Source: Haloarchaeobius iranensis (GTDB lineage: Archaea > Halobacteriota > Halobacteria > Halobacteriales > Natrialbaceae). Taken from it: 64,000 nucleotides of DNA. The notes beneath the pieces were generated by a model. The model ran no database searches. It was not told the DNA's origin and worked only from the letters and a program-made list of their open reading frames with translations. The position numbers were made by a program, and so were the translations under genes. Below are positions 1 through 64,000 of the stretch, piece after piece (position 1 is the stretch's first letter; every line of letters starts with the position of its first letter). The stretch is taken from positions 62,001 through 126,000 of the forward strand of contig NZ_FNIA01000001.1 in assembly GCF_900103505.1 (NCBI RefSeq). Direction: 5' to 3'.

Positions 1-40
1 CCCGGCCACGGGAAGTGTCCGTCGGAGCCGTCTGTCGGTC

Positions 41-1498
41 CTACCGGTTCAGCGTGTGGATGGCGTGGCCGAGCGCGTTCTCGGCGGCCTCCATCGTCGA
101 CTCGGCGAGCGTCGGGTGCGTGTGGACCGTCGAGGCGATGTCCTCCAGGGTCGCACCCATCTCGATTGCCAGCCCGAGCTCGGCGACGAGTTCGCTGGCC
201 TCCGGCCCGACGATCTGTGCGCCCAGCACGAAGCCGCTGGGTTCGTCGGCGACGATGCGGACGAAGCCGTCGGTCTCGTTGGCGGTCATCGCGCGACCGC
301 TGGCGTTGAACGGGAACTTGCCGGTGACCGGCTCGAAGCCCTGTTCTGCGGCCTCGTCCTCGGTCAGGCCGACGGTGCCGATCTCGGGCGAGGTGAAGAC
401 GGCGGCGGGCATCGCCTGGTAGTCGACGGCCGACGGCTCGCCGGCGATGACCTCGGCGGCGACCTGTCCCTCCGTGCTGGCCTTGTGCGCGAGCATCGGC
501 TCGCCGGCAACGTCGCCGACCGCGAAGATGTGGTCCTTCTCGGTGCGGGCGCGGTCGTCCGTCTGGATGAAGCCGTTCTCGTCGGTCTCGATGCCGGCCG
601 CTTCGAGGCTCATCGTGTCGGTGACGGGCTGGCGGCCGACCGCGACGAGCACCTTGTCGGCCGGGAGCTCGAGGACCTCCTGCTCCTCGGCCTCGGCGGC
701 CTCGCCACCGTCGGCGGCGGCGGGCGTGGCGGTGACGACGACGCCGTCGCCCGACTGCTCCCAGCCCTCGGCGGTGTAGCCGAAGTGGAACTCGACGCCG
801 AGCTCCTCGACGTGTTTGCGGACGACCCGACTCACGTCGTCCTCGTACGGCGGCAGCACGTCGTCGAGCATCTCGATGACGGTCACGTCGGTGCCGAGAC
901 GGGCGTAGACGCCCGCGAGCTCCATGCCGATGTAGCCCGCACCGACGACCACGAGCTCGTCCGGGACGGTCTGGAGGTCCAGCGCCCCCTCGGCGGAGAT
1001 GACGTGCTCGCCGTCGAACTCGAAGCCCGGCACCTGGATGGGCCGCGAGCCGGTGGCGATGATCGCGTGCTCGAAGTCGATTGACTCGCTGCCCTGCCCC
1101 TCGCCACCGTGGACGACGCGGACCGAGTTCTCGCCGGCGAACTCCGCGGTCCCCTCGACGAGGTTGACGCCGTTGGCCTTGCAGAGCTTCTCGACGCCGC
1201 CGGTCAGCCCGTCGACCACGTCGTCCTTCCAGTTCATCATCTGCGAGAGGTCCACGGCGGGGTTCGCGTGGATGCCGAGGTCCTCCGCGTTGCCCGCGTC
1301 GTGGGCGAGCTTCGAGCCCGTGATGAGCGCCTTCGACGGGATGCAGCCCCGGTTGAGGCAGGCCCCGCCGTAGGCGTCGCGCTCGACGAGCGTCACGTCG
1401 AGGTCGAGCTGTCCGGCGCGGATGGCGGCCACGTAGCCCCCCGGACCCGCGCCGATGACCAGTACGTCCGTGCCAGTAGTGACGTCTCCGACGACCAT
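41..1498 (-). CDS. lpdA: Dihydrolipoyl dehydrogenase (E3)
   Basis: FAD-dependent E3 of 2-oxoacid dehydrogenase complexes; it reoxidises the dihydrolipoyl arm of E2 with NAD+. The N-terminal FAD motif GAGPGG is followed by the redox-active disulfide CLNRGC (Cys47 and Cys52), a second dinucleotide fold with GAGYIGMELA, and the C-terminal HTHPTLAE catalytic His/Glu motif. Length is about 485 residues, normal for the family. I choose the ATG at 1498 over an in-frame start nine bases upstream because a TATA-like box sits 28 bases before it, fitting a leaderless mRNA. It lies downstream of the E1/E2 genes on the same strand but has its own promoter and is separated from them by a regulator gene, so E3 may be expressed independently and shared between complexes. 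Confidence 0.96.
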   Translation of the reverse strand: MVVGDVTTGTDVLVIGAGPGGYVAAIRAGQLDLDVTLVERDAYGGACLNRGCIPSKALITGSKLAHDAGNAEDLGIHANPAVDLSQMMNWKDDVVDGLTGGVEKLCKANGVNLVEGTAEFAGENSVRVVHGGEGQGSESIDFEHAIIATGSRPIQVPGFEFDGEHVISAEGALDLQTVPDELVVVGAGYIGMELAGVYARLGTDVTVIEMLDDVLPPYEDDVSRVVRKHVEELGVEFHFGYTAEGWEQSGDGVVVTATPAAADGGEAAEAEEQEVLELPADKVLVAVGRQPVTDTMSLEAAGIETDENGFIQTDDRARTEKDHIFAVGDVAGEPMLAHKASTEGQVAAEVIAGEPSAVDYQAMPAAVFTSPEIGTVGLTEDEAAEQGFEPVTGKFPFNASGRAMTANETDGFVRIVADEPSGFVLGAQIVGPEASELVAELGLAIEMGATLEDIASTVHTHPTLAESTMEAAENALGHAIHTLNR

Positions 1499-1520
1499 AC
1501 TACACATCCCGACCAGCAGC

Positions 1521-1530
1521 CATAAAAAGC
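1521..1530 (-). promoter_or_regulatory. TATA-like box of lpdA
   Basis: The minus strand reads GCTTTTTATG, centred about 28 bases before the ATG at 1498. This is the distance expected for a haloarchaeal leaderless transcript and decides the lpdA start. Confidence 0.6.
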
Positions 1531-1615
1531 CGCAGGAATTGCCAGTGCGAGCAGAACCCGGGGACGCAGCGCCGATGGGGCCCGTCGCGTGTGGGCACGT
1601 GACAGGAAAAATCCG

Positions 1616-2383
1616 TCAGTCGAGCGGCTCGGCCCGCTCCCGGCAGGCATCGAACACACCCCGGGCCCACGCGAGCGCGTCCGGGTCCTCGGTCGTCGCC
1701 ACCGCCGTGACCGCGCCGCTCTCGTCGTCGTAGCCGGGAATCACGAGCGTGTCGTCGTAGATGGCGATGTCGAGCGGCGGGTCCTCGACGAGGTAGGTCG
1801 CGGTCGTCTCCATCGCCATGAGCTCGTCGTGTCCATCGGGATGCTGGGTTCGGACGCCCTCGAACGCCGCCGGCGTGAGCACCCACTCGACGGGGACCCC
1901 GCGCTGGAGGACCTCGTAGGTCCGCTCCATCACCGTCGGCGACCCGAAGGAGGCCGTGACGCCGACCATCGCCTCGCTGGTATCCCCGACGATGGTCGCG
2001 AGCGCCTGGTCGATGCGGTACGGTGTCGACGGGTCGGCGGTGAGGACCGTCGCGTCGGTGAAGAGGTGGGTGTTCGCGACGAGTTCCGGGGCGTCGACGC
2101 GTGCAAGCACGGGGGCCAGCGTGCGTGTGCCGGTCAGCCCCTCGTCCAAGGACTCGACGTGTGCGAGAACGGCACGCCCGAGGCCGGTGAGCCGGTACCC
2201 CTCTGGTTCGCGTTCCAGGAGCCCACGCTCCGTCAGCGCGTTCGTCGCCCGGTATGCCGTCGCCCGGGAGACGCCGGCACGCTCCGCGAGGGTGGTCCGG
2301 TCGGTGGGGCCGTCCCGACAAGCCGCGAGGACGGGTGCACGCTGCAACAGGGCGACGGCGTCGTCGACAGCGTCCCGGTCCAT
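1616..2383 (-). CDS. Winged-helix transcriptional regulator, haloarchaeal type
   Basis: A 255-residue protein. The N-terminal helix-turn-helix (about residues 10-65) contains LAERAGVSRATAYRATNALT, where the second helix should read DNA, followed by a wing ending near EGYRLTGLG. The C-terminal 170 residues resemble the sensor half found in many haloarchaeal two-domain regulators (a FilR1/DUF1724-like middle domain is my inference); the ligand is unknown. It sits between the E2 and E3 genes of the 2-oxoacid dehydrogenase cluster on the same strand. Two perfect 15-base palindromes just upstream suggest autoregulation. Whether it also controls the neighbouring complex genes cannot be told from sequence. 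Confidence 0.85.
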   Translation of the reverse strand: MDRDAVDDAVALLQRAPVLAACRDGPTDRTTLAERAGVSRATAYRATNALTERGLLEREPEGYRLTGLGRAVLAHVESLDEGLTGTRTLAPVLARVDAPELVANTHLFTDATVLTADPSTPYRIDQALATIVGDTSEAMVGVTASFGSPTVMERTYEVLQRGVPVEWVLTPAAFEGVRTQHPDGHDELMAMETTATYLVEDPPLDIAIYDDTLVIPGYDDESGAVTAVATTEDPDALAWARGVFDACRERAEPLD

Positions 2384-2423
2384 GTGGCCGTATTCTGGGG
2401 AGGCGAGTTAACCGTTGGCAAAC

Positions 2424-2457
2424 TGAGACGGTGTCTCACGGGTGAGACGGCGTCTCA
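2424..2457. promoter_or_regulatory. Twin palindromic operators upstream of the winged-helix regulator
   Basis: Two perfect palindromes, TGAGACGGTGTCTCA (2424-2438) and TGAGACGGCGTCTCA (2443-2457), are 19 bases apart centre to centre and differ only at the central base. On the minus strand they lie between a TATA-like box (about 2464-2471) and the regulator's start codon, covering the expected transcription start. A protein bound there would block initiation, so I read them as autoregulatory operators. Confidence 0.65.
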
Positions 2458-2463
2458 GCGGTG

Positions 2464-2471
2464 CCTATAAG
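2464..2471 (-). promoter_or_regulatory. TATA-like box of the winged-helix regulator
   Basis: The minus strand reads CTTATAGG. A start 24-28 bases downstream would fall near 2440, inside the twin operators. Confidence 0.45.
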
Positions 2472-2938
2472 CTGTGTTCGTGCGTCCCGGTAATCGGGCA
2501 GACCGAATCACGTCGACGGCCCGGGGGGACCGTCGCGGCGCTGCCGAGTGTGCGACCGTCGGGGGGCGGTTGCCACGGGGGACCGGGGCGGCTCGCCCTG
2601 TCGGGGCTGCCGCCCCACTGCGACAGCGACGAGACATTTCTTACCGTGTCCGCGGCCACCACCGCACGCCGACAGAGCGAGCGGGAGGTCACCAGCACTC
2701 CGACAGAGCGTGTCGTTGACGACCACCGAGAGGACGGAGAGTGGGGACGCCCGCGCCGCCCCGTCCGCGACGACCTGCGGGGTCACGAACCGACCCGGGA
2801 CCGGCTCGACAGGCTCGTCGGTGACTGGGGCGACATCGACTGTTACGGGCTTCGTCGGACCGGACGCTGTCGGGTCGTCGATACACGCCGACAGCGTGCC
2901 CTGTCCGTAGCGAGGCACGACTCCGGCGTCGCACGAAA
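2472..2938. other. Non-coding gap between pdhC and the regulator
   Basis: About 470 bases with no gene I can support. Open frames exist on both strands, including a 144-codon minus-strand frame from 2942 to 2508, but none shows a recognisable motif, a convincing promoter or a sensible fold. It may be the remnant of whatever separated E3 from the rest of the cluster. Confidence 0.4.
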
Positions 2939-2940
2939 GC

Positions 2941-2946
2941 AAAAAA
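2941..2946 (-). terminator. T-run terminator after pdhC
   Basis: On the minus strand a run of six T follows a GC-rich stretch, beginning 13 bases after the pdhC stop codon. This is the typical archaeal termination signal and marks the end of the pdhABC operon. Confidence 0.55.
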
Positions 2947-2958
2947 GGCGCGGCCTGC

Positions 2959-4524
2959 CTACTCCAGCAGGAGCAGCTGCGGGTTCTCGAGGTACTTCAT
3001 GACCTCGTTGGTGAACTGTGCGCCCTCCGCGCCGTCGATGATGCGGTGGTCGAACGAGAGCGACAGCGTCAGCACGTGGCGGATCTCGATGCTGTCCTCG
3101 CCGTTCTCGTCGGTGACGACGCGTGGCTTCTTCTTGATTTCGCCGAGCGCCAGGATGGCGGTCTCGGGGTAGTTGATGATCGGCGTGGCGTACTCGCCGC
3201 CGATGCCGCCGATGTTCGTGATGGTGAACGTGCCGCCGCGCATCTCCTCCAGCGCGATCGAGCGCTCCCGGGCCTTCGAGACCAGCTCGTTCATCTCGGA
3301 GGAGAGCTGGAGCAGGCCCTTCCGGTCGGCCTGCTTGACGACGGGGACCATCAGGCCCACGTCGGTCGCGGTCGCGACGCCGATGTTGTAGTAGTGCTTC
3401 TTGACGATCTCCTCGTTCTCCTCGTCGAGCGAGGAGTTGACGATGGGGTACTCCTTCAGCGCCGCCACACACGCCTTCATCACGAACGGCATGTAGGTCA
3501 GCTTGATGTCCTTCTCGGCGGCGTGGGGCTTGAGCTCCTTCCGGGCCTCGACGAGCGCGGTCACGTCGACCTCGTCGTGGTGGGTGACGTGCGGGGCGGT
3601 GTACTTCGACTCCGCCATCGCGTCGGCGATGGTCTGGCGGACGCCGCTGAACGGCTCCCGCTCCTCGCGCTGCTGCGGCTCACCCATCGGCTCGCCGGCG
3701 GCCATCGCCTTCGCGTCGGCCTCCTGAGCCTCCTGCTGGGCCTGCGCGTACTCGTGGACGGCCTCGGGCGTGACGAACGGCTCGCCGTCTTTCGTCTCGT
3801 CCGTCGGGACGGCGTTCAGGTCGACGCCCTCCTCCTCGGCGAGCTTGCGCGTCGCCGGCGCGGCCAGCGTCTGCTCGCGGTCCGCAGCCTCGACCTGCTG
3901 GGGTGCGGTCGTCGTCGTGCTCGCGGCCGCCTGGCCGCCAGCGGAGCCCGCGTCGGCGGACTCGGTCGCGGCCGCGGTGTCGTCGCCGCCTTCCGCGGTC
4001 GCGGGCTCGGGTTCGGCCTCGTCGCCGCCCTCGGCGTGGGCGCGCACGTCCTGGTCGGTGACGCGACCCGAGGGCCCGGTGCCCTCGACCTCGGCGATGT
4101 CGACGCCGAGCTCGCGGGCCAGCTTCCGGGCGCTCGGCGGGGCGAACACGCGACCCGAGGGTGTCTCGACCTCCTCGGTGTCGCCGGCGGGTTCGGTGTC
4201 CGCCGCTGCCTCGTCGGCGTCGGCCGCCGCGGGCTCCTCGCTCTCGGCTGCGCCCGACTGCGTCGTGTCCTCGAGGTCGTCCTCGCCCTCGACGTTGTAC
4301 ACCATGATGACGTCGCCGACGGGCACCATCTCGCCCTCCTCGGCGAGCAGTTCCTTCACCGTGCCGTTGTACGGCGAGGGCACGTCGACGGCGGCTTTGT
4401 CCGTCTCGACCTTCGCGACCGGCTGGTCCTCGGTGACGGTGTCGCCGGGCTCGACGAGCCACTCGAGCAGCTCGCCCTCGGCGACGCCCTCGCCGACGTC
4501 TGGAAGCTTGAATTCCTGGGGCAT
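2959..4524 (-). CDS. pdhC: 2-oxoacid dehydrogenase complex E2, dihydrolipoyl acyltransferase
   Basis: The core acyltransferase of the complex, 521 residues. Domain order: a lipoyl domain (1-80) with the lipoyl-lysine in ETDKAAVD (Lys43); an Ala/Glu-rich linker; a peripheral subunit-binding domain (PPSARKLARELGV, about 130-165); a second similar subunit-binding segment (APATRKLAEEEGV); and a catalytic domain ending in DHRIIDG, the His/Asp active-site motif. Two subunit-binding segments is less usual than one. It follows pdhB by one base. The symbol follows haloarchaeal convention. The true oxoacid is uncertain: haloarchaea normally oxidise pyruvate with a ferredoxin oxidoreductase, and related haloarchaeal complexes have been linked to branched-chain oxoacids. 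Confidence 0.93.
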   Translation of the reverse strand: MPQEFKLPDVGEGVAEGELLEWLVEPGDTVTEDQPVAKVETDKAAVDVPSPYNGTVKELLAEEGEMVPVGDVIMVYNVEGEDDLEDTTQSGAAESEEPAAADADEAAADTEPAGDTEEVETPSGRVFAPPSARKLARELGVDIAEVEGTGPSGRVTDQDVRAHAEGGDEAEPEPATAEGGDDTAAATESADAGSAGGQAAASTTTTAPQQVEAADREQTLAAPATRKLAEEEGVDLNAVPTDETKDGEPFVTPEAVHEYAQAQQEAQEADAKAMAAGEPMGEPQQREEREPFSGVRQTIADAMAESKYTAPHVTHHDEVDVTALVEARKELKPHAAEKDIKLTYMPFVMKACVAALKEYPIVNSSLDEENEEIVKKHYYNIGVATATDVGLMVPVVKQADRKGLLQLSSEMNELVSKARERSIALEEMRGGTFTITNIGGIGGEYATPIINYPETAILALGEIKKKPRVVTDENGEDSIEIRHVLTLSLSFDHRIIDGAEGAQFTNEVMKYLENPQLLLLE

Positions 4525-4525
4525 A

Positions 4526-5533
4526 TCAGAAGCTCACCGCGTCGCGGATACCCTTCTTGATGCGTGCGGGCTCCGGCAGGTAGTAGTCCTCGAGCGCGTA
4601 CAGCGGGAACGGCGTGTCGAAGCCGGTGATGCGCTCGACCGGTGCCTCCTGGTACAGCAGCGCCTCCTCCTGGATGATGGAGGCGATCTCGCCGCCGAGG
4701 CCGCCGGACTTCGGGGCCTCGTGGACGACCGCGGCGCGGCCGGTCTTCTTGAACGACTCGACGATGGTCTCCTCGTCGAGCGGCGAGATGGAGCGGATGT
4801 CGACGACCTCGACGTCGATGCCGTCCTCCTCCGCGAGTTCCTCGGCGGCCTCGATGGTCGGCCGGGACATCGCACCCCACGTGTACACCGAGATGTCGGT
4901 GCCCTCGCGGCGCACGGCGGCCTCACCGAGCGGGACCTCGTAGTCGTCCGTCGGGACCTCGTTGCGGAACGCGCGGTAGATGAGCTTCGGCTCGAGGAAC
5001 ACGACCGGGTCCGGGTCGCGGATGGCCGAGATGAGCATCCCCTTCGCGTCGTACGGGGTGCTCGGGATCTGTACCTTGAGGCCGGGCTGGTGGGCGAACA
5101 TCGCCTCCGTCGACTCGGAGTGGTGCTCGGGCGCGCGGATGCCACCGCCGTACGGCGCGCGGATGACCATCGGACACGTGAACCGGCCGCGGGAGCGGGT
5201 GCGGATGCGCGCCGCGTGGCTCACGATCTGGTCGAACGCGGGGTAGATGAAGCCCATGAACTGTATCTCGGGGACGGGCTTCAGGCCGTAGGCGGCCATC
5301 CCGATGGCCGTGCCCACGATGCCGGACTCGGCCAGCGGCGTGTCGATGACGCGGTCCCCGCCGAACTCCTCGTAGAGTCCCTCGGTCGCACGGAACACGC
5401 CGCCGTTCTTCCCGACGTCCTCGCCCATGACGAGCACGTCTTCGTCGTTCTTCATCTCGGTGTACAGCCCGTCGCGGACGGACTGCACGAGCGTCAGGTT
5501 CTCCGTCTCGGATGCAGTGTCTTGCGTAGCCAT
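4526..5533 (-). CDS. pdhB: 2-oxoacid dehydrogenase E1 component, beta subunit
   Basis: The beta subunit of the thiamine-diphosphate-dependent decarboxylase. Its 335 residues are normal for an alpha2beta2 E1. The N-terminal half carries VMGEDVGKNGG and DTPLAESGIVGTAIG, conserved in the transketolase pyrimidine-binding domain. The C-terminal half carries the transketolase-C region (for example EVVDIRSISPLDEETI). It is three bases downstream of pdhA and one base upstream of pdhC, clearly cotranscribed. Confidence 0.94.
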   Translation of the reverse strand: MATQDTASETENLTLVQSVRDGLYTEMKNDEDVLVMGEDVGKNGGVFRATEGLYEEFGGDRVIDTPLAESGIVGTAIGMAAYGLKPVPEIQFMGFIYPAFDQIVSHAARIRTRSRGRFTCPMVIRAPYGGGIRAPEHHSESTEAMFAHQPGLKVQIPSTPYDAKGMLISAIRDPDPVVFLEPKLIYRAFRNEVPTDDYEVPLGEAAVRREGTDISVYTWGAMSRPTIEAAEELAEEDGIDVEVVDIRSISPLDEETIVESFKKTGRAAVVHEAPKSGGLGGEIASIIQEEALLYQEAPVERITGFDTPFPLYALEDYYLPEPARIKKGIRDAVSF

Positions 5534-5536
5534 GTG

Positions 5537-6643
5537 TTAGTCCTCCAGGAGTGCGTCGTCGCCGAACTCTTCGCGGACGCTGTTGAACCACTCCAACTGT
5601 TCGTCCAACTTCTTCGGCATGCCCGCATAAACGTGTTTGAATATCTCTTCGGGGTCGGGGCGCTCGACGGCCTCCGCGGCGGCGATGGCGTCGGCGACCT
5701 CGTCCTCGACCTCGGCCTCGATGGCGTCGACCCGCTCGTCGTCGAGCAGGCCGTGCTGGCGCAGGAACGTCTCCATGCGCGGGATGGGGTCCTTCTGCTT
5801 CCAGCGCTCGACCTCCTCGTCGTCCCGGTAGACGGAGGGGTCGTCGGCGGTGGTGTGTGCGCCGAAGCGGTACTGGACCGCCTCGATGAGCGTCGGTCGC
5901 AGGTCGTCGTCGGGGTCCTTCGCCTTCTCGACGGCGTCGCGCGTGACCTTGTACACCGCCAGCGGGTCCATCCCGTCGACCTGCACGCCCTCGAAGCCGT
6001 AGGCGGTGGCCTTCTGGGCGATGGTCTCGCTCGCGGTCTGCTTCTCGCGCGGAACCGAGATGGCCCACTGGTTGTTGTTGCAGAAGAACACGTTCGGCGT
6101 GTCGAAGACGCCGGCGAAGTTCAGCCCCTCGTGGAAGTCACCTTCCGAGGTCGCGCCGTCGCCGAAGTAGCAGAGGAACGCCCTGTTCTCGCCCTTGAGC
6201 TTCGACGCCCAGGCCGCGCCGGTCGCGTGGGGAATCTGGGTCGCGATGGGCACCGCTGTGGTGAACATGTTCACGTCGTCCGGGATGTCGTTGCCGGACT
6301 CGTGGCCCATCCAGGTCAGCAGCGTCTTCTCCAGCGAGACGCCTTGGACGAGCGCCGCGCCGTGCTCGCGGTAGGACGGGAACAGCCAGTCCTCCTCGTC
6401 CAGCGCGTGGGCGCTCCCGATCTGGGCGCCTTCCTGACCGGAGAGCGGCGGGTAGGTCCCCATACGCCCCTGGCGCTGGAGCGAGACGGCCCGCTGGTCG
6501 AAGTGGCGGGCCAGCCGCATCTGTTTGTACATTTCGACGAGTTCGTCGTCGTCGACATCCGGCACCTCCGCGTCGTCGAGCACCCGGCCCGCATCGTCGA
6601 GCACCTGTACGCGCTCGCGGGGGTCGTGCTGAATCGTGCTCAC
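5537..6643 (-). CDS. pdhA: 2-oxoacid dehydrogenase E1 component, alpha subunit
   Basis: The catalytic E1 alpha subunit, 368 residues. The thiamine diphosphate motif is visible as [13 protein letters not shown] ending in [11 protein letters not shown], and the phosphorylation-loop region [16 protein letters not shown] is present. The frame stays open for another 50 codons upstream, but I take the GTG at 6643: it gives the family length, and the upstream codons fall in an AT-rich promoter region with a TATA-like box near 6690. First gene of the pdhABC operon. Confidence 0.92.
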
Positions 6644-7034
6644 GGTAGAACCCACCTTGACATGTATCGAATGTCTCCCGCTCGCGTTATATGGTTTTCG
6701 TAAAAACGTTACTATCAACCTTATTCTTGCCATACAGTCGCACAGATTTGCGATTTTCGCCTCGAAGCTGCACGCATTTCCAGTTTCGTCCTGCAATAGC
6801 CGGGGGACCTGGGTTCCTCACGGTCTTCTATCGTCAATTCTGGACGAATGGGCGGGAGTTTATTTCGAAGGTTGCGTGCGAGTCTGTATCGATGGTGTTC
6901 CCTGGTACCGTGAGACAACCTGGCCTCGGCACCGCGGACACCGGCTCGTCGTTCCCGCAGCCGTGCTGTCGGCGGGGTCGCTCGGTAGGACTGCCAGAAC
7001 GGTTAATCCACCCCGAGCCCTCCGAAGCAGTACA
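6644..7034. promoter_or_regulatory. Divergent promoter region between pdhA and a sensor kinase
   Basis: About 390 bases, distinctly more AT-rich than the genes beside it (notably 6685-6900). For pdhA, minus-strand TATA-like sequence lies around 6685-6692 (CCATATAAC). For the kinase, GGTTAATCC at 7002-7010 is about 29 bases before its GTG. The near-palindrome GTTTTCGTAAAAAC at about 6694-6707 may be an operator. I see no gene in it. Confidence 0.45.
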
Positions 7035-8900
7035 GTGCTCGCACTCCTGTACGGAGCCGTGCTCCTGCCCGTCGTCCTGGGACTGGGTTGGCTCGCCGTG
7101 CGACTCCGTCGCGACTACCCCGACCAGCCTGGTGCGACAGCGCTCGCCGTCGCACTCGTCGGCTGCGGCGGGTACGCGGCGATCGACGCAGCCGAGGCCC
7201 TCGCGACCACGACGACGTGGAAGTACGTCTTCGTCGTCGCACAGACGGTCCCGTACGAACTAATCGGGCCGGCGATACTGGTGTTCTCGCTCGAGTACAC
7301 CGGCGTGAACCGGTACGTCAACCGGTACCTCGTCGCGGCACTCGCGGTGGTCCCGACGGTCACCATACTGACGCTCGTCGGGCACCCGCTCGCCGGCGTC
7401 GACCTCTACTTCAGCAACCTCACCGTCGAACCGTACGCCTACAGCCTGGAGACGCTCGACTACGACCCCGGACTGTGGTTCTTCGTGGACGGATTCAACA
7501 CGGTCCTCCTCGCCACGCTCGGGGCCGGCCAGTTCCTGCTCCTCTCCATCCGGTCGACGGGGATGTACCGGCGCCAGGGCCGGCTCCTCTTCGTCGGCCT
7601 GCTCGTGCCTCTCGTCGCCGGGTTCGCGAACATCGTGCTGTTCCCGGACGCGCCCATGGACCTCGCACCGCCGACGTTCGCCGTCACCTGGCTCGCCATC
7701 GGGTTCGCCCTGTTCCGGTCGGAGCTCCTCGCGGTCGTCCCGGTCGACTGGCACTCGCTCATCGACCAGCTCGCCGAGGCCGTGTTCGTCGTCGACCCCC
7801 AGGGTCGAATCGTGCAGGCGAACGCGGCCGCCGCCACGCTCCTCGCCGGGAGCGGTCCCGGCACCGGAATCGCCAGCGCCGCCGGGACGCGCGTGGCGAC
7901 CAGGAGCGGCGGCGCACTCGTCGGCGCGTCCGCGGCGACCACGCTGTCGGAGACGTTCGAGGTCGACCTGGCCACCGTGGACGATGGCGACGTCCTGGCC
8001 GTCGACGACCCTCACGTCGCCGACGACACCGGGACGTCCGACGGCCCCGTGAGCCGACGGTTCGAGACCCGAATCCGCACCGTCGAGGACGCACGCGGTC
8101 GCCAGCGCGGCCGGCTGTTCCTCCTATACGATGTCACCGAACGGGTCGCGCTCGAGCGCCGCATCCGGACCCAGTACGAGCAGCTCGACGTCCTCAACCG
8201 GCTGCTCCGCCACGACATCCGGAACGACGTCTCCGTGGCCATCGGCTGGGGCGAGCGGCTCCAGACCGACCTCGGCCGCGACGTTCCGGGCGACAGCGGG
8301 GGAACGGCCCCCGCCGACGGCGAGGCGGACGGCCTGACCGCCGCGGAGCGCCTCGACCACGTGGACGCGGTACTGACCGCGAACCGCCACATCGAGGAGC
8401 TCACGCTGGTCGCGCGTGACATCTCGCGGAGCGTCGCGAGCGACGACGACGTCGAACTGGAGCCGGTCGACGTCGGCGCCCGCCTCCGCGACGCGGTAGC
8501 CACCGCGACCACCTCCTACGAGGACGCCGTGTTCGACGAGCCGGCGACGTATCCGACCGTCCACGTCGAGGCGAACGAGACGCTCGGCTCCGTGTTCACG
8601 AACCTCCTCAACAACGCCGTCCAGCACAACGACAGCGACGTGCCACACGTCGCAGTGACCATCAGCGTCGACGAGGATACCGTCACGGTCGTCGTCGCCG
8701 ACGACGGACCAGGCATCCCCGATTCGCGGCGGGAGGCCATCTTCGGCCGTGGCGAGAAGGGTGCGGAGAGCAGCGGGACGGGCGTCGGGCTCTACCTCGT
8801 CGACCAGCTCGTCGACGACTTCGGGGGGACCGTCCGCGTCGAGGACGCCGCCCTCGGTGGTGCCGCCTTCGTCGTCGAACTTCCGCTCGCCGACGACTGA
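7035..8900 (+). CDS. Sensor histidine kinase with N-terminal 7TM domain
   Basis: Membrane sensor kinase, 621 residues. Residues 1-225 hold seven hydrophobic segments of the haloarchaeal histidine-kinase 7TM type. A PAS-like domain follows (AVFVVDPQGRIVQANAAA), then the H-box LLRHDIRND with the phospho-acceptor at about His393, and an HATPase domain with N-box NLLNNAVQHND, G1 DDGPGIPD and G2 GTGVGLYLV. The GTG at 7035 is chosen because it begins the first membrane segment and has a TATA-like box at the leaderless distance. No receiver domain and no adjacent response regulator are visible, so the partner is elsewhere; the signal is unknown. Confidence 0.88.
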   Translation: MLALLYGAVLLPVVLGLGWLAVRLRRDYPDQPGATALAVALVGCGGYAAIDAAEALATTTTWKYVFVVAQTVPYELIGPAILVFSLEYTGVNRYVNRYLVAALAVVPTVTILTLVGHPLAGVDLYFSNLTVEPYAYSLETLDYDPGLWFFVDGFNTVLLATLGAGQFLLLSIRSTGMYRRQGRLLFVGLLVPLVAGFANIVLFPDAPMDLAPPTFAVTWLAIGFALFRSELLAVVPVDWHSLIDQLAEAVFVVDPQGRIVQANAAAATLLAGSGPGTGIASAAGTRVATRSGGALVGASAATTLSETFEVDLATVDDGDVLAVDDPHVADDTGTSDGPVSRRFETRIRTVEDARGRQRGRLFLLYDVTERVALERRIRTQYEQLDVLNRLLRHDIRNDVSVAIGWGERLQTDLGRDVPGDSGGTAPADGEADGLTAAERLDHVDAVLTANRHIEELTLVARDISRSVASDDDVELEPVDVGARLRDAVATATTSYEDAVFDEPATYPTVHVEANETLGSVFTNLLNNAVQHNDSDVPHVAVTISVDEDTVTVVVADDGPGIPDSRREAIFGRGEKGAESSGTGVGLYLVDQLVDDFGGTVRVEDAALGGAAFVVELPLADD

Positions 8901-8927
8901 GACGCGCTCCACGGCTCGCACCGCTCG

Positions 8928-9160
8928 CTGGTCAGAGGCGACACTCCGCGCCGCCTCCCTTGCCTCACGGGTCACTGCGTTCCCCGTTCGGCTAATCCGA
9001 GGCCACGCTTCGCGCGGCCCGCGCGGCTCGCGGGTCGCAGGCTCCCCGCTCGCTAATCGGAGGCGACACTCCGTGCCGCCTCCCTTGCCTCACGGGTCAC
9101 TGCGTTCCCCGTTCGGCTAATCCGAGGCCACGCTTCGCGCGGCCTCGCGTGCCTCCTCCA
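8928..9160. repeat. Degenerate tandem repeat copying the 3' end of lipA
   Basis: Four units spaced 61-64 bases start at 8928, 8992, 9053 and 9117. At nucleotide level 8935-9019 and 9060-9144 are the same 85 bases with one mismatch. Read on the minus strand, each unit encodes the LipA C-terminal peptide AARSVASD. In three units this is followed at once by a stop codon (the genuine lipA stop at 9117-9119, then 9053-9055 and 8992-8994); in the fourth the stop has become a sense codon. It fills the convergent gap between the kinase and lipA. Confidence 0.85.
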
Positions 9161-10061
9161 CGCTCTTGCCGTCCCGCAGCACGGCGTCGACGAACAGCTC
9201 GCCGGCCTTGTACGACGAGCGGACCATCGGCCCGGAGGCGCAGTAGAGGAACTCGAACTCCTCCTCGGCCACGTCGCGCCAGGTGTCGAACTCGTCGGGG
9301 TGGACGTACCGTTCGACGTCGAGGTGGGTGCGCGAGGGCTGGAGGTACTGGCCGAGGGTGACGATGTCGAGGTCGATCTCCGCGAGGTCCGAGAGCGTCT
9401 GCCAGATCTCGTGGTGGTACTCGCCGACGCCGAGCATCAGGCTGGTCTTCGTGTAGATGTCGGACTCGCGAGCGACCTGTTCGAGCACCGAGAGCGACTG
9501 CTCGTAGCCCGCGCGGCGGTCCCGGACCGGCCACTGGAGGCGCTCGACCGTCTCGACGTTGTGCGCGATGACGTCCGGTTCGGCGTCGATTATCTTCCGG
9601 ACGAGGTCGGGCTCCCCCTGGAAGTCGGGGATGAGCACCTCCACCAGGATGCCGGGGTGACGCTGCTTGATCTCGCGGATGGTCTCGGCGAAGTGTCCCG
9701 CGCCCTGGTCGGGGAGGTCGTCGCGGTCGACCGACGTGAGGACGACGTAGTCGAGGCCGATCTCGGCGATGGCCTCGGCGACGTTCGCGGGCTCGTCGGG
9801 GTCCAGCGGCTCCATCCCGCCGGTCTCGACGTCACAGAAGTTACAGCCGCGCGAGCAGCGGTGGCCCATCAGCATGAACGTCGCCGTGCCGCCGTCTGTG
9901 CTCCCGTTGCGGCCGCTCCAGCACTCCCCGAGGTTCGGGCAGTTCGCCTCCTCGCAGACCGTGTTCAGGTCGTGGTCCCGCAGCGTCTGCTTGATGTCGG
10001 TGAACTCCCGGCCCGCCGGCGGTCGCATCTTCAGCCAGTCGGGCTTCCGCGAACGGCTCAT
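9117..10061 (-). CDS. lipA: Lipoyl synthase
   Basis: Radical SAM enzyme inserting two sulfurs into octanoyl groups bound to E2 or GcvH lipoyl domains; 314 residues. The auxiliary cluster motif is CEEANCPNLGEC (Cys36, 41, 47), the radical SAM motif CSRGCNFC (Cys69, 73, 76), and the C-terminal serine ligand motif is RSSY. The frame is open far upstream into the MATE gene, but the ATG at 10061 gives the family length and follows a minus-strand TATA-like sequence (GTATAATG) near 10135-10143. It would supply the cofactor needed by the E2 in the first 6 kb. Confidence 0.96.
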   Translation of the reverse strand: MSRSRKPDWLKMRPPAGREFTDIKQTLRDHDLNTVCEEANCPNLGECWSGRNGSTDGGTATFMLMGHRCSRGCNFCDVETGGMEPLDPDEPANVAEAIAEIGLDYVVLTSVDRDDLPDQGAGHFAETIREIKQRHPGILVEVLIPDFQGEPDLVRKIIDAEPDVIAHNVETVERLQWPVRDRRAGYEQSLSVLEQVARESDIYTKTSLMLGVGEYHHEIWQTLSDLAEIDLDIVTLGQYLQPSRTHLDVERYVHPDEFDTWRDVAEEEFEFLYCASGPMVRSSYKAGELFVDAVLRDGKSVEEAREAARSVASD

Positions 10062-10215
10062 ACCGGGAACTCCGGTCCCGGGGCAGAAAAAGCGTCGGGG
10101 TTCCGGTGACGGCCGACACGTCTGACAGCTCGACCACATTATACGCCAACACTTGTCTATCGGTAATAGTCGACAGAGTTTTGTGCCCGTCGCGTTCCAG
10201 TGCACTAACGAGCAG

Positions 10216-11643
10216 ATGTTCGATGTGTCACCGGACGACATACGAACGGGGTCCATACCGAAGGTGCTCGTCGCGCTCGCGGCACCGCTCGTGGTCCAGA
10301 ACCTCGTGCAGGTCGTCCAGCAGGTGGTCGATGCCTTCTGGCTCGGTCGCATCGGCGAGGCCGAGCTCGGAGCCGTCGGTCTCGTGACGCCGCTGACCTC
10401 CGTCCTCGTCGCGCTCGCCATCGTCGGCCCGATGGTCGGCGCGCACGTCGTCGTCTCCCAGCGCGTCGGCGCGGACGAGGAGCGACCCGCTCGACGCGCC
10501 GCGTTCAACGGCGTCGTCCTCACGTTCCTGTTCGGCACCGCGGCCGCCCTCCTCGCGTTCTTCTTCGCCGACCCGCTCGTCCGCGCCATCGCGACGGTCG
10601 ACCCCGACGCACGCGCGGTCGAACCCGCCATCACGTACTTCTCGGCCTACGCGCCCGTCTTCCTGTTCATGGGCCTCTCGGACTCGCTGGAGGCCGGCTT
10701 CCTCGGCTGGGGCGACACCCGGGCGACGCTGTACGTCAACGTCACCGCCGTCGCCGTCAACGTCCTCCTCGACCCCGTGCTCATCTTCGGCTACGGCGTC
10801 CCCGGCTTCGACGGGCTGGCGGTCACGGGCGCTGCACTCGCGACCGCCGCCGGCTACGCCGCCAGCTTCCTGCTGGTGCTCGCGCTCGCGCTCGGACTCC
10901 GGGACAGCTTCAGGCTCACCCGGGCCGACGCCCGGCTCTCGCTGTCCGACTGCCGGGAGCTCCTCGCGGTCGGCTGGCCCAACGCCGGCCAGCGCGTCGC
11001 CCAGGACGCCGTCCGCATCGTCGTCGTCGTCCTCGTGTTCGTCGCCGGCGGCACCGCCGGCCTCGCCGCCTACGTCATCGGTGCCCGGGTCGCCAGCGTC
11101 GCGTTCATCCCCGCCAGCGGCCTCCAGCAGGCCGCCCAGTCGATGATCGGCCAGAACCTCGGCGCGGGCCACACCGAGCGCGCCCGCTCGACCACCTGGA
11201 CCGGCGTCGGTATCGCCGTCGTCGCACTCACCCTCGCCGGTGCCGTCCAGTGGGTCGTGCCCGAGGCCCTCGCGACCGTCTTCGTCCCCGACATCGCGCC
11301 GCAGGCGCTCGCGTACACCGTCGACTACCTCCAGATCCTCGCGCTCGGCTACTGGGCCATCGGCGCGGGCTACCTCCTCCGGGGCGGCTTCAACGCCGCC
11401 CGGCGGACCAAGACCAGCATGGTCGCCTCTCTCCTGCAGTACTGGGGCGTCCGCCTCCCCATCGCCGCCGCCAGTGTCTACGTGCTCGACGGCGGCGTCC
11501 AGTCCGTCTTCTGGGCGGTCACGCTGTCGAACGTCGCCGTCGCGCTCGGACTGGCGGCGTACTACTGGTACGAGACCAGCGACGGGATGCTGGAGCGCGC
11601 CGCCGCGAAGGCCTCCGACGCTGCTGCCGAATCGGCCGGGTGA
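10216..11643 (+). CDS. MATE-family efflux transporter
   Basis: Multidrug and toxic compound extrusion family exporter, 475 residues with about twelve membrane segments in two similar halves. Conserved MATE features include LVVQNLVQVVQQVVDAFWLG near the N-terminus and the repeat-like NAGQRVAQDAVRIVVV opening the second half. The open frame starts earlier (10153), but the ATG at 10216 matches the family N-terminus. It is divergent from lipA. Substrate unknown; coupling to Na+ or H+ cannot be told. Confidence 0.9.
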   Translation: MFDVSPDDIRTGSIPKVLVALAAPLVVQNLVQVVQQVVDAFWLGRIGEAELGAVGLVTPLTSVLVALAIVGPMVGAHVVVSQRVGADEERPARRAAFNGVVLTFLFGTAAALLAFFFADPLVRAIATVDPDARAVEPAITYFSAYAPVFLFMGLSDSLEAGFLGWGDTRATLYVNVTAVAVNVLLDPVLIFGYGVPGFDGLAVTGAALATAAGYAASFLLVLALALGLRDSFRLTRADARLSLSDCRELLAVGWPNAGQRVAQDAVRIVVVVLVFVAGGTAGLAAYVIGARVASVAFIPASGLQQAAQSMIGQNLGAGHTERARSTTWTGVGIAVVALTLAGAVQWVVPEALATVFVPDIAPQALAYTVDYLQILALGYWAIGAGYLLRGGFNAARRTKTSMVASLLQYWGVRLPIAAASVYVLDGGVQSVFWAVTLSNVAVALGLAAYYWYETSDGMLERAAAKASDAAAESAG

Positions 11644-11680
11644 AGGCCGTCGGTTCGTGTCAGTTCGCACCATCCGACCA

Positions 11681-12108
11681 ATCAGCCGGCCGGCGCGAGC
11701 CAATCCGCACGAGGGACGAGGAGCGTGGTTCGAGAGAGCGGAGCTCTCTCGTCATTGCCGGACTACGTCCGGCAGGCAGCCAGAAATCATGGATTTCTGG
11801 CTACATCACGAAAATCTCCGATTTTCGAACGACAGCGCAGCGAGCACCGCAGGACTGGGGACGTCTGAGGTGCGGTGCGATTGCGGTCGGGTGTCCCCGT
11901 GAGCGAGCCTGCGAGCGAACGGGGGCTCGTCGGACCGCCGGTCCGACGGTGGGGCTGAAAGGGGCGAGCTTCTCGGCGAACCCCGGCGAAGCAAGGACCG
12001 GAACGGAGTGAGGACCGCAGCGAGTCGCGGGAGCCGAGAAGCTCGGGGCTTTCTGGCTGTTCGTGATACCAGCTATTCTCGTCGATGAAGGGGCTTTCTG
12101 GCCGTTCG
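11681..12108 (+). repeat. Intergenic hairpin element, copy 1
   Basis: Fills the gap between the MATE gene and the helicase. Blocks shared with copies 2 and 3, in order: a segment like GAGCCATCCGCGCGAGGGAT (11697-11716, diverged); CTGGGGACG then TGAGGTGCGGTGCG (11854-11880); CTGAAAGGGG (11955-11964); and GGGGCTTTCTGGCTGTT (12045-12061). AAAG (11958-11961), GGG, a 13-base arm (11965-11977), a loop, the perfectly complementary arm (12033-12045), GGG and CTTT (12049-12052) form one long hairpin with a symmetric G-rich internal loop. A second GGGGCTTTCTGGC tail follows at 12090-12102, shared with copy 2. It includes the five-hairpin array at 11731-11948. No protein is supported. Confidence 0.8.
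11731..11948. repeat. Array of five triloop hairpins
   Basis: Five perfect inverted repeats, each with a three-base loop: 11731-11751 (9-base arms, loop GGA), 11757-11773 (7, TAC), 11778-11802 (11, ATG), 11809-11827 (8, TCC) and 11928-11948 (9, GCC). The arms are unrelated in sequence but the geometry is constant. They lie inside element copy 1; copy 3 contains two more of the same shape. Confidence 0.85.
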
Positions 12109-12226
12109 TCACCGGACCAGAGAAACAGGAATCGAGCCGTCCACGACACGAGATAACACACACCAGTACCACTTCCGGTCCGCTACGGAAACGCCTTTGA
12201 CCACCCGGCCCCCGGACACACACAGA

Positions 12227-14572
12227 ATGGAGGTCGCCGAGGTCGTCCCCGATTTCGCAGACGCCTTCGCCTTCGACGAGTTCAACCGCATGCAGCGGGA
12301 GGCCCTGCCCGCGCTGCTGGACTCGGAGGCGAACGTCGTCGCCAGCGCGCCGACCGCGAGCGGGAAGACGGCGCTCGCCGAACTCGCCATCTGCAAGACG
12401 CTGGACGCCGGCGGCACCGCGCTGTTCATCGCGCCGCTACGGGCGCTGACCAACGAGAAGGAGGCAGACTGGGACCGCTTCGAGGAGCTGGGCTACTCGG
12501 TGTACGTCGTCACGGGCGAGCGGGACCTGAACCCCCGGCGCGCCCGCCACGCGGACATCCTCGTGATGACGCCCGAAAAGCTGGACTCGGCGACGCGCAA
12601 GCACGACACGGCCCGGTACGACTTCATCACGGACGTCGACGTCTGCATCATCGACGAGGTGCACCTGCTGGATTCGGACCGACGGGGGGCGACGCTGGAG
12701 GTGACGGTGTCGCGGCTCCGCCGGCTCTGTGACCCCCGTGTCGTCGCGCTGTCGGCGACGATGCCCAACGTCGACGACGTGGCGGCGTGGCTGGACGCCC
12801 CGCCGGAGGCGACGTTCGAGTTCGGCGACGAGTACCGGCCGGTCGACCTGAACGCGGGCGTGAAGACGTACACCCACGGCGAGAACTCCTTCGCGGACAA
12901 GTACCGCCGGCTGTACCGGGCGCTGGACCTCGCGGAGCCCCACCTGAACGAGGACGGGCAGGCGCTCGTGTTCGTCTCGTCCCGCCAGGACACGGTGCAG
13001 GCGGCGAAGAAGGCCCGCGACGAGGTCGCGGAACGCGACGTCGACATGGGCGCACGCGGCGACTACGACTTCCACACGGAGACCCAGCAGCTCGACAACG
13101 ACACGCTGCGGAACTCCTGCATCGACGGCGTGGCGTTCCACCACGCCGGCCTCTCGAAGAACGACAAGGACCTCGTCGAGGAGTGGTTCAAGCAGGGCAA
13201 GCTCCAGTTGCTCTTCTCGACGTCGACGCTCGCCTGGGGCGTGAACATGCCCGCACGCTGTGTCGTCATCCGCGACACCAAGATACACGACCCACTCGAG
13301 GGCGAGGTGGATATGAGCCCGCTCGACGTGCTCCAGATGCTCGGGCGCGCGGGGCGGCCGGGATACGACGACGTGGGCTACGGCTGGGTGGTCTGTGACG
13401 GTTCGGACGCCGGGAAGTACCGTCGACTGCTGCGGGAGGGCAAGGAGATCGAGAGCAGACTGGCCGAGAACCTCGACGCGCATCTCAACGCCGAGATCGC
13501 GATGGGGACGGTGCAGGACCTGGACGACGTGATGAGCTGGCTGGAGACGACGTTCTACTTCCAGCGTGCCCGGTCGAACCCGGAGGCGTACGGCTTCGAG
13601 GACCGCCGGGAGCGCGTCCGGACGGTGCTCGAATCCCTCGTGGAGCGCGGCTTCGTCGAGACGGGCGACGACCTCGGTATCGAGGCGACGGGACTGGGCG
13701 TGCTCGCCTCGAAGTTCTACCTCAGACTCGACACCGCGGAGCGGTTCCACGGCCTCGCGACGAGCGAGGGCATCGACGAGAAGGCGGTGCTCGGCGCGGT
13801 CGCGACGGCGGCCGAGTTCGACAGCGTGAGCGCGCGCCAGTCCGAGAAGGACGCCGTCGACGACGTGCTCGCCGGTAACGACACCGGCGACATGGACGCC
13901 GGCGCGCGGAAGGTGCTCGCAATCCTCGTCGGCTCGATGAACGGGACGACGCCGAGCGACCTCCGCAGCGACGCCTGGGTCATCAAGCAGAACGCGCTGC
14001 GGCTGCTCGCGGCGTTGCAGGCGTTCCTCGACCGCTTCGCGGCCCCGCACGCAGCGAACTGCGCGCGTCGCGCCGAGGCCCGCGTCGAGAACGGCGTCGC
14101 CCCCGACGCGGTCGGCCTGACGGCCATCGATGGCGTCGGCTCCGGGCGCGCCTCGAAGCTGGCCAAGGAGGGGTTCAAGACGCCCGGCGACGTCGCCGAC
14201 GCCGGCCCCGAGGCGCTCGAGGCTGCCGGGCTCTCGGCCGGCGTCGCCGAGCAGGTCCACGAGGGCGCGACGGGGCTGCCGAACGTCGTCGTCGCGTGGG
14301 GCGACTTCCCGGACACCGTCGCCCGCGGCGAGAACGAGATGTGCGAGGTGACCGTGCGCAACAGCGGGCGCGGCGCGAACGCCGGACTGCGCGTGACCGT
14401 CAACGGCGTCGAGATGACCGCGACGGAGACGTACCTCGACGGCGAGGCGACGGTGCCGGTGGGCGTCTTCGGCGCGACCGACGACCTGCTCTCCTACGAG
14501 GTGTCCGTCGCCTTCCCCGACCATCCGCTGGTACCGGTGACGGCGACGCGGACGGTCCAGGTCGAGGACTGA
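12227..14572 (+). CDS. Ski2/Hel308-like DEAD/DEAH-box helicase
   Basis: Superfamily 2 helicase, 781 residues. Motifs: Walker A APTASGKT (41-48), Ia APLRALTNEKE, DEVH box IIDEVHLL, SATMPN (III), and LQMLGRAGRPGYD (VI). After the two RecA domains come a winged-helix and ratchet-like region, then a helix-hairpin-helix segment (LTAIDGVGSGRASKLAKEGF), and a C-terminal beta-sandwich of about 90 residues. The last domain resembles the Sec63/Brr2-type ending rather than a minimal Hel308. The ATG at 12227 is chosen over one ten codons upstream because it starts the conserved N-terminus. Likely DNA repair or fork processing, though an RNA role is possible. Confidence 0.85.
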   Translation: MEVAEVVPDFADAFAFDEFNRMQREALPALLDSEANVVASAPTASGKTALAELAICKTLDAGGTALFIAPLRALTNEKEADWDRFEELGYSVYVVTGERDLNPRRARHADILVMTPEKLDSATRKHDTARYDFITDVDVCIIDEVHLLDSDRRGATLEVTVSRLRRLCDPRVVALSATMPNVDDVAAWLDAPPEATFEFGDEYRPVDLNAGVKTYTHGENSFADKYRRLYRALDLAEPHLNEDGQALVFVSSRQDTVQAAKKARDEVAERDVDMGARGDYDFHTETQQLDNDTLRNSCIDGVAFHHAGLSKNDKDLVEEWFKQGKLQLLFSTSTLAWGVNMPARCVVIRDTKIHDPLEGEVDMSPLDVLQMLGRAGRPGYDDVGYGWVVCDGSDAGKYRRLLREGKEIESRLAENLDAHLNAEIAMGTVQDLDDVMSWLETTFYFQRARSNPEAYGFEDRRERVRTVLESLVERGFVETGDDLGIEATGLGVLASKFYLRLDTAERFHGLATSEGIDEKAVLGAVATAAEFDSVSARQSEKDAVDDVLAGNDTGDMDAGARKVLAILVGSMNGTTPSDLRSDAWVIKQNALRLLAALQAFLDRFAAPHAANCARRAEARVENGVAPDAVGLTAIDGVGSGRASKLAKEGFKTPGDVADAGPEALEAAGLSAGVAEQVHEGATGLPNVVVAWGDFPDTVARGENEMCEVTVRNSGRGANAGLRVTVNGVEMTATETYLDGEATVPVGVFGATDDLLSYEVSVAFPDHPLVPVTATRTVQVED

Positions 14573-14646
14573 CCGACGACCGCGGGCCCGGCTCGTCGGG
14601 CGCCATCCGAGCAACCGTTAGTATGCTCTCTCGGTGACAGCCGGGT

Positions 14647-14763
14647 GTGGACCCGGACGAGCCCGTCGACGTGCTGCGGTACCCGCCGGAGAGCGACTGC
14701 GACCCCGTACAGCCGGTTCCGGCCCGCGAGGGGCCGACGGTCGTCGGTGCTCGACCAATGTGA
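14647..14763 (+). CDS. Possible 38-residue acidic protein
   Basis: A short frame from GTG at 14647 to TGA at 14761-14763 in an otherwise empty gap. The peptide begins MDPDEPVDVLRYPPESD, is acidic and proline-rich, and uses GC-ending codons like its neighbours. CGTTAGTATG at about 14615-14624 could serve as a promoter element. I do not recognise the family. The rest of the gap (14764-14900) shows nothing. Confidence 0.35.
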   Translation: MDPDEPVDVLRYPPESDCDPVQPVPAREGPTVVGARPM

Positions 14764-14900
14764 GGCCGACGAGTCGGCGGCTGCGGCAGGGTCGAGCGAG
14801 GACCGTTCGTCTCCAACGTGGACAGCGCGGGTGCTCGATCGCGAGGCGGAACGTGCCACCGAGACCCCGAACAGGGGTGAGGCCGGGCGGGGCGGTGTCG

Positions 14901-15557
14901 TCAGTCGACCCGCCCGAGCAGCTCGTCGACCGTCGCGAGCAGTTCCTCGGGGGAGTCGACGACGTGGTCGGCCGCGGAGTGGTCGAGGCTGTCGTCCGCG
15001 CCGGAGACGTAGCCGACGCAGGTGCAGCCGGCGGCGACGGCCGACGCGATGCCGTGCTCGGAGTCCTCGACGGCGACGCAGCGGTCGGGGGCGACATCGA
15101 CGACGTCGGCGGCGTACTCGTAGATGTCGGGCGCTGGCTTGCCCGGGCCGTCGATGTCCTCGGCGCTCACGCGGGCGTCGAACGCGAGGTCGAAGCGCTC
15201 GCGGACCAGGTCTATCCAGTGGTGCGGCGACGAGGAGACGACGGCGACCGGCACGTCTCCGCGCGCAGCCGGCAGCCAGCCGTCGAAACCGGGGAGCAGG
15301 GCGGCGTGCTCGGCGTATATCTCTGCTGCCGTCTCGTCGAAGCGGGCGACCCACTCCGCCTTCGTCACGGCCACGTCGTAGTGTTCGACGAGGTAGTCGT
15401 GTATCTCGCGGTAGTTCATCCCGGTTATCTCGCTGGGTTCGACGGTCGCGTCCGGGACCGCCCACGGGAGGATGTCGCGCTCCTCGCACTCGACCCAGTA
15501 GTGTTCGGAGTCGACGAGTACACCGTCCATGTCGAAGAGGACCGCCTCGTGGTGCAT
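14901..15557 (-). CDS. HAD-superfamily phosphatase, beta-phosphoglucomutase type
   Basis: 218 residues. The N-terminal DMDGVLVDSE is HAD motif I with the nucleophile Asp; a helical cap follows; motif II is the VVSSSPHHW segment, motif III lies around GKPAPDIYEYA, and motif IV is VAVEDSEHGIASA. This pattern matches the subfamily of beta-phosphoglucomutase and small sugar-phosphate phosphatases; the substrate is not predictable. The ATG at 15557 puts motif I at residues 9-18. A frame opening upstream to 15719 is discarded because it would cross the RDD gene promoter. Confidence 0.88.
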   Translation of the reverse strand: MHHEAVLFDMDGVLVDSEHYWVECEERDILPWAVPDATVEPSEITGMNYREIHDYLVEHYDVAVTKAEWVARFDETAAEIYAEHAALLPGFDGWLPAARGDVPVAVVSSSPHHWIDLVRERFDLAFDARVSAEDIDGPGKPAPDIYEYAADVVDVAPDRCVAVEDSEHGIASAVAAGCTCVGYVSGADDSLDHSAADHVVDSPEELLATVDELLGRVD

Positions 15558-15673
15558 GGGCACGCTCGGTCGGCGAGCCCCATCGGTCCGTCGGTCCCGC
15601 TCGGGAGCCCAACAGACACCAACGGCCAGCACCGTCCGCCCTTGTTTTGTTGCCAACAGCTTCGAGCCGATAA

Positions 15674-15681
15674 TTTTTATA
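15674..15681 (+). promoter_or_regulatory. TATA-like box of the RDD gene
   Basis: TTTTTATA about 27 bases before the ATG at 15705, fitting a leaderless transcript. Confidence 0.55.
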
Positions 15682-15704
15682 GTCGGTAGGCGGGACGACC
15701 GTGT

Positions 15705-16154
15705 ATGGCAGCTCAACACAGGCAGACCCGCAGAGTCGGGAACACCGACACTCTGGGAGCGCGAATCGTCGCGTACTTCATCGACAGCTTCATCGCCAGC
15801 ACCATCGGCGGCGTACTGGCTCTCTTCGGACTCTTCGTGGGCGGCCTCGTCGGGTCGGCGTCGGAGGGCCTCGGTGCGCTCGTCCTGTTCCTCTTCTTCG
15901 CCCTCGCGTTCGTCGGCGCGGTCGGCTACAAGGTCTACTTCGAGGCGAACGGGGGCCAGCCGTTCGGCAAGCAGATGATGGACATCAAGGTCGTCATGGA
16001 CGACGGCCGCGAGTGCACGTGGGGTGCCTCCATCATCCGGAACCTGTTGCTCGGCTTCGAGGGTGGCCTCATCGCCGTCATCGTCATCGCCGTCACCGAC
16101 GACAGCCAGCGCATCGGCGACCTCCTCGGCAGCACCGTCGTCGTCAAGGCGTAG
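15705..16154 (+). CDS. RDD-family membrane protein
   Basis: 149 residues with three hydrophobic segments. It opens with the RDD hallmark, here LGARIVAYFIDSFIAS, and ends with the conserved SQRIGDLLGSTVVVK. The middle GQPFGKQMMDIKVV is also typical. RDD proteins are integral membrane proteins, some proposed to act in ion transport; the function here is unknown. Confidence 0.85.
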   Translation: MAAQHRQTRRVGNTDTLGARIVAYFIDSFIASTIGGVLALFGLFVGGLVGSASEGLGALVLFLFFALAFVGAVGYKVYFEANGGQPFGKQMMDIKVVMDDGRECTWGASIIRNLLLGFEGGLIAVIVIAVTDDSQRIGDLLGSTVVVKA

Positions 16155-16201
16155 GCGTCCCTGTCTCAGGGTTCAAGTACCGGAGCGCGGCCAGTGGGGG
16201 T

Positions 16202-16957
16202 ATGTCCGATACCCTCCGCCTCTTCGTGGGCGACTGTACGGCGACGTTCGAGAACGGCGACCGCACCGAGCACCGCGGCCAAGTCGCCGTCGTCGTCAAA
16301 CCCGACGACACCGTCCTCGTCCACGACGCCGACGGCTACCAGCCGGTCGCGTGGCTCACCCGCGCCGACGCGGTCGCGATCACGACCGACGACGGGCTCG
16401 ACCTGACCGCCCACGACGGCGACCGGACGCTCCGAGTCCGGTCGCACCGTCTCCACCTCGTCGGCTCGTATCCCACCTCCGACGCCGGCGAGCCGGTCGG
16501 CCACTGTCCCGACTGCGACGGCGTCCTCGTCAGGACCACCCGTGCCGTCACCTGCGTCGACTGCGACCGCGAGCACGTCGTGCCCGCCGACGCGACCTGC
16601 CACGGTGGCCGCTGTGACTGCGGCCTCCCCCGCATCCGCGTCGAGCGGGGGACGCCCATCGACTGCTGTGTCGACTACACCTGCGAGTCGCTCTACGAGG
16701 CCGTCATCGACCGGTTCGACCGCGAGTGGGACTGCCCGCACTGCGGCGACGACCTCCGCGTGTTCCGCAAGGGCGGCCTGCTCGTGGGCTGCGACGACTA
16801 CCCGGACTGCGACACGAGCTACAGCTTCCCGTCGGGCAGTGTCGTCGGCGACTGCGACTGCGGCCTGCCCGTCTTCGCGACGGGGGGCGGCCGACGCTGC
16901 CTCGACACCGCGTGTGGCCGGCACCACGAGCCGGTGAGCCAGGACGCCGTGTCATGA
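16202..16957 (+). CDS. NucS-N-like domain protein with four zinc ribbons
   Basis: 251 residues. Residues 1-95 resemble the DNA-binding half of NucS/EndoMS (GQVAVVVKPDDTVLVHDADG and QPVAWLTRAD), without the catalytic half. The rest is a string of zinc ribbons: CPDC with CVDC; CHGGRCDCG with CCVDYTC; CPHCGDDLRVFRKGGLLVGC (topoisomerase C4 type, with the following YPDCDTSYSFP); and CDCG with CLDTAC. All pairs are intact. Likely a nucleic-acid-binding protein. It lies 66 bases before endA on the same strand and may be cotranscribed with it. The NucS resemblance is a judgement by eye. Confidence 0.75.
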   Translation: MSDTLRLFVGDCTATFENGDRTEHRGQVAVVVKPDDTVLVHDADGYQPVAWLTRADAVAITTDDGLDLTAHDGDRTLRVRSHRLHLVGSYPTSDAGEPVGHCPDCDGVLVRTTRAVTCVDCDREHVVPADATCHGGRCDCGLPRIRVERGTPIDCCVDYTCESLYEAVIDRFDREWDCPHCGDDLRVFRKGGLLVGCDDYPDCDTSYSFPSGSVVGDCDCGLPVFATGGGRRCLDTACGRHHEPVSQDAVS

Positions 16958-17023
16958 ACTGGCGGGCCGTCCCCACCGGGACAGACCGTCACCGCTTTGC
17001 GGCGGGGAAGCACAGAATCCCCC

Positions 17024-18058
17024 ATGAACGGACATATCGACGGCGACGTCGTCCGCGTGGGGGGCGACGCCCGTCAGCGGTTCCACGACTCGCGGGGGTA
17101 CGGCTACCCGACCGACGGGAACGCCATCGCCCTCGCACCGGTCGAGGCCGCCCACCTGCTCTACCGGGGGGACCTCGACGAGGTGGACGGGATGGACTTC
17201 CGCGCGTTCGTCCGCGACGCCACCGGCGACGGCTTCGTCCCGCGGTTCCTCGTCTACGCGGACCTCCGGGAGCGCGGGTTCTACGTCTCGCCAGCCCGCG
17301 AGGACTGGCTCCAGCACGTCAGCGCCGGGAACGCCGACCTGATCGTCTACCCGCGGGGCAAGGGCCCGGGCGACGGCGAGGTCGCCTACCACGTCCGGGT
17401 CGTCGGCGAACGACAGTCCGTCCCGGCGGCCGCCCTCGGCGACTGCGTGCTCGCCGTCGTCGACGAGGAGAGCGAGATCACGTACTTCGAAACCGCCCGA
17501 ACCGACCCCAGCGGGACGGCCGACATCGACCTGCCGTCCGGCGTGGACGCCGACCTCCTCGCCGACCGCGTGGTCTGCTGGGAACCGCCGGCGCGCCTCT
17601 ACGAGTCGGGGTTCTACGGCACGCCGCTGGCTGGCCGGGACGCCGACCACGACGCGCTCCAGCTGTCGCTCGTCGAGGCGGCGTATCTGGCCGAGCGGGG
17701 GGCCATCGAACTCGCCGGGGCCACGATCCGCGACCGGGGCCGCACGGTCGAGGGCGACCGGTTCGGACGCCGGCTCCGCACGTACAGCGAGCTCCGCGAA
17801 CGCGGGGTCGTCCCCAAGACCGGATTCAAGTTCGGCGCCGACTTCCGCACCTACGCGGAGTTCGAGGACATCGACGAGTTCGGCCACTCCGAACTGCTCG
17901 TGCGCGTGCTCCCGGCGGGCCACGTGTTCTCGCCGCGTGACCTCTCGCTGGACGTGCGACTCGCCAACGGCGTCCGCAAGCAGATGGTGTTCGCGGTGGC
18001 CGACGAGGACAGCGGCGAGCCGCCGACGTGGCTCCGGGTCGAGCGACTGACGCCCTGA
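17024..18058 (+). CDS. endA: tRNA-splicing endonuclease
   Basis: Cuts the bulge-helix-bulge motif of archaeal pre-tRNAs and pre-rRNA. At 344 residues it is the double-length homodimeric form: two related halves, the first degenerate (YADLRERGFYVSP) and the second catalytic. Catalytic residues are visible as Tyr in FRTYAEFE, His in FGHSELLV and Lys in VRKQMVFAV. In haloarchaea its best known substrate is the intron-containing tRNA-Trp, and here it faces trpS, the synthetase for that tRNA, a conserved haloarchaeal neighbourhood. The ATG at 17024 follows a non-conserved in-frame extension. Confidence 0.95.
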   Translation: MNGHIDGDVVRVGGDARQRFHDSRGYGYPTDGNAIALAPVEAAHLLYRGDLDEVDGMDFRAFVRDATGDGFVPRFLVYADLRERGFYVSPAREDWLQHVSAGNADLIVYPRGKGPGDGEVAYHVRVVGERQSVPAAALGDCVLAVVDEESEITYFETARTDPSGTADIDLPSGVDADLLADRVVCWEPPARLYESGFYGTPLAGRDADHDALQLSLVEAAYLAERGAIELAGATIRDRGRTVEGDRFGRRLRTYSELRERGVVPKTGFKFGADFRTYAEFEDIDEFGHSELLVRVLPAGHVFSPRDLSLDVRLANGVRKQMVFAVADEDSGEPPTWLRVERLTP

Positions 18059-18376
18059 CCCAGGCCGAGAGCGTCCCGATGTCGCCGACCGGTGCGAGCC
18101 GCCGGAGCCGCCGTCGGTTGCCATCGCGGCCCCGTCGTCGTCGGCCGTGGACCTCTCAGGGGGGGACGAGTTCCTCGTCGTCGGCCGCCCAAGCGGCCGC
18201 CAGTCGTCGTCCACAGCTCGCGCAGGACGGCCATCCGTGTCTCGTTGCCCAGCGTGGCGAACGCCTCCCCGGGGGCCGGCCAGTTCGCATCGTCCCGTTC
18301 GTTCGTGTCGAACCTGACGTACCGGGAGGGCATCGCGGTATCGCTGCCGCCCGCCGTACCCGCGGGTTTCGGAGGG
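18059..18376. other. Convergent gap between endA and trpS
   Basis: About 320 bases. The only recognisable content is the remnant of a winged-helix regulator at 18211-18333. I see no RNA gene or terminator. Confidence 0.5.
18211..18333 (-). pseudogene. N-terminal remnant of an ArsR-like winged-helix regulator
   Basis: A minus-strand frame from 18333 encodes 41 residues ending AFATLGNETRMAVLRELW. This is the hallmark first helix of haloarchaeal ArsR-type regulators, which bear FxLLGNETRxxILRxLW at this point. Immediately after, the frame becomes arginine/proline-rich and loses all family character, and no other frame continues the domain. I read it as a gene fragment left by deletion. Confidence 0.6.
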
Positions 18377-19594
18377 CTACCGGCGCAGCCCGACCGCCTG
18401 CCGGGCCCGCTCGCGCTCCGCGTCGGTCAGCCGGTATGGCGCGAGCGCCGATTCGAGGTCCCCCAGTGCCGCCCGCCGGCGCTGGTGGGCGGTCAGGAAC
18501 TCGCCGATGCGGTCGGCCGCGAGCTCCTTCAGCTCGCCGCTGAGCAGTTCGCCCTCGCGGTAGGCGGTCTCGATGCGGGCCAGGTCGTCGTCGCCGCGCT
18601 CGAAGAAGAACCGGAGGTACTGGAACGGCACGTCGACAGACGGGTCGCCACCGTGCTCGCGGTGCTCGGCGACGCTCGCCCGACCGCCGGTGAACGCGTG
18701 CTTGCGGATGGTCTCGCGGACGTCGTCGGGGTCGTCGGTGAGTGCGATGGCCGGCACGTCGTCGCTGGCGGACATCTTCCCCGGCCCGTCGAGCGTCGGG
18801 AGGAACCGCCCGAGCAGCGCCCCCGGCTTCGACACCGGAAATCGCTCCTTCGCGGCCACGTCCCGGCAGACCCGGACGTGCGGGTCCTGGTCGACCGCGA
18901 CGGGCACGAGCGTCGGGTGCTCGCCGTGGACGAGCTGGGGCAGGAGCAGGTGGGCCGCCTGCATCGCCGGGTAGAACGAGAGTCCGACGTTCTCCGGTTC
19001 GCCGTAGGTCGCGTCGACCGTCGACTGCGTGAGGTGCCGGGCGAAGGCGCTCGCGACCGGGTACATCACCTCAGCATCCTCGGTGTCGACGACGATGGTC
19101 GTCTTCTCCGGGTCGAAGCCGACCGCGAGCAGGTCACGCAGGTTCTCGTCGCGGTAGGTCGAGATCTCCTCGTAGGTGAGGTCCTTCGCGTAGTACTTCT
19201 CGTCGTCCGAGAGCGGGATGAGCACCTCGGCACCGGTCGCGTCCTGCAGCTCCTTCGCGAGGTAGAACACGAGCGCGTGGCCGAGGTGCATCGGTCCCGA
19301 CGGGCCGACGCCGGTGACGATGGAGTGCGTCTCCCCCGCCTCGGCCGCGTCGAGGAAGCGGTCGACGCTGCGGCCGGCGTAGTAGATCCGTCGCCGAAGC
19401 ATCGGGTGGTCGGGGAACCGGGCCACCTGCTCGTCGGTGAGCCGGTCCGCGCCGAAGCGTTCGAGCAATCGGTCGTAGTCGACCGTCCCCGACACGTCGT
19501 AGGGGGTGACCGTGAAGTCGTCGCCGGCGTCGTCGGCTACGTTCGTGTCGTCGGTCGTGTGCTGTGCCGCTGTCGTGGTATCGTCTGTCGTCAT
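18377..19594 (-). CDS. trpS: Tryptophanyl-tRNA synthetase
   Basis: Class Ic aminoacyl-tRNA synthetase charging tRNA-Trp, 405 residues. The HIGH signature appears as PSGPMHLGHA and the KMSKS signature as KMSAS in DGPGKMSASDD. The archaeal/eukaryotic-type N-terminal region carries TPYDVSGTVDYDRLLERFGA, preceded by about 28 acidic, threonine-rich residues that may be an extension or an overlong start. It is convergent with endA, whose product splices the intron of haloarchaeal tRNA-Trp. Confidence 0.95.
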   Translation of the reverse strand: MTTDDTTTAAQHTTDDTNVADDAGDDFTVTPYDVSGTVDYDRLLERFGADRLTDEQVARFPDHPMLRRRIYYAGRSVDRFLDAAEAGETHSIVTGVGPSGPMHLGHALVFYLAKELQDATGAEVLIPLSDDEKYYAKDLTYEEISTYRDENLRDLLAVGFDPEKTTIVVDTEDAEVMYPVASAFARHLTQSTVDATYGEPENVGLSFYPAMQAAHLLLPQLVHGEHPTLVPVAVDQDPHVRVCRDVAAKERFPVSKPGALLGRFLPTLDGPGKMSASDDVPAIALTDDPDDVRETIRKHAFTGGRASVAEHREHGGDPSVDVPFQYLRFFFERGDDDLARIETAYREGELLSGELKELAADRIGEFLTAHQRRRAALGDLESALAPYRLTDAERERARQAVGLRR

Positions 19595-19839
19595 CTGTTG
19601 CTGGATAGCGCGCTGGCTGGCGAGCGATGCGCGAGAGAACGAGTGAGCACCGCACCGCCGGCGACCCGGTTACGCCGCGTCGACGACGAGCGCGATACTG
19701 TCCGCTCCCGAGAACTCGTGCCAGCGCCAGGCGGGAGCGGACTGCATACCAGTCCGTAGTCGGTCATCGGGTTTCATCGTTTCGGAGTTCTCGGAACGCT
19801 GCACGAGACTTATGCCGACCGGGCGAGCAGTCGTGTGAT

Positions 19840-22236
19840 ATGTCACGCCCTCCGCAGTTCGTGGCGGCCATCACCGTGCTGGTCGTCACCGCAGTCCTCC
19901 TCCCCGCCGTCAGCGTGGGTGCGCCGCCGGGCGGGTCCGGTGACTCGGTCGGCCCCACGACATCGACGGCGGCTGTCGACTCCAACGCCACACAGACGGT
20001 CGAGAACGAGACGGCGGTCAGCCTCTGGGCCGGGCCACCGGGGCTCGCAGAGCGGGTCGACGACGCCGACGAACTGCCGGACCACATCGGGGATCTCTCC
20101 CGTCAGTCGAACGTCGTTCCGCCCAACGGGTCGCTAGTCATCCGGGTCCAGCTCCCGGGACTCGATGCGCAGGTCCGGAACGCCACCGGCACGAACCGCA
20201 CCGAACGGTTCCTCTCCGTCGCGGACGACCCCGCTCTGAACCTCAGGCTCTGGGTCCTTCAGGACGGGCCGATGGAGACACGGTTCGCCGCGCTGTCCCC
20301 GGCGAACGCGACGGTCGTCCGCGGCGACTCCCCGGACACGTACCACCTCGTCGTCGAGCCGCGCGACCTCCCCGCGGTCCCAGCCACCGGCGACACCGAG
20401 TTGCAGTACGTGGGCAATGACACCGGCGGGCCGCTCGCGTTCGCCCCCTCGCCCGCCGAACTGGACCACGAACCCTACGAATCCGGCTCCGGTCGGCTCT
20501 ACTTCACGGCGGACTTCGCACACCACGACGGCCCGCCCGAGCACACCCGGCTCGCCCGGGCACCTCCCACGCTGACCGTCGCCCGGCCAGCGCCCGGCAT
20601 CGCCCTCGTCGACCGCGAGGACGCGACCATTCACGGGACGACCTCGCTCCCGCCCGGCACCAGCGTCGACGTTCGCGTCGAGACTGCAGACGGCGACGTC
20701 GTCGCCGCGACGACCGCGACGGTCCACGCGAACAGCTCAGGACCCGACGTCTGGCCGGGGCGGCCGAACGGCTGGTCCACGGCCGTCGACGCCACCTCGC
20801 TCCCGGCTGACGCCGACCTCTCGGTCGTCGCGACCGTGGATTGGCGCGAGAACGCGGTCACCGAACGGGTCGACGCCGCGGTCGTGCCTGACGAGTCGCT
20901 CCTCGAACCGCGGCTCCGGATCCAGCGCGTCTCGAACGACACCGACCCGGCGAACCTCCCGGACTACGTCGGGCTCGACGGCCCGAGTACGCCGACGGTG
21001 CTGCTGGGCGACGACCTCGTCGTCACCGTCCAGTCGGCCGTCATCGCCGCCGAGGTCGAGGATGCACCGGGCGACAACCTGACCGAACGGTTCGCGGCGG
21101 CGTGGGACGGTGACACGCGGCTCCTGGTGGGCCACGACCACCGACCTGACCACGCGCCACCGCGGGTGTTCGACCTCGCAGATGCGGGGAACGTCACCGT
21201 CGTCGCGGGCGATGCACCGGCGACGTACCACGTGGTTCCGGACAGCTCGACGGCCGCCATCTTCCGAGGGGAACCCAGCCCCGACTCCAGGGAGCCACGG
21301 CTGGAGTACGTCTACGAGCGGTCGACGTTCCTCGTCGGGTTCAACCTGTTCGACGAGTTCGCCCCGCGCCCGTACGATCTCCCGCCGAACCAGACTGCCC
21401 AGGTCGAAACGCCCAGGGCCGCCATCGAGTACGACACCGATGGGGCCGTCCTGGGCCGGCCGTCGGGGAACGTCACCATCGACGGCGGGACATCCCTCCC
21501 GGCAGCCGCCGAGTTGACCATCGAGCTCCTCGACGCGAACTCGATGTCGGTGCTCGAACGCGTGCGGACGAATCCGGTCCCGGCCCGGGAGACAGGGACC
21601 GACTTCGACGGCCGGTTCTCCGCGACGTTCGAGCACGACACCCGGCAGGGAGTCGACTACGCCGTCCGGGCCACGTGGAACGGGCGGAACCTCACCGACC
21701 CGGTTCCACTCGAAGTCGTCCCCCGCGAGGCGAGCCTTGGGCTGGAGAACGAGACCGCCCGGTGGGGAATGTTCGTGAACGAGACCGTCCTCACCCACGG
21801 CGGCTTCGTCGTCCTCCGCGAGGGGAGCGTCGACGGGCCAGTCTTCGCCACAGAGTACGTCTACCCGGACGACACTCGCTCCGGCGTGCGGTTCGAAGAG
21901 GCCATCGAGGAGCCGACGACCGTGGTCGCGGTCGCCTACCGTGACGTGAACGACAACTACGAGTTCGACACGAGCGACGAACCCTACCGCGAGGACGGCG
22001 AGCCCGTGACTGCGACAGCAGTCATCCGACCGCCCGAGGAGACGGCGACGCCCACGGCGACCACGGCGCCGGGGTCCATCGTCGACACGCCGGCGACGAC
22101 CGATCCCACGACGCCGACGCTCGGGATGTCCGACCCGAACGACACCGACGACGGCGGCTCGGTCCCCGGCTTCGGCGTCTCAGGAACTCTCGCGGCGCTC
22201 CTCGCACTCTGTGCACTGGTCGTCCGTCGCCGATAA
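19840..22236 (+). CDS. PGF-CTERM-anchored surface protein
   Basis: 798 residues. A signal peptide (FVAAITVLVVTAVLLPAVSV) is followed by a long acidic ectodomain rich in N-glycosylation sequons (many NxT/S). The C-terminus is a Thr/Asp linker and then VPGFGVSGTLAALLALCALV with terminal arginines, the PGF-CTERM signal processed by archaeosortase A for lipid anchoring. Internal BGTF-like beta-domain repeats can be seen: PARLRIQ-type starts, TTSLPPGTSVDVRVETADG and GTSLPAAAELTIELLDANS. It abuts rio1 stop to stop. Function unknown; S-layer associated or adhesive roles are usual for the class. Confidence 0.82.
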   Translation: MSRPPQFVAAITVLVVTAVLLPAVSVGAPPGGSGDSVGPTTSTAAVDSNATQTVENETAVSLWAGPPGLAERVDDADELPDHIGDLSRQSNVVPPNGSLVIRVQLPGLDAQVRNATGTNRTERFLSVADDPALNLRLWVLQDGPMETRFAALSPANATVVRGDSPDTYHLVVEPRDLPAVPATGDTELQYVGNDTGGPLAFAPSPAELDHEPYESGSGRLYFTADFAHHDGPPEHTRLARAPPTLTVARPAPGIALVDREDATIHGTTSLPPGTSVDVRVETADGDVVAATTATVHANSSGPDVWPGRPNGWSTAVDATSLPADADLSVVATVDWRENAVTERVDAAVVPDESLLEPRLRIQRVSNDTDPANLPDYVGLDGPSTPTVLLGDDLVVTVQSAVIAAEVEDAPGDNLTERFAAAWDGDTRLLVGHDHRPDHAPPRVFDLADAGNVTVVAGDAPATYHVVPDSSTAAIFRGEPSPDSREPRLEYVYERSTFLVGFNLFDEFAPRPYDLPPNQTAQVETPRAAIEYDTDGAVLGRPSGNVTIDGGTSLPAAAELTIELLDANSMSVLERVRTNPVPARETGTDFDGRFSATFEHDTRQGVDYAVRATWNGRNLTDPVPLEVVPREASLGLENETARWGMFVNETVLTHGGFVVLREGSVDGPVFATEYVYPDDTRSGVRFEEAIEEPTTVVAVAYRDVNDNYEFDTSDEPYREDGEPVTATAVIRPPEETATPTATTAPGSIVDTPATTDPTTPTLGMSDPNDTDDGGSVPGFGVSGTLAALLALCALVVRRR

Positions 22237-23121
22237 TCAGAACCGCTCGTCGTCCTCGACGACGAACTCGTAGAGCTCGTCCCCGGTCACGTCGATGCCC
22301 TGCCGCGAGAAGAACGCGGCGACGTTCCGGCAGTCGCGTTCGAGGAAGTCCCGTGCGTTGGGGTGGTGGACCGTCACCGCCTGCCCGAGGTCGATGACCA
22401 CCAGCTCGCCGTCGTGGATGACCATGTTGTACTCGGAGAGGTCGCCGTGGACCAGCCCCGCAGTGTGGAGCCGCCGCATGTACTCCCGGACGACCTCGTA
22501 GGCGGTCTGGGGGTTCTCGACGTTCACCTCGGCGAGTCGCTTCGCGCGACCCTCCTCCGCGCCGATGTACTCCATGACGAGCACGTTCCGCTCGACCGCG
22601 AGCGGGTAGGGAACGCGGACGCCGGCGCGGCGGGCGCGCTGGAGGTTCGCGTACTCCTTGCGGACCCACGCGATGACGACCTGGGACTTCTTCGAGCCGA
22701 TGCCCTCGAACCGGGGGTCGCCGACGAGGTAGTCGCGCATGTCCCGGAAGTCCGAGGCGTTGATGCGGTACACCTTGATGGCGACCTCGGGGGCGTCGGC
22801 ACCGAGCACGTCGGCCGCGCCGTCGCCGCCGAGGGCGGTGTAGACGTTGGCCTCCTTCCCGGTCGAGATGGGGCCACCCAGCGCGTCGACCCACCCGTCC
22901 TGCACGAGCTTGTAGAGCGCGGCGTAGGTGGCGTCGTCGAACACCGACGCCTCGACCTTCAGCGACTCGTTGTCCTTGATGCGCTTTCTGAACTGGTCGA
23001 ACTTGCGGTCGCGCTTGCGGGCGATGCGGTCGGCCTCGGTGTCGGTCACGTCGATGGCTTCCCACTCGTCGCCCGGCTCGTCGACGGCCTCCGGCTCCAC
23101 CAGTCCGTACTCGTCGCTCAT
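22237..23121 (-). CDS. rio1: Rio1-type serine/threonine kinase
   Basis: Atypical kinase/ATPase in small ribosomal subunit maturation, 294 residues. Visible: the flexible nucleotide loop STGKEANVY, the lysine strand VAIKVYRI, the hinge VMEYIG, the catalytic loop HGDLSEYN (Asp and Asn) and the metal motif IDLGQA. It lies 58 bases downstream of eif1A on the same strand, the conserved archaeal order. The KH-domain gene that often follows is not here; instead the stop codon touches that of the convergent surface protein. Confidence 0.94.
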   Translation of the reverse strand: MSDEYGLVEPEAVDEPGDEWEAIDVTDTEADRIARKRDRKFDQFRKRIKDNESLKVEASVFDDATYAALYKLVQDGWVDALGGPISTGKEANVYTALGGDGAADVLGADAPEVAIKVYRINASDFRDMRDYLVGDPRFEGIGSKKSQVVIAWVRKEYANLQRARRAGVRVPYPLAVERNVLVMEYIGAEEGRAKRLAEVNVENPQTAYEVVREYMRRLHTAGLVHGDLSEYNMVIHDGELVVIDLGQAVTVHHPNARDFLERDCRNVAAFFSRQGIDVTGDELYEFVVEDDERF

Positions 23122-23179
23122 CTACGGCACGGTAACGTGACGAACGCGTAAAAGGCTGGGTATCGCGGAGCGAGACGGC

Positions 23180-23467
23180 TCAGATGTGTCCCTCCTCGCG
23201 GAGCTGGTCGGCGTCCTGCTTGTCGTAGCGCCAGGTGATGTCGGCCTTCTCGTCCTGCCAGTCCCACGGCTCGACGAGCACCACGTCGTCCTCCCGAATC
23301 CAGACCCGTTTCTGCATCTTGCCCGGAATCCGGGCTGTGCGCTCGACGCCGTCGGAACAGCGGACACGGACCCGGTTCGCACCGAGCATGTTCGTCACCG
23401 TCGCGAACACCTCGTCGTCCTCCGGCATGCGCAGGTTGCGTCGGCCACCGTCGTCGTTGTCACTCAT
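23180..23467 (-). CDS. eif1A: Translation initiation factor 1A
   Basis: 95 residues, the S1-like OB-fold factor that binds the decoding site of the small subunit. Conserved stretch: [19 protein letters not shown] then [19 protein letters not shown] and [11 protein letters not shown]. The acidic N-terminal tail is typical of haloarchaea. The ATG at 23467 follows the TATA-like GAATTAAAAG (23491-23500, minus strand) by 28 bases. First gene of the eif1A-rio1 operon. Confidence 0.96.
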
Positions 23468-23617
23468 GTGTCCCCGTATGGATGCCGCTACTTTTAATTC
23501 TTGTAGGATGGGCTGGAGCCCCAGTGTCGCAGCGTGGCGGGGGTCCCGGCTCGCCCGAGCGCCACCCGACGTGCGGAACGTACGCAGTGTTTTATATCCG
23601 ACAGTCGAAGCGACCGT

Positions 23618-24367
23618 ATGGAACGACGGGAAGCACTCCGGTCGCTCGCCGGCGCCGGCGTGCTCGCCGCCAGCGGTTGTCTCGGAATCGTCGGCCTCGG
23701 TTCGGAGCCCCCAGCCGCCGGTGACGTGTTCGAGGCTGACAGATACGAGGGTCGGGACCTGGTCGTCGAGCTGGCTGACGACGTGCCTGTCCAGGAGAGC
23801 ACTCTCTACGACAGTGCGACGGGTACCGAGCACGAGACTGTCGACCGCCCCGGGAAGCGGGTCCGGTTCCCGGTCGTCTTCCCGGACCGGCTGGAGAGCT
23901 ACGTCGACCGGGGACTGTCCGTGAAAGCGAAGGTGTCTGGCGGCTGGGTTCGTCGGTGGGTCTGGAGGCCGGTTCACGGGTCCGTCGAGAGCCTCGAGGT
24001 GCTGGCGGACGGCCGTGCGAAGCTCGACATCGAGAGCCAGGCCGAAGCACCGCTCCTCGTCAGATACGTCGGCTTCACGGGCGCCGTGGCGACCCCGACC
24101 GCCGATGCACGCGAGGGGTCGTTCGACGCCACACAGCTCGACGCTGGACCGGGCGTCGTCGGTGTCGACGAGGACCGGCCACCGTCACCGAGACGGTCCG
24201 ACCTCGTCGTCCCCGGTGGGGAGACGAAGACGTTCGAGACGCTCTACGCACCGTTCGCTCCCGACGCGGCCAGGGGTGAGAGGACCAGCGGAGGTGGCGA
24301 CCGGACGGTGTGGGTGTCCCTCGTCCACGGGTCGGGTGGGGTCACGTCGTACAGTTTCCCGCGCTGA
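23618..24367 (+). CDS. Secreted lipoprotein of unknown function
   Basis: 249 residues. The N-terminus [20 protein letters not shown] ends at the lipobox cysteine (ASGC, Cys21) and contains a paired-arginine motif, so export as a Tat lipoprotein is likely. The ectodomain has no motif I recognise; it looks like a beta-rich domain. A TATA-like TTTATAT at 23591-23597 is 24 bases before the ATG, supporting this start. Divergent from eif1A. Confidence 0.75.
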
Positions 24368-24434
24368 CACGCGTCGCTGCCGGTCCGGCGGCGAAACCAC
24401 CACGTTCATTCGGCTCGGGGGTGGACTGCGTGAC

Positions 24435-24674
24435 ATGGCTGCCGACATGAGTCCGGGCGGAGGCTCGTCCGGTCCGATGAAGTACGCGAAGATGCTCGGG
24501 ATCTCCGGCGCTCTCGGGTTCCTCTTCGTCCTCGCAGGTATCGGAATCATCGCAATCGAGGGGTCGCTCATCCTCGCCGCCGGCTTCGCGCTCGTCGTCG
24601 CGGGGCTCGGCCTGCTGCTCAAGGCGCTCGTGAGCAACGCGCTCGGGATGCTCGGGATGGGCGGGATGTTCTAG
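24435..24674 (+). CDS. Small membrane protein, DUF7470-like
   Basis: 79 residues with two hydrophobic segments (ISGALGFLFVLAGIGIIAIE and LILAAGFALVVAGLGLLLKA) and a Gly/Met tail. It resembles a small haloarchaeal membrane family I know as DUF7470; no function is known. It follows the lipoprotein by 67 bases on the same strand. Confidence 0.65.
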   Translation: MAADMSPGGGSSGPMKYAKMLGISGALGFLFVLAGIGIIAIEGSLILAAGFALVVAGLGLLLKALVSNALGMLGMGGMF

Positions 24675-24718
24675 CGGTTTTCGAGCGGTTCTGCGACGAC
24701 TACTGGACTGCCGACAAC

Positions 24719-24873
24719 ACCTCGAAAGCCCCCGCCGTCTCGGCTCCCGCGACTGGCGAGACTCCGCCGTGGTCTCGCTGCGCTCGCTCCGAACCACGCA
24801 CCGCGCCCCTCCCGGCTGGTCCGGGAACGTCGCGACCGGTTCCTCGGCCGCGGTGTTTACACTGTATGTAAAC
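24719..24873 (-). repeat. Intergenic hairpin element, degenerate relative
   Basis: Read on the minus strand: an inverted repeat GTTTAC-N7-GTAAAC (24855-24873), then CAGCCGGGAGGGGCGCGGTG, then GCCGAGAC leading into GGCGGGGGCTTTCGAGG (around 24719-24740). These correspond in order to the GTTTAC box, the GGCTGGGGAGG/GGTGCGG block and the GGGGCTTTCTGG tail of the complete copies, but the 5' AAAGGGG arm is lost and pairing is only partial. It sits between convergent genes. The rest of this 300-base gap shows nothing else. Confidence 0.5.
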
Positions 24874-24974
24874 TTTCGGTGCGAGGAGCGGGGCTATCGA
24901 GGTGGATTCGAGTCCCCGGCGGACACCGGAGCGGGGACAGCCACTGACAGCACGATTCCCGCCACCCAGACGGG

Positions 24975-26957
24975 TTAGAACGCGTTGCTGCCGGCCTCGT
25001 CGGCGCGGTGCTCGCTGATGAGGCGGTCGACCATCTCCGATTTCTGGTCCTTCTTGCGCTCCGCGGCGCGGTCCGCCCAGTCGTCGATGACGGCCTCGAC
25101 GTCGTCTTCGCGGGCGACGGCGAGCTCGTCGACCTCCTGCATCGCCACGTCGTCGGCGGGGCCGACGGGAACCTCGTGCTCGAACAGCACCTCGTCGGCG
25201 ACGTCCGAGAGCCCGCCCTCCTTGAGGACGACGCGGGGGTCGTGGTCGACGAGCTTCTCGGCGGTCGACCGACCCGCGCCGGAGGCGTCGCGCAGGTAGA
25301 CCACGTCGTCGGGTGCGAGCCCGTAGTTGTCGTGGGCGTCGTCGATGGCGTCCCTGGTGAACTTGTCGACGGGTTTGACCGGGACGAGCCCGCGTTTCTT
25401 CTCCTCGACGTCGGCGAAGTTGGAGTGGTCGAGCTTCCAGAGCTCCTTCAGCCGGGCGAGCTTGCCCTCCAGCGCCTCGATTGTCTCCTCGCGGTCCGCG
25501 ACGTCGCGTTCGAGCGCGTCGTTCCGGCGCTCCAGCCGGGTGACCGTGCGGCGTTCGCGGGCCTCGCGACGTTCCTCGCGGCGGGCATCGGAGAGCTCCG
25601 ACTCCAGGTCGTCGATGCGCTCGTCCTTCTCGTCGACGGTGTCCTGCAGGTCGTCGACGTGGTCCTGCAGGCGCTCGACCTGCCGTTCGAGGTCGCGGAT
25701 GCGCTTCTCCTCGGCGGTCAGCTCGCGCGGGTCGTGCTCGTGCTCCTCGGGGTCCTCCTCGTCCTCCTCCACGAGGTCGTCGACGACGGCCTCGACGCTC
25801 CCGTCACCGCCGAGCACGCGCTCGATGACGACGCCCCGGTCGAGCGTCGGCGGCGTCTTCCGGGCGATGCGCTCGAACTGGTCCGCGTGGTCGTCGAAGG
25901 CAAAGAGCGCGGCGGCGAGGGCGTCGCGCTCGTGGTCGTTGTCGTAGCCCTCCTCGCGGGTCCGGTGTTGCTTCTCGTCGACGGGGAGGTCGGAAGCGGG
26001 GACCCACGGCGCGGCGTCGAAGCTCCGGCGGACCTTCTCGACGGTCTCCGGCATCGGCTCCACGTCGGCCGCGACGATGACGGGCCGCCCGCGCTCGATT
26101 ATCCACTCGATGACCGCGGCGGTGTCGGCGGTGCGCGTCGAGAGCACGTCGTGGACCTGTCCGTCGAGCGAGACGACCGCGACCGCCGTGGTGGTGCCGG
26201 GGTCCATCCCGACGATGACGTGGTCGCGGCGCTTGGCCAGCGGCTCGAACTCGATGCCGTCGCGGCGCTCCCGTTCGATCTCGACCCGCGTGTCGCCCGA
26301 GCGGCCGCGGGAGACGGGGATGTCGGCCGGGTGGGCGTCGACGGTGAAGACGGCGTTGGCGTAGCCGCCGTACTTCTCGGTCGGGTCCATCTCGTAGTCG
26401 AGCCCGGCGTCGTCGAGCGCCGAGGCGACCTCCCGGGCGCGGGCCCTGACGTTGCCGTGGATGCGCCGGGTGTAGCGGTCCTGGCTCCAGCCGCCGCTAC
26501 CGGTCGAGCGGCCTCGGGACACCTTCACGGTCGTCGTGTCGGTGAAGGCGCTCACCTCGTAGCCGACGTTGGCGGCGGCGAGGCGGGCGGCGGCCTCGGC
26601 CTCCTGCATGGGGTCCTTGCCGTACGGGACGCCGTGGCGGGAGGCGACGCGGGAGAGGGGTTCGGGCTGTTCGTCGCCCGTGACCTGTACGAGCCGTGTC
26701 TCGTCCGGCAGGCTGCCGAGGAAGTGGACGAGGGCGTCCTTGTCCTCGGCGAGTTCGTACATGTTGTCCGTGGCGACGATGGTCGGCGCCTCGTCGTCGA
26801 TGCGGCGGCGGAGCTTCCGGTAGGTGACGACGTCGCGCTCGAGGGATTCGCCGTCGAACACGACGAGCGCGTAGGAGGGGGCGTCCCCCCGGACGTCCCC
26901 GCTCTGGATGTCGACGCCGAACACCACCGCGTCGAGGGCCGTGGTACGGGCGCTCAC
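24975..26957 (-). CDS. DUF460 (COG2433) RNase H-fold protein with coiled coil
   Basis: 660 residues. The N-terminal part has a first ribonuclease-H-like module (VVFGVDIQSGD) and a second at VIVGMDPGTTTAVAVVSLDG, with acidic residues placed as in RuvC/YqgF nucleases. A predicted coiled coil of about 130 residues begins near ELTAEEKRIRDLERQVERL, followed by a C-terminal domain (GLVPVKPVDKFTRDAI). The GTG at 26957 is chosen because a TATA-like TTTATAC (26981-26987, minus) is 27 bases upstream. Role unknown; a nucleic-acid processing role is inferred from the fold. Confidence 0.82.
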   Translation of the reverse strand: MSARTTALDAVVFGVDIQSGDVRGDAPSYALVVFDGESLERDVVTYRKLRRRIDDEAPTIVATDNMYELAEDKDALVHFLGSLPDETRLVQVTGDEQPEPLSRVASRHGVPYGKDPMQEAEAAARLAAANVGYEVSAFTDTTTVKVSRGRSTGSGGWSQDRYTRRIHGNVRARAREVASALDDAGLDYEMDPTEKYGGYANAVFTVDAHPADIPVSRGRSGDTRVEIERERRDGIEFEPLAKRRDHVIVGMDPGTTTAVAVVSLDGQVHDVLSTRTADTAAVIEWIIERGRPVIVAADVEPMPETVEKVRRSFDAAPWVPASDLPVDEKQHRTREEGYDNDHERDALAAALFAFDDHADQFERIARKTPPTLDRGVVIERVLGGDGSVEAVVDDLVEEDEEDPEEHEHDPRELTAEEKRIRDLERQVERLQDHVDDLQDTVDEKDERIDDLESELSDARREERREARERRTVTRLERRNDALERDVADREETIEALEGKLARLKELWKLDHSNFADVEEKKRGLVPVKPVDKFTRDAIDDAHDNYGLAPDDVVYLRDASGAGRSTAEKLVDHDPRVVLKEGGLSDVADEVLFEHEVPVGPADDVAMQEVDELAVAREDDVEAVIDDWADRAAERKKDQKSEMVDRLISEHRADEAGSNAF

Positions 26958-27020
26958 AGGCAGTCGTTGGGGAGGTATCTGTATAAATTCCGCGGGGAAC
27001 CGCAACGTTGCAGTCGGGAT

Positions 27021-27036
27021 GTAACGGACGCGTTAC
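27021..27036. promoter_or_regulatory. Inverted repeat before the decayed DUF2178/XRE pair
   Basis: GTAACG-GACG-CGTTAC, six-base arms, ends 23 bases before the ATG at 27060. Its position suits an operator for the XRE-type regulator of this unit; as that regulator is now broken, it may be a relic. Confidence 0.4.
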
Positions 27037-27059
27037 GGTAAAGGGGAGTTTACAGGCCG

Positions 27060-27310
27060 ATGCCAGAGACCGACACCGTCGGTCCCGCCGCCGAGACTGC
27101 GTTCCGACACCTGCACGCCGCCCTCTGGCTCTGCTCTGGGGTCGGGCTCGGGGTGTCATCGTCGCCGGCTACCCGCTGGTCGGCGTGGAGGCGTTCGCCG
27201 CCTGTGCCGTCGGCGCAGTCGTCGGCTACGGCCGGTACAGCGGCCCGCTGTTCGACGAACGCGACCAGCGGCTCCACGAGGCCGCGAGCGCCGTGAGGAA
27301 CGAGGGCTGA
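27060..27310 (+). pseudogene. Frameshifted DUF2178-like membrane protein
   Basis: The frame from ATG 27060 encodes a plausible N-terminus (MPETDTVGPAAETAFRHLHA) and first membrane segment. The second half, GVIVAGYPLVGVEAFAACAV ending in the conserved LFDERDQRLHEAASAV, is in another frame. One extra G in the GGGG run at 27150-27153 would join them, so this is a single-base contraction. DUF2178-type proteins normally form an operon with a small XRE regulator, whose damaged gene follows. A sequencing error in the homopolymer is the alternative. Confidence 0.6.
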
Positions 27311-27480
27311 CACGGGGAGCCGCGGCGGCGCCCGACGTGACGCGACAGAGCAGCAACGCCATCGAGCGCGGCCGCTCCGACCCGAGCCTCGAACTCGCGC
27401 TCGAGCTCGCCGACGAGTTCGACTGTTCGGTCGAGGAGCTGTTCCGGCTGGAGGAGTGGCCCGACGGCGAGGTCAGTACA
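27286..27480 (+). pseudogene. Degraded XRE-family regulator
   Basis: One frame reads REERGLT, then a damaged stretch (RGAAAAPD) where the first HTH helices should be, then VTRQSSNAIERGRSDPSLEL and ALELADEFDCSVEELF, clearly the C-terminal half of a short haloarchaeal XRE regulator. There is no start codon in a suitable place, helix 2 is lost, and the frame runs without a stop into the 3' end of the convergent phzF gene. It overlaps the end of the DUF2178 frame, the usual arrangement for this pair. Confidence 0.6.
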
Positions 27481-28357
27481 GGTCGCCGCGTGCGACCGGG
27501 ACGACCCGACCGCCGACCTGTACCTCGATGTCGCCGTCTCCGCCGTCGCCGTCGTCCTGCTCCGCGGCCACGAGGTGGAGCAGCGACGGCCGCCCCATCT
27601 CGTAGCCCTGCTCGACGACCGCGTCGAGGGGCTCGCCCCGGTGCCGGACCAGGTAGCCGGCGAGACAGCCGTTCGAGGAACCCGTCGCCGGGTCCTCCGT
27701 CACGTCGTAATAGGGTGCGAACACGCGGTCGGCGTAGTCGTGGCCCGGGTCGCGGGGCTCCGGGCAGAACGCGAGGACGTTCTTGCCCTCGTGGTCGTCG
27801 GTCAGTTCCGCGTAGCCGGCGAGGTCGACCTCGGCGCGTTCGAGTGCGTCCCGGTGGCGGAGCGGGACGACGACGGTCGGGAGCCCGGTCGACACCCACC
27901 TGACCGGGAGGTCGTCGCGGATGTCGTCGACCGCGAGTCCGAGCGCGGCGGCAGCCGTCTCGCGGTCGAACGTCTCGCCGAACTCGGGCGGCTGCTGTGT
28001 CATCCAGTACAGCGGGTCGCCGCCGTCGCCCTCGACGCGGACCGGCACGTCGCCGACTTCGAGGTGGAGCGTGATCGGGTCCGGGTCACCCGGGGCGAGG
28101 TGCTCCCGGACGACCGCCGCCGTCCCGAGCGTCGGGTGGCCCGCGAACGGTATCTCGCTGTTGGGCGTGAAGATGCGCACGTCCCAGCCGTCGTCGTCGC
28201 GACCCGTGACGAACGTCGACTCGGAGTAGTTCATCTCGTTCGCGACCGCCTGCATCTCGTCGGTCGAGAGGTCGCCCGCGTCCGTCACCACCGCGAGCTG
28301 GTTCCCGGCGTACCGTTCCGTGGCGAACACGTCGCAGATGTGGAACTCGTGGGACAC
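27473..28357 (-). CDS. PhzF-family isomerase
   Basis: 294 residues with the diaminopimelate-epimerase-like two-lobed fold. Conserved PhzF features: an N-terminal VFATERYAGNQLAVV; the catalytic Glu region NEMNYSESTFV; FTPNSEIPFAGHPTLGTA; and the second-lobe DPATGSSNGCLAGYL. The GTG at 28357 sits about 27 bases after a minus-strand TATA-like CTTTTCA and gives the family length. Substrate unknown; most members outside phenazine clusters are uncharacterised. It lies 70 bases downstream of rnz on the same strand. Confidence 0.87.
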   Translation of the reverse strand: MSHEFHICDVFATERYAGNQLAVVTDAGDLSTDEMQAVANEMNYSESTFVTGRDDDGWDVRIFTPNSEIPFAGHPTLGTAAVVREHLAPGDPDPITLHLEVGDVPVRVEGDGGDPLYWMTQQPPEFGETFDRETAAAALGLAVDDIRDDLPVRWVSTGLPTVVVPLRHRDALERAEVDLAGYAELTDDHEGKNVLAFCPEPRDPGHDYADRVFAPYYDVTEDPATGSSNGCLAGYLVRHRGEPLDAVVEQGYEMGRPSLLHLVAAEQDDGDGGDGDIEVQVGGRVVPVARGDLY

Positions 28358-28427
28358 GACCGTCGATGCGACCGCGAGCGTGAAAAGCGAACCCCTCGCA
28401 TGCGACCGCCCCGCACGGTCTCGGCGG

Positions 28428-29357
28428 TCACTCGCCGTCCGGATACGGGATCTCGACCGTGTCACCGTCGTCGGGAATCAGCACCTCGCCGTCGAACGCC
28501 TCCCGAGCCTCGGTCCGGTGCATCTTCACGTCGTTCGCGTACCGCGACGAGACGTGCGTGAGCGCCAGCCGCTTCGCCCCGGCACGCTGGGCGACTTCTC
28601 CGGCCTGCTTGGCCGTCGAGTGGCCGGTCTGACCGGCCCGGTCGCGGCGGTCCTCCGCGAACGTCGCGTCGTGGACCAGCAGGTCGGCCTGCTCGGCGGC
28701 CTCGACGGTCGCGTCGACGGGCCGGCTATCGCCGGTGAAGACGAACCGGCGACCCGGACGGGGGTCGCCGACGACCTGGTCGGGACTGATGACGGTGCCG
28801 TCGTCGAGTTCGACCGCGTTCCCCTCGTGGAGTTCGGAGAACTTCGGGCCGACTGGGACGCCCAGTTCCTCCGCGCGCTCGCGGTCGAACCGGCCCTTCC
28901 GGTCGTCCTCGACGAGCGCGTAGCCGACCGCGGTCGTCCGGTGCTCGACCTCGAACGCCCGAACCTCGTACTCCTCGCGGCGGAGCGCCACGTCGCCGGC
29001 ACTGACCTCGTGGACCCGGACCGGGAACGACGGGCGCGCACCGGTCGCGTTGATGAGTCGCTCGACGAGGGGTTTCTCGCCCGGCGGACAGTGGATGGCC
29101 AGGGCGGCGTCGCGCTCGTTGAAGTCCATCGTCTGGACCAGGCCCGGGATGCCCAGCACGTGGTCGCCGTGGGTGTGCGTGACGAAGATGTGGTCCACCG
29201 AGAACCCCGTCCCGAAGCGCATCATCTGGCGCTGGGTCCCCTCGCCGCAGTCGAAGAGGAAGGCGTCACCCTCGCGCTGGCAGTAGAGAGAGGTTGGGTT
29301 GCGCTGGGTGGTCGGCACGGCCCCGCTGGTCCCGAGGAAGGTCACGCGCATCGACAT
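28428..29357 (-). CDS. rnz: Ribonuclease Z
   Basis: tRNA 3'-processing endonuclease of the metallo-beta-lactamase fold, 309 residues. The zinc motif is HTHGDH; GTSGAVPTTQRNPTS at the N-terminus, LVHDATF and the C-terminal ALTHVSSRY complete the signature of the short form. A TATA-like GGTTTACC near 29384-29391 (minus strand) supports the ATG at 29357. Together with EndA and TrmG10 it is one of three tRNA-maturation genes in the window. Confidence 0.95.
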   Translation of the reverse strand: MSMRVTFLGTSGAVPTTQRNPTSLYCQREGDAFLFDCGEGTQRQMMRFGTGFSVDHIFVTHTHGDHVLGIPGLVQTMDFNERDAALAIHCPPGEKPLVERLINATGARPSFPVRVHEVSAGDVALRREEYEVRAFEVEHRTTAVGYALVEDDRKGRFDRERAEELGVPVGPKFSELHEGNAVELDDGTVISPDQVVGDPRPGRRFVFTGDSRPVDATVEAAEQADLLVHDATFAEDRRDRAGQTGHSTAKQAGEVAQRAGAKRLALTHVSSRYANDVKMHRTEAREAFDGEVLIPDDGDTVEIPYPDGE

Positions 29358-29519
29358 GGTACACCGTCCAGCGGGGACCGGTAAACCGGTGTCGAATCGG
29401 TCGACCCACAGCTGGAACCGTTCACGACCGTTCAGAACCGCCGATTCGGTTGAATTCGGCCAAATCGTTCGTAACCGAGTTCCCGGTTTATACCCTCCGA
29501 ACCCCCAGGGGTAGCTACG

Positions 29520-30755
29520 ATGTCACGATCCACTGCACTGCTCGCAATCGCACTGGCCGCCCTCCTCGTGACCGCCGGCTGTCTCGGCGGCGTCGCCGGG
29601 ACAGGGGACGGCGCGAACACCGGTGACGATGCGGACACCGGCTCCGACGACACCAGCGTGTCGTTCTACGTGAGCGACCGCCCGGGCGCTATCGACCAGT
29701 TCGAACACCTCAACGTCACCATCACGTCCGTCGGCTTCCACCAGGCCGACGAGAGCGGTGACGAGACGGACGAAGCTGACGAGGACGCCGACGAGAACGA
29801 GACCACCGCCGAACCGGAGGACGTGAACGAGACGGCCACCGAGGACGTGAACGAGACGATCAGCCAGACTGAGACGAACACGACCACGGACGCGCCGGAG
29901 ACGGACTCCGAGGACTCGAGCGACGGCACCGACACCGAGAGCGACGACGAGTCCGACAGCGACGACGCCGAATCCGACGGCGACGGAGAGGCGACCGAGC
30001 CCGGCAGCGAATCCGAGGGCTGGGTCACCCACGAGGTGGACAACCGCACCGTCGACCTGACCGAGCTGCAGGGTGCGAACGCCTCCCGGCTCGCCGACTT
30101 CAACGTCAGCGCGGGCGAGTACGACAGAGTGTTCGTCCACGTCAGCGAGGTCCAGGGCACACTGGAGAACGGCGAGCAGGTCGACGTCAAGCTCCCGAGC
30201 GACAAGCTCCAGATCAACAAGCAGTTCACCGCCGAGTCCGGCTCGAACCTGAGCTTCGTGTTCGACATCATGGTCCACGAGGCCGGCAACTCCGGACAGT
30301 ACATCCTTCGTCCGGTCGTGAGCGAGTCCGGCACCGGCGACCAGGTCGAGATCGACGACGTCGACGCGGACGAGCGTGAGGGCGAACGCGGCCCGCCCGA
30401 GAACGCAGGCCCCGGGAACGACGGGGAGAGCGACGATGGTGAATCGAGCGACGACGACAGCGACTCGGCCGGCACCGAGACCGAACTCGAACTCGCCGTC
30501 GACGGCCAGGTCAGAGCCGGTGAGACGGTGACGCTGACTGTCACCGGAAACGACGACGCCGCCGTCGCCAATGCGACCGTCTCCGTCGACGGCGAGACGG
30601 TCGGCACCACCGACGCCGACGGCACCATCGAACTCACTGTGCCGGACGACGCCGAGGAGCTCGAAGTGACAGCCACGAAGGACGACGCCGAGGCAGAACA
30701 GTCGTGGCCGGTCCGCGGTAACGGCGGACAGGGCCGCGTGGCAGTCACTGCGTGA
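29520..30755 (+). CDS. DUF4382 lipoprotein with acidic linker
   Basis: 411 residues. The signal peptide ends at a lipobox (VTAGC, Cys21). A DUF4382 domain starts at VSFYVSDRPGAIDQFEHLNV and is interrupted by about 90 residues almost entirely Asp, Glu, Ser and Thr, then resumes (TVDLTELQGANASRLADFNV) through YDRVFVHVSEVQGTLENG. A C-terminal Ig-like domain (VRAGETVTLTVTGNDDA) follows a second acidic linker. Extracellular and lipid-anchored; function unknown. TTTATACC at 29487-29494 is 30 bases before the ATG. Confidence 0.82.
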   Translation: MSRSTALLAIALAALLVTAGCLGGVAGTGDGANTGDDADTGSDDTSVSFYVSDRPGAIDQFEHLNVTITSVGFHQADESGDETDEADEDADENETTAEPEDVNETATEDVNETISQTETNTTTDAPETDSEDSSDGTDTESDDESDSDDAESDGDGEATEPGSESEGWVTHEVDNRTVDLTELQGANASRLADFNVSAGEYDRVFVHVSEVQGTLENGEQVDVKLPSDKLQINKQFTAESGSNLSFVFDIMVHEAGNSGQYILRPVVSESGTGDQVEIDDVDADEREGERGPPENAGPGNDGESDDGESSDDDSDSAGTETELELAVDGQVRAGETVTLTVTGNDDAAVANATVSVDGETVGTTDADGTIELTVPDDAEELEVTATKDDAEAEQSWPVRGNGGQGRVAVTA

Positions 30756-31106
30756 CCACCTGACCGCTCGGCCTCTATCTTCGTCCCGTAACGAGCCTCG
30801 TGAACCTGATTTTTCGAGCCCGTTAACGGGCTGATTAACACGGTCGAGAGCCGTTCATCCGTCGGTTCCCCCGTTTCTCAACTGATGGAAATCACTATTA
30901 GATAGTTCATGAGTGCGATTACCGGACGTTCCGTGTGACCACCACACGTGAAACCGAGGTCAGAATGGACAGAAACGGGCATCAATGAGTTAATATGATG
31001 TCCATCATCCGCGCCTTCAATTGATTACCAGTTATCTGGAAATTAACTTTGGACACGTAGAAATGAGGGAGAGGTACTGCGGGAGCGGTTCTCGCAGGGG
31101 GAAAGG
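30756..31106. promoter_or_regulatory. AT-rich regulatory gap before the subtilase gene
   Basis: 350 bases with no gene. ATTTTT at 30808-30813 probably ends the DUF4382 transcript. A perfect 16-base palindrome AGCCCGTTAACGGGCT lies at 30817-30832. The subtilase promoter is probably AAATTAAC at about 31040-31047, leaving a leader of roughly 35-40 bases with GGGGGAAAGG just before the ATG. This is a leadered gene in a window where most look leaderless. Confidence 0.45.
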
Positions 31107-34100
31107 ATGAATCGGAAACTCCTAGCACTACTGCTCGCCAGTCTGATGGTATTCGGTTTCACGACTCCGTACGTTGCGGCCGGAGCTCCAACCGACCAGC
31201 AGGCAGGCACTTCGACAGAGATCGTACAGGCAGGCGTCAGCGGTGAGGACGTCGCATCAATCTCCGAGGACGCGTCCGCGCCCGAAACGGCGTGGGTCCA
31301 GCCTGCACTCGAACAGCAGTTCGAGCAGCAGGACGTCACACAGGTAGTCGTCCGGCTCGGAACGCCGGACCTACGGTCGTCGCTCGGCCGTGAGGCTACC
31401 ATCCAGGGCCTCCAGTCCCACGCAGAGCGGACCCAGGAACCGATTCTCGACTGGGCCAGCGAGCGTGACGGCGTCGCAGTCGAGAACACGTTCTGGTTGG
31501 CCAACGCCGTCGTGCTCTCGGTCCGGTCCAGCGGCGACAGCAGCGTGACCCTCGACCGGCTCGCACAGCTCGACGGTGTCGAGGAGCTCCACGCCAACTT
31601 CGAGGTCTCGGCACCCGAGCCGGTGGACAGTCAGGAGGTACGCAGCTCCTCCGACCACCCCGCGACCTACGGGCTGAACCAGATCAACGCGACCGAGGTC
31701 TGGGACCAGTTCGGCACCATGGGTGAAGGCACGAAGGTCGCCATCCTCGACACCGGTGTCGACCCGAGCCACCCGGACATCGACCTCTACACCGAGAACG
31801 CTTCGGACCCGACCTACCCCGGCGGGTGGGCCGAGTTCGACGGTAGCGGTAACCAGGTCCCGGACAGCGAGCCCTACGACTCCGACGGCCACGGCACGCA
31901 CACCTCCGGAACGGCGACCGGTGGCAACGCCAGCGGTGAGTACATCGGCGTCGCGCCGGAGTCCAACCTAATCCACGGTGGCGTCCTCACGCCCGAGGGC
32001 GGTACCTTCGCCGCCATCATCGGCGGCATGGAGTGGGCCGTCCAGGAGGACGCCGACGTCATGTCGATGAGTCTCGGCTGCACCAACGCACCGTGTTACG
32101 AAGAAGGGATGATCGAACCGACGCTGAACGCGGAGGCTGCGGGCACCGTCGTCGTCGCGTCCTCCGGGAACGACGGCGAGGGTGCGAGCAGCTCACCCGG
32201 TAACGTCTGGGACGCCGTCGCGGTCGGCGCGTCCAACGAGGGCGCCGACATCGCCGACTTCTCCAGCGGCATGGAAGTCGACACGGACAGTGCCTGGGGC
32301 GACGCCGCACCCTCGCACTGGCCCGACACCTACATCGTGCCCGACGTATCCGCGCCCGGGGTGGACGTGAAGAGCTCCGTCCCCGGCGGTGGCTACGCCG
32401 AGTACTCCGGCACGTCCATGTCCTCGCCGCACACGGCGGGCGCAGTCGCGCTGATGCGCTCCGCCTCCGGTGGCGATGCCAGCGTCTCGATGGTCAAGGA
32501 CGCGCTCCGTGAGACCGCGTGGAAGCCGGACGGCGAACCGTCCGGCAACGACACGCGCTACGGTGCCGGTATCATCAACGCCCTCGAGGCGACCCAGATG
32601 GTCGCACTCGAACAGGGCGTCGAGGGAACCGTCACCGACGCTGACGGCAACGCCATCGAAGACGCTGAAGTCAACATCGCCGGCGGTGGTTCCGGAACGA
32701 CCAACGCCTCTGGGTACTACAGCATCATCGCCCAGAACGGCACCTACGACGTGACCGCCAGCGCGTTCGGCTACGAGTCCGCCACGGAGACCGTCACCGT
32801 CGACGGTGACTACGTCACCCAGGACTTCTCGCTGAGCCCGACGCTGGATGTCCGGCTGCTGAGCGGACAGCCGTCCGCCATCGAGGCCGGTGAGAACGCC
32901 ACCGCGGTCGCAGAGGCCGCGAACCTCGAAGCCTACACGGCCGAACTCGGCGACGGCTACAGCGAGGCGAACGCCACGCTGTACGTCAACGGCCAGGAGG
33001 TGCCGTGGGGCCAGACGGTCACCTTCGACGAGCCGACCGACGTCACCGCCACGGTGACCGTCGAGACGACCGCGGACACCAGTGGGACGGTCTCGGTCAT
33101 CCACACCTTCGAGGGGCTCAACGATTCCATCGAGGTCACGACCGGTCCGACTGACGTGTTCGAGGAGTTCACCCAGGTCGGCGTCGTCGACGACGGCGGT
33201 GACTACGGGCAGGCTGTCAAGGGCACCCTCCAGGAGTACCTGCCCGCCAACTACCAGGTGTCGGTCATGACCTCCGACGAGGCCATGAACAACGTCGATA
33301 CGTACGACAGCTTCGTCGTGCAGAACATCGACGATTCCAACGGCGAGGCGTTCGCCTCCGCCACGAGCGCGGTCACGACAGGCGTGGTCTGGCTCGACAA
33401 CTGGGGCAGCAGCAGTAACGGTGTCCCGGTCCGCTCCTCGGCCATCGGCGACCCCGCCAACACCGACGATGCGTTCGGTGACGGTGTGGTCTCCTACGAG
33501 GTGACCAGCGACCACCCGATCTTCGAGGGTGTCGCCGAACCCGGTGAGAGCGTCCAGCTCCACACCGCCACCCTGTTCAACGACCACTCCTGGTTCACCG
33601 ACACCAACGCGGCCGTCATCGGGAACCTCCACACCGCAGATGCCGGTGTGAAGGGCCCGGGCATCGCGGTCGATGCGGACCGCTGGGGCGTCATGGCGTC
33701 CACGCTCGGCCGTGAGACGTTCGTCGAGGACGGCGACTTCACCGAGGAGGCCGACCAGATCCTCGCGAACTCGGTGCTGTTCGCGTCCGACACGCCCGAA
33801 CCCGTCGGGACGGTCGACGTCACGGAGACGACGGTCCAGCCCGGCGAGGACGCGACCGTCACCGTCTGGACCGGCGACATCGACAACGTCTCCGGCTACC
33901 AGGCCGAGCTGAACTTCGACCCGACCAAGCTCCAGGTCGCGGACATCAACGGCGTCGACTTCGCCGACCCCGTGACGAACATCGACAACGAGAACGGCAC
34001 CATCTCCATGGCCCAGGCCGGTGCGGCCGGCGTGGACAACCCCGAGATGGCCGAGATCGAGTTCGACGTGCTCATGGACGACTTCAACCAGTCGGCTGAA

Positions 34101-34436
34101 GTCTCCTGGAACGTCGGCGGCTCGATGATCACCCACCCGAACGGTACCGCGCCGCTCGTTGACTGGACCGGTGGGATGGTCCAGACCGCCGACTGTACGG
34201 CTGGCGACGTCAACTCCGACGGTTCGATCACCGTCCAGGACGCGACGCTCACCCAGCAGTACATCGTCGGTGACGACCCGGCCAACTTCAACCCGAGCTG
34301 TGCCGACATGAACGGTGACGGCCAGATCACCTCCGCCGACGTGACCCTCATCCTCGAGGAGATCGTCGGGAGCAGCATCTCGGCACCGCAGCCGATGACG
34401 GCCTCCGAACTCGTCGGCCTGCAGGCCGAAGCCTGA
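31107..34436 (+). CDS. Secreted subtilase with cohesin-like and dockerin domains
   Basis: 1109-residue S8 serine protease. Signal peptide (1-26); inhibitor-like propeptide to about 190; catalytic domain about 195-500 with Asp215 (LDTGVD), His262 (DGHGTHTSGT) and Ser437 (GTSMSSPH) all present; a carboxypeptidase-regulatory-like beta domain (505-580); a middle region (585-900) including VGVVDDGGDYGQAVKGTLQE, which looks like an amidotransferase-type fold; a cohesin-like domain (903-1028); and a dockerin (1030-1090) with paired calcium loops DVNSDGSITVQDA and DMNGDGQITSADV. It lacks PGF-CTERM and any anchor, so the dockerin is the likely attachment. The next gene encodes an anchored cohesin. Start chosen at the signal peptide ATG. 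Confidence 0.92.
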   Translation: MNRKLLALLLASLMVFGFTTPYVAAGAPTDQQAGTSTEIVQAGVSGEDVASISEDASAPETAWVQPALEQQFEQQDVTQVVVRLGTPDLRSSLGREATIQGLQSHAERTQEPILDWASERDGVAVENTFWLANAVVLSVRSSGDSSVTLDRLAQLDGVEELHANFEVSAPEPVDSQEVRSSSDHPATYGLNQINATEVWDQFGTMGEGTKVAILDTGVDPSHPDIDLYTENASDPTYPGGWAEFDGSGNQVPDSEPYDSDGHGTHTSGTATGGNASGEYIGVAPESNLIHGGVLTPEGGTFAAIIGGMEWAVQEDADVMSMSLGCTNAPCYEEGMIEPTLNAEAAGTVVVASSGNDGEGASSSPGNVWDAVAVGASNEGADIADFSSGMEVDTDSAWGDAAPSHWPDTYIVPDVSAPGVDVKSSVPGGGYAEYSGTSMSSPHTAGAVALMRSASGGDASVSMVKDALRETAWKPDGEPSGNDTRYGAGIINALEATQMVALEQGVEGTVTDADGNAIEDAEVNIAGGGSGTTNASGYYSIIAQNGTYDVTASAFGYESATETVTVDGDYVTQDFSLSPTLDVRLLSGQPSAIEAGENATAVAEAANLEAYTAELGDGYSEANATLYVNGQEVPWGQTVTFDEPTDVTATVTVETTADTSGTVSVIHTFEGLNDSIEVTTGPTDVFEEFTQVGVVDDGGDYGQAVKGTLQEYLPANYQVSVMTSDEAMNNVDTYDSFVVQNIDDSNGEAFASATSAVTTGVVWLDNWGSSSNGVPVRSSAIGDPANTDDAFGDGVVSYEVTSDHPIFEGVAEPGESVQLHTATLFNDHSWFTDTNAAVIGNLHTADAGVKGPGIAVDADRWGVMASTLGRETFVEDGDFTEEADQILANSVLFASDTPEPVGTVDVTETTVQPGEDATVTVWTGDIDNVSGYQAELNFDPTKLQVADINGVDFADPVTNIDNENGTISMAQAGAAGVDNPEMAEIEFDVLMDDFNQSAEVSWNVGGSMITHPNGTAPLVDWTGGMVQTADCTAGDVNSDGSITVQDATLTQQYIVGDDPANFNPSCADMNGDGQITSADVTLILEEIVGSSISAPQPMTASELVGLQAEA

Positions 34437-34589
34437 CCGGGGCAGCACATCCAGCCGTACCGTTCGCCGACCACCTCGCCTCCGTGCGGGGCTGTTTCGA
34501 AGACGACGCACGCGGCTTTGCGTACTGCCCGCTCGGCGGGCACCAGGGGCGGCCGGGGACACCCGGTCGCCGGTTTCACCACACGACCC

Positions 34590-35291
34590 ATGACCACGAA
34601 CCGCCTTCCCGACGGAACGACACTGCTGCTGGTAGCCCTCTGTCTCGCACTCGTGGCCGTCCCGATCGCGGCCACGCAGGACTCCGCGACCCTCTCGCTG
34701 TCCTCGGCCGAGGCAGAGTCGGCCAGCGACACGGTTACCGTCACGCTCGCGGCGGACGGCTCGGACGTCGCCGGCTACCAGGCCAACGTCACGTTCGACC
34801 CGTCGGTCGTCCAGGTGCAACGCGTCTCCGGAGCGGACTACTCCGACCCGGTGCAGAACGTCGACAACGAGGCGGGCTGGGTGTTCCTCACCCAGTCCCA
34901 GGCGAACGGCGTCGACGACCCGCAGCTCGCGACCATCACGTTCGAGGTCGTCGGGAGCGCGGGCGAGCGCTCGACGCTCTCGTTCGTCGAGTCCGACACC
35001 CGTGTCAACGACGCCGCCGGCGCCCACGTCGACGTGAGCCTCGACAGCGGCACCGTCAGCGTCGCCGACGGTGCCGGCGTGACGGCCCACGGCGATGGCT
35101 CGCAAGCAACGGCTGACGGCGGTGGCGAGGACCCTGCAGCCGGCACGGCGAACCAGCAGGTCGGCTCCGGCACCGCCACCCCGGGCGGTGCGGCGGGCGG
35201 GAACGGAACGGGTCTCTCGACGCCGATGCTCGTCGGCGGTGCGGCCGCACTGCTCGCCGGTGGCGTGTTGCTCGGTCGGCGCGCGTCCTGA
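34590..35291 (+). CDS. Membrane-anchored cohesin-domain protein
   Basis: 233 residues. Signal peptide (TLLLVALCLALVAVPIAA), a cohesin-like domain (about 32-155), a Gly/Thr/Ala linker and a C-terminal membrane segment (LVGGAAALLAGGVLLG) ending in basic residues. The cohesin is clearly related to that inside the upstream subtilase: both have GYQA, FDP, a DPVxNxDNE segment and GVDxPxxAxIxFxV. It lies 153 bases after the subtilase on the same strand. By analogy with bacterial cohesin-dockerin pairs it would hold the protease at the cell surface (inference). Confidence 0.82.
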   Translation: MTTNRLPDGTTLLLVALCLALVAVPIAATQDSATLSLSSAEAESASDTVTVTLAADGSDVAGYQANVTFDPSVVQVQRVSGADYSDPVQNVDNEAGWVFLTQSQANGVDDPQLATITFEVVGSAGERSTLSFVESDTRVNDAAGAHVDVSLDSGTVSVADGAGVTAHGDGSQATADGGGEDPAAGTANQQVGSGTATPGGAAGGNGTGLSTPMLVGGAAALLAGGVLLGRRAS

Positions 35292-35333
35292 GAACCGACC
35301 GATTCTTACCGGGCGCTCGCTTACCGGCGCGTG

Positions 35334-36341
35334 ATGGACGCGCCGCTGTGGACCGACGCCCACGCCCCGTCGCTCGAGGAGCTACCACAGCCGGACGCAC
35401 GGGAGTACCTGCAGAAGGCGGTCGACGAGCCGCTGAACCTCCTGCTGCACGGGCCGGCCGGCGTCGGCAAGACGGCTGGCGTCCGGGCGCTCGGCCGCGA
35501 GGCACACGACGACCCCGACAACGACCTCGTGGAGATCAACGTCGCCGACTTCTTCGGGCGGACGAAGACGGAGATCAAGAACGACCCCCGGTTCGCCTCG
35601 TTCCTCGACGGGAAGTCCCGGCTCTCGAAGCGGGACATGATAAACCACGTGCTGAAGGAGTCCGCGAGCTACGCGCCGGTGTCGGGGAGCTACAAGACGG
35701 TCCTGCTGGACAACGCCGAGGACGTGCGCGTGGACTTCCAGCAGGCGCTCCGCCGGGTGATGGAGCGCTACCACCGGACGACCCAGTTCGTCATCTGCAC
35801 CCGCCAGCCGACGAAGCTCATCCCGCCGATCCGCTCGCGCTGTTTCCAGGTGCCGCTGCGGGCGGCGACGAACGACGAGCTGGTGACGGTGCTCCAACGC
35901 ATCGTCGAGGCGGAGGACGTGGACTACGACGACGACGGGCTGGAGTACGTCGCCGGCTACGCCGACGGCGACGTCCGCGAGGCCATCCTCGCCGCACAGA
36001 CCACGGTCTCGCGAGCGGACGAGCTGACGATGCAGACCGCCTACGAGACGCTCGGCGACGTCGGCACGCTCGACGAGGTCGGCGAGATGCTCGACGACGC
36101 CGAGGCTGGCGATTTCACCGACGCCCGCTCGACGCTCGACGACCTGCTCGTCGACGAGGGGTACAGCGGTGCCGAGGTACTGGCGGAGATACTCACGGTG
36201 GGGCGTAAGCGCTACGACGGCGACCGGCTGGCCCGGCTCCACCGGCTCGCGGGCGAAGTCGACCACGACATGAGCGAGGGCACGAGCGACCGTGTCCACC
36301 TCGGACACCTGCTGGCGGAGCTGGGTCGGTCGACGGCGTAG
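35334..36341 (+). CDS. rfcC: Replication factor C small subunit, RfcC-like
   Basis: AAA+ clamp-loader subunit, 335 residues. Walker A is GPAGVGKT. The Walker B region reads VLLDNAED, where canonical RFC small subunits have DEAD/DEAH-like sequence, and the SRC motif survives as IRSRCF. Haloarchaea carry a second, divergent small subunit called RfcC, which this matches by length and sequence style. The altered Walker B suggests weak or no ATPase. ATTCTTACC at about 35301-35309 is a probable promoter element. Confidence 0.87.
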   Translation: MDAPLWTDAHAPSLEELPQPDAREYLQKAVDEPLNLLLHGPAGVGKTAGVRALGREAHDDPDNDLVEINVADFFGRTKTEIKNDPRFASFLDGKSRLSKRDMINHVLKESASYAPVSGSYKTVLLDNAEDVRVDFQQALRRVMERYHRTTQFVICTRQPTKLIPPIRSRCFQVPLRAATNDELVTVLQRIVEAEDVDYDDDGLEYVAGYADGDVREAILAAQTTVSRADELTMQTAYETLGDVGTLDEVGEMLDDAEAGDFTDARSTLDDLLVDEGYSGAEVLAEILTVGRKRYDGDRLARLHRLAGEVDHDMSEGTSDRVHLGHLLAELGRSTA

Positions 36342-36526
36342 CGGCTGTCTGGCTCGGTGGGGGCCGCGAACAGGCGACGCGTGAGCTGCCGGTCCGGGGC
36401 GCGTCGCGCTCCCGCCTCGACCGCCGGACCGCGTGGGTCAGACCACGCCCCGGTTGCGGCGGCATCACTGAACAACCCTCGGCCGGTGGGGAACCCTCTT
36501 TCTCCGTGGCGTACGACTGTGCCGGT

Positions 36527-36973
36527 ATGCAGACGCTCTCGGAGACGCGGATCACGAACCGCCAGCGGGTCCAGCCGAACCACGCGAACAACTACGAGGC
36601 GGTCCACGGCGGCAACCTGATGAAGTGGATGGACGAGGTCGGCGCGATGGCGGCGATGCGCTTCGCGGGCGAGACCTGCGTCACTGCCGCGGTCGACGAG
36701 TTCTCCTTCGAGCGGCCAATCCCGGTCGGCGAGACGGCGCTCATCGACGCGTACGTCTTCGACGCGGGCCGGACGAGCGTCCGGGTGTTCCTGCGGGCGT
36801 ACCGCGAGGAGCCGCGGTCGGGCGACACCGAGCAGACGACTGCGGCGTGTTTCACCTTCGTCGCGGTCGGGGACGACGGGAAGCCGGTTCCGGTGCCGTC
36901 GGTCCGGATCGAGACCGACGCGGACGAGCGGTTGCAGGCGACGGCACGGGCTGCCGTCGACGGTGGCGACTAG
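36527..36973 (+). CDS. Hotdog-fold acyl-CoA thioesterase
   Basis: 148 residues, 4HBT family. The active-site helix carries NNYEAVHGGNLMKWMDEVGA, with the catalytic Asp as in YciA/BACH-type thioesterases, followed by DEFSFERPIPVGETALIDAY. Substrate chain length cannot be told. Its TAG stop overlaps the stop of convergent trmG10 in the tetranucleotide CTAG (36970-36973). The gap before it (36342-36526) shows nothing else. Confidence 0.87.
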   Translation: MQTLSETRITNRQRVQPNHANNYEAVHGGNLMKWMDEVGAMAAMRFAGETCVTAAVDEFSFERPIPVGETALIDAYVFDAGRTSVRVFLRAYREEPRSGDTEQTTAACFTFVAVGDDGKPVPVPSVRIETDADERLQATARAAVDGGD

Positions 36974-38028
36974 TCGAGCACGAGCACGTAGCGGGTCAGC
37001 GACCGGTGCACGCGGCGCTCGAAGGCGTGCTCGACCGTCCAGCCCGCGCGTCTGGCGGCACCGGTCCAGTCGCGGTCCGCGACGACGACGGCGCGGCCGG
37101 CGACGCGGCGGGACTCCGTGAGGGCGCCGGCGACGAGGTCGTCGAGCGCGTGGGTCTCGATCTTCGACTGGCGGCCGTACGGGGCGTCGAAGACGACGGC
37201 GTCGACCGCGTCGTCGACGAGCGGGAGCCGGGTGGCGTCGCCGCGGCAGACGTGCCAGTCACCTGGGTCTGTAATCGGGTGGTTCCCCTCGCCGTCGAGG
37301 AAGTGACCGAGGTTCTCCGTCGCTCCACGGACCATCTTCGACTGGGCGTCGACGCCGACGACGTCCGCGCCGACGAGTCCCGCCTCCACGAGCACGCCGC
37401 CGGTGCCACACATCGGGTCGAGGACGCGACGGCCGGCGGCCGCACCGGCGACGTTGGCGACGGCGCGGGCGAGCAGGGGGTCCATGCTGCCGGGCTGGAA
37501 GAACGGCTTGTCCGTGGGCTTGCGGTCGCCGAAGTCGCGGGCCGACTCGGCGGTGAGCCAGCCGACGGCGCAGACCCCGGCCTCGCCGGCCGCACCGTCG
37601 CTCCCCACGTGGGGGTCGTCCTCGTCGTCGACGGTCGGGGCGAACAGCGCCCGCAGTTCGTGGTCGGGGTCGTCGAGGTCCACCGCGAACCCGCGGTCGA
37701 CGAGCACCTGGCCGAGCGCGCGCTCGGCGTCACTCGTCGAGACCCCGGTGTCGCCGCGCACGTCCCGGGAACGGACGGCGACGGTTCCCTGGCGGTCGAT
37801 TGGCGCGGCCTCCAGCAGGGCGACCGCGCTGTCGACGGTCGCGTCGGTCCGGCCGACGAGTTCGCTCGCGCGGTGGGTGTAGGCCAGTCCGCGGACGCGT
37901 TCGGGGAGGACGCTGTGTGCGACGGCGAGACCGTCGCCGATGCGCTCGACGCCGGTCGCCGCGCTGGCGGCCTCACAGGCGGCGAAGGCGTCGTCCTCGC
38001 CGCCGAGTTCCAGCAGGTACACGTCCAA
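36970..38028 (-). CDS. trmG10: tRNA (guanine-10-N2) dimethyltransferase
   Basis: 352 residues: an N-terminal THUMP-type RNA-binding region (to about 165) and a C-terminal SAM-dependent methyltransferase fold with DPMCGTGGVLVEAGL, VVGVDAQSKM and the catalytic motif DAPYGRQS. Archaeal Trm-G10 enzymes normally have (D/N)PPY; here the first proline is alanine. The enzyme makes m2G/m22G at position 10 of tRNAs. The ATG at 38028 begins the conserved MDVYLLELGGED. Confidence 0.9.
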   Translation of the reverse strand: MDVYLLELGGEDDAFAACEAASAATGVERIGDGLAVAHSVLPERVRGLAYTHRASELVGRTDATVDSAVALLEAAPIDRQGTVAVRSRDVRGDTGVSTSDAERALGQVLVDRGFAVDLDDPDHELRALFAPTVDDEDDPHVGSDGAAGEAGVCAVGWLTAESARDFGDRKPTDKPFFQPGSMDPLLARAVANVAGAAAGRRVLDPMCGTGGVLVEAGLVGADVVGVDAQSKMVRGATENLGHFLDGEGNHPITDPGDWHVCRGDATRLPLVDDAVDAVVFDAPYGRQSKIETHALDDLVAGALTESRRVAGRAVVVADRDWTGAARRAGWTVEHAFERRVHRSLTRYVLVLD

Positions 38029-38213
38029 CCGTGTGCGAGGGCGGGCAATCAGCGTGTCGACTGGCGGACGCGGCGCGTGCTTACGTCGGAGCCGCCACCG
38101 GCGGGCGAGGAGCGTTCAAGCCGGCCTTTTATCGGCAGTATTGACCGATTCCGTCGCACGGGAACGACCGTCCCGTCGTTCGGTCTGTCGCCGTGCGGGC
38201 ACGTGGCACCAAC

Positions 38214-38245
38214 CTTTATAAACCTTAAATACGACTTTTAAGTCG
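38214..38245 (+). promoter_or_regulatory. tbp promoter with TATA box and inverted repeat
   Basis: A strong TATA-like CTTTATAAACC (38214-38224) is followed by CGACTT-TT-AAGTCG (38232-38245), an inverted repeat ending just before the tbp ATG at 38250. The repeat lies where transcription should start, a sensible place for autoregulation. Confidence 0.6.
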
Positions 38246-38249
38246 AGTT

Positions 38250-38810
38250 ATGACCGACCCCAAGGAGACTATAAATATCGAGAACGTCGTCGCCTCGACC
38301 GGTATCGGCCAGGAGCTCGACCTGCAGAGCGTCGCCATGGACCTCGAGGGGGCCGACTACGACCCCGAGCAGTTCCCCGGCCTCGTCTACCGCACGCAGG
38401 AGCCCAAGTCCGCCGCGCTCATCTTCCGGTCCGGGAAGATCGTCTGCACCGGCGCGAAGAGCACAGACGACGTCCACGAGAGCCTCCGTATCGTCTTCGA
38501 CAAGCTCCGCGACCTCAACATCCAGGTGAACGAGGACCCGGAGATCGTCGTCCAGAACATCGTCACCTCTGCCGACCTCGGCCGCAATCTCAACCTCAAC
38601 GCCATCGCCATCGGTCTCGGACTGGAGAACATCGAGTACGAGCCCGAGCAGTTCCCCGGCCTCGTCTACCGCCTCGACGAGCCGGAGGTCGTCGCACTCC
38701 TGTTCGGCTCCGGGAAGCTCGTCATCACCGGCGGGAAGAAGCCCGAGGACGCCGAACACGCCGTCGACAAGATCGTCTCGCGCCTCGAAGACCTCGGCCT
38801 GCTGGAGTAG
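38250..38810 (+). CDS. tbp: TATA-box-binding protein
   Basis: General transcription factor that binds the TATA box and recruits TFB and RNA polymerase. 186 residues in the usual two-repeat saddle: repeat one INIENVVASTGIGQELDLQS with FPGLVYRTQEPKSAALIF, repeat two VQNIVTSADLGRNLNLNAIA with FPGLVYRLDEPEVVALLF, each ending in a VCTGAK/VITGGK strand. The acidic tail is short. Haloarchaea often have several tbp genes; this copy looks like the conserved chromosomal one. Confidence 0.97.
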   Translation: MTDPKETINIENVVASTGIGQELDLQSVAMDLEGADYDPEQFPGLVYRTQEPKSAALIFRSGKIVCTGAKSTDDVHESLRIVFDKLRDLNIQVNEDPEIVVQNIVTSADLGRNLNLNAIAIGLGLENIEYEPEQFPGLVYRLDEPEVVALLFGSGKLVITGGKKPEDAEHAVDKIVSRLEDLGLLE

Positions 38811-38891
38811 CTCGACGGTTCTTTCCACTCCTCTTTCGCGGTGATACGCATCCCCAGAAGAGACATTGCTGTCGAACGCAAGGTGACGGGT

Positions 38892-40748
38892 ATGTCCGCG
38901 GAGCCAGCGGCGATGACGGTCCTCCACGTCGACGACGACGGGGAGTTCATCGCCCTCACGGCCGAGTTGCTCGGGCGGCAGAGCGACCGCATCACCGTCA
39001 TCTCCGCCACGAACGCCGCCGAGGCGCTCGACCTGCTCGAACGGGAGGACGTCGACTGCGTCGTCTCCGACTACGAGATGTCGGAGACCGACGGGCTGGA
39101 ACTGCTCGCCGCCGTCCGCGAGCGCAACGAGGAGCTCCCGTTCATCCTCTTTACCGGCCGGGGGAGCGAGGAGATCGCCAGCGAGGCCATCTCGGCCGGT
39201 GTCACCGACTACCTCCGCAAGGGCGGTGGCAGCGACCAGTTCGCACTGCTCGCGAACCGTATCGAGAACGCCGTCGAGCAGGCCCGCTCGCGCGTGAGCT
39301 ACCGGGCGGTGTTCGAGAACACCGACGTGGGGCTCACCGTTCGCGACGTCGAGACCGGGACCGTGGTCGACGTGAACCAGGAGTACTGCGACATGCTCGG
39401 CTACGACCGGGAGACGCTGAGCGACATCACGTTGGACGAGCTGACCGCCGACGTCCCGGGGTACGACGCCGAACGCGGCGTCGAACTCCTCGAACGGGCG
39501 GTCGCGGACCCCGAGTTCTCCTTCGAGTGGCCCGACGAACGCAGCGACGGGACGACCCGCTGGGTCGAGGTCGACGCCACGCAGGTCCAGATCGAAGGAC
39601 GGGAACGGTCGCTCGTCACGGTCACCGACGTCCACGAGCGCCACGAGCGGGAGGCGGCGCTGGCGACCCTCCACCAGGTCGCGACGGAGATACAGGAGTG
39701 CGAGACCGTCGAAGCCGCCTGCGAACGGACCATCGACGCCGCCGAGTCCATCCTGGAGTTCGAGATGTGCAGCATCCTGGTCGCCGGCGACGGCTGGCTC
39801 GTCCCGAAGGCGCTCTCCGCCGGTGCGCCCGACGACGGAGCGCGCCGGATGCGTCCCGATCAGGGTCTGGCCGGGGAGACGTACCAGACCGGCGAGCCCA
39901 CGCTCGTCGAGGACGTGCTGGACGACGAGACCGCCGAGCCCGCCAAGGCGAGCTACCGGTCCGGTATCAGCGTCCCCGTCGGCGAGAGCGCGGTGTTCCA
40001 GGCCGTCGCGACGGAGTCGAACGCCTTCTCGCAGGAGGACCTCGAACTCGCGGAGCTGCTCGTCTCGCACACCGCGCGGGCGCTCGACCGTCTCCGGTTC
40101 GAGGGCGAGCTCCGGCGACAGAACGAGCGCCTGGAGGAGTTCGCGAGCGTCGTCAGCCACGACCTCCGTAACCCCCTGACCGTCGCCCAGGGCAACCTCG
40201 AACTGCTTGCCGAGGAGTGCGACGGCAAGCACCTCGACCACGTCCGGGAAGCACTCGACCGCATGGCGAGCATCACCGAGGACACCCTGCGGCTCGCCCG
40301 ACACGGCGACGCCGTGGAGGAGACCAGTCCGGTCGACATCGCGGCGTTCGCCGACCGCTGCTGGAACGTCGTCCAGACCGACGAGGCGACCCTGACCGTC
40401 ACGGACTCGCCCACCATCAGCGCCGACCGTACACGGCTCCAGCACATCTTCGAGAACCTGTTCCGGAACAGTGTCGACCACGCCACACCCGCGGACGGTG
40501 CCGCCGTCGCCATCACCGTCGGCGTGCTCCCCGGCGGCTTCTACGTCGAAGACGACGGCGTGGGTATCCCCGACACCGAGCGGGACCGGGTGTTCGACCC
40601 CGGACACACGACAACCGAGCAGGGCACGGGCTTCGGGCTGGCCATCGTCGAGGAGTTCGCCACCGCCCACGGCTGGACCGTCCACGTCACCGAGGGGAGC
40701 GACGGCGGGGCGCGGTTCGAGTTCACCGGGGTCGAGGTGCTCGACTGA
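38892..40748 (+). CDS. Hybrid sensor: receiver-PAS-GAF-histidine kinase
   Basis: 618 residues. An N-terminal receiver domain with LHVDDDGEF and phospho-acceptor Asp60 (VVSDYEM) and conserved Lys in YLRKGG; a PAS domain (about 145-255, VFENTDVGLTVRDVETG); a GAF domain (about 260-420); then a HisKA H-box VVSHDLRNPL and HATPase with EDDGVGIPDTE and GTGFGLAIVEE. No membrane segment, so cytoplasmic. The receiver-first order is common in haloarchaeal kinases. The ATG at 38892 places the receiver at the N-terminus. Signal and partner unknown. Confidence 0.88.
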   Translation: MSAEPAAMTVLHVDDDGEFIALTAELLGRQSDRITVISATNAAEALDLLEREDVDCVVSDYEMSETDGLELLAAVRERNEELPFILFTGRGSEEIASEAISAGVTDYLRKGGGSDQFALLANRIENAVEQARSRVSYRAVFENTDVGLTVRDVETGTVVDVNQEYCDMLGYDRETLSDITLDELTADVPGYDAERGVELLERAVADPEFSFEWPDERSDGTTRWVEVDATQVQIEGRERSLVTVTDVHERHEREAALATLHQVATEIQECETVEAACERTIDAAESILEFEMCSILVAGDGWLVPKALSAGAPDDGARRMRPDQGLAGETYQTGEPTLVEDVLDDETAEPAKASYRSGISVPVGESAVFQAVATESNAFSQEDLELAELLVSHTARALDRLRFEGELRRQNERLEEFASVVSHDLRNPLTVAQGNLELLAEECDGKHLDHVREALDRMASITEDTLRLARHGDAVEETSPVDIAAFADRCWNVVQTDEATLTVTDSPTISADRTRLQHIFENLFRNSVDHATPADGAAVAITVGVLPGGFYVEDDGVGIPDTERDRVFDPGHTTTEQGTGFGLAIVEEFATAHGWTVHVTEGSDGGARFEFTGVEVLD

Positions 40749-40797
40749 GGCGACGGGGCGCCTCGGACCGCGGGTGACACCGAAAAGCGGCAGGCAC

Positions 40798-41202
40798 ATG
40801 ACACCGTGGCCGCTAGCCACGGCCATGGTCGGTCTCACGCCGCTGCAACTGGACCCGTCGGCCGGGGCACCCGCCGCCTACGTCGGGACGTTCGTCGTCG
40901 CCACCCTCTTCTACTCGGTGACGCTGCACATCGCGGCACGGAACGTCCTCGGCGACGTGCCGGTCAAGCTCGCATTCGTCGTCGGCCCGATGCTCGCGCT
41001 CGTCTCCCTGCTGCTCCAGCAGTACGGTCCCGCCGTCGTCCTCCCGGTGACGCTGGTGGCCGACGGGGTCGCCATCAGCCTCGTCTACCGCCTCGACGCG
41101 AAGCTCACCGCGTTCGTCTCGGTCATCCACTACACCGTCGCGGTCATCCTCGGGTTCACGCTGTTCAACCTCGTCGCCCTGCTGTCGACCGCGCCGGCCT
41201 GA
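40798..41202 (+). CDS. Membrane protein, DUF7473-like
   Basis: 134 residues with four hydrophobic segments; conserved-looking FYSVTLHIAARNVLGDVPVK, LLLQQYGPAVVLPVTLVADG and FTLFNLVALLSTAPA recall a haloarchaeal family I know as DUF7473. No function is known. It follows the kinase by about 50 bases on the same strand. Confidence 0.7.
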   Translation: MTPWPLATAMVGLTPLQLDPSAGAPAAYVGTFVVATLFYSVTLHIAARNVLGDVPVKLAFVVGPMLALVSLLLQQYGPAVVLPVTLVADGVAISLVYRLDAKLTAFVSVIHYTVAVILGFTLFNLVALLSTAPA

Positions 41203-41262
41203 CGGTGGCCGGTCGGGCTCACGCATGGCCGCCTTTTTGTCGTGGCTCCGCCGAGATGGCGT

Positions 41263-41577
41263 ATGGACGCATCGAGCCGCACCCAGGTCGCCCGGGGCGG
41301 ACTGTCGCTGTTGCTCGCCGGCGCCATCGTCGGTCTCGTCGCCGCGAGCGGTATCCAGAACGCGACCGGGCTCGCCGTCACGCTCGTGGTCGTCGGGGCC
41401 CTCGCGCTGGTCGTCGGGAAGGCCGCCGAGCAGCAGGTGCTGCTCGGTGTCTGGCTCGCGCCGGTCGTCGCCGGCGTCATCGTCTACGTGTTCGAGCCGG
41501 ACGCGCTGCTGACGCAGGCGTTCCTGCTCGGCGTCGTCGGGATCGCACAGCTGCTGTTCTCCCAGACAGGGACGTAA
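41263..41577 (+). CDS. Small membrane protein of unknown function
   Basis: 104 residues with three to four hydrophobic segments (GGLSLLLAGAIVGLVAA, VTLVVVGALALVVG, GVWLAPVVAGVIVYVFE, AFLLGVVGIAQLLF). I do not recognise the family. Convergent with hisG, 17 bases between stops. Confidence 0.7.
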   Translation: MDASSRTQVARGGLSLLLAGAIVGLVAASGIQNATGLAVTLVVVGALALVVGKAAEQQVLLGVWLAPVVAGVIVYVFEPDALLTQAFLLGVVGIAQLLFSQTGT

Positions 41578-41594
41578 CCGAACGCCGGAGGCGA

Positions 41595-42440
41595 CTACTC
41601 GACCAGCCGCTCGATCTCGGTGACGAGGATGTCGCTCGCGCCCTCGCGCTTGACCTCGTTGATCGTCTCGAAGACGTCGCGTTCGTCGACGACGGCGTGG
41701 ACCGCCAGCTTGTCCGAGCCCGCGATGTCCATCACCGTCGGGCCGCCCATGCCGGGGATGACCTCGCGGACGGCGTCGAGGTTCGACTCGGGGACGTTCA
41801 TCATCAGGTAGCGCTTGCCCTCGGCCGCGATGACGGAGTCGAACGCCATGCGGATCTGCTCGGTCTTCCCGTCGTCGGCCACGTCCGGGCGGGCGACGAG
41901 CCGGACCGACGACTTGAGCACCTCGTCGATGATGGCCAGCCGGTTCACCTTCAGCGTCGTCCCCGTCGAGGTGATGTCGACGATTGCGTCCGCCATGTCC
42001 ACGTGGGGCGTCAGCTCGGTCGCGCCGGTCACCTCGACGATGTCGGCGTCGATGTTGCGTTCCTCGAAGTAGTTCCGCGTGATGGTCGGGAACTCGGTGG
42101 CGACGGTCCGTCCGTCGAGGTCGAACGGCGTCTCGATGTCGCCCTCCTCCGGCGCGGCCAGCACGAGCCGGCACTGGCCGTAGCCGAGGTCGAGCAGGTC
42201 GGTCACGTCGACGTCGGCCTCGCAGACCTGGTCGTAGCCGGTGACGCCGAGGTCGGCCGCGCCGTCGGCGACGTACTCGGGGATGTCGGCGGCCCGGGCG
42301 AACAGCACGCTGACGTCGGGGTCGACGGTGTCCGCGTACAGCTTCCGGTCGGCCCCGTCGACGACGTGGAGTCCGGCCCGCTCCAGCAGGTCGATGGTCG
42401 GCTCGTGCAGTCGGCCCTTGTTCGGTACCGCGATGCGCAT
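41595..42440 (-). CDS. hisG: ATP phosphoribosyltransferase
   Basis: First enzyme of histidine biosynthesis, joining ATP and PRPP. At 281 residues it is the long, self-sufficient HisG with a C-terminal regulatory ACT-like domain ([20 protein letters not shown]). The PRPP-binding strand is around [20 protein letters not shown], and the N-terminus [11 protein letters not shown] is typical. No other his gene is in the window. Its upstream side borders the AT-rich island. Confidence 0.95.
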
Positions 42441-42492
42441 TTGCCGTTCCTTCGCGTCCGGACGGGAACTGCCTTTCCATCCACCCGGTGCT

Positions 42493-42510
42493 TGCCGGTT
42501 TGAACCGGCA
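42493..42510. repeat. Inverted repeat at the left edge of the AT-rich island
   Basis: TGCCGGTT-TG-AACCGGCA, eight-base arms, exactly where GC-rich sequence upstream of hisG changes to AT-rich sequence. Could be an operator or terminator for hisG, or a trace of insertion. I find no matching copy at the right edge. Confidence 0.45.
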
Positions 42511-42657
42511 CCATATGCAAAATATTATCAATAAAATATGATGTGTGGGCAGAAAGCCGATGGAGGGAAAACGTATATCAATGGACGAAATATATCGAAT
42601 ATTGATATGGGGGTTTGAAATAATAGTTCTTATAAACGGTAAACTGTATTCTCTCAC

Positions 42658-43083
42658 ATGGTTAGACACTCACGACGAAAGTTTCTATCGATAGCGATGT
42701 CTTGTGGTATAGTAACTACGAGTGGTTGCTCTATTTTATTTGACAACGCTATTGCCCCTGGTACACTATTCTTGGAAAATCGCGATTCTATACCCCATGG
42801 AGTACAGTTTCATGCGACAAATGCTCCGACAGAAGTCCCTAACCCTGAGACAAGGCTAAGTGGTAGTTATTCAATTGCCCCGGGAAAGAAACAAAAATAC
42901 ACAGAGTACATAGAGTTTCCTGGGGAGTATGCATTCCAAGCTGAGTTAAGCAATGGTGATACAGCCGAGATACGGAAGTGTACATTTAACAAAAATGAAG
43001 CAGGACGATTGGACGGACCAGCAATCCAGTTTACTATTGATATCGATGGGACAGTCGGTTGGAACCTATTAACTGTTAGTTGA
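42658..43083 (+). CDS. Tat-exported lipoprotein of unknown function (AT-rich island)
   Basis: 141 residues. The N-terminus MVRHSRRKFLSIAMSCGIVT has a classic twin-arginine motif (SRRKFL) and leads to a lipobox cysteine in TSGC, so it should be exported folded and lipid-anchored. The mature part (about 118 residues) looks like a single beta-sandwich (LFLENRDSIPHGVQFHA, SYSIAPGKKQKYTEYIEFPG), with no catalytic motif. A TATA-like CTTATAAAC (42629-42637) lies 25 bases before the ATG. Codon use is AT-rich. It ends six bases from the stop of the convergent Tat gene; the two may be a functional pair. Confidence 0.75.
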   Translation: MVRHSRRKFLSIAMSCGIVTTSGCSILFDNAIAPGTLFLENRDSIPHGVQFHATNAPTEVPNPETRLSGSYSIAPGKKQKYTEYIEFPGEYAFQAELSNGDTAEIRKCTFNKNEAGRLDGPAIQFTIDIDGTVGWNLLTVS

Positions 43084-43089
43084 TTTTAT

Positions 43090-43868
43090 TTAGGCCTGCG
43101 GATCGTAGTTCACATTGTCTTCTGCCCGATACGTATCGACCCTTCCAGTCGGTCCACTTAATGTGAGGACTCCCGCGCCAGAAAGAGACCAACTGGCTCC
43201 CCAACCAGACGGAATTCCCCAGGGATACCACGTGTGAACATAGTCAGAGTACACAGTTGTCGGGTGGTTTTCTTTTCCTGGCCGAGGTTCGATGTCAAGT
43301 TCTAACCAGCACTGCTGATTATCCATTCCAACAAAGACATCATCGTATTTTACTCTATATCCATGTTGACCTATGTCATCACCGAACAACGGTCAGAGCT
43401 GCCTTCACTCTCTTCGATTGGCCTATACATACTTTCACTAAACGAAATTGCAACTCCGTCTTTTGGTCCCGGGGAGTCGTCATCGAATCCATAGGCTAAG
43501 TCTAATAACAAAAACGTGTACCGATGAGCACCTTCACCACTTTCGTAGACTCCTAAGCTCATTGTCGAATTCCCTGTTTCGGGGTTCTCTAGGAAGTCGT
43601 TGGTGCCGACGTCCCCGGAATTATCATTTCCAATGATAGACTGACTGCTATTATAATTGACGCCGTATTCGTCAGCAATATTATGTGCCTCATCTATCTT
43701 CCCTTCCTTTAATAAATTCTTTATCTCGTCTTCAGAACCAGTTTCTATCAAACCAATTCCATCTGAACCTTTTACTATTCTTGAGAATGTTGATGTACTA
43801 TCCACAAGGCCACATGTAATGGCGGACTTCTTTAACACAGCTCTTCTTGAAGTCTGTTTTCTAGACAT
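43090..43868 (-). pseudogene. Tat-signal secreted protein split by a frameshift
   Basis: The first frame (43868 to 43371, 165 residues) begins MSRKQTSRRAVLKKSAITCG, a twin-arginine signal, and continues through STMSLGVYESGEGAHRYTFL to a stop at 43371. A second frame (43389 to 43090, 99 residues, start TTG) carries on at once with FGDDIGQHGYRVKYDDVFVG and WLELDIEPRPGKENHPTTVY. The frames overlap by 19 bases and read as one protein of about 260 residues broken by a one-base shift near 43371-43389. I do not recognise the family. Alternatives: two genuine overlapping genes, programmed frameshifting, or a sequencing error. The stretch 43869-44015 beyond its start is AT-rich and shows only promoter-like A/T runs. 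Confidence 0.6.
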
Positions 43869-44020
43869 TGTTTTCTTTAAATAATCACAGAGTGGTAAAC
43901 ATTTCTATATTTTTATTTAAGCAATATTTTTTGTTATGCATTGCGATATAATGTCTCCCGGCAATGAAGATTATATATTTTTATTTTCCGGACGCCGTTG
44001 GTGGTTTCTAAGGATTGTGA

Positions 44021-44767
44021 CTATCCATACACCAGGTCCAGCAGCCACGTCGTCACGTGCATCTCGACGACGGCCGCGATGGCGAGTGCGACCACCGAGA
44101 CGGCGACGAGCAGCCCGGTCCGTTTCAGCTCGCCGCGGGTGTAGAAGTGGTCGCGCCGGTCGAAGACGAGCAGCACGATGTTCGCCAGGAAGCGGTACGC
44201 GATGGCGGCCCCGACGAACAGCGCCGGCAGCTCGAGGACGCCGTGGGGGAGCAGCGCGAGCAGCACGAAGCCGTAGCCCTCCTGTGCTGCCGCGGGGGTG
44301 ACGACGTAGCCGACGAGCACGCCGTTGAACACCAGTCCGATGGTCGTCAGGATGCCGCCCGTCAACGCCCCGAGGACGAACACGAAGAAGGCGCGGGTGT
44401 TGTTCAGGAAGATGAACAGCGCGGTGATGTCGTCGGGGAACATCTCGCTCGGCGAGTCGAACCCCATCGCGCCGAACAGGTCGAAGCCGACCTCCCAGAG
44501 CGCGACGCCGAGCGGGATGCTCAGCAGGAACAGCGCCGCCGCGAACGCGGTGTAGCGGCTGTGCTCCCGCCAGGCGAGCGCGAACCCGTCCCACGAGAGC
44601 GTCGGCGGGTCGTCGTGCCCGGGTGGCTCCGTCTCGGTCGGGTCGGCGGGCTCGGCCGGCGACTCGGTGGACTCCTCGCGGTCGAAGGACCAGCCGACGT
44701 CGTCGTCGGTGTCGGCCAGCTCCGTCGCTGACTCCCCGTCTGGAGGGTCGTCGGGGCGGTCGGTCAT
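44021..44767 (-). CDS. Stage II sporulation protein M family membrane protein
   Basis: 248 residues: about 75 acidic, non-conserved residues, then the SpoIIM/DUF95 region with five to six membrane segments, including the conserved FLNNTRAFFVFVLGALTGGI, GVLVGYVV and LLPHGVLELPALFVG. Family members are membrane proteins of unknown role in archaea, often linked to ABC-type or RDD neighbours; no such partner is adjacent here. The ATG at 44767 follows a minus-strand T-rich box (CTTTTTTCC, 44791-44799) by about 28 bases. Confidence 0.85.
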   Translation of the reverse strand: MTDRPDDPPDGESATELADTDDDVGWSFDREESTESPAEPADPTETEPPGHDDPPTLSWDGFALAWREHSRYTAFAAALFLLSIPLGVALWEVGFDLFGAMGFDSPSEMFPDDITALFIFLNNTRAFFVFVLGALTGGILTTIGLVFNGVLVGYVVTPAAAQEGYGFVLLALLPHGVLELPALFVGAAIAYRFLANIVLLVFDRRDHFYTRGELKRTGLLVAVSVVALAIAAVVEMHVTTWLLDLVYG

Positions 44768-44842
44768 GGGTTGCGCTACGGTCGCCACCGGAAAAAAGAG
44801 TCCGTCGGGCGTCGGAACTCGGCGGACAACCTCGGCTCCAGA

Positions 44843-45120
44843 GTTTACAACGATTGTAACCTTTGGCCCGCGATGATGGCCATCCAGCCGGGTGGCGCGC
44901 GGCTGGCGAGACGGGCGAGCGCAGTGAGCCCGTCGAGCCATCCGCGCGAGGGATGAGCGAGGGAGCCTGCGACCGAGCGAAGAGGCTGGGGAGGGGTGAG
45001 GTGCGGTGCGGTTGCTGGGTGGGACTGAAAGGGGCGAGTCGAAGGAGTCGAGCGACTCGGGGCTTTCTGGCTGTTCTCAGTACCAGCTACTCACGTCGAT
45101 GAAGGGGCTTTCTGGCTGTC
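44843..45120 (+). repeat. Intergenic hairpin element, copy 2
   Basis: In order: the inverted repeat GTTTACAACGATTGTAAC (44843-44860); GGCGCGCGGCTGG (44894-44906); GTCGAGCCATCCGCGCGAGG (44932-44951) followed by GATGAGCGA; GGCTGGGGAGG and GTGAGGTGCGGTGCGG (about 44984-45011); AAAG (45028-45031), GGG, arm CGAGTCG (45035-45041), loop, arm CGACTCG (45053-45059), GGG, CTTT (45063-45066); then GGCTGTTCTCAGTACCAGCT and a second GAAGGGGCTTTCTGGC tail. It lies between the diverging SpoIIM and mtaD genes. No protein is supported. Confidence 0.8.
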
Positions 45121-45218
45121 GTCGTCACCAGAGAGTTCCACGACCGCCCCAGTCACTCCTCACGAAACGACCCGTACCCGATGGAGTCTTGACGCACCCT
45201 GCGAAAAACACGCCCAAC

Positions 45219-46502
45219 ATGGAACTCGCAGTCACCGGTGGACGGGTGCTTCTGCCGGACCTCACAGTAGAGCGCGCCGACGTACTCGTCGACGCCGACG
45301 AGGGCGTCGTCCGCGCGGTCGGTCAGGACCTCGCCGGCGACGAGGAACTGGACGCCAGCGGCGGGCTCGTCATGCCCGGGCTGGTGAACGCCCACACGCA
45401 CGTCGCGATGACGCTGCTGCGGGGCTACGCGGACGACAAGCCGCTTGACGCGTGGCTGCAGGAGGACATCTGGCCGGCGGAGGGCGAGCTGACCCCCGAG
45501 GACGTACGCGTCGGCGCGGAGCTCGGCATGCTGGAGATGATCAAGTCCGGGACGACCGCGTTCGCGGACATGTACTTCCACGTGCCCGAAATCGTGGACG
45601 CGGTGGCGGACGCCGGCCTCAGAGCTCGGCTCGGCCACGGCGTGGTCACCATCGCGAAGGAAGCCGAGACGGCCCACGACGACGCCGAAGAGAGCATCGC
45701 AGTGGCGCGGGAGTTCGACGGCGCCGCCGACGGCCGCGTCAGCACGGCGTTCATGCCGCACTCGCTGACGACCGTCGGGAGCGACTTCCTCGACGAGTAC
45801 GTCCCGCAGGCCCGCGAGGCGGGCGTCCCGGTACATATCCACGCGAACGAGACGGCCGACGAGGTCGACCCAATCGTCGAGGAGCACGGGATGCGGCCGC
45901 TCGAGTACGCCCGCGAGCACGGGCTGCTCGAACCGGAGGACTTCGTGGCCCACGGCGTCCACACCACGCCCGAGGAGCACGAGCTGCTCGCGGAGACGGG
46001 CGCGGGCGTCGTCCACTGCCCGGCGTCGAACATGAAGCTCGCGAGCGGGATGGCCCCCGTACAGGTGATGCACGACGCGGGCGTCTCGGTCGGCCTGGGC
46101 ACGGACGGCGCGGCCTCGAACAACGACCTCTCGCTGTTCGACGAGATGCGCGACGCGGCGATGCTCGGGAAGCTCGCGGCCGACGACGCGAGCGCGGTGC
46201 CCGCCGAAGCCGCCGTCGAGATGGCGACGCAGGGCGGTGCCGAGGTGACCGGACTCCCCGGCGGGCGCATCGAACCCGGCGCGGCGGCGGACCTCGTCGT
46301 CGTCGACCTCGACGCGCCGCACCTGACGCCGGGCCACGACCTCGTGAGCCACCTCGCCTACGCCGTGACTGGCAGCGACGTGCGCCACACGCTCTGTGAC
46401 GGCGCGGTGCTCATGCGCGACCGCGAGGTGCTGACGATGGACGAGGACGCGGTGCTGGAGCGAGCGGAGAGGGCGGCGGCGGACCTGGTCCAACGTGTGT
46501 AA
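45219..46502 (+). CDS. MtaD/DadD-type adenosine-derivative deaminase
   Basis: Amidohydrolase-superfamily zinc enzyme, 427 residues. Metal and active-site residues: NAHTHVAM, VHIHANET, FVAHGVH and the Asp in GLGTDGAASNN. The family deaminates 5'-methylthioadenosine, S-adenosylhomocysteine or 5'-deoxyadenosine. Because the window also encodes S-adenosylhomocysteine hydrolase, and lipoyl synthase releases 5'-deoxyadenosine, a salvage role on that product or on methylthioadenosine is plausible (inference). The ATG at 45219 begins the conserved N-terminal beta domain. Confidence 0.88.
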   Translation: MELAVTGGRVLLPDLTVERADVLVDADEGVVRAVGQDLAGDEELDASGGLVMPGLVNAHTHVAMTLLRGYADDKPLDAWLQEDIWPAEGELTPEDVRVGAELGMLEMIKSGTTAFADMYFHVPEIVDAVADAGLRARLGHGVVTIAKEAETAHDDAEESIAVAREFDGAADGRVSTAFMPHSLTTVGSDFLDEYVPQAREAGVPVHIHANETADEVDPIVEEHGMRPLEYAREHGLLEPEDFVAHGVHTTPEEHELLAETGAGVVHCPASNMKLASGMAPVQVMHDAGVSVGLGTDGAASNNDLSLFDEMRDAAMLGKLAADDASAVPAEAAVEMATQGGAEVTGLPGGRIEPGAAADLVVVDLDAPHLTPGHDLVSHLAYAVTGSDVRHTLCDGAVLMRDREVLTMDEDAVLERAERAAADLVQRV

Positions 46503-47515
46503 GACGACCCGACCACCGGCGACGCGAGCGACGCCGTACTGTCGTTCTCGTAGATGCGGACGTTGCGGAACCGCGAGTTCGCGGGCTTCTCGTCGTCGAT
46601 GTTCGACGGACAGTTGGTGCTCGACGGGTCGACGTTGCCGTCGCAGTCGGTGATGAACACGAGATACCGCGTTGAAGCGTTGAACCCGTTCGAGGTGTAG
46701 TGTTCCCCGATGGGCACCTCGTAGCGAGCCCAGCCGTCTCCGGCCTGGTACCGCTCCAGTCCGTCGAAGTTGGTGACGTTGTGTCCCCAGCCCTGCGCAC
46801 CGTACACCTCGACGATGCGGCCGCCCGTCTGTTGCTGGTCGTCCTCCAGCCCGATGCCGTGAATCTCGCCCCGGCTGGTGCTGTTGAACTCGAAGACGAG
46901 CGTCGTGTTCTCCGTCACGGTGTAGTTCCGCTCGACGTACTTCCACTGGTTGCCCGACTGCCGGACGGTCGCGCCACCGTCCTCGACCGTCGTCGAGCCG
47001 CTCCCGTCCTGATTGCTCTCGAACGACTGCGTGGGTGCGCTGCTCTCGAAGTCGACGACCGACGTGGCATCGTCGGACGGCAGCGTGACCCGCTGCCGGC
47101 TGACGACGCTGTCGGTCGGCCGGTGAATCAACTGGACTGTCACCGGTCCCGAGAGCAGTTGCGTCGCCCGGAGGCTGTCGCCGGCGTCGGCCACGCCGTC
47201 GCTGACACCGGACCTGTTCCGGAACGACGAGAGCGACAGCCGCGACGACGAGCCGCCGTCGCGGACGACCACGTCGAACTCGTCGATCCGGAGGTCGTCA
47301 CCCCCCTGATGGCTGATGACGAGCGTCTGTGCGTTCGGGCCGTTGCTCTCGACGCCGACGTCGATGCTCGCTGACGGCGCGTTGCCGAGCAGGTCCGGCG
47401 ACAGGTCGAAGATGACGACTCCGGCCGCCCCCGCCGCGACGAGCACCAGCGCGACCATCAGCAGGGTCCCGACCGGCGCTGACTGTCCACCGTCCCCACC
47501 CGTTCCCCTTCGCAT
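46358..47515 (-). CDS. Type IV pilin-like protein reading through into mtaD antisense
   Basis: 385 residues as read. The N-terminus has the archaeal pilin/DUF1628 pattern: a short basic leader, then SAPVGTLLMVALVLVAAGAA as the hydrophobic helix. The ectodomain continues sensibly (FEFNSTSRGEIHGIGLEDDQ, ITDCDGNVDPSSTNCPSN with two cysteines) to about RNVRIYENDS. After that there is no stop: the frame crosses the mtaD stop codon and runs 48 codons antisense to mtaD, giving a Ser/Arg/Ala-rich tail with no protein character. The genuine 3' end has probably been lost, so the gene may be 3'-truncated. Likely a pilin-like or secreted surface protein. Confidence 0.65.
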   Translation of the reverse strand: MRRGTGGDGGQSAPVGTLLMVALVLVAAGAAGVVIFDLSPDLLGNAPSASIDVGVESNGPNAQTLVISHQGGDDLRIDEFDVVVRDGGSSSRLSLSSFRNRSGVSDGVADAGDSLRATQLLSGPVTVQLIHRPTDSVVSRQRVTLPSDDATSVVDFESSAPTQSFESNQDGSGSTTVEDGGATVRQSGNQWKYVERNYTVTENTTLVFEFNSTSRGEIHGIGLEDDQQQTGGRIVEVYGAQGWGHNVTNFDGLERYQAGDGWARYEVPIGEHYTSNGFNASTRYLVFITDCDGNVDPSSTNCPSNIDDEKPANSRFRNVRIYENDSTASLASPVVGSSYTRWTRSAAALSARSSTASSSIVSTSRSRMSTAPSQSVWRTSLPVTA

Positions 47516-47731
47516 GCTCGGCTGTCGGTGGGCGACGACTATCAAATCATCGGCCTGTTGACAGTGTCCATCGGCGATGGTATCGGGGTGTGTCTTCGAG
47601 AATTGAACGCCGAGAGAAATTTGTAAACGTTGAAACGGTATCTGCGCCGGTTTCACGGTTTGGTCGAACGGAATGAACCGGATGAACGTGCTCACGGGTT
47701 TATCCCCCTCTCTGTCACAGCATGGAGCGTG

Positions 47732-48340
47732 ATGAGCACGAAGACGACGTTCGCGCTGTTCGGTGCACTGCTGCTCGTGGTCGGTGCCGCCGCTCCGGCG
47801 GCGGCGGCCGCGGGCGCGACGCCAGCACAGCCCGCAGACAGCACAGCCACGGACCTGACCCCGGACGACAACGAGACGGACGACAACGAGACCGAACTGC
47901 CCGACAACGAGTCCGACGACCAAGACGACAACGAGACCAACCAGAGCTCCGCGGACGCCCACAACGAGTTCGCCCGGATGCTCACCGACTACGTCCAGAA
48001 CGTGACGAACGACTCGAACGTCTCGGCACCCGGCCTCCACATCGCGGAGTGGGTCATCGAGCACAACCCCGGTAACGCGCCGGAGCACGCCGGGCCGCCC
48101 GCCCACGCGGGCCCCGGCGGTGACAACACGACCGCCAACGAGACGAACGGCGGCCAGGGCCCCCCGGACCACGCCGGGAACGGTGACGACACCGACAACG
48201 AGACGAACGGCGGCCAGGGTCCCCCGGACCACGCCGGGAACGACGACGGCGACGACGACGATGACGAGGAAGAAGACGGCGGGAACGGAGCTGGCAACGG
48301 TCAGAACGCAAGCATCCTCGCCGCCCTCCCCTTCTTCTGA
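47732..48340 (+). CDS. Secreted acidic low-complexity protein
   Basis: 202 residues. A signal peptide (FALFGALLLVVGAAAPAAAA) precedes a very acidic region of Asp, Glu, Asn and Thr, a short helical stretch (AHNEFARMLTDYVQNVTNDS), and a Gly/Pro/Asn tail with the direct repeat NETNGGQGPPDHAGN. The end is a short hydrophobic patch (ILAALPFF) after ASN, too short for a PGF-CTERM anchor. TTTATCC at 47699-47705 is 27-30 bases before the start. A GTG one codon upstream is an equal alternative. No family recognised. Confidence 0.7.
   Translation: MSTKTTFALFGALLLVVGAAAPAAAAAGATPAQPADSTATDLTPDDNETDDNETELPDNESDDQDDNETNQSSADAHNEFARMLTDYVQNVTNDSNVSAPGLHIAEWVIEHNPGNAPEHAGPPAHAGPGGDNTTANETNGGQGPPDHAGNGDDTDNETNGGQGPPDHAGNDDGDDDDDEEEDGGNGAGNGQNASILAALPFF
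48136..48242 (+). repeat. Internal direct repeat in the acidic secreted protein
   Basis: Two copies of the same 47 bases (48136-48182 and 48196-48242) at an offset of exactly 60 bases, with one silent mismatch. They encode NETNGGQGPPDHAGN twice, a recent in-frame duplication. Confidence 0.8.
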
Positions 48341-48437
48341 CTGACGAAGCCCACACCGCGAGCTGATTTCCCCAACGCATCGGTGCGGACGGCCACGGTT
48401 CCTCGGTCGGGTCGGGGCCGCCGACCGCCACTTCCAC

Positions 48438-49169
48438 TTACTGCGACGCCGCGACGCCGAGACAGCGGTCCACGGCGTCTGCGACGTGCAACGCGGTCGT
48501 GTCGAACAGCGGTGTCCCGGGCACGTCCGCCTGGGCGACGAGCATCTCGATCTCGGTGCACCCCAGGACGACGCCCTCGGCACCCGCGTCGACGAGCTCC
48601 TCGATGGCGGCGACGTAGCCCTCGCGGGACTCCTCGGTCACGATGCCCTTCGTCAGCTCGTCGAAGATGATGTCGTGGATCTGCTGGCGACGGCCGGCTT
48701 CGGGCACGATCACGTCGATACCGTGGTCGGCGAAGCGGTCGGCGTAGAACTCACCCTCCATCACCGGCCGGGTGCCGAGCACGCCGACCGTCTCGAGCCC
48801 GGCGTCGGCGATGGCCCCGGCGGTCGGGTCGACGATGTGGACGAACGGGACCGAGAGTGCGTCCTCGATGGCGGGGGCGACACGGTGCATCGTGTTCGTC
48901 GCCATGACCACGAAGTTCGCGCCGCCGGCTTCGAGGTCCTCCGCGGCCGCGGCGAGGTAGTCGCCGGCGGCGTCCCACCGCTCGTCCGCGATGAACCCCT
49001 CGATGTCCGCGAAGTTCACGCTCCTGACGAGCACCTGCCCGGCGGCGTGGCCGCCCCGCGCCTCGTTGATGCCCGCGTCGACGCCGCGGTAGTACTCGAC
49101 CGTCGATTCGCTGCTCATACCCCCCAGGATACCGACCGTCGCGAGCGTGCCGTCGTGTGCTGTGTCCAT
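48438..49169 (-). CDS. Aspartate/glutamate racemase family protein
   Basis: 243 residues with the two-domain racemase fold. Signatures: GILGGMSSESTVEYYRGV at the N-terminus, VMATNTMHRVAP, and LGCTEIEMLV. The second-domain catalytic Cys is present (LGCTE). In the first domain the usual Cys is absent and Thr occupies the position (ATNTMH), as in the E. coli YgeA/EcL-DER enzyme, an L-Asp/Glu-specific racemase with an atypical Thr/Cys active site. Substrate therefore uncertain, but the active site need not be dead. Confidence 0.87.
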   Translation of the reverse strand: MDTAHDGTLATVGILGGMSSESTVEYYRGVDAGINEARGGHAAGQVLVRSVNFADIEGFIADERWDAAGDYLAAAAEDLEAGGANFVVMATNTMHRVAPAIEDALSVPFVHIVDPTAGAIADAGLETVGVLGTRPVMEGEFYADRFADHGIDVIVPEAGRRQQIHDIIFDELTKGIVTEESREGYVAAIEELVDAGAEGVVLGCTEIEMLVAQADVPGTPLFDTTALHVADAVDRCLGVAASQ

Positions 49170-49231
49170 ACCGACACGTCTCGCGAACGGACCATCAACG
49201 TCTCCCTCTCATGGGAGGGTCGCCCGACCAG

Positions 49232-49951
49232 TCAGTGGCCGCCGCCGAGCAGCTTCGACTCGGCCGTCCGGAGGTGCTCGAGGAGCGTCGTCTTCGACAC
49301 GTCCAGCTCGGCGGCCAGCTCCCGGGCGGACACCTCGCGGGGCCACTCGTAGTACCCGCGACGGCGAGCGAGGGCGAACACCTCCCGCTGGCGCGTCGTC
49401 AGCGTCCGGTCGTCGCCGCCGGTCGGCCCCGCCCGCGTCGCATCAGCTGCCGGCGAGAGGCGCTCGAGCGTGATGTCGGCGTCGCGCTCGTCGCGGATCT
49501 CGTCGAGCGAGCGCTCGAACGCCTCGCGGCTCGCGTGGACGAGAAGGTCCCACGTCTCGATGCCGTCCTCGACGCGGTACTGCCCGTCGAGGACGTAGCC
49601 ACGCGAGACGAACGCCGCCCCGATGCCGTCGGTCGCGGGGTACTCGATGAACACGTCGCGGGCCCGACGGCCGACGGCCGCCGGGAGCGCCGCGCCCGTC
49701 GGGCCGTCGTCGAGGGGGTGGATGCTCCTGATGAACGGCGAGTCGTGGGCCACGGCGACCGCCTGGTCCAGGTGCTCGACCGACCCCCCGTAGATGGTGC
49801 AGCGTTCGTAGGCCGAGTCCCCGGAGACCGCCGCCCCGTGGCCGACGAGGCTGCTGCCGGTCTCCGCCGTCGAGCAGATGCCCCAGCACTCGGGGTGCCA
49901 GATGTCGAGGGTCGCCCGGAGCAACTCCCCATCCGGCTCTGTCCGGGTCAT
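49232..49951 (-). CDS. Bacterio-opsin-activator-type HTH-10 regulator
   Basis: 239 residues. The C-terminal HTH-10 domain is the haloarchaeal Bat type: LTTRQREVFALARRRGYYEW, then REVSARELAAELDVSKTTLL and EHLRTAESKLL. The N-terminal 170 residues are the associated sensor domain. A minus-strand TATA-like TTTTATCGG at 49974-49982 lies about 28 bases before the ATG at 49951, which decides against the start seven codons upstream. It sits 46 bases downstream of a sensor kinase on the same strand and may be cotranscribed or only partly independent. Confidence 0.87.
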   Translation of the reverse strand: MTRTEPDGELLRATLDIWHPECWGICSTAETGSSLVGHGAAVSGDSAYERCTIYGGSVEHLDQAVAVAHDSPFIRSIHPLDDGPTGAALPAAVGRRARDVFIEYPATDGIGAAFVSRGYVLDGQYRVEDGIETWDLLVHASREAFERSLDEIRDERDADITLERLSPAADATRAGPTGGDDRTLTTRQREVFALARRRGYYEWPREVSARELAAELDVSKTTLLEHLRTAESKLLGGGH

Positions 49952-49973
49952 GCGTCGAGCAATTCGCCGCACC

Positions 49974-49982
49974 CCGATAAAA
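49974..49982 (-). promoter_or_regulatory. TATA-like box of the HTH-10 regulator
   Basis: TTTTATCGG on the minus strand, 28 bases upstream of ATG 49951, inside the gap after the kinase gene. It implies that the regulator has its own leaderless transcript. Confidence 0.55.
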
Positions 49983-49997
49983 CGTGCCGGCTGCTGC

Positions 49998-51983
49998 TCA
50001 GGCCTGCTCCCCGTCCCCCAGCCGGGGGAGCGTGACGGTGAACTTCGCCCCGCCGACCGCCCGGTTGGTCGCCTCGACGTGGCCGCCGTAGGAGTCGACT
50101 ATCTCCTGGACGAGGTAGAGCCCGAAGCCGGTGCCGGGGCTCTCGAACCCCTTCTGGCCCTTCTCGAAGACGTGCGCCATCACCGACTCGTCGATACCCG
50201 GGCCGTCGTCGAGCACGCTGACGACGACCTCGTCGTCACTCACCTCGGTCTCGACCTGGACCCGGGCGGCCGGGCCGTCGTTGTGCTGGACCGCGTTCGT
50301 CAGCAGGTTCTCGAACACCTCGGGAAGCAGGTCGTCGGCGAGCACCGGCACGTCGGGGAGTTCGTCGTGTTCGAACGTCGCGTCGTCGTAGGCGCGGTTC
50401 GCCTTCGACACCTCGGCGGCCAGCACGTCGCCCAGCGGGGTCGGCTCGGGCTCGTGCTCCTCGCCCTCGACGATGGCCTTCATGAACGTCCGCATCGTCT
50501 CGATGAGGTCTGTCATGTCCTCGACGCGGTCCTGGATGGTAGCGAGGTGTGGTGCGACCTCGTCGTCGACGTGGCCCTCGACGATGTTCGCCCGTGCCTC
50601 GACCACGTTCATCCCGTTGAGGAGGTTGTGGCGGATGATGCGGTTGACGAACTCAAGCCGCTCGCGCTCGTGTTCGAGCTGTTGCTCGCGCTCGCGGCGC
50701 TCGGTCATGTCGCGGGTGACTTTCAGGAACCCCTGTAACTCGCCGTCGTCGTCGCGCAGGGCCGTGATGACGGCGTTCACCCAGATGCGCGAGCCGTCCG
50801 CCTGAACCCGCCAGCCCGTGTCGAGCGCCCGGCCTCGCTCCCGGGCCCGCTCGAGCAGCTCCTCGGCGTACCCCGTCTCACGGTCGGCCTCGGTGTGGAA
50901 CGTGCGGACGTGCTCGCCGACGATCTCCTCGCGCTCGTAGCCCTTGATCGCCTCCGCGCCGCGGTTCCAGCTCTCGACGTGCCCGTCGACGTCCAGCCGG
51001 AAGATGGCGTAGTCCTCGACGTCCTGCACCAGCGACTCGAACTCGCGTCGGGCCTGCTGGAGCTGCTCCTCGGCGCGGTCCTCCCTGATGCTGTTGCCGA
51101 TCTCGTGCCCGAGCGAGTTCACCGTGATGTCGAGCAGGGTGAGCTCCCAGTCGAGCCCCGCCTCCTTCGGGCTGGTCCCGGCGAACGACAGCACGCCGTA
51201 CTGTTCGCCCTCGACGGCGACCGGGACGCCGACGTAGTAGTCGAGCGCCACGTCCCCGGCGACGCCGACCGGCCGGCGGCCCGGCCACCGTTCGGTCGCC
51301 CCGTCGGCCTGGACCAGCGCGTCCCGCTCGGCGACGACGCCCGCGACAGTCTCGCCCGTGTCGATCGCGTGGCCCGGCTCGACGGCCGCATCGAGGCTCG
51401 AGGTGACGTTCTCGACGAGCACGCGACCGTCGCCGAGCCGGGCGAACGCAGCGTGCTCCGCGCCCAGCATCCGGCCGGCCACGCCGAGCAGCTCGTCGAG
51501 CCGGTCGTCGAGGGGGCGCGACCGGTCGAGCAGGACATCGTGGACGGCACGGAGCGTCCGTTCCCGCCGGTCGAGCCGGTCGAGCGCGTGCTTCTGGTCG
51601 CTGACGTCCACGTAGCACTCGACCCGGCCGCCCGCGTACTCCCCGTCCTCTATCGGGTGCGTGCGACGTTCGAGCCACCGCTCCGCCGGGCCCTCGACGA
51701 TGTGGAGCGCTCGGTCCGGGCCGTCGATGCCCCCCTCGGTCACCGCTTCGATGAACGCGTCGCCGTCGGCGAGCCGGGTGGCGACCCGTTCGGCGAACGC
51801 CGCCGCGGACAGCCCCTCGACAGTTGCAGCGTCGACATCGAGGTACCGCGTCGCCGCCTCGTTCGACCAGACCACGCGCGCGTCGGCGTCGAAGACGACG
51901 ACACCGGTGTCCGCAGCGGCGAGCAACGCCGCACCGGTCGGCGGCTCCGTCGCTCGGACGGAGGCGTCGCCCTCGCCGCTCAC
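49998..51983 (-). CDS. Sensor histidine kinase, PAS-GAF-PAS
   Basis: 661 residues, soluble. A first PAS (about 15-130, VVVFDADARVVWSNEAATRY), a GAF domain (about 140-315), a second PAS (about 325-440, FRLDVDGHVESWNRGAEAIK) with the PAC-type DTGWRVQADGSRIWVNAVIT, then an H-box IIRHNLLNGMNVV and an HATPase domain with NLLTNAVQHND, DDGPGIDESV and GTGFGLYLVQE. No membrane segment. The GTG at 51983 begins this frame and overlaps the stop of a tiny upstream frame. Divergent from ahcY. No receiver domain; the adjacent HTH-10 gene lacks one too. Confidence 0.87.
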   Translation of the reverse strand: MSGEGDASVRATEPPTGAALLAAADTGVVVFDADARVVWSNEAATRYLDVDAATVEGLSAAAFAERVATRLADGDAFIEAVTEGGIDGPDRALHIVEGPAERWLERRTHPIEDGEYAGGRVECYVDVSDQKHALDRLDRRERTLRAVHDVLLDRSRPLDDRLDELLGVAGRMLGAEHAAFARLGDGRVLVENVTSSLDAAVEPGHAIDTGETVAGVVAERDALVQADGATERWPGRRPVGVAGDVALDYYVGVPVAVEGEQYGVLSFAGTSPKEAGLDWELTLLDITVNSLGHEIGNSIREDRAEEQLQQARREFESLVQDVEDYAIFRLDVDGHVESWNRGAEAIKGYEREEIVGEHVRTFHTEADRETGYAEELLERARERGRALDTGWRVQADGSRIWVNAVITALRDDDGELQGFLKVTRDMTERREREQQLEHERERLEFVNRIIRHNLLNGMNVVEARANIVEGHVDDEVAPHLATIQDRVEDMTDLIETMRTFMKAIVEGEEHEPEPTPLGDVLAAEVSKANRAYDDATFEHDELPDVPVLADDLLPEVFENLLTNAVQHNDGPAARVQVETEVSDDEVVVSVLDDGPGIDESVMAHVFEKGQKGFESPGTGFGLYLVQEIVDSYGGHVEATNRAVGGAKFTVTLPRLGDGEQA

Positions 51984-52021
51984 TCCGAGGACACCCCGTC
52001 CGGTCCGTCACGTTCAGTCAT
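51980..52021 (-). CDS. 13-residue leader peptide overlapping the kinase start
   Basis: ATG at 52021 followed by 12 codons (MTERDGPDGVSSE) and TGA at 51980-51982, which overlaps the kinase GTG in the tetranucleotide GTGA. The ATG is about 27 bases after a minus-strand TATA-like TTTTAGG (52044-52050), so it should be the first codon of a leaderless mRNA. Either a coupling leader peptide or the original kinase N-terminus cut off by a one-base frameshift. Confidence 0.45.
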   Translation of the reverse strand: MTERDGPDGVSSE

Positions 52022-52146
52022 GGGCGGGGCTAGCAGACCCGGGCCTAAAATCGTGCGCCCTACACACGTCGTCGAAGGCCGTGCGAGCGGCAGCTTCGCC
52101 AGCCGACTCCGGTAGGGTTTTCCACCAGCTACCCCTCCCAGACGGT

Positions 52147-53430
52147 ATGAGTCAGTACCCGCCGATCAGCGAGCAACTCGACGACATCGAGGCCGCTCGC
52201 GACGAGGGACGACGGAAGATGGACTGGGCACGCCAGCACATGCCCATCCTGAACGCACTGCGCGAGGAGTTCGAGCGCGACCAGCCGTTCGCCGACCAGC
52301 GCATCGGCATGGCGATGCACGTCGAGGCGAAGACCGCGAACCTCGTCGAGCTGCTCGCCGACGGCGGGGCGGAGGTCGCAATCACCGGCTGCAACCCGCT
52401 GTCGACACACGACGACGTGAGCGCGGCGCTCGACACCCACGAGAACATCACGAGCTACGCGAAGCGCGGCGTCGGTGACGAGGAGTACTACGATGCCATC
52501 GAGGCCGTCATCGACATCGAGCCGACCATCACCGTCGACGACGGGATGGACATGGTCGCCGCCATCCACGAGGACCACCCGGAGCTCATTGACTCCATCG
52601 TCGGCGGCGCCGAGGAGACGACGACCGGCGTCCACCGCCTCCGCGCGATGGACGACGACGACGCGCTCGACTACCCAGTCTTCGCAGTCAACGACACGCC
52701 GATGAAGCGACTGTTCGACAACGTCCACGGCACCGGCGAGTCCTCGCTGGCCACCATCGCGATGACGACGAACCTCTCCTACGCCGGCAAGAACGTCGTC
52801 GTCGCGGGCTACGGGGACTGCGGCCGCGGCGTCGCGAAGAAGGCCAGCGGCCAGAACGCGGACGTCATCGTCACCGAGGTCGAGCCCCGTCGCGCCCTGG
52901 AGGCGCACATGGAGGGCTACGACGTGATGCCGATGAGCGAGGCCGCCGAGGTCGGCGACGTGTTCCTCACCGTCACCGGCAACCGCGACGTCATCACCGC
53001 CGAGCACTTCGAGCGGATGAAAGACGGCGTCCTGCTCGCGAACGCCGGCCACTTCGACATCGAGGTCGACCTCGACGCGCTCTCGGACATGGCGGTCGAC
53101 CAGTACGAGGCTCGCGACGGCGTCGAGGCCTACGAGATGGACGACGGCCGACGGCTGAACGTGCTCGCCGAGGGCCGCCTCGTCAACCTCGCCTCGCCCA
53201 TCGCGCTCGGCCACCCCGTCGAGGTCATGGACCAGTCCTTCGGCGTCCAGGCCGTCTGCGTGCGGGAACTCGTCGAGAACGGCGGCGCCTACGACGCCGG
53301 GGTCCACGAGGTCCCCGACGAACTCGACCGGGAGGTCGCCGAGATCAAGCTCGCGGCCGAGGGCGTCGACTACGACTCGCTGACCGATGCCCAGACAGAG
53401 TACATGGGCTCCTGGCAGCACGGAACCTAG
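52147..53430 (+). CDS. ahcY: S-adenosylhomocysteine hydrolase
   Basis: NAD-dependent enzyme splitting S-adenosylhomocysteine into adenosine and homocysteine, 427 residues. Conserved: MHVEAKTANLVELLADGGAE, CNPLSTHDDV, the NAD motif VVAGYGDCGRGVAKKA, TEVEPRRALEAHMEGYDVM and NAGHFDIEVD. The C-terminus ends in SWQHGT and lacks the KPxxYRY tail of bacterial and eukaryotic enzymes, as usual in archaea. It keeps product inhibition of the many methyltransferases low. Confidence 0.95.
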   Translation: MSQYPPISEQLDDIEAARDEGRRKMDWARQHMPILNALREEFERDQPFADQRIGMAMHVEAKTANLVELLADGGAEVAITGCNPLSTHDDVSAALDTHENITSYAKRGVGDEEYYDAIEAVIDIEPTITVDDGMDMVAAIHEDHPELIDSIVGGAEETTTGVHRLRAMDDDDALDYPVFAVNDTPMKRLFDNVHGTGESSLATIAMTTNLSYAGKNVVVAGYGDCGRGVAKKASGQNADVIVTEVEPRRALEAHMEGYDVMPMSEAAEVGDVFLTVTGNRDVITAEHFERMKDGVLLANAGHFDIEVDLDALSDMAVDQYEARDGVEAYEMDDGRRLNVLAEGRLVNLASPIALGHPVEVMDQSFGVQAVCVRELVENGGAYDAGVHEVPDELDREVAEIKLAAEGVDYDSLTDAQTEYMGSWQHGT

Positions 53431-53549
53431 GTCGGTACGGGCTTTTCCGGCCGCACACCTCGGTTTGCATCAATTTACCCCGTTGAACTCTTAATTTCCA
53501 TGAAACCTTCCGATAGGATGAAATGGGGAGAGGATGTTGATGTACCAAC

Positions 53550-56165
53550 GTGAGCGAGGAACACGAACTATCGGCGGACGAGGAATCAGTCGACTGGCCA
53601 CCAGCGGACGGTGATGCCGTGGTGGTCGCCGAGGGGGGCGTCCGGGTTCGGAAGTGGGTGACTGACCGGGGGGCTGCAGTGCCAGTCGTGACGTACGATG
53701 TCGCGTCGATGCGCGACGAACCGGTGACACTGGCGCTTCGCGACTCGACACCGCCGTCGCTGGAGCCGGACGAGTTCGGCTTCCACGACGACTACGAGGC
53801 CGAGAACTGGCGACGGACCGGGCCACACGACATCGCGTATCGCCGCCGTCTCGACCCCGACGAGTCGGTGACGACGGTGTACGGCGTCCGACGCTCGTCG
53901 CTCGACGACCCCGAGCCGTTCCTCAACGAGCCGTCGATAGCGGTGACGGTGGACGGCGACGACGCCGGCGCCGCCGACGGCGAAGCGGTCTCCACCCTGA
54001 ACGTCGACGGCGAGGAGATGAGCGTGAACGAGCCCGAGGCTGGCGACGCGGACGACGGCCCCGGGGCCGACGAAGCCGACGACGACGCAGCGGACGAGAC
54101 GGTCGAGACGCTCTCGCTGGACGACCCGAACGGGGCGGCCGAGCCGGCACCCGGCGAAGCGGAGACATCGTCGGTGTTCGACGACGACGACGTCGGCGAC
54201 GACTCCGAGGAGACAGAGACGCCGTCGGAGCCGGCGGCGTCCGAACCGGCTCCGGCAGCACGCGATGGCGAGCCGGTCGGCTCCGTCCTCGCCGCCGAGC
54301 TGCGCGAGGGGCGACTCCCGGAGGGTGACCGGGACGCCATCGCGTCGGCGCTGAACCTCGAGCTGTCCGAATCGACCGCGGCCTTCCTGGACCGCCTCCG
54401 CGACCGCGTCCAGCAGCGCCGCGACCAGCTCGAGGACGAGATCGAGGAGCTCGACGAGAGCATCGCCGAGCTGTACGGACTCAAGGCCGACGCGGCAGAC
54501 GTCCAGCAGGCCCGCGCGGACCTGGCCGACCTGGACGAGCGGGCCGCCGCCCAGAGCGACCTCGAGACCGTCCGGGACGCCGTCGAGACGCTCGACCAGG
54601 CCAAGGCCGAGGTCGACAGACTCGCGGCGCTGGAGTCGCGACTCGACGACCTCGCGACCGATGCCGCCCGGTCCGAGACGGTCGAGCAGCTCGAGGGCCG
54701 TGTCGACGAACTCGACGAGGCCGCCGCCCGTGCCGGCGACCTCGACGCGCTCGCGGACGACGTCGACGATGTCGAGGCCCGGATGGCCACCGCAGAGTCG
54801 CTGACCGAGACCGACGAGCATCTCGCCGAACTCGACGACGAGGCGGCTCGCGCCGACGCCCTCGACGCGCTCCGCGACCGCGTCGGCGAGCACGAGGCGT
54901 CGACCAGCGACGAGTTCGAGACGGTCCGGAGCGAACTCGACAGCGCCGTCGACGCCGCCCGCTCGGACCTCGGCGACGAGGTCGAGGCGGCACGCTCCGA
55001 ACTCGGGGCCGAGATAGAGTCGGTCCGAACGGACCTCGTGGCCGACGTGGAGGCGCTCCGGGCCGAACGCGAGGCCGCGACCGACACGGTGCGGGACGAC
55101 CTGACCGGGCGCGTCACCGACCTCCGTACCGATACGGAGACCGATGTCGCTGCTATCGAGCAGACGCTGCAGGCGGAGTACGTCACGCAGGCCGACGTCG
55201 ACGCCGTCATCGAAGAGCGCATCGAGACGAACCTCCGGGCCGTGATGCTGCTGGCGCTTGGCGCCGGCGGAATCCTCCTCTCGCTGGTGCTCGCCGCGAC
55301 CGGCGCGGCGTCCATCGCGCTCAGCGCCTTCCTCCTCGGGGCGCTGCTGCTCGGCGGCTGGTGGTACCTCCAGCCCGGCGACATCCTGCCGGTCGGTGAC
55401 AGCCAAGCCGACACCGGCGTTCCGGGTGCGGATGCGGTCGCCTCCGGCGGCGGCGGCGAACCCGGTGAGGGCGACGAGGGCGACGCCGTCGAGGCGCCGG
55501 ACACGGACGCGGCCGCGGACGAGTCGACGGCTGACGAGCCCGAACCGTCCCCGGCTGCCGAGACGGTCGACGGGGCACCCGGTGCCGCTGCGGAGGCAGA
55601 CGACACCCCCGCTGAGACTGTCACCGACGACGAAGCCGCAGCCGAGGACGAGGGCGAACCCGACGCCCCTGGGGAAGCGGGCGACGATGTCGTCTCCGAG
55701 GCCGCCACCGACGACCGGGACAGTGAAGGCGACGAGTTCGGTGCCGAGGCGGACCTCGGAGCCGGCGACATCGACCTGGGCGTGGACGAGCCAGGAGACG
55801 AGTCCGGCGACGAGACGGACGTCACAGAGATGGCGGACGACGCCAGCGCGGAGCCAGCACCCGTCGACGCGGGCGAGCGGGACGACGAGGACTCCGGGCT
55901 GTCCCGGGACGGCGAGCCGCCGGACGGCGACGACTCGGACGGCGACGAGGAAACAGCCGACGCTGCAGATGACGACATCGACGAGGCCGACGAGGCAGCT
56001 GACGCTCCCGGCGAGGATGGCGTCGCGGGCGATGCGGACACCGAGGACGTGGCCGCCGCTGCTGCTGCAGCTATCGAGGCCGTGGAGAACGACGACGGGG
56101 ACCCCGAGGAACAGCGGATGGACGCGGACAGAGGCACCGAGCCGGTCGAGGACGACGCGGTGTAG
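53550..56165 (+). CDS. Coiled-coil membrane protein, DUF7310-like
   Basis: 871 residues. Residues 1-130 form a conserved domain (VVVAEGGVRVRKWVTDRGAA, DSTPPSLEPDEFGFHDDYEA). An acidic linker follows to about 250, then a long heptad-patterned coiled coil (RRDQLEDEIEELDESIAELY onwards to about 555), two adjacent membrane helices (about 565-605) and an acidic tail of about 265 residues rich in Asp, Glu and Ala. It recalls the haloarchaeal DUF7310 family; function unknown. A structural or tethering role is only an inference. Start GTG 53550. The gap before it (53431-53549) has a TTTTCC run that may end ahcY. Confidence 0.78.
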   Translation: MSEEHELSADEESVDWPPADGDAVVVAEGGVRVRKWVTDRGAAVPVVTYDVASMRDEPVTLALRDSTPPSLEPDEFGFHDDYEAENWRRTGPHDIAYRRRLDPDESVTTVYGVRRSSLDDPEPFLNEPSIAVTVDGDDAGAADGEAVSTLNVDGEEMSVNEPEAGDADDGPGADEADDDAADETVETLSLDDPNGAAEPAPGEAETSSVFDDDDVGDDSEETETPSEPAASEPAPAARDGEPVGSVLAAELREGRLPEGDRDAIASALNLELSESTAAFLDRLRDRVQQRRDQLEDEIEELDESIAELYGLKADAADVQQARADLADLDERAAAQSDLETVRDAVETLDQAKAEVDRLAALESRLDDLATDAARSETVEQLEGRVDELDEAAARAGDLDALADDVDDVEARMATAESLTETDEHLAELDDEAARADALDALRDRVGEHEASTSDEFETVRSELDSAVDAARSDLGDEVEAARSELGAEIESVRTDLVADVEALRAEREAATDTVRDDLTGRVTDLRTDTETDVAAIEQTLQAEYVTQADVDAVIEERIETNLRAVMLLALGAGGILLSLVLAATGAASIALSAFLLGALLLGGWWYLQPGDILPVGDSQADTGVPGADAVASGGGGEPGEGDEGDAVEAPDTDAAADESTADEPEPSPAAETVDGAPGAAAEADDTPAETVTDDEAAAEDEGEPDAPGEAGDDVVSEAATDDRDSEGDEFGAEADLGAGDIDLGVDEPGDESGDETDVTEMADDASAEPAPVDAGERDDEDSGLSRDGEPPDGDDSDGDEETADAADDDIDEADEAADAPGEDGVAGDADTEDVAAAAAAAIEAVENDDGDPEEQRMDADRGTEPVEDDAV

Positions 56166-56225
56166 TCCGACGCACCCGCAGCCGACGACGGGTCATTTTT
56201 ATTCGCCGCTCGCCGAGGAATCCTC

Positions 56226-56651
56226 ATGAGTTCCAACCGCAAGGGCGACAGGCGGGAGCGCGAGCTCGTCAACCGCCTCGACGAGTCCGGCTTCGCGGTG
56301 ATGCGAGCGCCGGCGAGCGGGAGCGCGACGGAGCGGGAGCTACCGGACGTCCTCGCGGGCGACGGCGAGCGGTTCTACGCCATCGAGGCGAAGTCCTCCT
56401 CGGGGCGGCCAATCTACCTCGACGGGGAGGAGGTCGAGGCGCTGCTCTACTTCTCGCAGAACTTCGGCGCGAAGGCCAGGATCGGGGTCCGCTTCGACCG
56501 CGAGGACTGGTACTTCTTCCACCCGGCGGACCTGCACACGACCGACGGGGGGAACTACCGGGTGAAGAAGGAGACGGCGCTCGCCGACGGGACCGACTTC
56601 GAGGAGTTCGTCGGCGGGTCGCGGAAACGCGACCTCGGGGAGTACGAGTAG
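56226..56651 (+). CDS. hjc: Holliday junction resolvase Hjc
   Basis: Archaeal resolvase of the PD-(D/E)XK fold, 141 residues. Catalytic residues: Glu in [10 protein letters not shown], Asp in ELPDVLAG and Glu/Lys in [11 protein letters not shown]. The basic N-terminal KGDRRE is typical. TTTTTATTC at 56196-56204 lies about 26 bases before the ATG. It acts with the recombination machinery to cut four-way junctions. Confidence 0.95.
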
Positions 56652-56802
56652 GCGGACAGGCGGTGCTGTGGCGCAGCGGGTGCCGGCGGCGCTCGGGGAC
56701 GTCCGGCGACACACCGCGCGACCGCGTCGCGCCGGACGGAAAATCGTCAGGGCACGCCCGTGTTGGCCCCGCCTTGCTACTTGAACCCGGGCCCGGTCGG
56801 CC

Positions 56803-57489
56803 TCACTCGTTCCCGGTGTCGAGCCGCCGGAGCCGCGACACCGGGAACGAGTAGAGCCGGAGCGAGTCCGGCGTCGTGCCGTCGTCGAACTCGGCCCCCG
56901 CCGGGAACACGGCGGTCACGACCGGGTCGTCCCCGGGATACGAGCGGTTCGTCTCGTACTCGGCGACGGTGCAGTCGTGGCTCTCGATGCGGACCTCGTC
57001 GGCCCGGCGCGGCGAGACGCCGACGACGAGGACGGTCGCGCCCGTCTCGCGGTCCGTGGCGAGGTCGCCGCGGGAGAGCGCGTGTCGGTCGCAGAGGTGC
57101 GGTCTCGGCGCGTCCCGGTGGACGAACGTCGTCGTGCTACAGACCGCACAGCCGGCGGCGACGTGACTCGGCGGCGGCACTGCGCCCTCGGTGATCTCGA
57201 TGGCGACCCGCCGGAGGTGCTTGCAGCGCTCGCCGCGGAACGCGTGGTCGGGGCAGGTACAGCGGTGCTCGGGGACATCGACGAGGTACGCACCGTGCTC
57301 GGTCGCGACGGCGTAGCGGCCGCTCCCGAGCGGGGCGACGGCCATCGGTTCGGTTCGTGCCCGCCGCGACCGTGGGTCGAGGTGGGCGTCGACGGGTACG
57401 GGACGCGTGTACCGTGACATGGTGTCTGCCGTCGGTGGGGGCGACGAGTCGGGCCGCACCGACTCGGGTGTGCTTCTGGTGTGCGCCAT
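56803..57489 (-). CDS. SWIM zinc-finger domain protein
   Basis: 228 residues. The SWIM motif CxCx(n)CxH is intact as CTCPDHAFRGERCKHLRRVA, preceded by AVATEHGAYLVDVPEH. A second, CxxC-type zinc site (GCAVCSTTTF with HLCDRH) follows, then a C-terminal domain of unknown type ending SFPVSRLRRLDTGNE. SWIM domains bind nucleic acids or proteins. An in-frame ATG at 57420 (MSRYTRPVPV) starts the conserved part and is a good alternative start; the first 23 residues are disordered. Its last codons lie inside a long inverted repeat. Confidence 0.82.
   Translation of the reverse strand: MAHTRSTPESVRPDSSPPPTADTMSRYTRPVPVDAHLDPRSRRARTEPMAVAPLGSGRYAVATEHGAYLVDVPEHRCTCPDHAFRGERCKHLRRVAIEITEGAVPPPSHVAAGCAVCSTTTFVHRDAPRPHLCDRHALSRGDLATDRETGATVLVVGVSPRRADEVRIESHDCTVAEYETNRSYPGDDPVVTAVFPAGAEFDDGTTPDSLRLYSFPVSRLRRLDTGNE
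56805..56852. repeat. 17-base inverted repeat covering the 3' end of the SWIM gene
   Basis: Perfect arms ACTCGTTCCCGGTGTCG (56805-56821) and its complement (56836-56852) with a 14-base loop, within the last 17 codons and two bases short of the stop codon. The mRNA should end in a strong hairpin that may terminate, protect or pause. Confidence 0.8.
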
Positions 57490-57587
57490 GGGTTTCCTTT
57501 ATCGAACCGTCCGATTCAGCACGGTTCGGTTTCGAGTAGAAATAGGGGTCGTGGGTACGTAAGTCTTCCACCCGAATCGAACGATTG

Positions 57588-57604
57588 AGGTGTCCTGGAC
57601 ACCT
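57588..57604. promoter_or_regulatory. Palindromic operator before the DUF7471-regulator operon
   Basis: AGGTGTCC-T-GGACACCT, perfect eight-base arms around one base, ending 11 bases before the ATG at 57616 and close to the start expected from TACGTAA at 57556-57562. A looser repeat CGAACCGT-N10-ACGGTTCG lies at 57503-57528 in the same divergent region. A likely site for the regulator encoded by the second gene of the operon. Confidence 0.6.
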
Positions 57605-57615
57605 ACAGCGGTCAA

Positions 57616-57960
57616 ATGGGCTTCCCACCGGGGGCCACACCGCTCCACGCACAGACAACCATCGTCGACCCGGTACTGCTCGCGGTCGTCGGTCTGGCCG
57701 CGCTCGGGTCGGCTATCCTGCTCGGACTCGGGCTGGCCGCCTACGTCCGCCGACGCTCGCGGCCGTATCTGCTCGTGGTGCTCGCGCTGGCCGCCATCGC
57801 GGCGCGCTCGGCCGTGGCGTGGGTCACGATGCTGGGGATGCTTCCGGACGCGACCCACCACCTCGTCGAGCACGGTCTCGACGTGGCGATGACGGCGCTC
57901 GTCGTCGGTGCGGTGTGGTACGCGCGGTCGCTCCGGCAGGGAACGGGACTGAACCAATGA
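57616..57960 (+). CDS. Small membrane protein, DUF7471-like
   Basis: 114 residues with three hydrophobic segments (LLAVVGLAALGSAILLGLGL, LLVVLALAAIAARSAVAWV, MTALVVGAVWYA) and a His-containing connecting loop (PDATHHLVEHGLD). In haloarchaea this family (DUF7471, from memory) is linked to the winged-helix gene that follows. Its stop overlaps the next start in ATGA, so the two are translationally coupled. Function unknown; a sensor that feeds the regulator is possible. Confidence 0.75.
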   Translation: MGFPPGATPLHAQTTIVDPVLLAVVGLAALGSAILLGLGLAAYVRRRSRPYLLVVLALAAIAARSAVAWVTMLGMLPDATHHLVEHGLDVAMTALVVGAVWYARSLRQGTGLNQ

Positions 57961-58469
57961 CAGAGACGAGAGTACTCATCGCGACCGAGATCGAGGGGAC
58001 GCCGGGAATACATTTCAACGAACTCGTCCGGGAACTGCCCGTCGCGCCGGGGCAGGTCCAGTACCACGTGCGCGACCTCGTGGACACCGGGCGGGTCGTC
58101 CGCGAGGAGCTGTTCGGACGGACGCACTACTACCCACCGGGGTACGACGCCTTCGACCGCGCGGCCGTCGCGCTCATCCGCCGGGAGACGACCAGCGAGG
58201 TGCTGGTGACGCTCATCGAGGACGGACCGCTGGGGCCGGCGACGGTCGCCGAGGAGGTCGGCATCGCCCGCTCGACGCTCGAGCACCACGTGGACAACCT
58301 CGTCGAGGCGGGCCTCGTCGAGAAGCGGCGTGACGCACACAACCGCGTCACGCTGGTCCTCGCCGCCCCGGAACGCACCGGCGAACTGCTCTCGGACGTG
58401 ACACCAACGATGCCCGCGCGCCTCGTGGACCGGTTCACGCTGCTGGTCGACGAGCTGCTCGCCGAGTAG
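57957..58469 (+). CDS. Tandem winged-helix transcriptional regulator
   Basis: 170 residues containing two winged-helix units. The first: GIHFNELVRELPVAPGQVQY followed by LVDTGRVVREELFGRTHYYP. The second, ArsR/MarR-like: GPATVAEEVGIARSTLEHHV followed by NLVEAGLVEKRRD. Duplicated HTHs of this type are common in haloarchaea. It overlaps the membrane-protein gene by four bases (ATGA). The palindrome at 57588-57604 is its probable operator. Confidence 0.85.
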   Translation: MTETRVLIATEIEGTPGIHFNELVRELPVAPGQVQYHVRDLVDTGRVVREELFGRTHYYPPGYDAFDRAAVALIRRETTSEVLVTLIEDGPLGPATVAEEVGIARSTLEHHVDNLVEAGLVEKRRDAHNRVTLVLAAPERTGELLSDVTPTMPARLVDRFTLLVDELLAE

Positions 58470-58634
58470 TTTATAGCCGAACACGCGGCCAGTCCCGGCG
58501 TGTCCTGACCGACGCGCGCCGGCGGCCTGGACGGGTGTGCGACGACCCCCGGCGCGAGCGCTGCTCGTCGCCTGTTCGCCCTTTCGACTCGCGCACCACG
58601 CCGTTTTTTGCTGGAGAGTTCCAAATGTATCGCA

Positions 58635-59933
58635 ATGACCCCCAGCGAGAGCCGCGGAATCGACCGCCGCGAGTTCGTCAAGGCGGCGGTCGCCATCGGC
58701 GGCATGAGTGCCCTCTCTGCCTGTCTCGGTCGGTTCGGCGACGGCGCCGAGTCCATCCCGACCGGGACGGACGACCCGACCAGCCTGCCCGACCGACAGC
58801 ACGCCTGGAACGGCGCCCTCCCGAGCGACGACCACGGCAACCACGTGCTCGCCAGTCACCACGTCCTGCTGTACGCGGACTACGCCGGCGACGGGACACC
58901 CACGGCCGACGAGCGTGAGACGGTCGAATCCGCGCTCCAGAGCCTCGAACGCGCCTTCGAGTGGTCGAACGAGGGGCTGCTGTTCACCGTCGGCTACTCG
59001 CCGCGCTACTTCGACCGGTTCGACGAGTCCCTCCCCGACTCCGTGGACCTGCCCGAGCCGGCGGCGCTCACCTCGTTCGAGGACCCCGACCTCGACACGA
59101 ACGACGTCGTCGTCCACCTCGCCAGCGACAGCGGCGCGGCCCTGCTCGAGGCCGAGGAGGCCCTGAAGGGCCACAGCGACACCGCCAACGGGGTCGAGAT
59201 GGACGCTCACCTCGGCGACGTGCTCGACCTTCCCGACGAGTTCCCCGGCCGCCGGACCGGTTTCGTCGGGGGCGGGCTGCCGGCGGAGAACAGCGACGTG
59301 TCGGGCATCCCCGACGAGGCCGACGTGCCGGAGGAGTCCCCGCTCTACATGGGGTTCAAGTCCGGCTTCGACAAGAACCAGGCGACGGAGGAGGACGTCA
59401 CCATCTCCGAGGGACCGTTCGCTGGCGCGACCACCCAACACGTCTCGCGCATCCGGCTCCGGCTCGACGACTGGTACGTCGAGCAGGACCAGGACGAACG
59501 CGTCGCGGAGATGTTCTGCCCCGCCCACGCCGACGAGGGAACCGTCGAGGGCGTCGGCGAGAACCTCGGCGACGACTCCGGCGCCGGCGACTGTGCGGAG
59601 ACGGTCAGGGAGGACGCCCGCTCGGCCGGGCGCGTCGGCCACGCACAGAAGACGGCCCGGGCACGCCGTGACGGCCGGCCGATCATCCTCCGACGCGACT
59701 TCGACTCGACCGACAAGGGCGAGGCCGGCCTGCACTTCCTCGCAGTTCAGGAGGGAATCAGCGACTTCGTCGCGACGAAGACATCGATGGCGGGGGAGGA
59801 CCTGACCGACACCCCGACCATCCGCCAGCGCGTCAACAACGGCATCCAGGAGTACACGTTCGTCAAGCGACGCGGGAACTTCCTCCTGCCGCCCCGCACG
59901 CACCGTGCACTCCCGACCCCGCGCCCCGAGTAG
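58635..59933 (+). CDS. Tat-exported DyP-peroxidase-like protein (DUF7405-like)
   Basis: 432 residues. The N-terminus has the twin-arginine motif DRREFVKAA and ALSACLG, so it is probably a Tat lipoprotein (Cys at about 30). The rest follows the DyP fold: ILRRDFDSTDKGEAGLHFLA and VQEGISDFVATKTSMAG near the end match the distal Arg and final strand region, and VGHAQK may hold the proximal heme His. In place of the GxxDG motif the sequence is GFKSGFDKNQ, with Ser where the catalytic Asp should be. Related to EfeB in iron-uptake systems; heme binding and activity need testing. Confidence 0.75.
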   Translation: MTPSESRGIDRREFVKAAVAIGGMSALSACLGRFGDGAESIPTGTDDPTSLPDRQHAWNGALPSDDHGNHVLASHHVLLYADYAGDGTPTADERETVESALQSLERAFEWSNEGLLFTVGYSPRYFDRFDESLPDSVDLPEPAALTSFEDPDLDTNDVVVHLASDSGAALLEAEEALKGHSDTANGVEMDAHLGDVLDLPDEFPGRRTGFVGGGLPAENSDVSGIPDEADVPEESPLYMGFKSGFDKNQATEEDVTISEGPFAGATTQHVSRIRLRLDDWYVEQDQDERVAEMFCPAHADEGTVEGVGENLGDDSGAGDCAETVREDARSAGRVGHAQKTARARRDGRPIILRRDFDSTDKGEAGLHFLAVQEGISDFVATKTSMAGEDLTDTPTIRQRVNNGIQEYTFVKRRGNFLLPPRTHRALPTPRPE

Positions 59934-60000
59934 CCGCCGGAACCGCCGTTTCGACGGGTAAACCAGAAGCCGTTTTTCCGTCAGTCACCGAGACACGGGC

Positions 60001-61056
60001 ATGAACAGACGCACGTTCCTCGCCGCCGCGGCGGGGACGACGAGCGCCGGGCTGGCCGGCTGTTTCGGGCTGCTGGAGACACGGACAGCCGGACAGCCGC
60101 CGGTCCTCTCGGACCGCCCGGACGCCGTCTACCATCCCACGCACGTCGAGGGGATGCAGATGGAGGAGATGGGACAGTCGGGCGACTTCGCCGCCGCCGT
60201 GATGTACAGCTATCCACACCGGTTCTGGACGGTCTCCGGCTCGGCGGTCACGAAGCACTCCATCCGGTCCGACGACGCGGCCCACGTCATGGTGGCGGTC
60301 TGGGACCCCGAGACCGGGGTCGTCGTGCCCGACGCCGGCGTCAGCATCGCCGTCACGAAGGATGAAGAGGTCGTCTCCGAGGAGGTCATCTACCCGATGC
60401 TCTCCCAGCCGATGGGCTTTCACTACGGTGCGAACTTCGCGCTCGACGGCACCGCGAACTACACCGTCGAGGTCGACATCGGAGGCCTGAGCGGCGTCGA
60501 GACGACCGGCTCGTTCGACGGTCGGTTCACGGAGTCGACGAGCATCGACCTCGACCTCTCCTACAGCGAGGCCGAGAAGCAAAACATCTCCTACGAGAAC
60601 ACGCCCGACCGGGCCGGTGACCGGACCGCCGTCGACGCGATGACGATGATGGACATGCCGCTGGGAATCGCCCCGTCGCCCGACGAGCTGCCGGGAGCGA
60701 CCGTCGGTACCGCCAGCGCCGGCGACGCACAGTTCGTCGTGCAGGCGGTCGAGGCGGACCGGTTCGGCGGTGGCACCCACGTCGCCGTCTCGCCGCGGAC
60801 GCCACACAACGGGATGTTGATTCCCCGGCTCGGTCTCGAGATGACCGTCGTCCGCGACGGCGAGTCCCTCTTCGACGGGGAGCTCGGCGCAGTCCTCGAC
60901 CCCGAACTCGGCTACCACTACGCCGGCGGCCTCGACGCCCTGAAGTCCGGCGACGAGATCGAGCTCCGGGTGACCATCCCGCCGCAGGTGGCCCGCCACG
61001 AGGGCTACGAGACGGCGTTCCTGTCGTTCGAGCCGATGACGCTGCCGGTAGCGTGA
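60001..61056 (+). CDS. Tat lipoprotein, P19/Tp34-like (DUF7350-like)
   Basis: 351 residues. The N-terminus MNRRTFLAAAAGTTSAGLAG leads to the lipobox Cys (LAGC), with a twin-arginine motif (NRRTFL). The ectodomain holds Met- and His-rich patches: HPTHVEGMQMEEMG, YPHRFWTV, GFHYGANF, MTMMDMPLG and LGYHYAGG. It appears to have two beta domains of the kind seen in periplasmic iron/copper proteins P19 and Tp34. It is 67 bases after the DyP-like gene on the same strand, and P19-type proteins partner iron permeases; no permease is in the window. A metal-binding role is likely but inferred. Confidence 0.72.
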   Translation: MNRRTFLAAAAGTTSAGLAGCFGLLETRTAGQPPVLSDRPDAVYHPTHVEGMQMEEMGQSGDFAAAVMYSYPHRFWTVSGSAVTKHSIRSDDAAHVMVAVWDPETGVVVPDAGVSIAVTKDEEVVSEEVIYPMLSQPMGFHYGANFALDGTANYTVEVDIGGLSGVETTGSFDGRFTESTSIDLDLSYSEAEKQNISYENTPDRAGDRTAVDAMTMMDMPLGIAPSPDELPGATVGTASAGDAQFVVQAVEADRFGGGTHVAVSPRTPHNGMLIPRLGLEMTVVRDGESLFDGELGAVLDPELGYHYAGGLDALKSGDEIELRVTIPPQVARHEGYETAFLSFEPMTLPVA

Positions 61057-61099
61057 GTACGACACGCTTTTGTCCCGGCCACTGAAACGCCGACACGAG

Positions 61100-61321
61100 A
61101 TGGACGCTGATACCGTCAAGGAGGTCGTGGTCGCCGGCGCCTCTGTCCTGGCAGTCATCGCCGCCATGGCCTACGTCGGGATGGCCTACGGGAACGACAC
61201 GGGTGTGCTGAGTACCCAGGGAGGCCAGATGCTCGCCTACGCTATCGCCGGCTTCGTCGTCCTGATGGCCATCGTCGGCTACACGCGCCAGTACTGGCTC
61301 AACCCGGACGACGAGGAGTAA
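61100..61321 (+). CDS. Small two-helix membrane protein (DUF7472-like)
   Basis: 73 residues with two hydrophobic segments (VVVAGASVLAVIAAMAYVGM and MLAYAIAGFVVLMAIVGY) and an acidic tail. Third gene after the DyP-like and P19-like genes, 43 bases downstream, probably in the same operon. Its stop abuts that of convergent priL. Function unknown. Confidence 0.72.
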   Translation: MDADTVKEVVVAGASVLAVIAAMAYVGMAYGNDTGVLSTQGGQMLAYAIAGFVVLMAIVGYTRQYWLNPDDEE

Positions 61322-62350
61322 TCAGTCGTCGGCCGCGAGTCGCGTCTCGTAGTACGACAGCGGGTGCGCGATTGTCTCGCAGGTCTCGTCCTTGTTCACA
61401 CAGTCGCCGTACGTCTGCATGGTCGCACACGATACCGGCGGGTACGCGATCTCTCCCTCCGACGTCGCGACGCGCTCGACACCGTAGCGGATGCGCTCGG
61501 CGACCGTCTCGTCGCCCGGGTCGACGATGGCGACGACCTCCTCGGCGTGCATGCCGACCGTCGCACAGAACGACAGGAGGACGAACCAGGAGTGGTCGGG
61601 GAGCTCCTCGCCGGCGCGGGCTCGCTCGAGCAACGCGTCCATGCACGGTGGGAACGCCGCCGGGTCGACATCGGCGAACTCGGTCGGAATCGCGGGGTCC
61701 GAGAGCACGTCCTCGACGGCGGCGACGGCGTGGTCGAGCTCCGCGGCGATGGCGTCCGGCACGGCGAACGGTAGCCCGGCGGCGACCCGCTCCTCGATGG
61801 CCGCCCGGAGCAGTTCGAGCAGCTCGTCGCGTGTGACCGGCACGTCGCCGGCGGCGAGACTCCGTCGCGGGAGCCGCCAGTCCGGGTCGTCGAGGTCGGC
61901 CGCGAGCTGCAGGTACCGCGTGACGGCGACCTCGTAGCCGTCCTCGGTCGGCACCACCTCGTCCTCGAGGTCGAACTCGGCGAGGAGTCGTTCGACGGTG
62001 AGGTCGGTGTCGTTGGTGGTGAACTTGAGGTCGTCCCCGCCGTCGAGGTCGGCGAGCACGCGCTCGTGGGCGGTCGCCGCCTCGGCCTTCGCGTACGTCC
62101 GGGTGACGACGGGGTCGTCGACGAGCGAGACGACCACGCGGGCGACCGGATACGAGAGGAGTTCGATGCGGTCGTCCCCGTGTGGCTCGCCGATGGTGTG
62201 GTCGGTGAGCGCCGACACCACCCGGTCGACCGCGCGGTCGACCGCCGGCTCGTCGGGCCGGGTTACCAGCTCGCCGAGGTCGACCGCCGCCGCGTCGACC
62301 GCCTCGCGGGCGGCCGCGAAGAACGGGTACCGGGCGTGGAGACGCTCCAT
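61322..62350 (-). CDS. priL: DNA primase large subunit
   Basis: The iron-sulfur subunit of archaeal primase, 342 residues. The four cluster cysteines are recognisable in the C-terminal third: PPCMDALL, SFCATVGMH or SCATMQTYGDC, and DETCETIAHPLSYY. The N-terminus MERLHARYPFF matches the family. An upstream in-frame GTG at 62359 is possible but the ATG at 62350 fits better. PriL helps PriS start RNA primers. Its stop codon abuts the small membrane gene on the other strand. Confidence 0.92.
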   Translation of the reverse strand: MERLHARYPFFAAAREAVDAAAVDLGELVTRPDEPAVDRAVDRVVSALTDHTIGEPHGDDRIELLSYPVARVVVSLVDDPVVTRTYAKAEAATAHERVLADLDGGDDLKFTTNDTDLTVERLLAEFDLEDEVVPTEDGYEVAVTRYLQLAADLDDPDWRLPRRSLAAGDVPVTRDELLELLRAAIEERVAAGLPFAVPDAIAAELDHAVAAVEDVLSDPAIPTEFADVDPAAFPPCMDALLERARAGEELPDHSWFVLLSFCATVGMHAEEVVAIVDPGDETVAERIRYGVERVATSEGEIAYPPVSCATMQTYGDCVNKDETCETIAHPLSYYETRLAADD

Positions 62351-62490
62351 CGGCGTCACGTTCCCGCTGTGCCCGGATAAACGCGACGGTCGGTCTTACG
62401 GACGTGTACTGGGGCGAGTGCGGCAGGGTTGAGGCCGCTGTCAATCCCCGGGACGAGCCGGCGTCGGCGAGAACAGCTGCTACCGCAAAC

Positions 62491-62829
62491 AACCAGAAAG
62501 CCCCTGCTCGCTCGACAGGCGAAACGACGCAAGCGACGCGAGAGCGAAGCTCTCGCTAGTTGAGCGCGTCGCGCTCAGGCACCGCAGGAACGAGGAGCGC
62601 AGCGAGTTGCAGCCGTCGAGCGAGCAGCCCCTTTCAGCCCCACCCACCGCACCCGCACCTCACGCCTCCCCAGCCGATTCGCTCACCTCCGCTGCGCGCC
62701 GGTTCGCTCATCCCTCGCGCGGATGGCTCGACGTGCTCCCTGCGGTCGCACCATCTCACCAGCCGCGCGCCGGTCGGCTGGTCAGGTGTCGAGGAAACTC
62801 GGGAGTTTACGATTTTTGTGAACTTCCTC
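62491..62829 (-). repeat. Intergenic hairpin element, copy 3
   Basis: Reversed relative to copies 1 and 2. Read on the minus strand: an inverted repeat GTTCACAAAAATCGTAAAC (62805-62823); GGCGCGCGGCTGG (about 62762-62774); GTCGAGCCATCCGCGCGAGG then GATGAGCGA; GGCTGGGGAGG with GTGAGGTGCGG; CTGAAAGGGG; a 13-base arm (62615-62627); a loop holding triloop hairpins at 62538-62556 (8-base arms) and 62561-62577 (7-base arms); the complementary arm (62504-62516); then GGGGCTTTCTGGTTGTT. The 13-base arm pairs perfectly but its sequence differs from copies 1 and 2. It fills the gap between priL and the MaoC gene. Confidence 0.8.
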
Positions 62830-62853
62830 GGGTCGAGCGTCGTCAGAAGTCGT

Positions 62854-63288
62854 TCAGTCCGCGCCGGCCTCGGCCTCGCAGCTGCCCTCGGCGGGCTCGT
62901 GGGCGAGCGAGAGGACGACGGCCTCGCCGCAGAGGACGGTCGTGCCGTCGACGTCCGCGGTGGTCTGGACCCGGAGCTGGCCCTCCCCGAGGTCCTCGAC
63001 GACCTCGACGGTGGCTGCGACGGTGTCGCCGGGGCGGACCGGCGCGCGGAACTCGAGGTCCTGCGAGACGTACACCACGTCGCCGGGGAGGTCGGCGAGT
63101 GCGGCGCTGACGAGGCCGGCGGGGAGCATCCCGTGGGCGATGCGGCCCTCGAACATCGTCTCGGCGGCGTAGCCGTCGTCCACGTGGAGCGGGTTGTCGT
63201 CGCCGACGAGCGCGGCGTAGTCCTCGATCTCGTCCGTCGATACCGTCATGCGTGCCGTGGCGGAGTCCCCGACCGTCGCAACTGTCAT
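62854..63288 (-). CDS. MaoC-family (R)-enoyl-CoA hydratase-like protein
   Basis: 144 residues, single hotdog domain. The hydratase 2 motif is present: YAALVGDDNPLHVDDGYAAE with catalytic Asp and His, followed by GRIAHGMLPAGLVSAALADL and FRAPVRPGDTVAATVEVVED. A C-terminal EAEAGAD tail is extra. It would hydrate trans-2-enoyl-CoA in fatty-acid or polyhydroxyalkanoate metabolism. The ATG at 63288 follows a minus-strand TTTTACATG element near 63330-63340. Divergent from the alpha/beta hydrolase. Confidence 0.87.
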   Translation of the reverse strand: MTVATVGDSATARMTVSTDEIEDYAALVGDDNPLHVDDGYAAETMFEGRIAHGMLPAGLVSAALADLPGDVVYVSQDLEFRAPVRPGDTVAATVEVVEDLGEGQLRVQTTADVDGTTVLCGEAVVLSLAHEPAEGSCEAEAGAD

Positions 63289-63376
63289 GTCCGAAGGGGA
63301 ACGTCGTATCCGGTTCAAGCTAGGGGTTAACATGTAAAACGGGGTCTTTTCTATCCCGACAATCGTTGCCACGAAC

Positions 63377-64000
63377 ATGCCGACCGTTGACAACGACGGG
63401 GTGACTATCTCCTACGAGGTGGACGGACCGGAGGACGCGCCGGTCGTCGCCTTCTGCGAGGGGCTTGGCTACGCACGCTGGATGTGGCGGTTCCAGCGCG
63501 AACGACTCGAGGACTACCGGACCGTCGTCTTCGACAACCGGGGAACCGGTGAGTCCGAGGTCCCAGAGGAGCCGGAGGCGTACAGCATCGAGGCGTTCGC
63601 GAGCGACCTCGAGGCCGTGCTCGAAGCGGAAGACATCGACGAGGCGCACGTCGTCGGGGCGAGCATGGGCGGGATGACCGCACAGCAGTACGCCCATGAC
63701 TACGACCGGGCCATCTCGCTGACGCTGCTCTGTACCTCCCACGGCGGCGAGGACGCCGTCGAGACCCCGCCGGAGACACAGGAGTACATGTTCGACGTGC
63801 CCGAGGGGTACGACGAGCGCGAGGCCATCCGCTACAAGATGACGCCCGCGATGACCGAGTCGTTCGCCGCGGAGAACGAGGAACTCGTCGAGCAGATCGT
63901 CGGCTGGCGGCTCGACTCCGACGCACCGGAGGCCGCGCGGAACGCCCAAGCCGGCGCGGTCGCGGCCTTCGACAGCACGCCGTGGCTCGACGAGCTGACG
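63377..64000 (+). CDS. Alpha/beta hydrolase, cut by the window edge
   Basis: 208 residues visible, with no stop before the end. It begins MPTVDNDGVTISYEVDGPED and continues through VVFDNRGTGESEVPEEPEAY to the nucleophile elbow VVGASMGGMTAQQYA (GxSxG, Ser), then LLCTSHGG. The catalytic acid and His would lie beyond the edge. Typical of the 3-oxoadipate enol-lactonase/haloperoxidase-like group; substrate unknown. TCTTTTCTAT at about 63343-63352 is a plausible promoter for a leaderless start. Confidence 0.87.
   Translation, partial: MPTVDNDGVTISYEVDGPEDAPVVAFCEGLGYARWMWRFQRERLEDYRTVVFDNRGTGESEVPEEPEAYSIEAFASDLEAVLEAEDIDEAHVVGASMGGMTAQQYAHDYDRAISLTLLCTSHGGEDAVETPPETQEYMFDVPEGYDEREAIRYKMTPAMTESFAAENEELVEQIVGWRLDSDAPEAARNAQAGAVAAFDSTPWLDELT

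Follow-up and report, generated by a model that had tools for sequence, protein, structure and literature searches.

What is the hairpin that recurs between genes in this stretch of the Haloarchaeobius iranensis genome, and why do its two arms differ from copy to copy and still pair within each copy? A sequence-only reading of the window (the whole stretch of 64,000 nucleotides that was analysed) had listed three places sharing a hairpin frame, and all three were found at the positions given. The arms are perfectly complementary, as claimed, with 13/13 positions paired in copy 1, 7/7 in copy 2, and 13/13 in copy 3, and the shared blocks upstream (GGCTGGGGAGG, GTGAGGTGCGG, and CTGAAAGGGG) and downstream (TTTCTGGCTGTT) are present as described. 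Two details of the frame had to be amended. The AAAG/CTTT flanks hold as a frame, but they can themselves pair and extend to CTGAAAG/CTTTC.G, and the GGG/GGG internal loop, said to be invariant, is only nearly so, since GAG, CGG, or GGA variants occur among the copies of the same genome; one lineage has GGCGA/GAGGG in its place. The full frame reads CTGAAAG-GGG-(13-nt arm)-loop-(13-nt arm)-GGG-CTTTC.GG, with GAAAGGGG/GGGCTTTC as the hairpin foot.

Copies in the window

Copy 1 of the element, on the plus strand at approximately 11685..12134, comprises a 5′ domain with inserted mini-hairpins, the hairpin module, and two 45-nt terminal units. The module (GAAAGGGG..GGGCTTTC, 11957..12053, plus strand) has its arms at 11965-11977 and 12033-12045, and covariance model R1 matches it with E=2e-28 (C53:73948-74064). 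The terminal inverted-repeat core GGGGCTTTCTGGCTGTT of the first unit lies at 12045..12061 (plus strand), and the second unit, at 12090..12106 on the same strand, is offset from it by exactly 45 nt. Copy 2 (44819..45137, plus strand) is an internally shortened version, whose hairpin (45035..45059, plus strand) has 7-bp arms at 45035-45041 and 45053-45059. It carries at 44843..44861 (plus strand) the palindrome GTTTACAACGATTGTAACC (consensus GTTTACAAnnnTTGTAAAC), a candidate bidirectional promoter or operator. Copy 3 lies on the minus strand at approximately 62488..62823, from the terminal core to the 5′ palindrome; its module (62496..62635, minus strand), with arms at 62615-62627 and 62504-62516, has a loop that is inverted relative to nearly all other copies. 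An additional, decayed copy 4, absent from the earlier list, occupies 24675..24975 of the minus strand and retains the 3′ arm and the terminal core GGGGCTTTCGAGGTGTT, and its opposite end bears an inverted, imperfect copy.

A smaller nested unit, GTGGTTCG-hairpin-CGTCATCACGA-hairpin-CGAACGACAGC, is seen within element loops at window:11724-11850 and at the loci L013, L016, L031, and L345. It occurs in two different haloarchaeal families and seems to be another small palindromic element that has inserted into the present one.

Family size and host range

Model R1 was made from 17 copies of the H. iranensis genome, aligned without structural guidance. In that genome (3.77 Mb) it gives 57 matches at E<=1, 32 of them below 1e-7, and the pattern GGGGCTTTCTGGCTGTT, with up to two mismatches, is found at 67 places, versus 0 for the reversed control, so the family is not due to chance. 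A covariance model search of haloarchaeal genomes, which the sequence-only reading had proposed as a check, was carried out with R1 and finds the family in 188 of the 243 genomes of the order. In a phylum-wide sample, which doubles as a negative control for the model, all 47 genomes with a match belong to the haloarchaeal order. Matches outside haloarchaea from an exact-pattern scan were rejected as chance because R1 finds none outside the order.

The fully scored genomes carry 11 to 148 copies each, the highest number being that of genome G191. Both G191 and G567 have more than 100 element matches, whereas their congeners have 28-67, which looks like a burst specific to this lineage. Among the named hosts are Haloarcula, Halosimplex, Natronococcus, Natrinema, Halorussus, Haladaptatus, and Halobellus, and haloarchaeal plasmids carry the family as well; no match was found in phage records or viral contigs. 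Rfam covariance models gave no match in the window and only chance-level weak matches at five loci, and no description of the hairpins was found in the literature searched. The family is thus large and apparently previously undescribed.

A conserved fold with a defined strand

In alignment A1 (MAFFT, the 17 copies of the same genome), 95.2% of the cells fall in standard pairs, versus 77.1% when shuffled, and pairing falls to 33-44% when the partner is slid by 1-3 columns. Two-sided change is found in 19 of the 33 pairs of A1 and, in alignment A2 (133 copies from other genomes), in 30 of the 33, although the A2 counts lean towards structure because this alignment was fitted to the covariance model, and the number of changes should not be taken for the number of events, since the copies are kin. 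The inner helices, like the arms, covary. A reading of A1 further reveals conservation at unpaired positions: GAN/GA internal loops are kept twice, as would suit tandem sheared G.A pairs, and so is an A.A mismatch within G[CG]ACC/GGA[GC]C. A second class of apical loop, CCCTATC../..GATATG, is accommodated in the same outer frame (L047, L106, L144, and L180). What is kept seems to be the folded shape rather than the letters.

The mismatches that remain in the arms are polar. Among 152 unique arm pairs, chosen without reference to wobble pairs, there are 50 G.U versus 12 A.C mismatches (p=1e-6), and 24 versus 8 at arm positions 2-11 (p=0.007). This excess of G.U points to the folding of one particular strand, which may be RNA or single-stranded DNA, as the polarity evidence does not separate the two; strand-biased mutation is a weaker alternative source of the bias. 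Loop orientation is also polar, with 160 forward and 4 inverted loops among 164 orientable copies. The four inverted ones, which include window copy 3, have 0 G.U and 2 A.C mismatches, as expected if the whole hairpin had been flipped.

Mobility and gene context

The site of copy 1 is filled in its own genome, G244, and G245, and empty in G246, G243, and G247. Copy 2 (44819-45137) has no counterpart in the sister species G245, at a clean, exact junction, nor in G246, where it falls within a slightly larger gap. Copy 4 is a 301-nt insertion flanked by a duplicated TAG (24672-24674 and 24976-24978), and its empty site, where two convergent genes overlap at CTAG, is intact in three sister species, G244, G245, and G246. 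This decayed copy is the one site at which a target duplication was seen; twin copies of genus g51 with clear terminal inverted repeats (TIRs) show no obvious duplication. Among six element sites in 301 kb of the H. iranensis genome, three are common to G245 and none to G246, and one G191 twin is absent from G103, G172, and G059. Copy number and positions vary greatly among sister species.

The copies are intergenic and stand in any orientation to genes. Sorted by the orientation of the flanking genes, as called by a simple codon-usage caller rather than taken from curated annotation, single copies number 25 (-+), 18 (++), 16 (--), and 9 (+-), a placement like that of all large gaps (54, 50, 45, and 27, respectively). 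Some copies, including all three window copies of the original list, lie 100-170 nt upstream of a start codon. The sequence that follows the stem is GGGCTTTCTGG, which has no T run.

Architecture of the element

Among paired copies, the head-to-head arrangement of two inverted palindromic units dominates. In other genera the hairpins mostly form such pairs, with a distance of 42-48 nt and a central CCCACCC..GGGTGGG, and in the genus of H. iranensis the centre between paired hairpins is larger (289-320 nt). Elements of this genus bear a structured 5′ domain and the palindrome GTTTACAAnnnTTGTAAAC, all six matches of which in 301 kb of the window's contig adjoin an element. Within twins, left and right arms differ at 7.06 of 13 positions, compared with 6.28 for random pairs (p=0.006), and this unlikeness favours each hairpin folding on its own.

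The element ends read GGGGCTTTCNNGNTGTT outward, and the five bases after GGGGCTTTC are the same at the left and right ends in 20 of 32 twins, versus 4.3 in shuffles. Elements of genus g51 are about 305 bp long, with TIRs GTGTTTAGTT..AACTAAACAC, and their terminal unit of 45 nt equals in length the tandem terminal unit of H. iranensis. At the loci L019:1122-1318, L011, and L043, the 45-nt terminal unit stands in tandem, in up to five near-identical copies per site. No gene was called inside the elements or between close head-to-head hairpins. Among the 67 end matches of the H. iranensis genome, no pair of ends flanks a gap the size of a transposase gene, and no transposon with these ends was found there. 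The inverted, matched ends and the gene-free body agree with the MITE kind of short TIR element.

Turnover of the arms

At orthologous filled sites (H. iranensis versus a G245 twin, G191 versus a G567 twin, and window copy 3 versus G245), both arms have been replaced, the replacement arms being perfectly or nearly perfectly paired and the flanks about 88-91% identical. Identical arm-loop-arm cassettes recur at other loci. As whole cassettes are swapped at orthologous sites, much of the covariation comes by blocks, and point compensation is its second, less frequent source. Point compensation is seen in copy 1, where arm position 5 shows one compensatory change (C-G to G-C) relative to the counterparts in G244 and G245; one change of C-G to U.G is present as well. 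Part of the maintained pairing comes from palindrome correction or gene conversion. At L278:13722-13750, which reads GGACTGAAAGGGGCTTTCTGGCTGTT, the hairpin has been lost cleanly and entirely between GAAAG and CTTTC.

Polar covariation, the GAN/GA loops, and compensatory change at an orthologous site support constraint on a folded single strand. In this respect, the earlier proposal of a selected structure with covarying stems is borne out, since the covariation is overwhelming, but a stand-alone intergenic RNA motif is too simple a reading, because the hairpin sits as a module in a mobile element and its paired cassettes turn over.

Nature of the element

A miniature non-autonomous mobile element is the class that best accommodates the mobility of the family, its matched ends, and its random placement between genes. 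The copies are probably haloarchaea-wide elements of this class, about 300-900 bp long and MITE/REPIN-like, with a structured single-strand hairpin as a module. Each contains one or two head-to-head hairpin modules of about 110 nt, enclosed by short inverted ends that often take the form of a 45-nt unit. The part of the hairpin in movement may be envisaged as follows. Each hairpin would act as a folded single strand whose polarity is fixed, either single-stranded DNA or an RNA that is transcribed from the centre outward. A trans-acting factor would read the shape, the unpaired G tracts, and the end sequence, not the letters of the arms, and this recognition would serve the copying or movement of the element. 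The cassettes would be shuffled by gene conversion, while selection for a foldable, correctly oriented hairpin would keep the arms complementary. More tentatively, the elements could form a new haloarchaea-specific mobile class, a transmissible unit recognised through its conserved folded single strand (a divergent pair of structured RNAs or single-stranded DNA hairpins), whose arms change by cassette exchange, whose lineages have different but internally matched ends and arms, and whose mobiliser is an enzyme not yet known.

Several of these observations would also suit dispersed non-coding RNA genes, in which GTTTACAAnnnTTGTAAAC would serve as a bidirectional promoter and the two halves would be transcribed outward into a folded RNA with a cellular or selfish function. 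The bias for G.U over A.C, the fixed loop polarity, the repeated GAN/GA loops and A.A mismatch of A1, the structured 5′ domain, and a palindrome confined, in 301 kb, to the neighbourhood of elements all point that way. This reading is nevertheless rather unlikely, given that the hairpins of compact twins are separated by only about 45 nt, in which there is no promoter-like sequence, that copy number and positions differ greatly between sister species, and that single-stranded DNA, too, could show tandem GA pairs and an excess of G.T over A.C. It is less probable still that pairing is under no selection and arises from palindrome self-correction (template switching) and gene conversion between copies. 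Cassettes replaced whole within conserved flanks and shared by several loci are in line with such a process, as are the complete loss of one hairpin (L278:13722-13750) and the few inverted loops, which recombination between arms is expected to produce. Correction alone, on the other hand, predicts equal numbers of G.U and A.C, whereas the ratio is 50:12, and a loop polarity of 160:4 would not persist under it; the inner helices and unpaired motifs are conserved too, and 152 distinct arm pairs are known.

If the element were REPIN-like and a Y1 (RAYT/IS200-type) transposase moved it through its single-stranded hairpins, this would account for two inverted hairpins, an unpaired foot that is conserved, a random distribution outside genes, and frequent compensatory changes, all of them published features of REPINs (PMC3116915). 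Such movement is quite improbable here, as PF01797 has no match in genomes G004 and G140, which are both 99% complete and have at least 15 element matches, and membership among the REPINs fails on this transposase; conversely, G014, G051, and G064 have PF01797 and no element match, and outer TIRs and a 3-base duplication are foreign to REPINs. A cis-acting terminator, mRNA-stability element, or riboswitch would fit the intergenic location and the copies found 100-170 nt before a start codon, but scarcely deserves credence, with gene contexts that resemble all large gaps, a stem that is not followed by a T run, and the same sites empty in sister species. Riboswitch and terminator were rejected on gene context, since the copies lie in any orientation to genes.

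Relation to known repeats and significance

By analogy, the closest functional counterparts of the proposed miniature mobile elements would be REPINs, which consist of two inverted hairpin units with a conserved foot and compensatory changes (Bertels and Rainey 2011, PMC3116915). Like REPINs and REP sequences, the present elements are miniature and extragenic, combine two inverted hairpin units with a conserved unpaired foot, vary in their arms with compensatory changes, spread within genomes, and occur as single copies that look like remnants of doublets (PMC3116915). They differ in being archaeal and longer, with outer TIRs and 45-nt end units, in hairpins of about 110 nt with several helices and conserved internal loops, and in their independence of a Y1 transposase in the genome; moreover, the hairpin foot is GAAAGGGG/GGGCTTTC, not a GTAG/CGTC-type tag.

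With MITEs they share a size of 300-900 bp, a non-coding body, inverted ends, intergenic location, presence or absence between relatives, and, at one site, a 3-base duplication. In contrast to MITEs, no parent transposon with the same ends was found in the H. iranensis genome, and the body is no filler but a structured module, conserved order-wide while the ends vary by lineage. Among haloarchaeal repeats, the SMRs of Haloquadratum walsbyi resemble them in having inverted ends unrelated to transposons, an unexplained mobilisation, tens of copies, and palindrome-rich targets, which are paralleled here by small hairpins nested in loops (PMC3119063). SMR-A elements are about 110 bp long and insert into PATE palindromes (PMC3119063), whereas the present elements are longer and have a defined structured hairpin, a distinction drawn by description only. 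PATEs and IS605-type termini are likewise haloarchaeal, with palindromes near their ends, but PATEs lack inverted terminal repeats (PMC3119063), and the present elements have matching inverted ends.

Most haloarchaeal genomes carry a hairpin family, in up to about 150 copies, for which there is no Rfam model, and with the covariance model its copies can be masked, counted, and tested. The family is also a natural experiment in which a mobile element keeps its shape while its letters change. If the folded strand is RNA, it would represent a new class of transposon-borne RNA in haloarchaea; if it is single-stranded DNA, it would point to a new, structure-recognising route of mobilisation in archaea.

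Other repeats of the window

Two further repeats were observed in the window. Two neighbouring 60-nt repeats, 92% identical, lie within a predicted gene at window:48131-48250, and a direct repeat of 119 nt, 78% identical and with a spacing of 279 nt, is found at window:38354-38751.

Follow-up and report, generated by a model that had tools for sequence, protein, structure and literature searches.

Cohesin–dockerin pairs are among the strongest known non-covalent protein contacts and are known mainly from polysaccharide-degrading complexes. In the archaeon Archaeoglobus fulgidus, cohesin and dockerin sequences were reportedly described by Bayer in 1999, and a 2011 abstract by Voronov-Goldman is said to state that its one dockerin binds both of its cohesins. 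In this organism (AF2375/AF2376) a gene for a cohesin–dockerin protein is followed by a single-cohesin gene with a membrane anchor, and strong, specific binding of the dockerin to the neighbour's anchor cohesin is established (PMC9705933). The same layout is found in Archaeoglobus-like, Methanosarcina-like, and ANME-like genomes. ANME archaea encode extracellular cohesin–dockerin tandems and scaffoldin-like proteins with up to five cohesins (PMC9012536). In C. thermocellum, an S8 protease prefers the cell-bound cohesin ScaD, which it binds via its dockerin (PMC12484212).

Here we analyze a 64,000-nucleotide stretch of the Haloarchaeobius iranensis genome (contig NZ_FNIA01000001.1, positions 62,001 to 126,000; hereafter the window), in which two neighbouring genes carry these modules:

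31107..34436, + strand: secreted subtilase, 1109 aa, with signal-like N-terminus, S8 domain, CarboxypepD_reg, and C-terminal cohesin and dockerin
31722..32570, + strand: Peptidase_S8 catalytic domain, residues 206-488, triad D215/H262/S437 intact
33810..34184, + strand: predicted enzyme-borne cohesin, residues 902-1026 (Pfam PF00963; AlphaFold model against PDB cohesins)
34194..34370, + strand: predicted type I dockerin, about residues 1030-1088, with two calcium loops and a Cys1030/Cys1065 pair
34590..35291, + strand: membrane-anchored single-cohesin protein, 233 aa, with Pfam cohesin, signal-like N-terminus, and hydrophobic tail
34689..35063, + strand: putative anchor cohesin, residues 34-158 (PF00963, 42.3 bits; profile match to solved scaffoldin cohesins)
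35220..35276, + strand: C-terminal hydrophobic anchor, residues 211-229, followed by GRR

The subtilase and its membrane-anchored neighbour

The 1109-aa protein is a subtilase (S8) by both profile and D-H-S triad. Pfam-A places Peptidase_S8 at residues 206-488 with 158 bits and CarboxypepD_reg at residues 505-576, and the catalytic residues D215, H262, N355, and S437 are all kept. The N-terminus is a hydrophobic, signal-like segment, and a C-terminal membrane segment is absent, as the first-pass annotation had stated. That annotation had also read the C-terminal region as a cohesin followed by a two-loop dockerin, and profiles, fold matches, and intact loops all bear this out. Cohesin (PF00963) scores 40.0 bits over residues 902-1006 (cut-off 24.1) and Dockerin_1 (PF00404) 44.4 bits over residues 1032-1082 (cut-off 22.9); these matches are far beyond chance. 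In an AlphaFold model of residues 891-1109 (pLDDT 81.9, pTM 0.60), the enzyme-borne domain is predicted to adopt the jelly-roll cohesin fold, with Foldseek matches to 1g1k (E 1.2e-10) and 2xdh (E 1.3e-10) and the A. fulgidus cohesin 2xdh as top fold match (Z 16.8). The C-terminal module is modelled with a dockerin fold (pLDDT 97-98) close to solved dockerins (6kgc_B, E 8.4e-4, 0.9 Å rmsd; 6kgd_B, TM 0.91). Both of its calcium loops are intact (D1034-N1036-D1038-D1045 and D1067-N1069-D1071-D1078) and fit the F-hand pattern DxNxD...D.

The downstream gene was annotated as a related cohesin with a C-terminal membrane segment, which agrees with a PF00963 score well over the cut-off (42.3 against 24.1 bits) and with hydrophobic residues 211-229; by sequence profile, its domain is a probable second cohesin. 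ATG 34590 is its preferred start, TTG at 34518 being less likely. A PGF-CTERM motif is absent from the 233-aa protein; many orthologues carry one. Pfam detected no carbohydrate-binding module in either the subtilase or the anchor protein. The two ORFs share one frame with a single TGA between them. A strong-looking intergenic hairpin was discarded because shuffled versions of the sequence do as well (z -0.61). When the read-through chain of protease plus anchor was folded to look for docking, pTM was 0.31 and the anchor cohesin was modelled poorly (pLDDT about 60 within this single chain).

Relative to A. fulgidus, the window has the same gene order, and a cohesin from that organism is the best fold match to the enzyme-borne domain. 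However, the cohesins are remote (about 20% identity), no S8 domain was detected in the A. fulgidus cohesin–dockerin protein, its genes overlap whereas those of the window lie 153 bp apart, and its anchor is PGF-CTERM-like. The C. thermocellum protease Clo1313_0689 (PDB 8x39, 8x3a) is likewise a subtilase docked by a dockerin, and the dockerin of the window matches that of Clo1313_0689 by sequence and fold. Yet Clo1313_0689 is a cellulosome component with a double dockerin and, as described, no cohesin, whereas the haloarchaeal enzyme has one dockerin and a cohesin. Bacterial cellulosomes (CipA, ScaA/ScaB) use the same two modules with matching folds, but the window's genome lacks a multi-cohesin scaffoldin and the cargo is a protease.

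Conservation of the gene pair and the genomic inventory

In a census of top-scoring haloarchaeal dockerins, a cohesin-anchor gene adjoins 21 of 22 S8-cohesin-dockerin subtilases and none of the 23 S8-dockerin proteins without a cohesin (Fisher P = 6e-12). Anchors in these pairs have a hydrophobic tail and often a PGF-CTERM, whereas the partner enzymes have neither. The cohesin–dockerin subtilase and cohesin anchor are an ancient conserved cassette, co-inherited across many haloarchaea. Metallophosphoesterases with a dockerin, which are not proteases, also precede cohesin anchors, often with a 4 bp overlap.

The divergence of the dockerin follows that of the separately encoded anchor cohesin when the S8 domain and the enzyme cohesin are controlled for (partial r = 0.45, reached by 0 of 2000 permutations), although such co-divergence can also stem from a common history and differing rates. 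Co-divergence also links the dockerin to the enzyme cohesin (partial r 0.53). Cohesins on enzymes and cohesins on anchors fall into two old, separate groups, and the predicted contact strand reads AQA in the former and TQS in the latter. The cohesin alignment is too diverse to yield a pattern.

The two modules are not obligate partners in haloarchaea: Pfam detects no cohesin in 84 of the 169 genomes that encode a dockerin, and 58 of the 143 that encode a cohesin lack a dockerin. A universal cohesin partner for haloarchaeal dockerins was rejected, since some S8 proteins carry their dockerin internally, around residue 500, with no cohesin nearby. A profile search of contigs with the cohesin–dockerin alignment was dominated by rumen dockerins and named no haloarchaea, and a scan of viral contigs with both proteins gave no matches.

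A search of the window's own genome found five cohesins, two on enzymes and three on membrane proteins, and three dockerins, all on enzymes: two S8 proteases and one PhoX-type phosphatase (C43:146743) with a divergent dockerin that scores 22.8 bits in the protein scan. All five cohesins are single, so a multi-cohesin scaffoldin is absent, and no plant-polysaccharide-degrading cargo was found among the dockerin proteins. Other genomes of the host genus have one dockerin each over threshold.

Probable surface tethering and possible roles of the enzyme cohesin

We consider it likely that the gene pair is a cassette for cell-surface display in which the dockerin docks the protease to the membrane cohesin, because the cassette is conserved and an A. 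fulgidus pair of like layout has established binding. The subtilase would be secreted without an anchor of its own, and its calcium-loaded C-terminal dockerin would bind the cohesin on the adjacent membrane protein and, probably, the two further membrane cohesins in the genome. Docking would hold the protease at the membrane or S-layer, such that released peptides remain near the cell. The cohesin preceding the dockerin could then accept a second dockerin, from another copy, a paralogous protease, or the PhoX-type phosphatase, making anchored enzyme stacks possible. The membrane tethering put forward by the first-pass annotation draws support from the folds, the adjacency, the co-divergence, and the A. 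fulgidus layout; from these we infer dockerin–anchor cohesin binding and surface retention for the window's pair.

The same annotation envisaged a self-assembling chain, in which each protease plugs its dockerin into the cohesin carried by the next one and the membrane cohesin caps the polymer. This reading is possible, at somewhat below even odds, and the linking of proteases through their own cohesins is speculative. The cohesin-to-dockerin linker is short and conserved (6-15 residues in most proteins compared), which hinders fold-back in cis and favours docking in trans; the tandem persists in relatives, in some even doubled to cohesin-cohesin-dockerin; and the A. fulgidus dockerin reportedly accepts both cohesins of that organism. 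The co-divergence of dockerin and enzyme cohesin points the same way, but is weak evidence for two modules within one gene. Moreover, enzyme cohesins are a lineage apart from anchor cohesins and carry the AQA strand instead of TQS, and because of these differences the dockerin may prefer one cohesin class. Chain formation is compatible with surface tethering, which needs just the first docking step.

In another reading, the enzyme cohesin receives the dockerins of other proteins, such as the PhoX-type phosphatase or the paralogous protease, and the protease is an adaptor between the anchor and other enzymes instead of a homopolymer. The separate cohesin classes, the two further dockerin enzymes in the genome, and the cohesin–dockerin adaptors of a related genus, which lack an enzyme domain, fit this role, but the divergence of the PhoX dockerin and the single dockerin over threshold in other genomes of the genus weigh against it, and we regard it as rather unlikely. 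It is improbable that the dockerin clasps its own neighbouring cohesin to stabilize the C-terminus: the modules are adjacent and co-diverge, but the linker is very short and the conserved anchor gene would be left unexplained; the moderate pTM of the AlphaFold tandem, 0.60, favours neither side. Equally doubtful is that the modules are non-binding β-sandwich and calcium-stabilized spacers; haloarchaea often do have orphan dockerins and cohesins, but the calcium loops are intact, the gene pairing is conserved, and cohesins have expanded into 14-cohesin scaffoldins beside dockerin proteases.

Multi-cohesin clusters in a related genus

One related genus, from the same family, has a 36-kb cluster in which eight subtilases of this kind accompany a membrane scaffoldin with 14 cohesins; the cluster is apparently a protease version of the cellulosome. 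Scaffoldins in this genus have about 4, 8, and 14 cohesins. The chances are roughly balanced that haloarchaea build protease-based counterparts of the cellulosome, minimal in the window's organism (a membrane cohesin and a stackable cohesin–dockerin subtilase) and full in the related genus, with its three sizes of scaffoldin and up to eight subtilases able to branch via their own cohesins. The first-pass annotation took the layout to be undescribed; this goes too far, because A. fulgidus cohesin and dockerin sequences, which make up a cohesin–dockerin and cohesin–anchor pair of this kind, were reportedly published in 1999. The use of the layout with S8 proteases across haloarchaea appears unreported in the open-access literature searched, where we also found no report of a multi-cohesin protease cluster.

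A conserved protease-display cassette across haloarchaea, together with true multi-cohesin scaffoldins in one genus, would extend the cohesin–dockerin principle to archaeal protein digestion at molar salt, and haloarchaeal pairs would give engineers docking modules that tolerate salt. Species with the gene pair, such as Halomicrococcus gelatinilyticus, allow a direct test of the long-standing question of what purpose cohesins and dockerins serve in archaea. Compared with ANME archaea, whose cargo is mainly ABC substrate-binding and S-layer proteins, the haloarchaeal cargo is proteases, and scaffoldin-like proteins reach 14 cohesins in the related genus against five in ANME.

The subtilase and its membrane-tailed neighbor

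Two genes, separated by 153 bp, encode the protease and its proposed anchor:

31107-34436, +, subtilase of 1109 residues
34590-35291, +, single-cohesin protein of 233 residues

All Pfam domain matches in both proteins exceed curated cut-offs. The subtilase contains S8 and CarboxypepD_reg domains, a cohesin (residues 902-1006, 40 bits; the enzyme cohesin), and a type I dockerin (residues 1032-1082, 44 bits), while its neighbor contains one cohesin (residues 34-158, 42 bits; the anchor cohesin). The catalytic residues of the subtilase are D215, H262, N355, and S437, both dockerin calcium loops are intact, the N-terminus is hydrophobic and signal-like, and a C-terminal membrane segment is absent from the sequence. 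The 233-residue protein begins with a signal-like segment and ends in a hydrophobic tail. The coordinates and domain calls of the first-pass annotation are borne out, with the start of the second gene better placed at ATG 34590. Upstream of the protease gene, and in the same orientation, lies a gene for a DUF4382 protein (29520-30755; gap about 350 bp).

Within the dockerin, Cys1030 lies right before the first loop and Cys1065 right before the second (34194-34301). Haloarchaeal relatives carry both cysteines or neither, never one alone, a sequence pattern that suggests a disulfide staple.

An AlphaFold2 model of subtilase residues 891-1109 (pLDDT 81.9, pTM 0.60) places the enzyme cohesin among solved cohesins (Foldseek and VIA-align). 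The top row by Z is 2xdh, a non-cellulosomal cohesin from Archaeoglobus fulgidus (Z 16.8), with many clostridial cohesins tied at Z 16. Because the two genes are in one frame, interrupted between them by only one TGA, the dockerin, intergenic codons, and anchor cohesin were also folded as one read-through chain. In this second prediction (pTM 0.31) the dockerin reached pLDDT 97-98 and matched solved dockerins at about 1 Å, and the anchor cohesin was poorly predicted for want of relatives usable in the modelling. The beta domains called cohesins from the DNA are therefore cohesins by fold in the enzyme and by sequence in the anchor.

The H. iranensis genome (3.77 Mb, 99.9% complete) encodes five cohesins and three dockerins. 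Two cohesins are on subtilases with a cohesin-dockerin tandem, the window gene and a paralogue on contig C43 (L010:9783-13091) that adjoins no anchor gene and would have to rely on a membrane cohesin encoded elsewhere in the genome, of which there are three. The proteins bearing these three, namely the 233-residue anchor and proteins of 239 and 660 residues (the latter with PKD-like repeats), all carry a membrane tail at the C-terminus. A PhoX-type phosphatase, also on C43 (L012:8257-10911), has the third dockerin at its end. Dockerins in this genome therefore sit only on enzymes, and every cohesin-only protein is a membrane protein. The phosphatase dockerin is divergent and is preceded by an apparent remote cohesin-like stretch that Pfam does not recognize.

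Conservation of the cassette

Among 392 genomes of the order, cohesins occur in 143, dockerins in 169, and both in 85, a significant but loose co-occurrence (P = 1e-6). Fifty-eight haloarchaeal genomes have a cohesin and no Pfam dockerin, mostly as single small proteins; these orphans may bind something else.

Gene adjacency across haloarchaea, a check proposed with the original observation, proved conserved. Our census took the best 78 or so dockerins by score, picked regardless of cohesins, together with further ones. With the multi-cohesin genus described below set aside, 21 of 22 subtilases with cohesin and dockerin directly adjoin a cohesin-anchor gene, whereas dockerin subtilases lacking their own cohesin had a cohesin within the examined stretch in none of 23 cases (Fisher P = 6e-12 on counts tallied by hand, a value that overstates the number of independent events since the species are related). 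One of the 21 is an annotated pair on a Halomicrococcus gelatinilyticus plasmid (NZ_CP100467.1). A second kind of haloarchaeal subtilase, about 1500-1800 residues long, has an internal dockerin directly behind its S8 domain, with no cohesin gene in the vicinity (stretches L164, L165, L168, L171, L175, L182, L185, and others).

Cohesin-anchor genes also directly follow other dockerin-protein genes, often with a 4-bp overlap (L072, L074, L077, L078, L080, L183). The dockerin proteins scanned (L072, L077, L078, L183) are metallophosphoesterases, so the display cassette is not restricted to proteases. Many anchors end in PGF-CTERM. Those of the window's genus (window 35205-35291; L043-L045) instead share a conserved STPxLVG...GGVLLGRRAS tail, which may serve as another kind of anchoring or sorting signal.

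The cassette recurs in Archaeoglobus-like, Methanosarcina-like, and ANME-like genomes (inferred group names), in some cases joined by a small dockerin gene as a third member; we take the A. fulgidus copy to be AF2375/AF2376. The first-pass observation is confirmed; the layout, which it believed undescribed, is not in itself new.

Probable tethering and possible chaining

The annotation had proposed that the dockerin, if it binds these cohesins, could tether the subtilase to the membrane protein and let proteases chain. In a 2011 A. fulgidus study, the one dockerin of that archaeon reportedly binds both of its cohesins. The AfuDoc75-AfuCoh76 pair has been described as the strongest and most specific among 154 surveyed pairs (PMC9705933). 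Binding is thus established in A. fulgidus; for the window's dockerin we infer it. Across 25 haloarchaeal pairs, dockerin distances track those of the anchor cohesins, which are encoded by a separate gene, beyond what the S8 domain and enzyme cohesin account for (partial r 0.45, reached in 0 of 2000 permutations), which fits contact, although unequal rates could also produce such co-divergence. In one haloarchaeal paper the dockerin is interpreted as a domain for binding substrate (PMC10963439). Tethering of the protease at the surface through the archaeal cassette is the best explanation, and we consider it likely.

Chaining through the enzyme cohesin is more tentative, a possibility we hold with some doubt. 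The linker between the cohesin profile end and the first calcium loop is 6-15 residues in most proteins, and with so short a tandem linker the dockerin would be unlikely to fold back onto its own cohesin. A tree built from 165 cohesins splits those of haloarchaea, a few exceptions aside, into one group borne by enzymes and one borne by anchors; the duplication behind them is therefore old. On the strand that presumably touches the dockerin, mapped from the bacterial cohesin in 1OHZ, enzyme cohesins most often carry AQA, and anchors and scaffoldins most often TQS. Together with the tree, this difference suggests that the two sockets may differ in dockerin preference.

Multi-cohesin clusters in a related genus

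In the same family, another genus has clusters of cohesin and dockerin genes in three genomes:

L063:517-18999 and L064:90-17593 (genome G261, contig C1:76516-112592), largest cluster, 36 kb
L065/L066 (genome G087), further cluster
L060 (genome G377), further cluster

A 2022 paper, citing Peer 2009, states that large multi-cohesin scaffoldins are absent from archaea, and itself reports up to five cohesins in ANME (PMC9012536). Our search of the open-access literature found no description of a haloarchaeal protease scaffoldin. The novelty here is the conserved protease use of the layout together with these clusters. The 36-kb cluster encodes eight subtilases with a dockerin, cohesin-dockerin, or cohesin-cohesin-dockerin arrangement, two cohesin-dockerin proteins in which a protease domain was not found, single-cohesin anchors, one three-cohesin anchor, and a 2087-residue protein with 14 cohesins (Pfam count) and a PGF-CTERM tail. 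Scaffoldins of the other two genomes have about eight and four cohesins. Standing beside many dockerin subtilases, these scaffoldins give the clusters the appearance of a protease cellulosome. In the tree, scaffoldin cohesins cluster with those of anchors.
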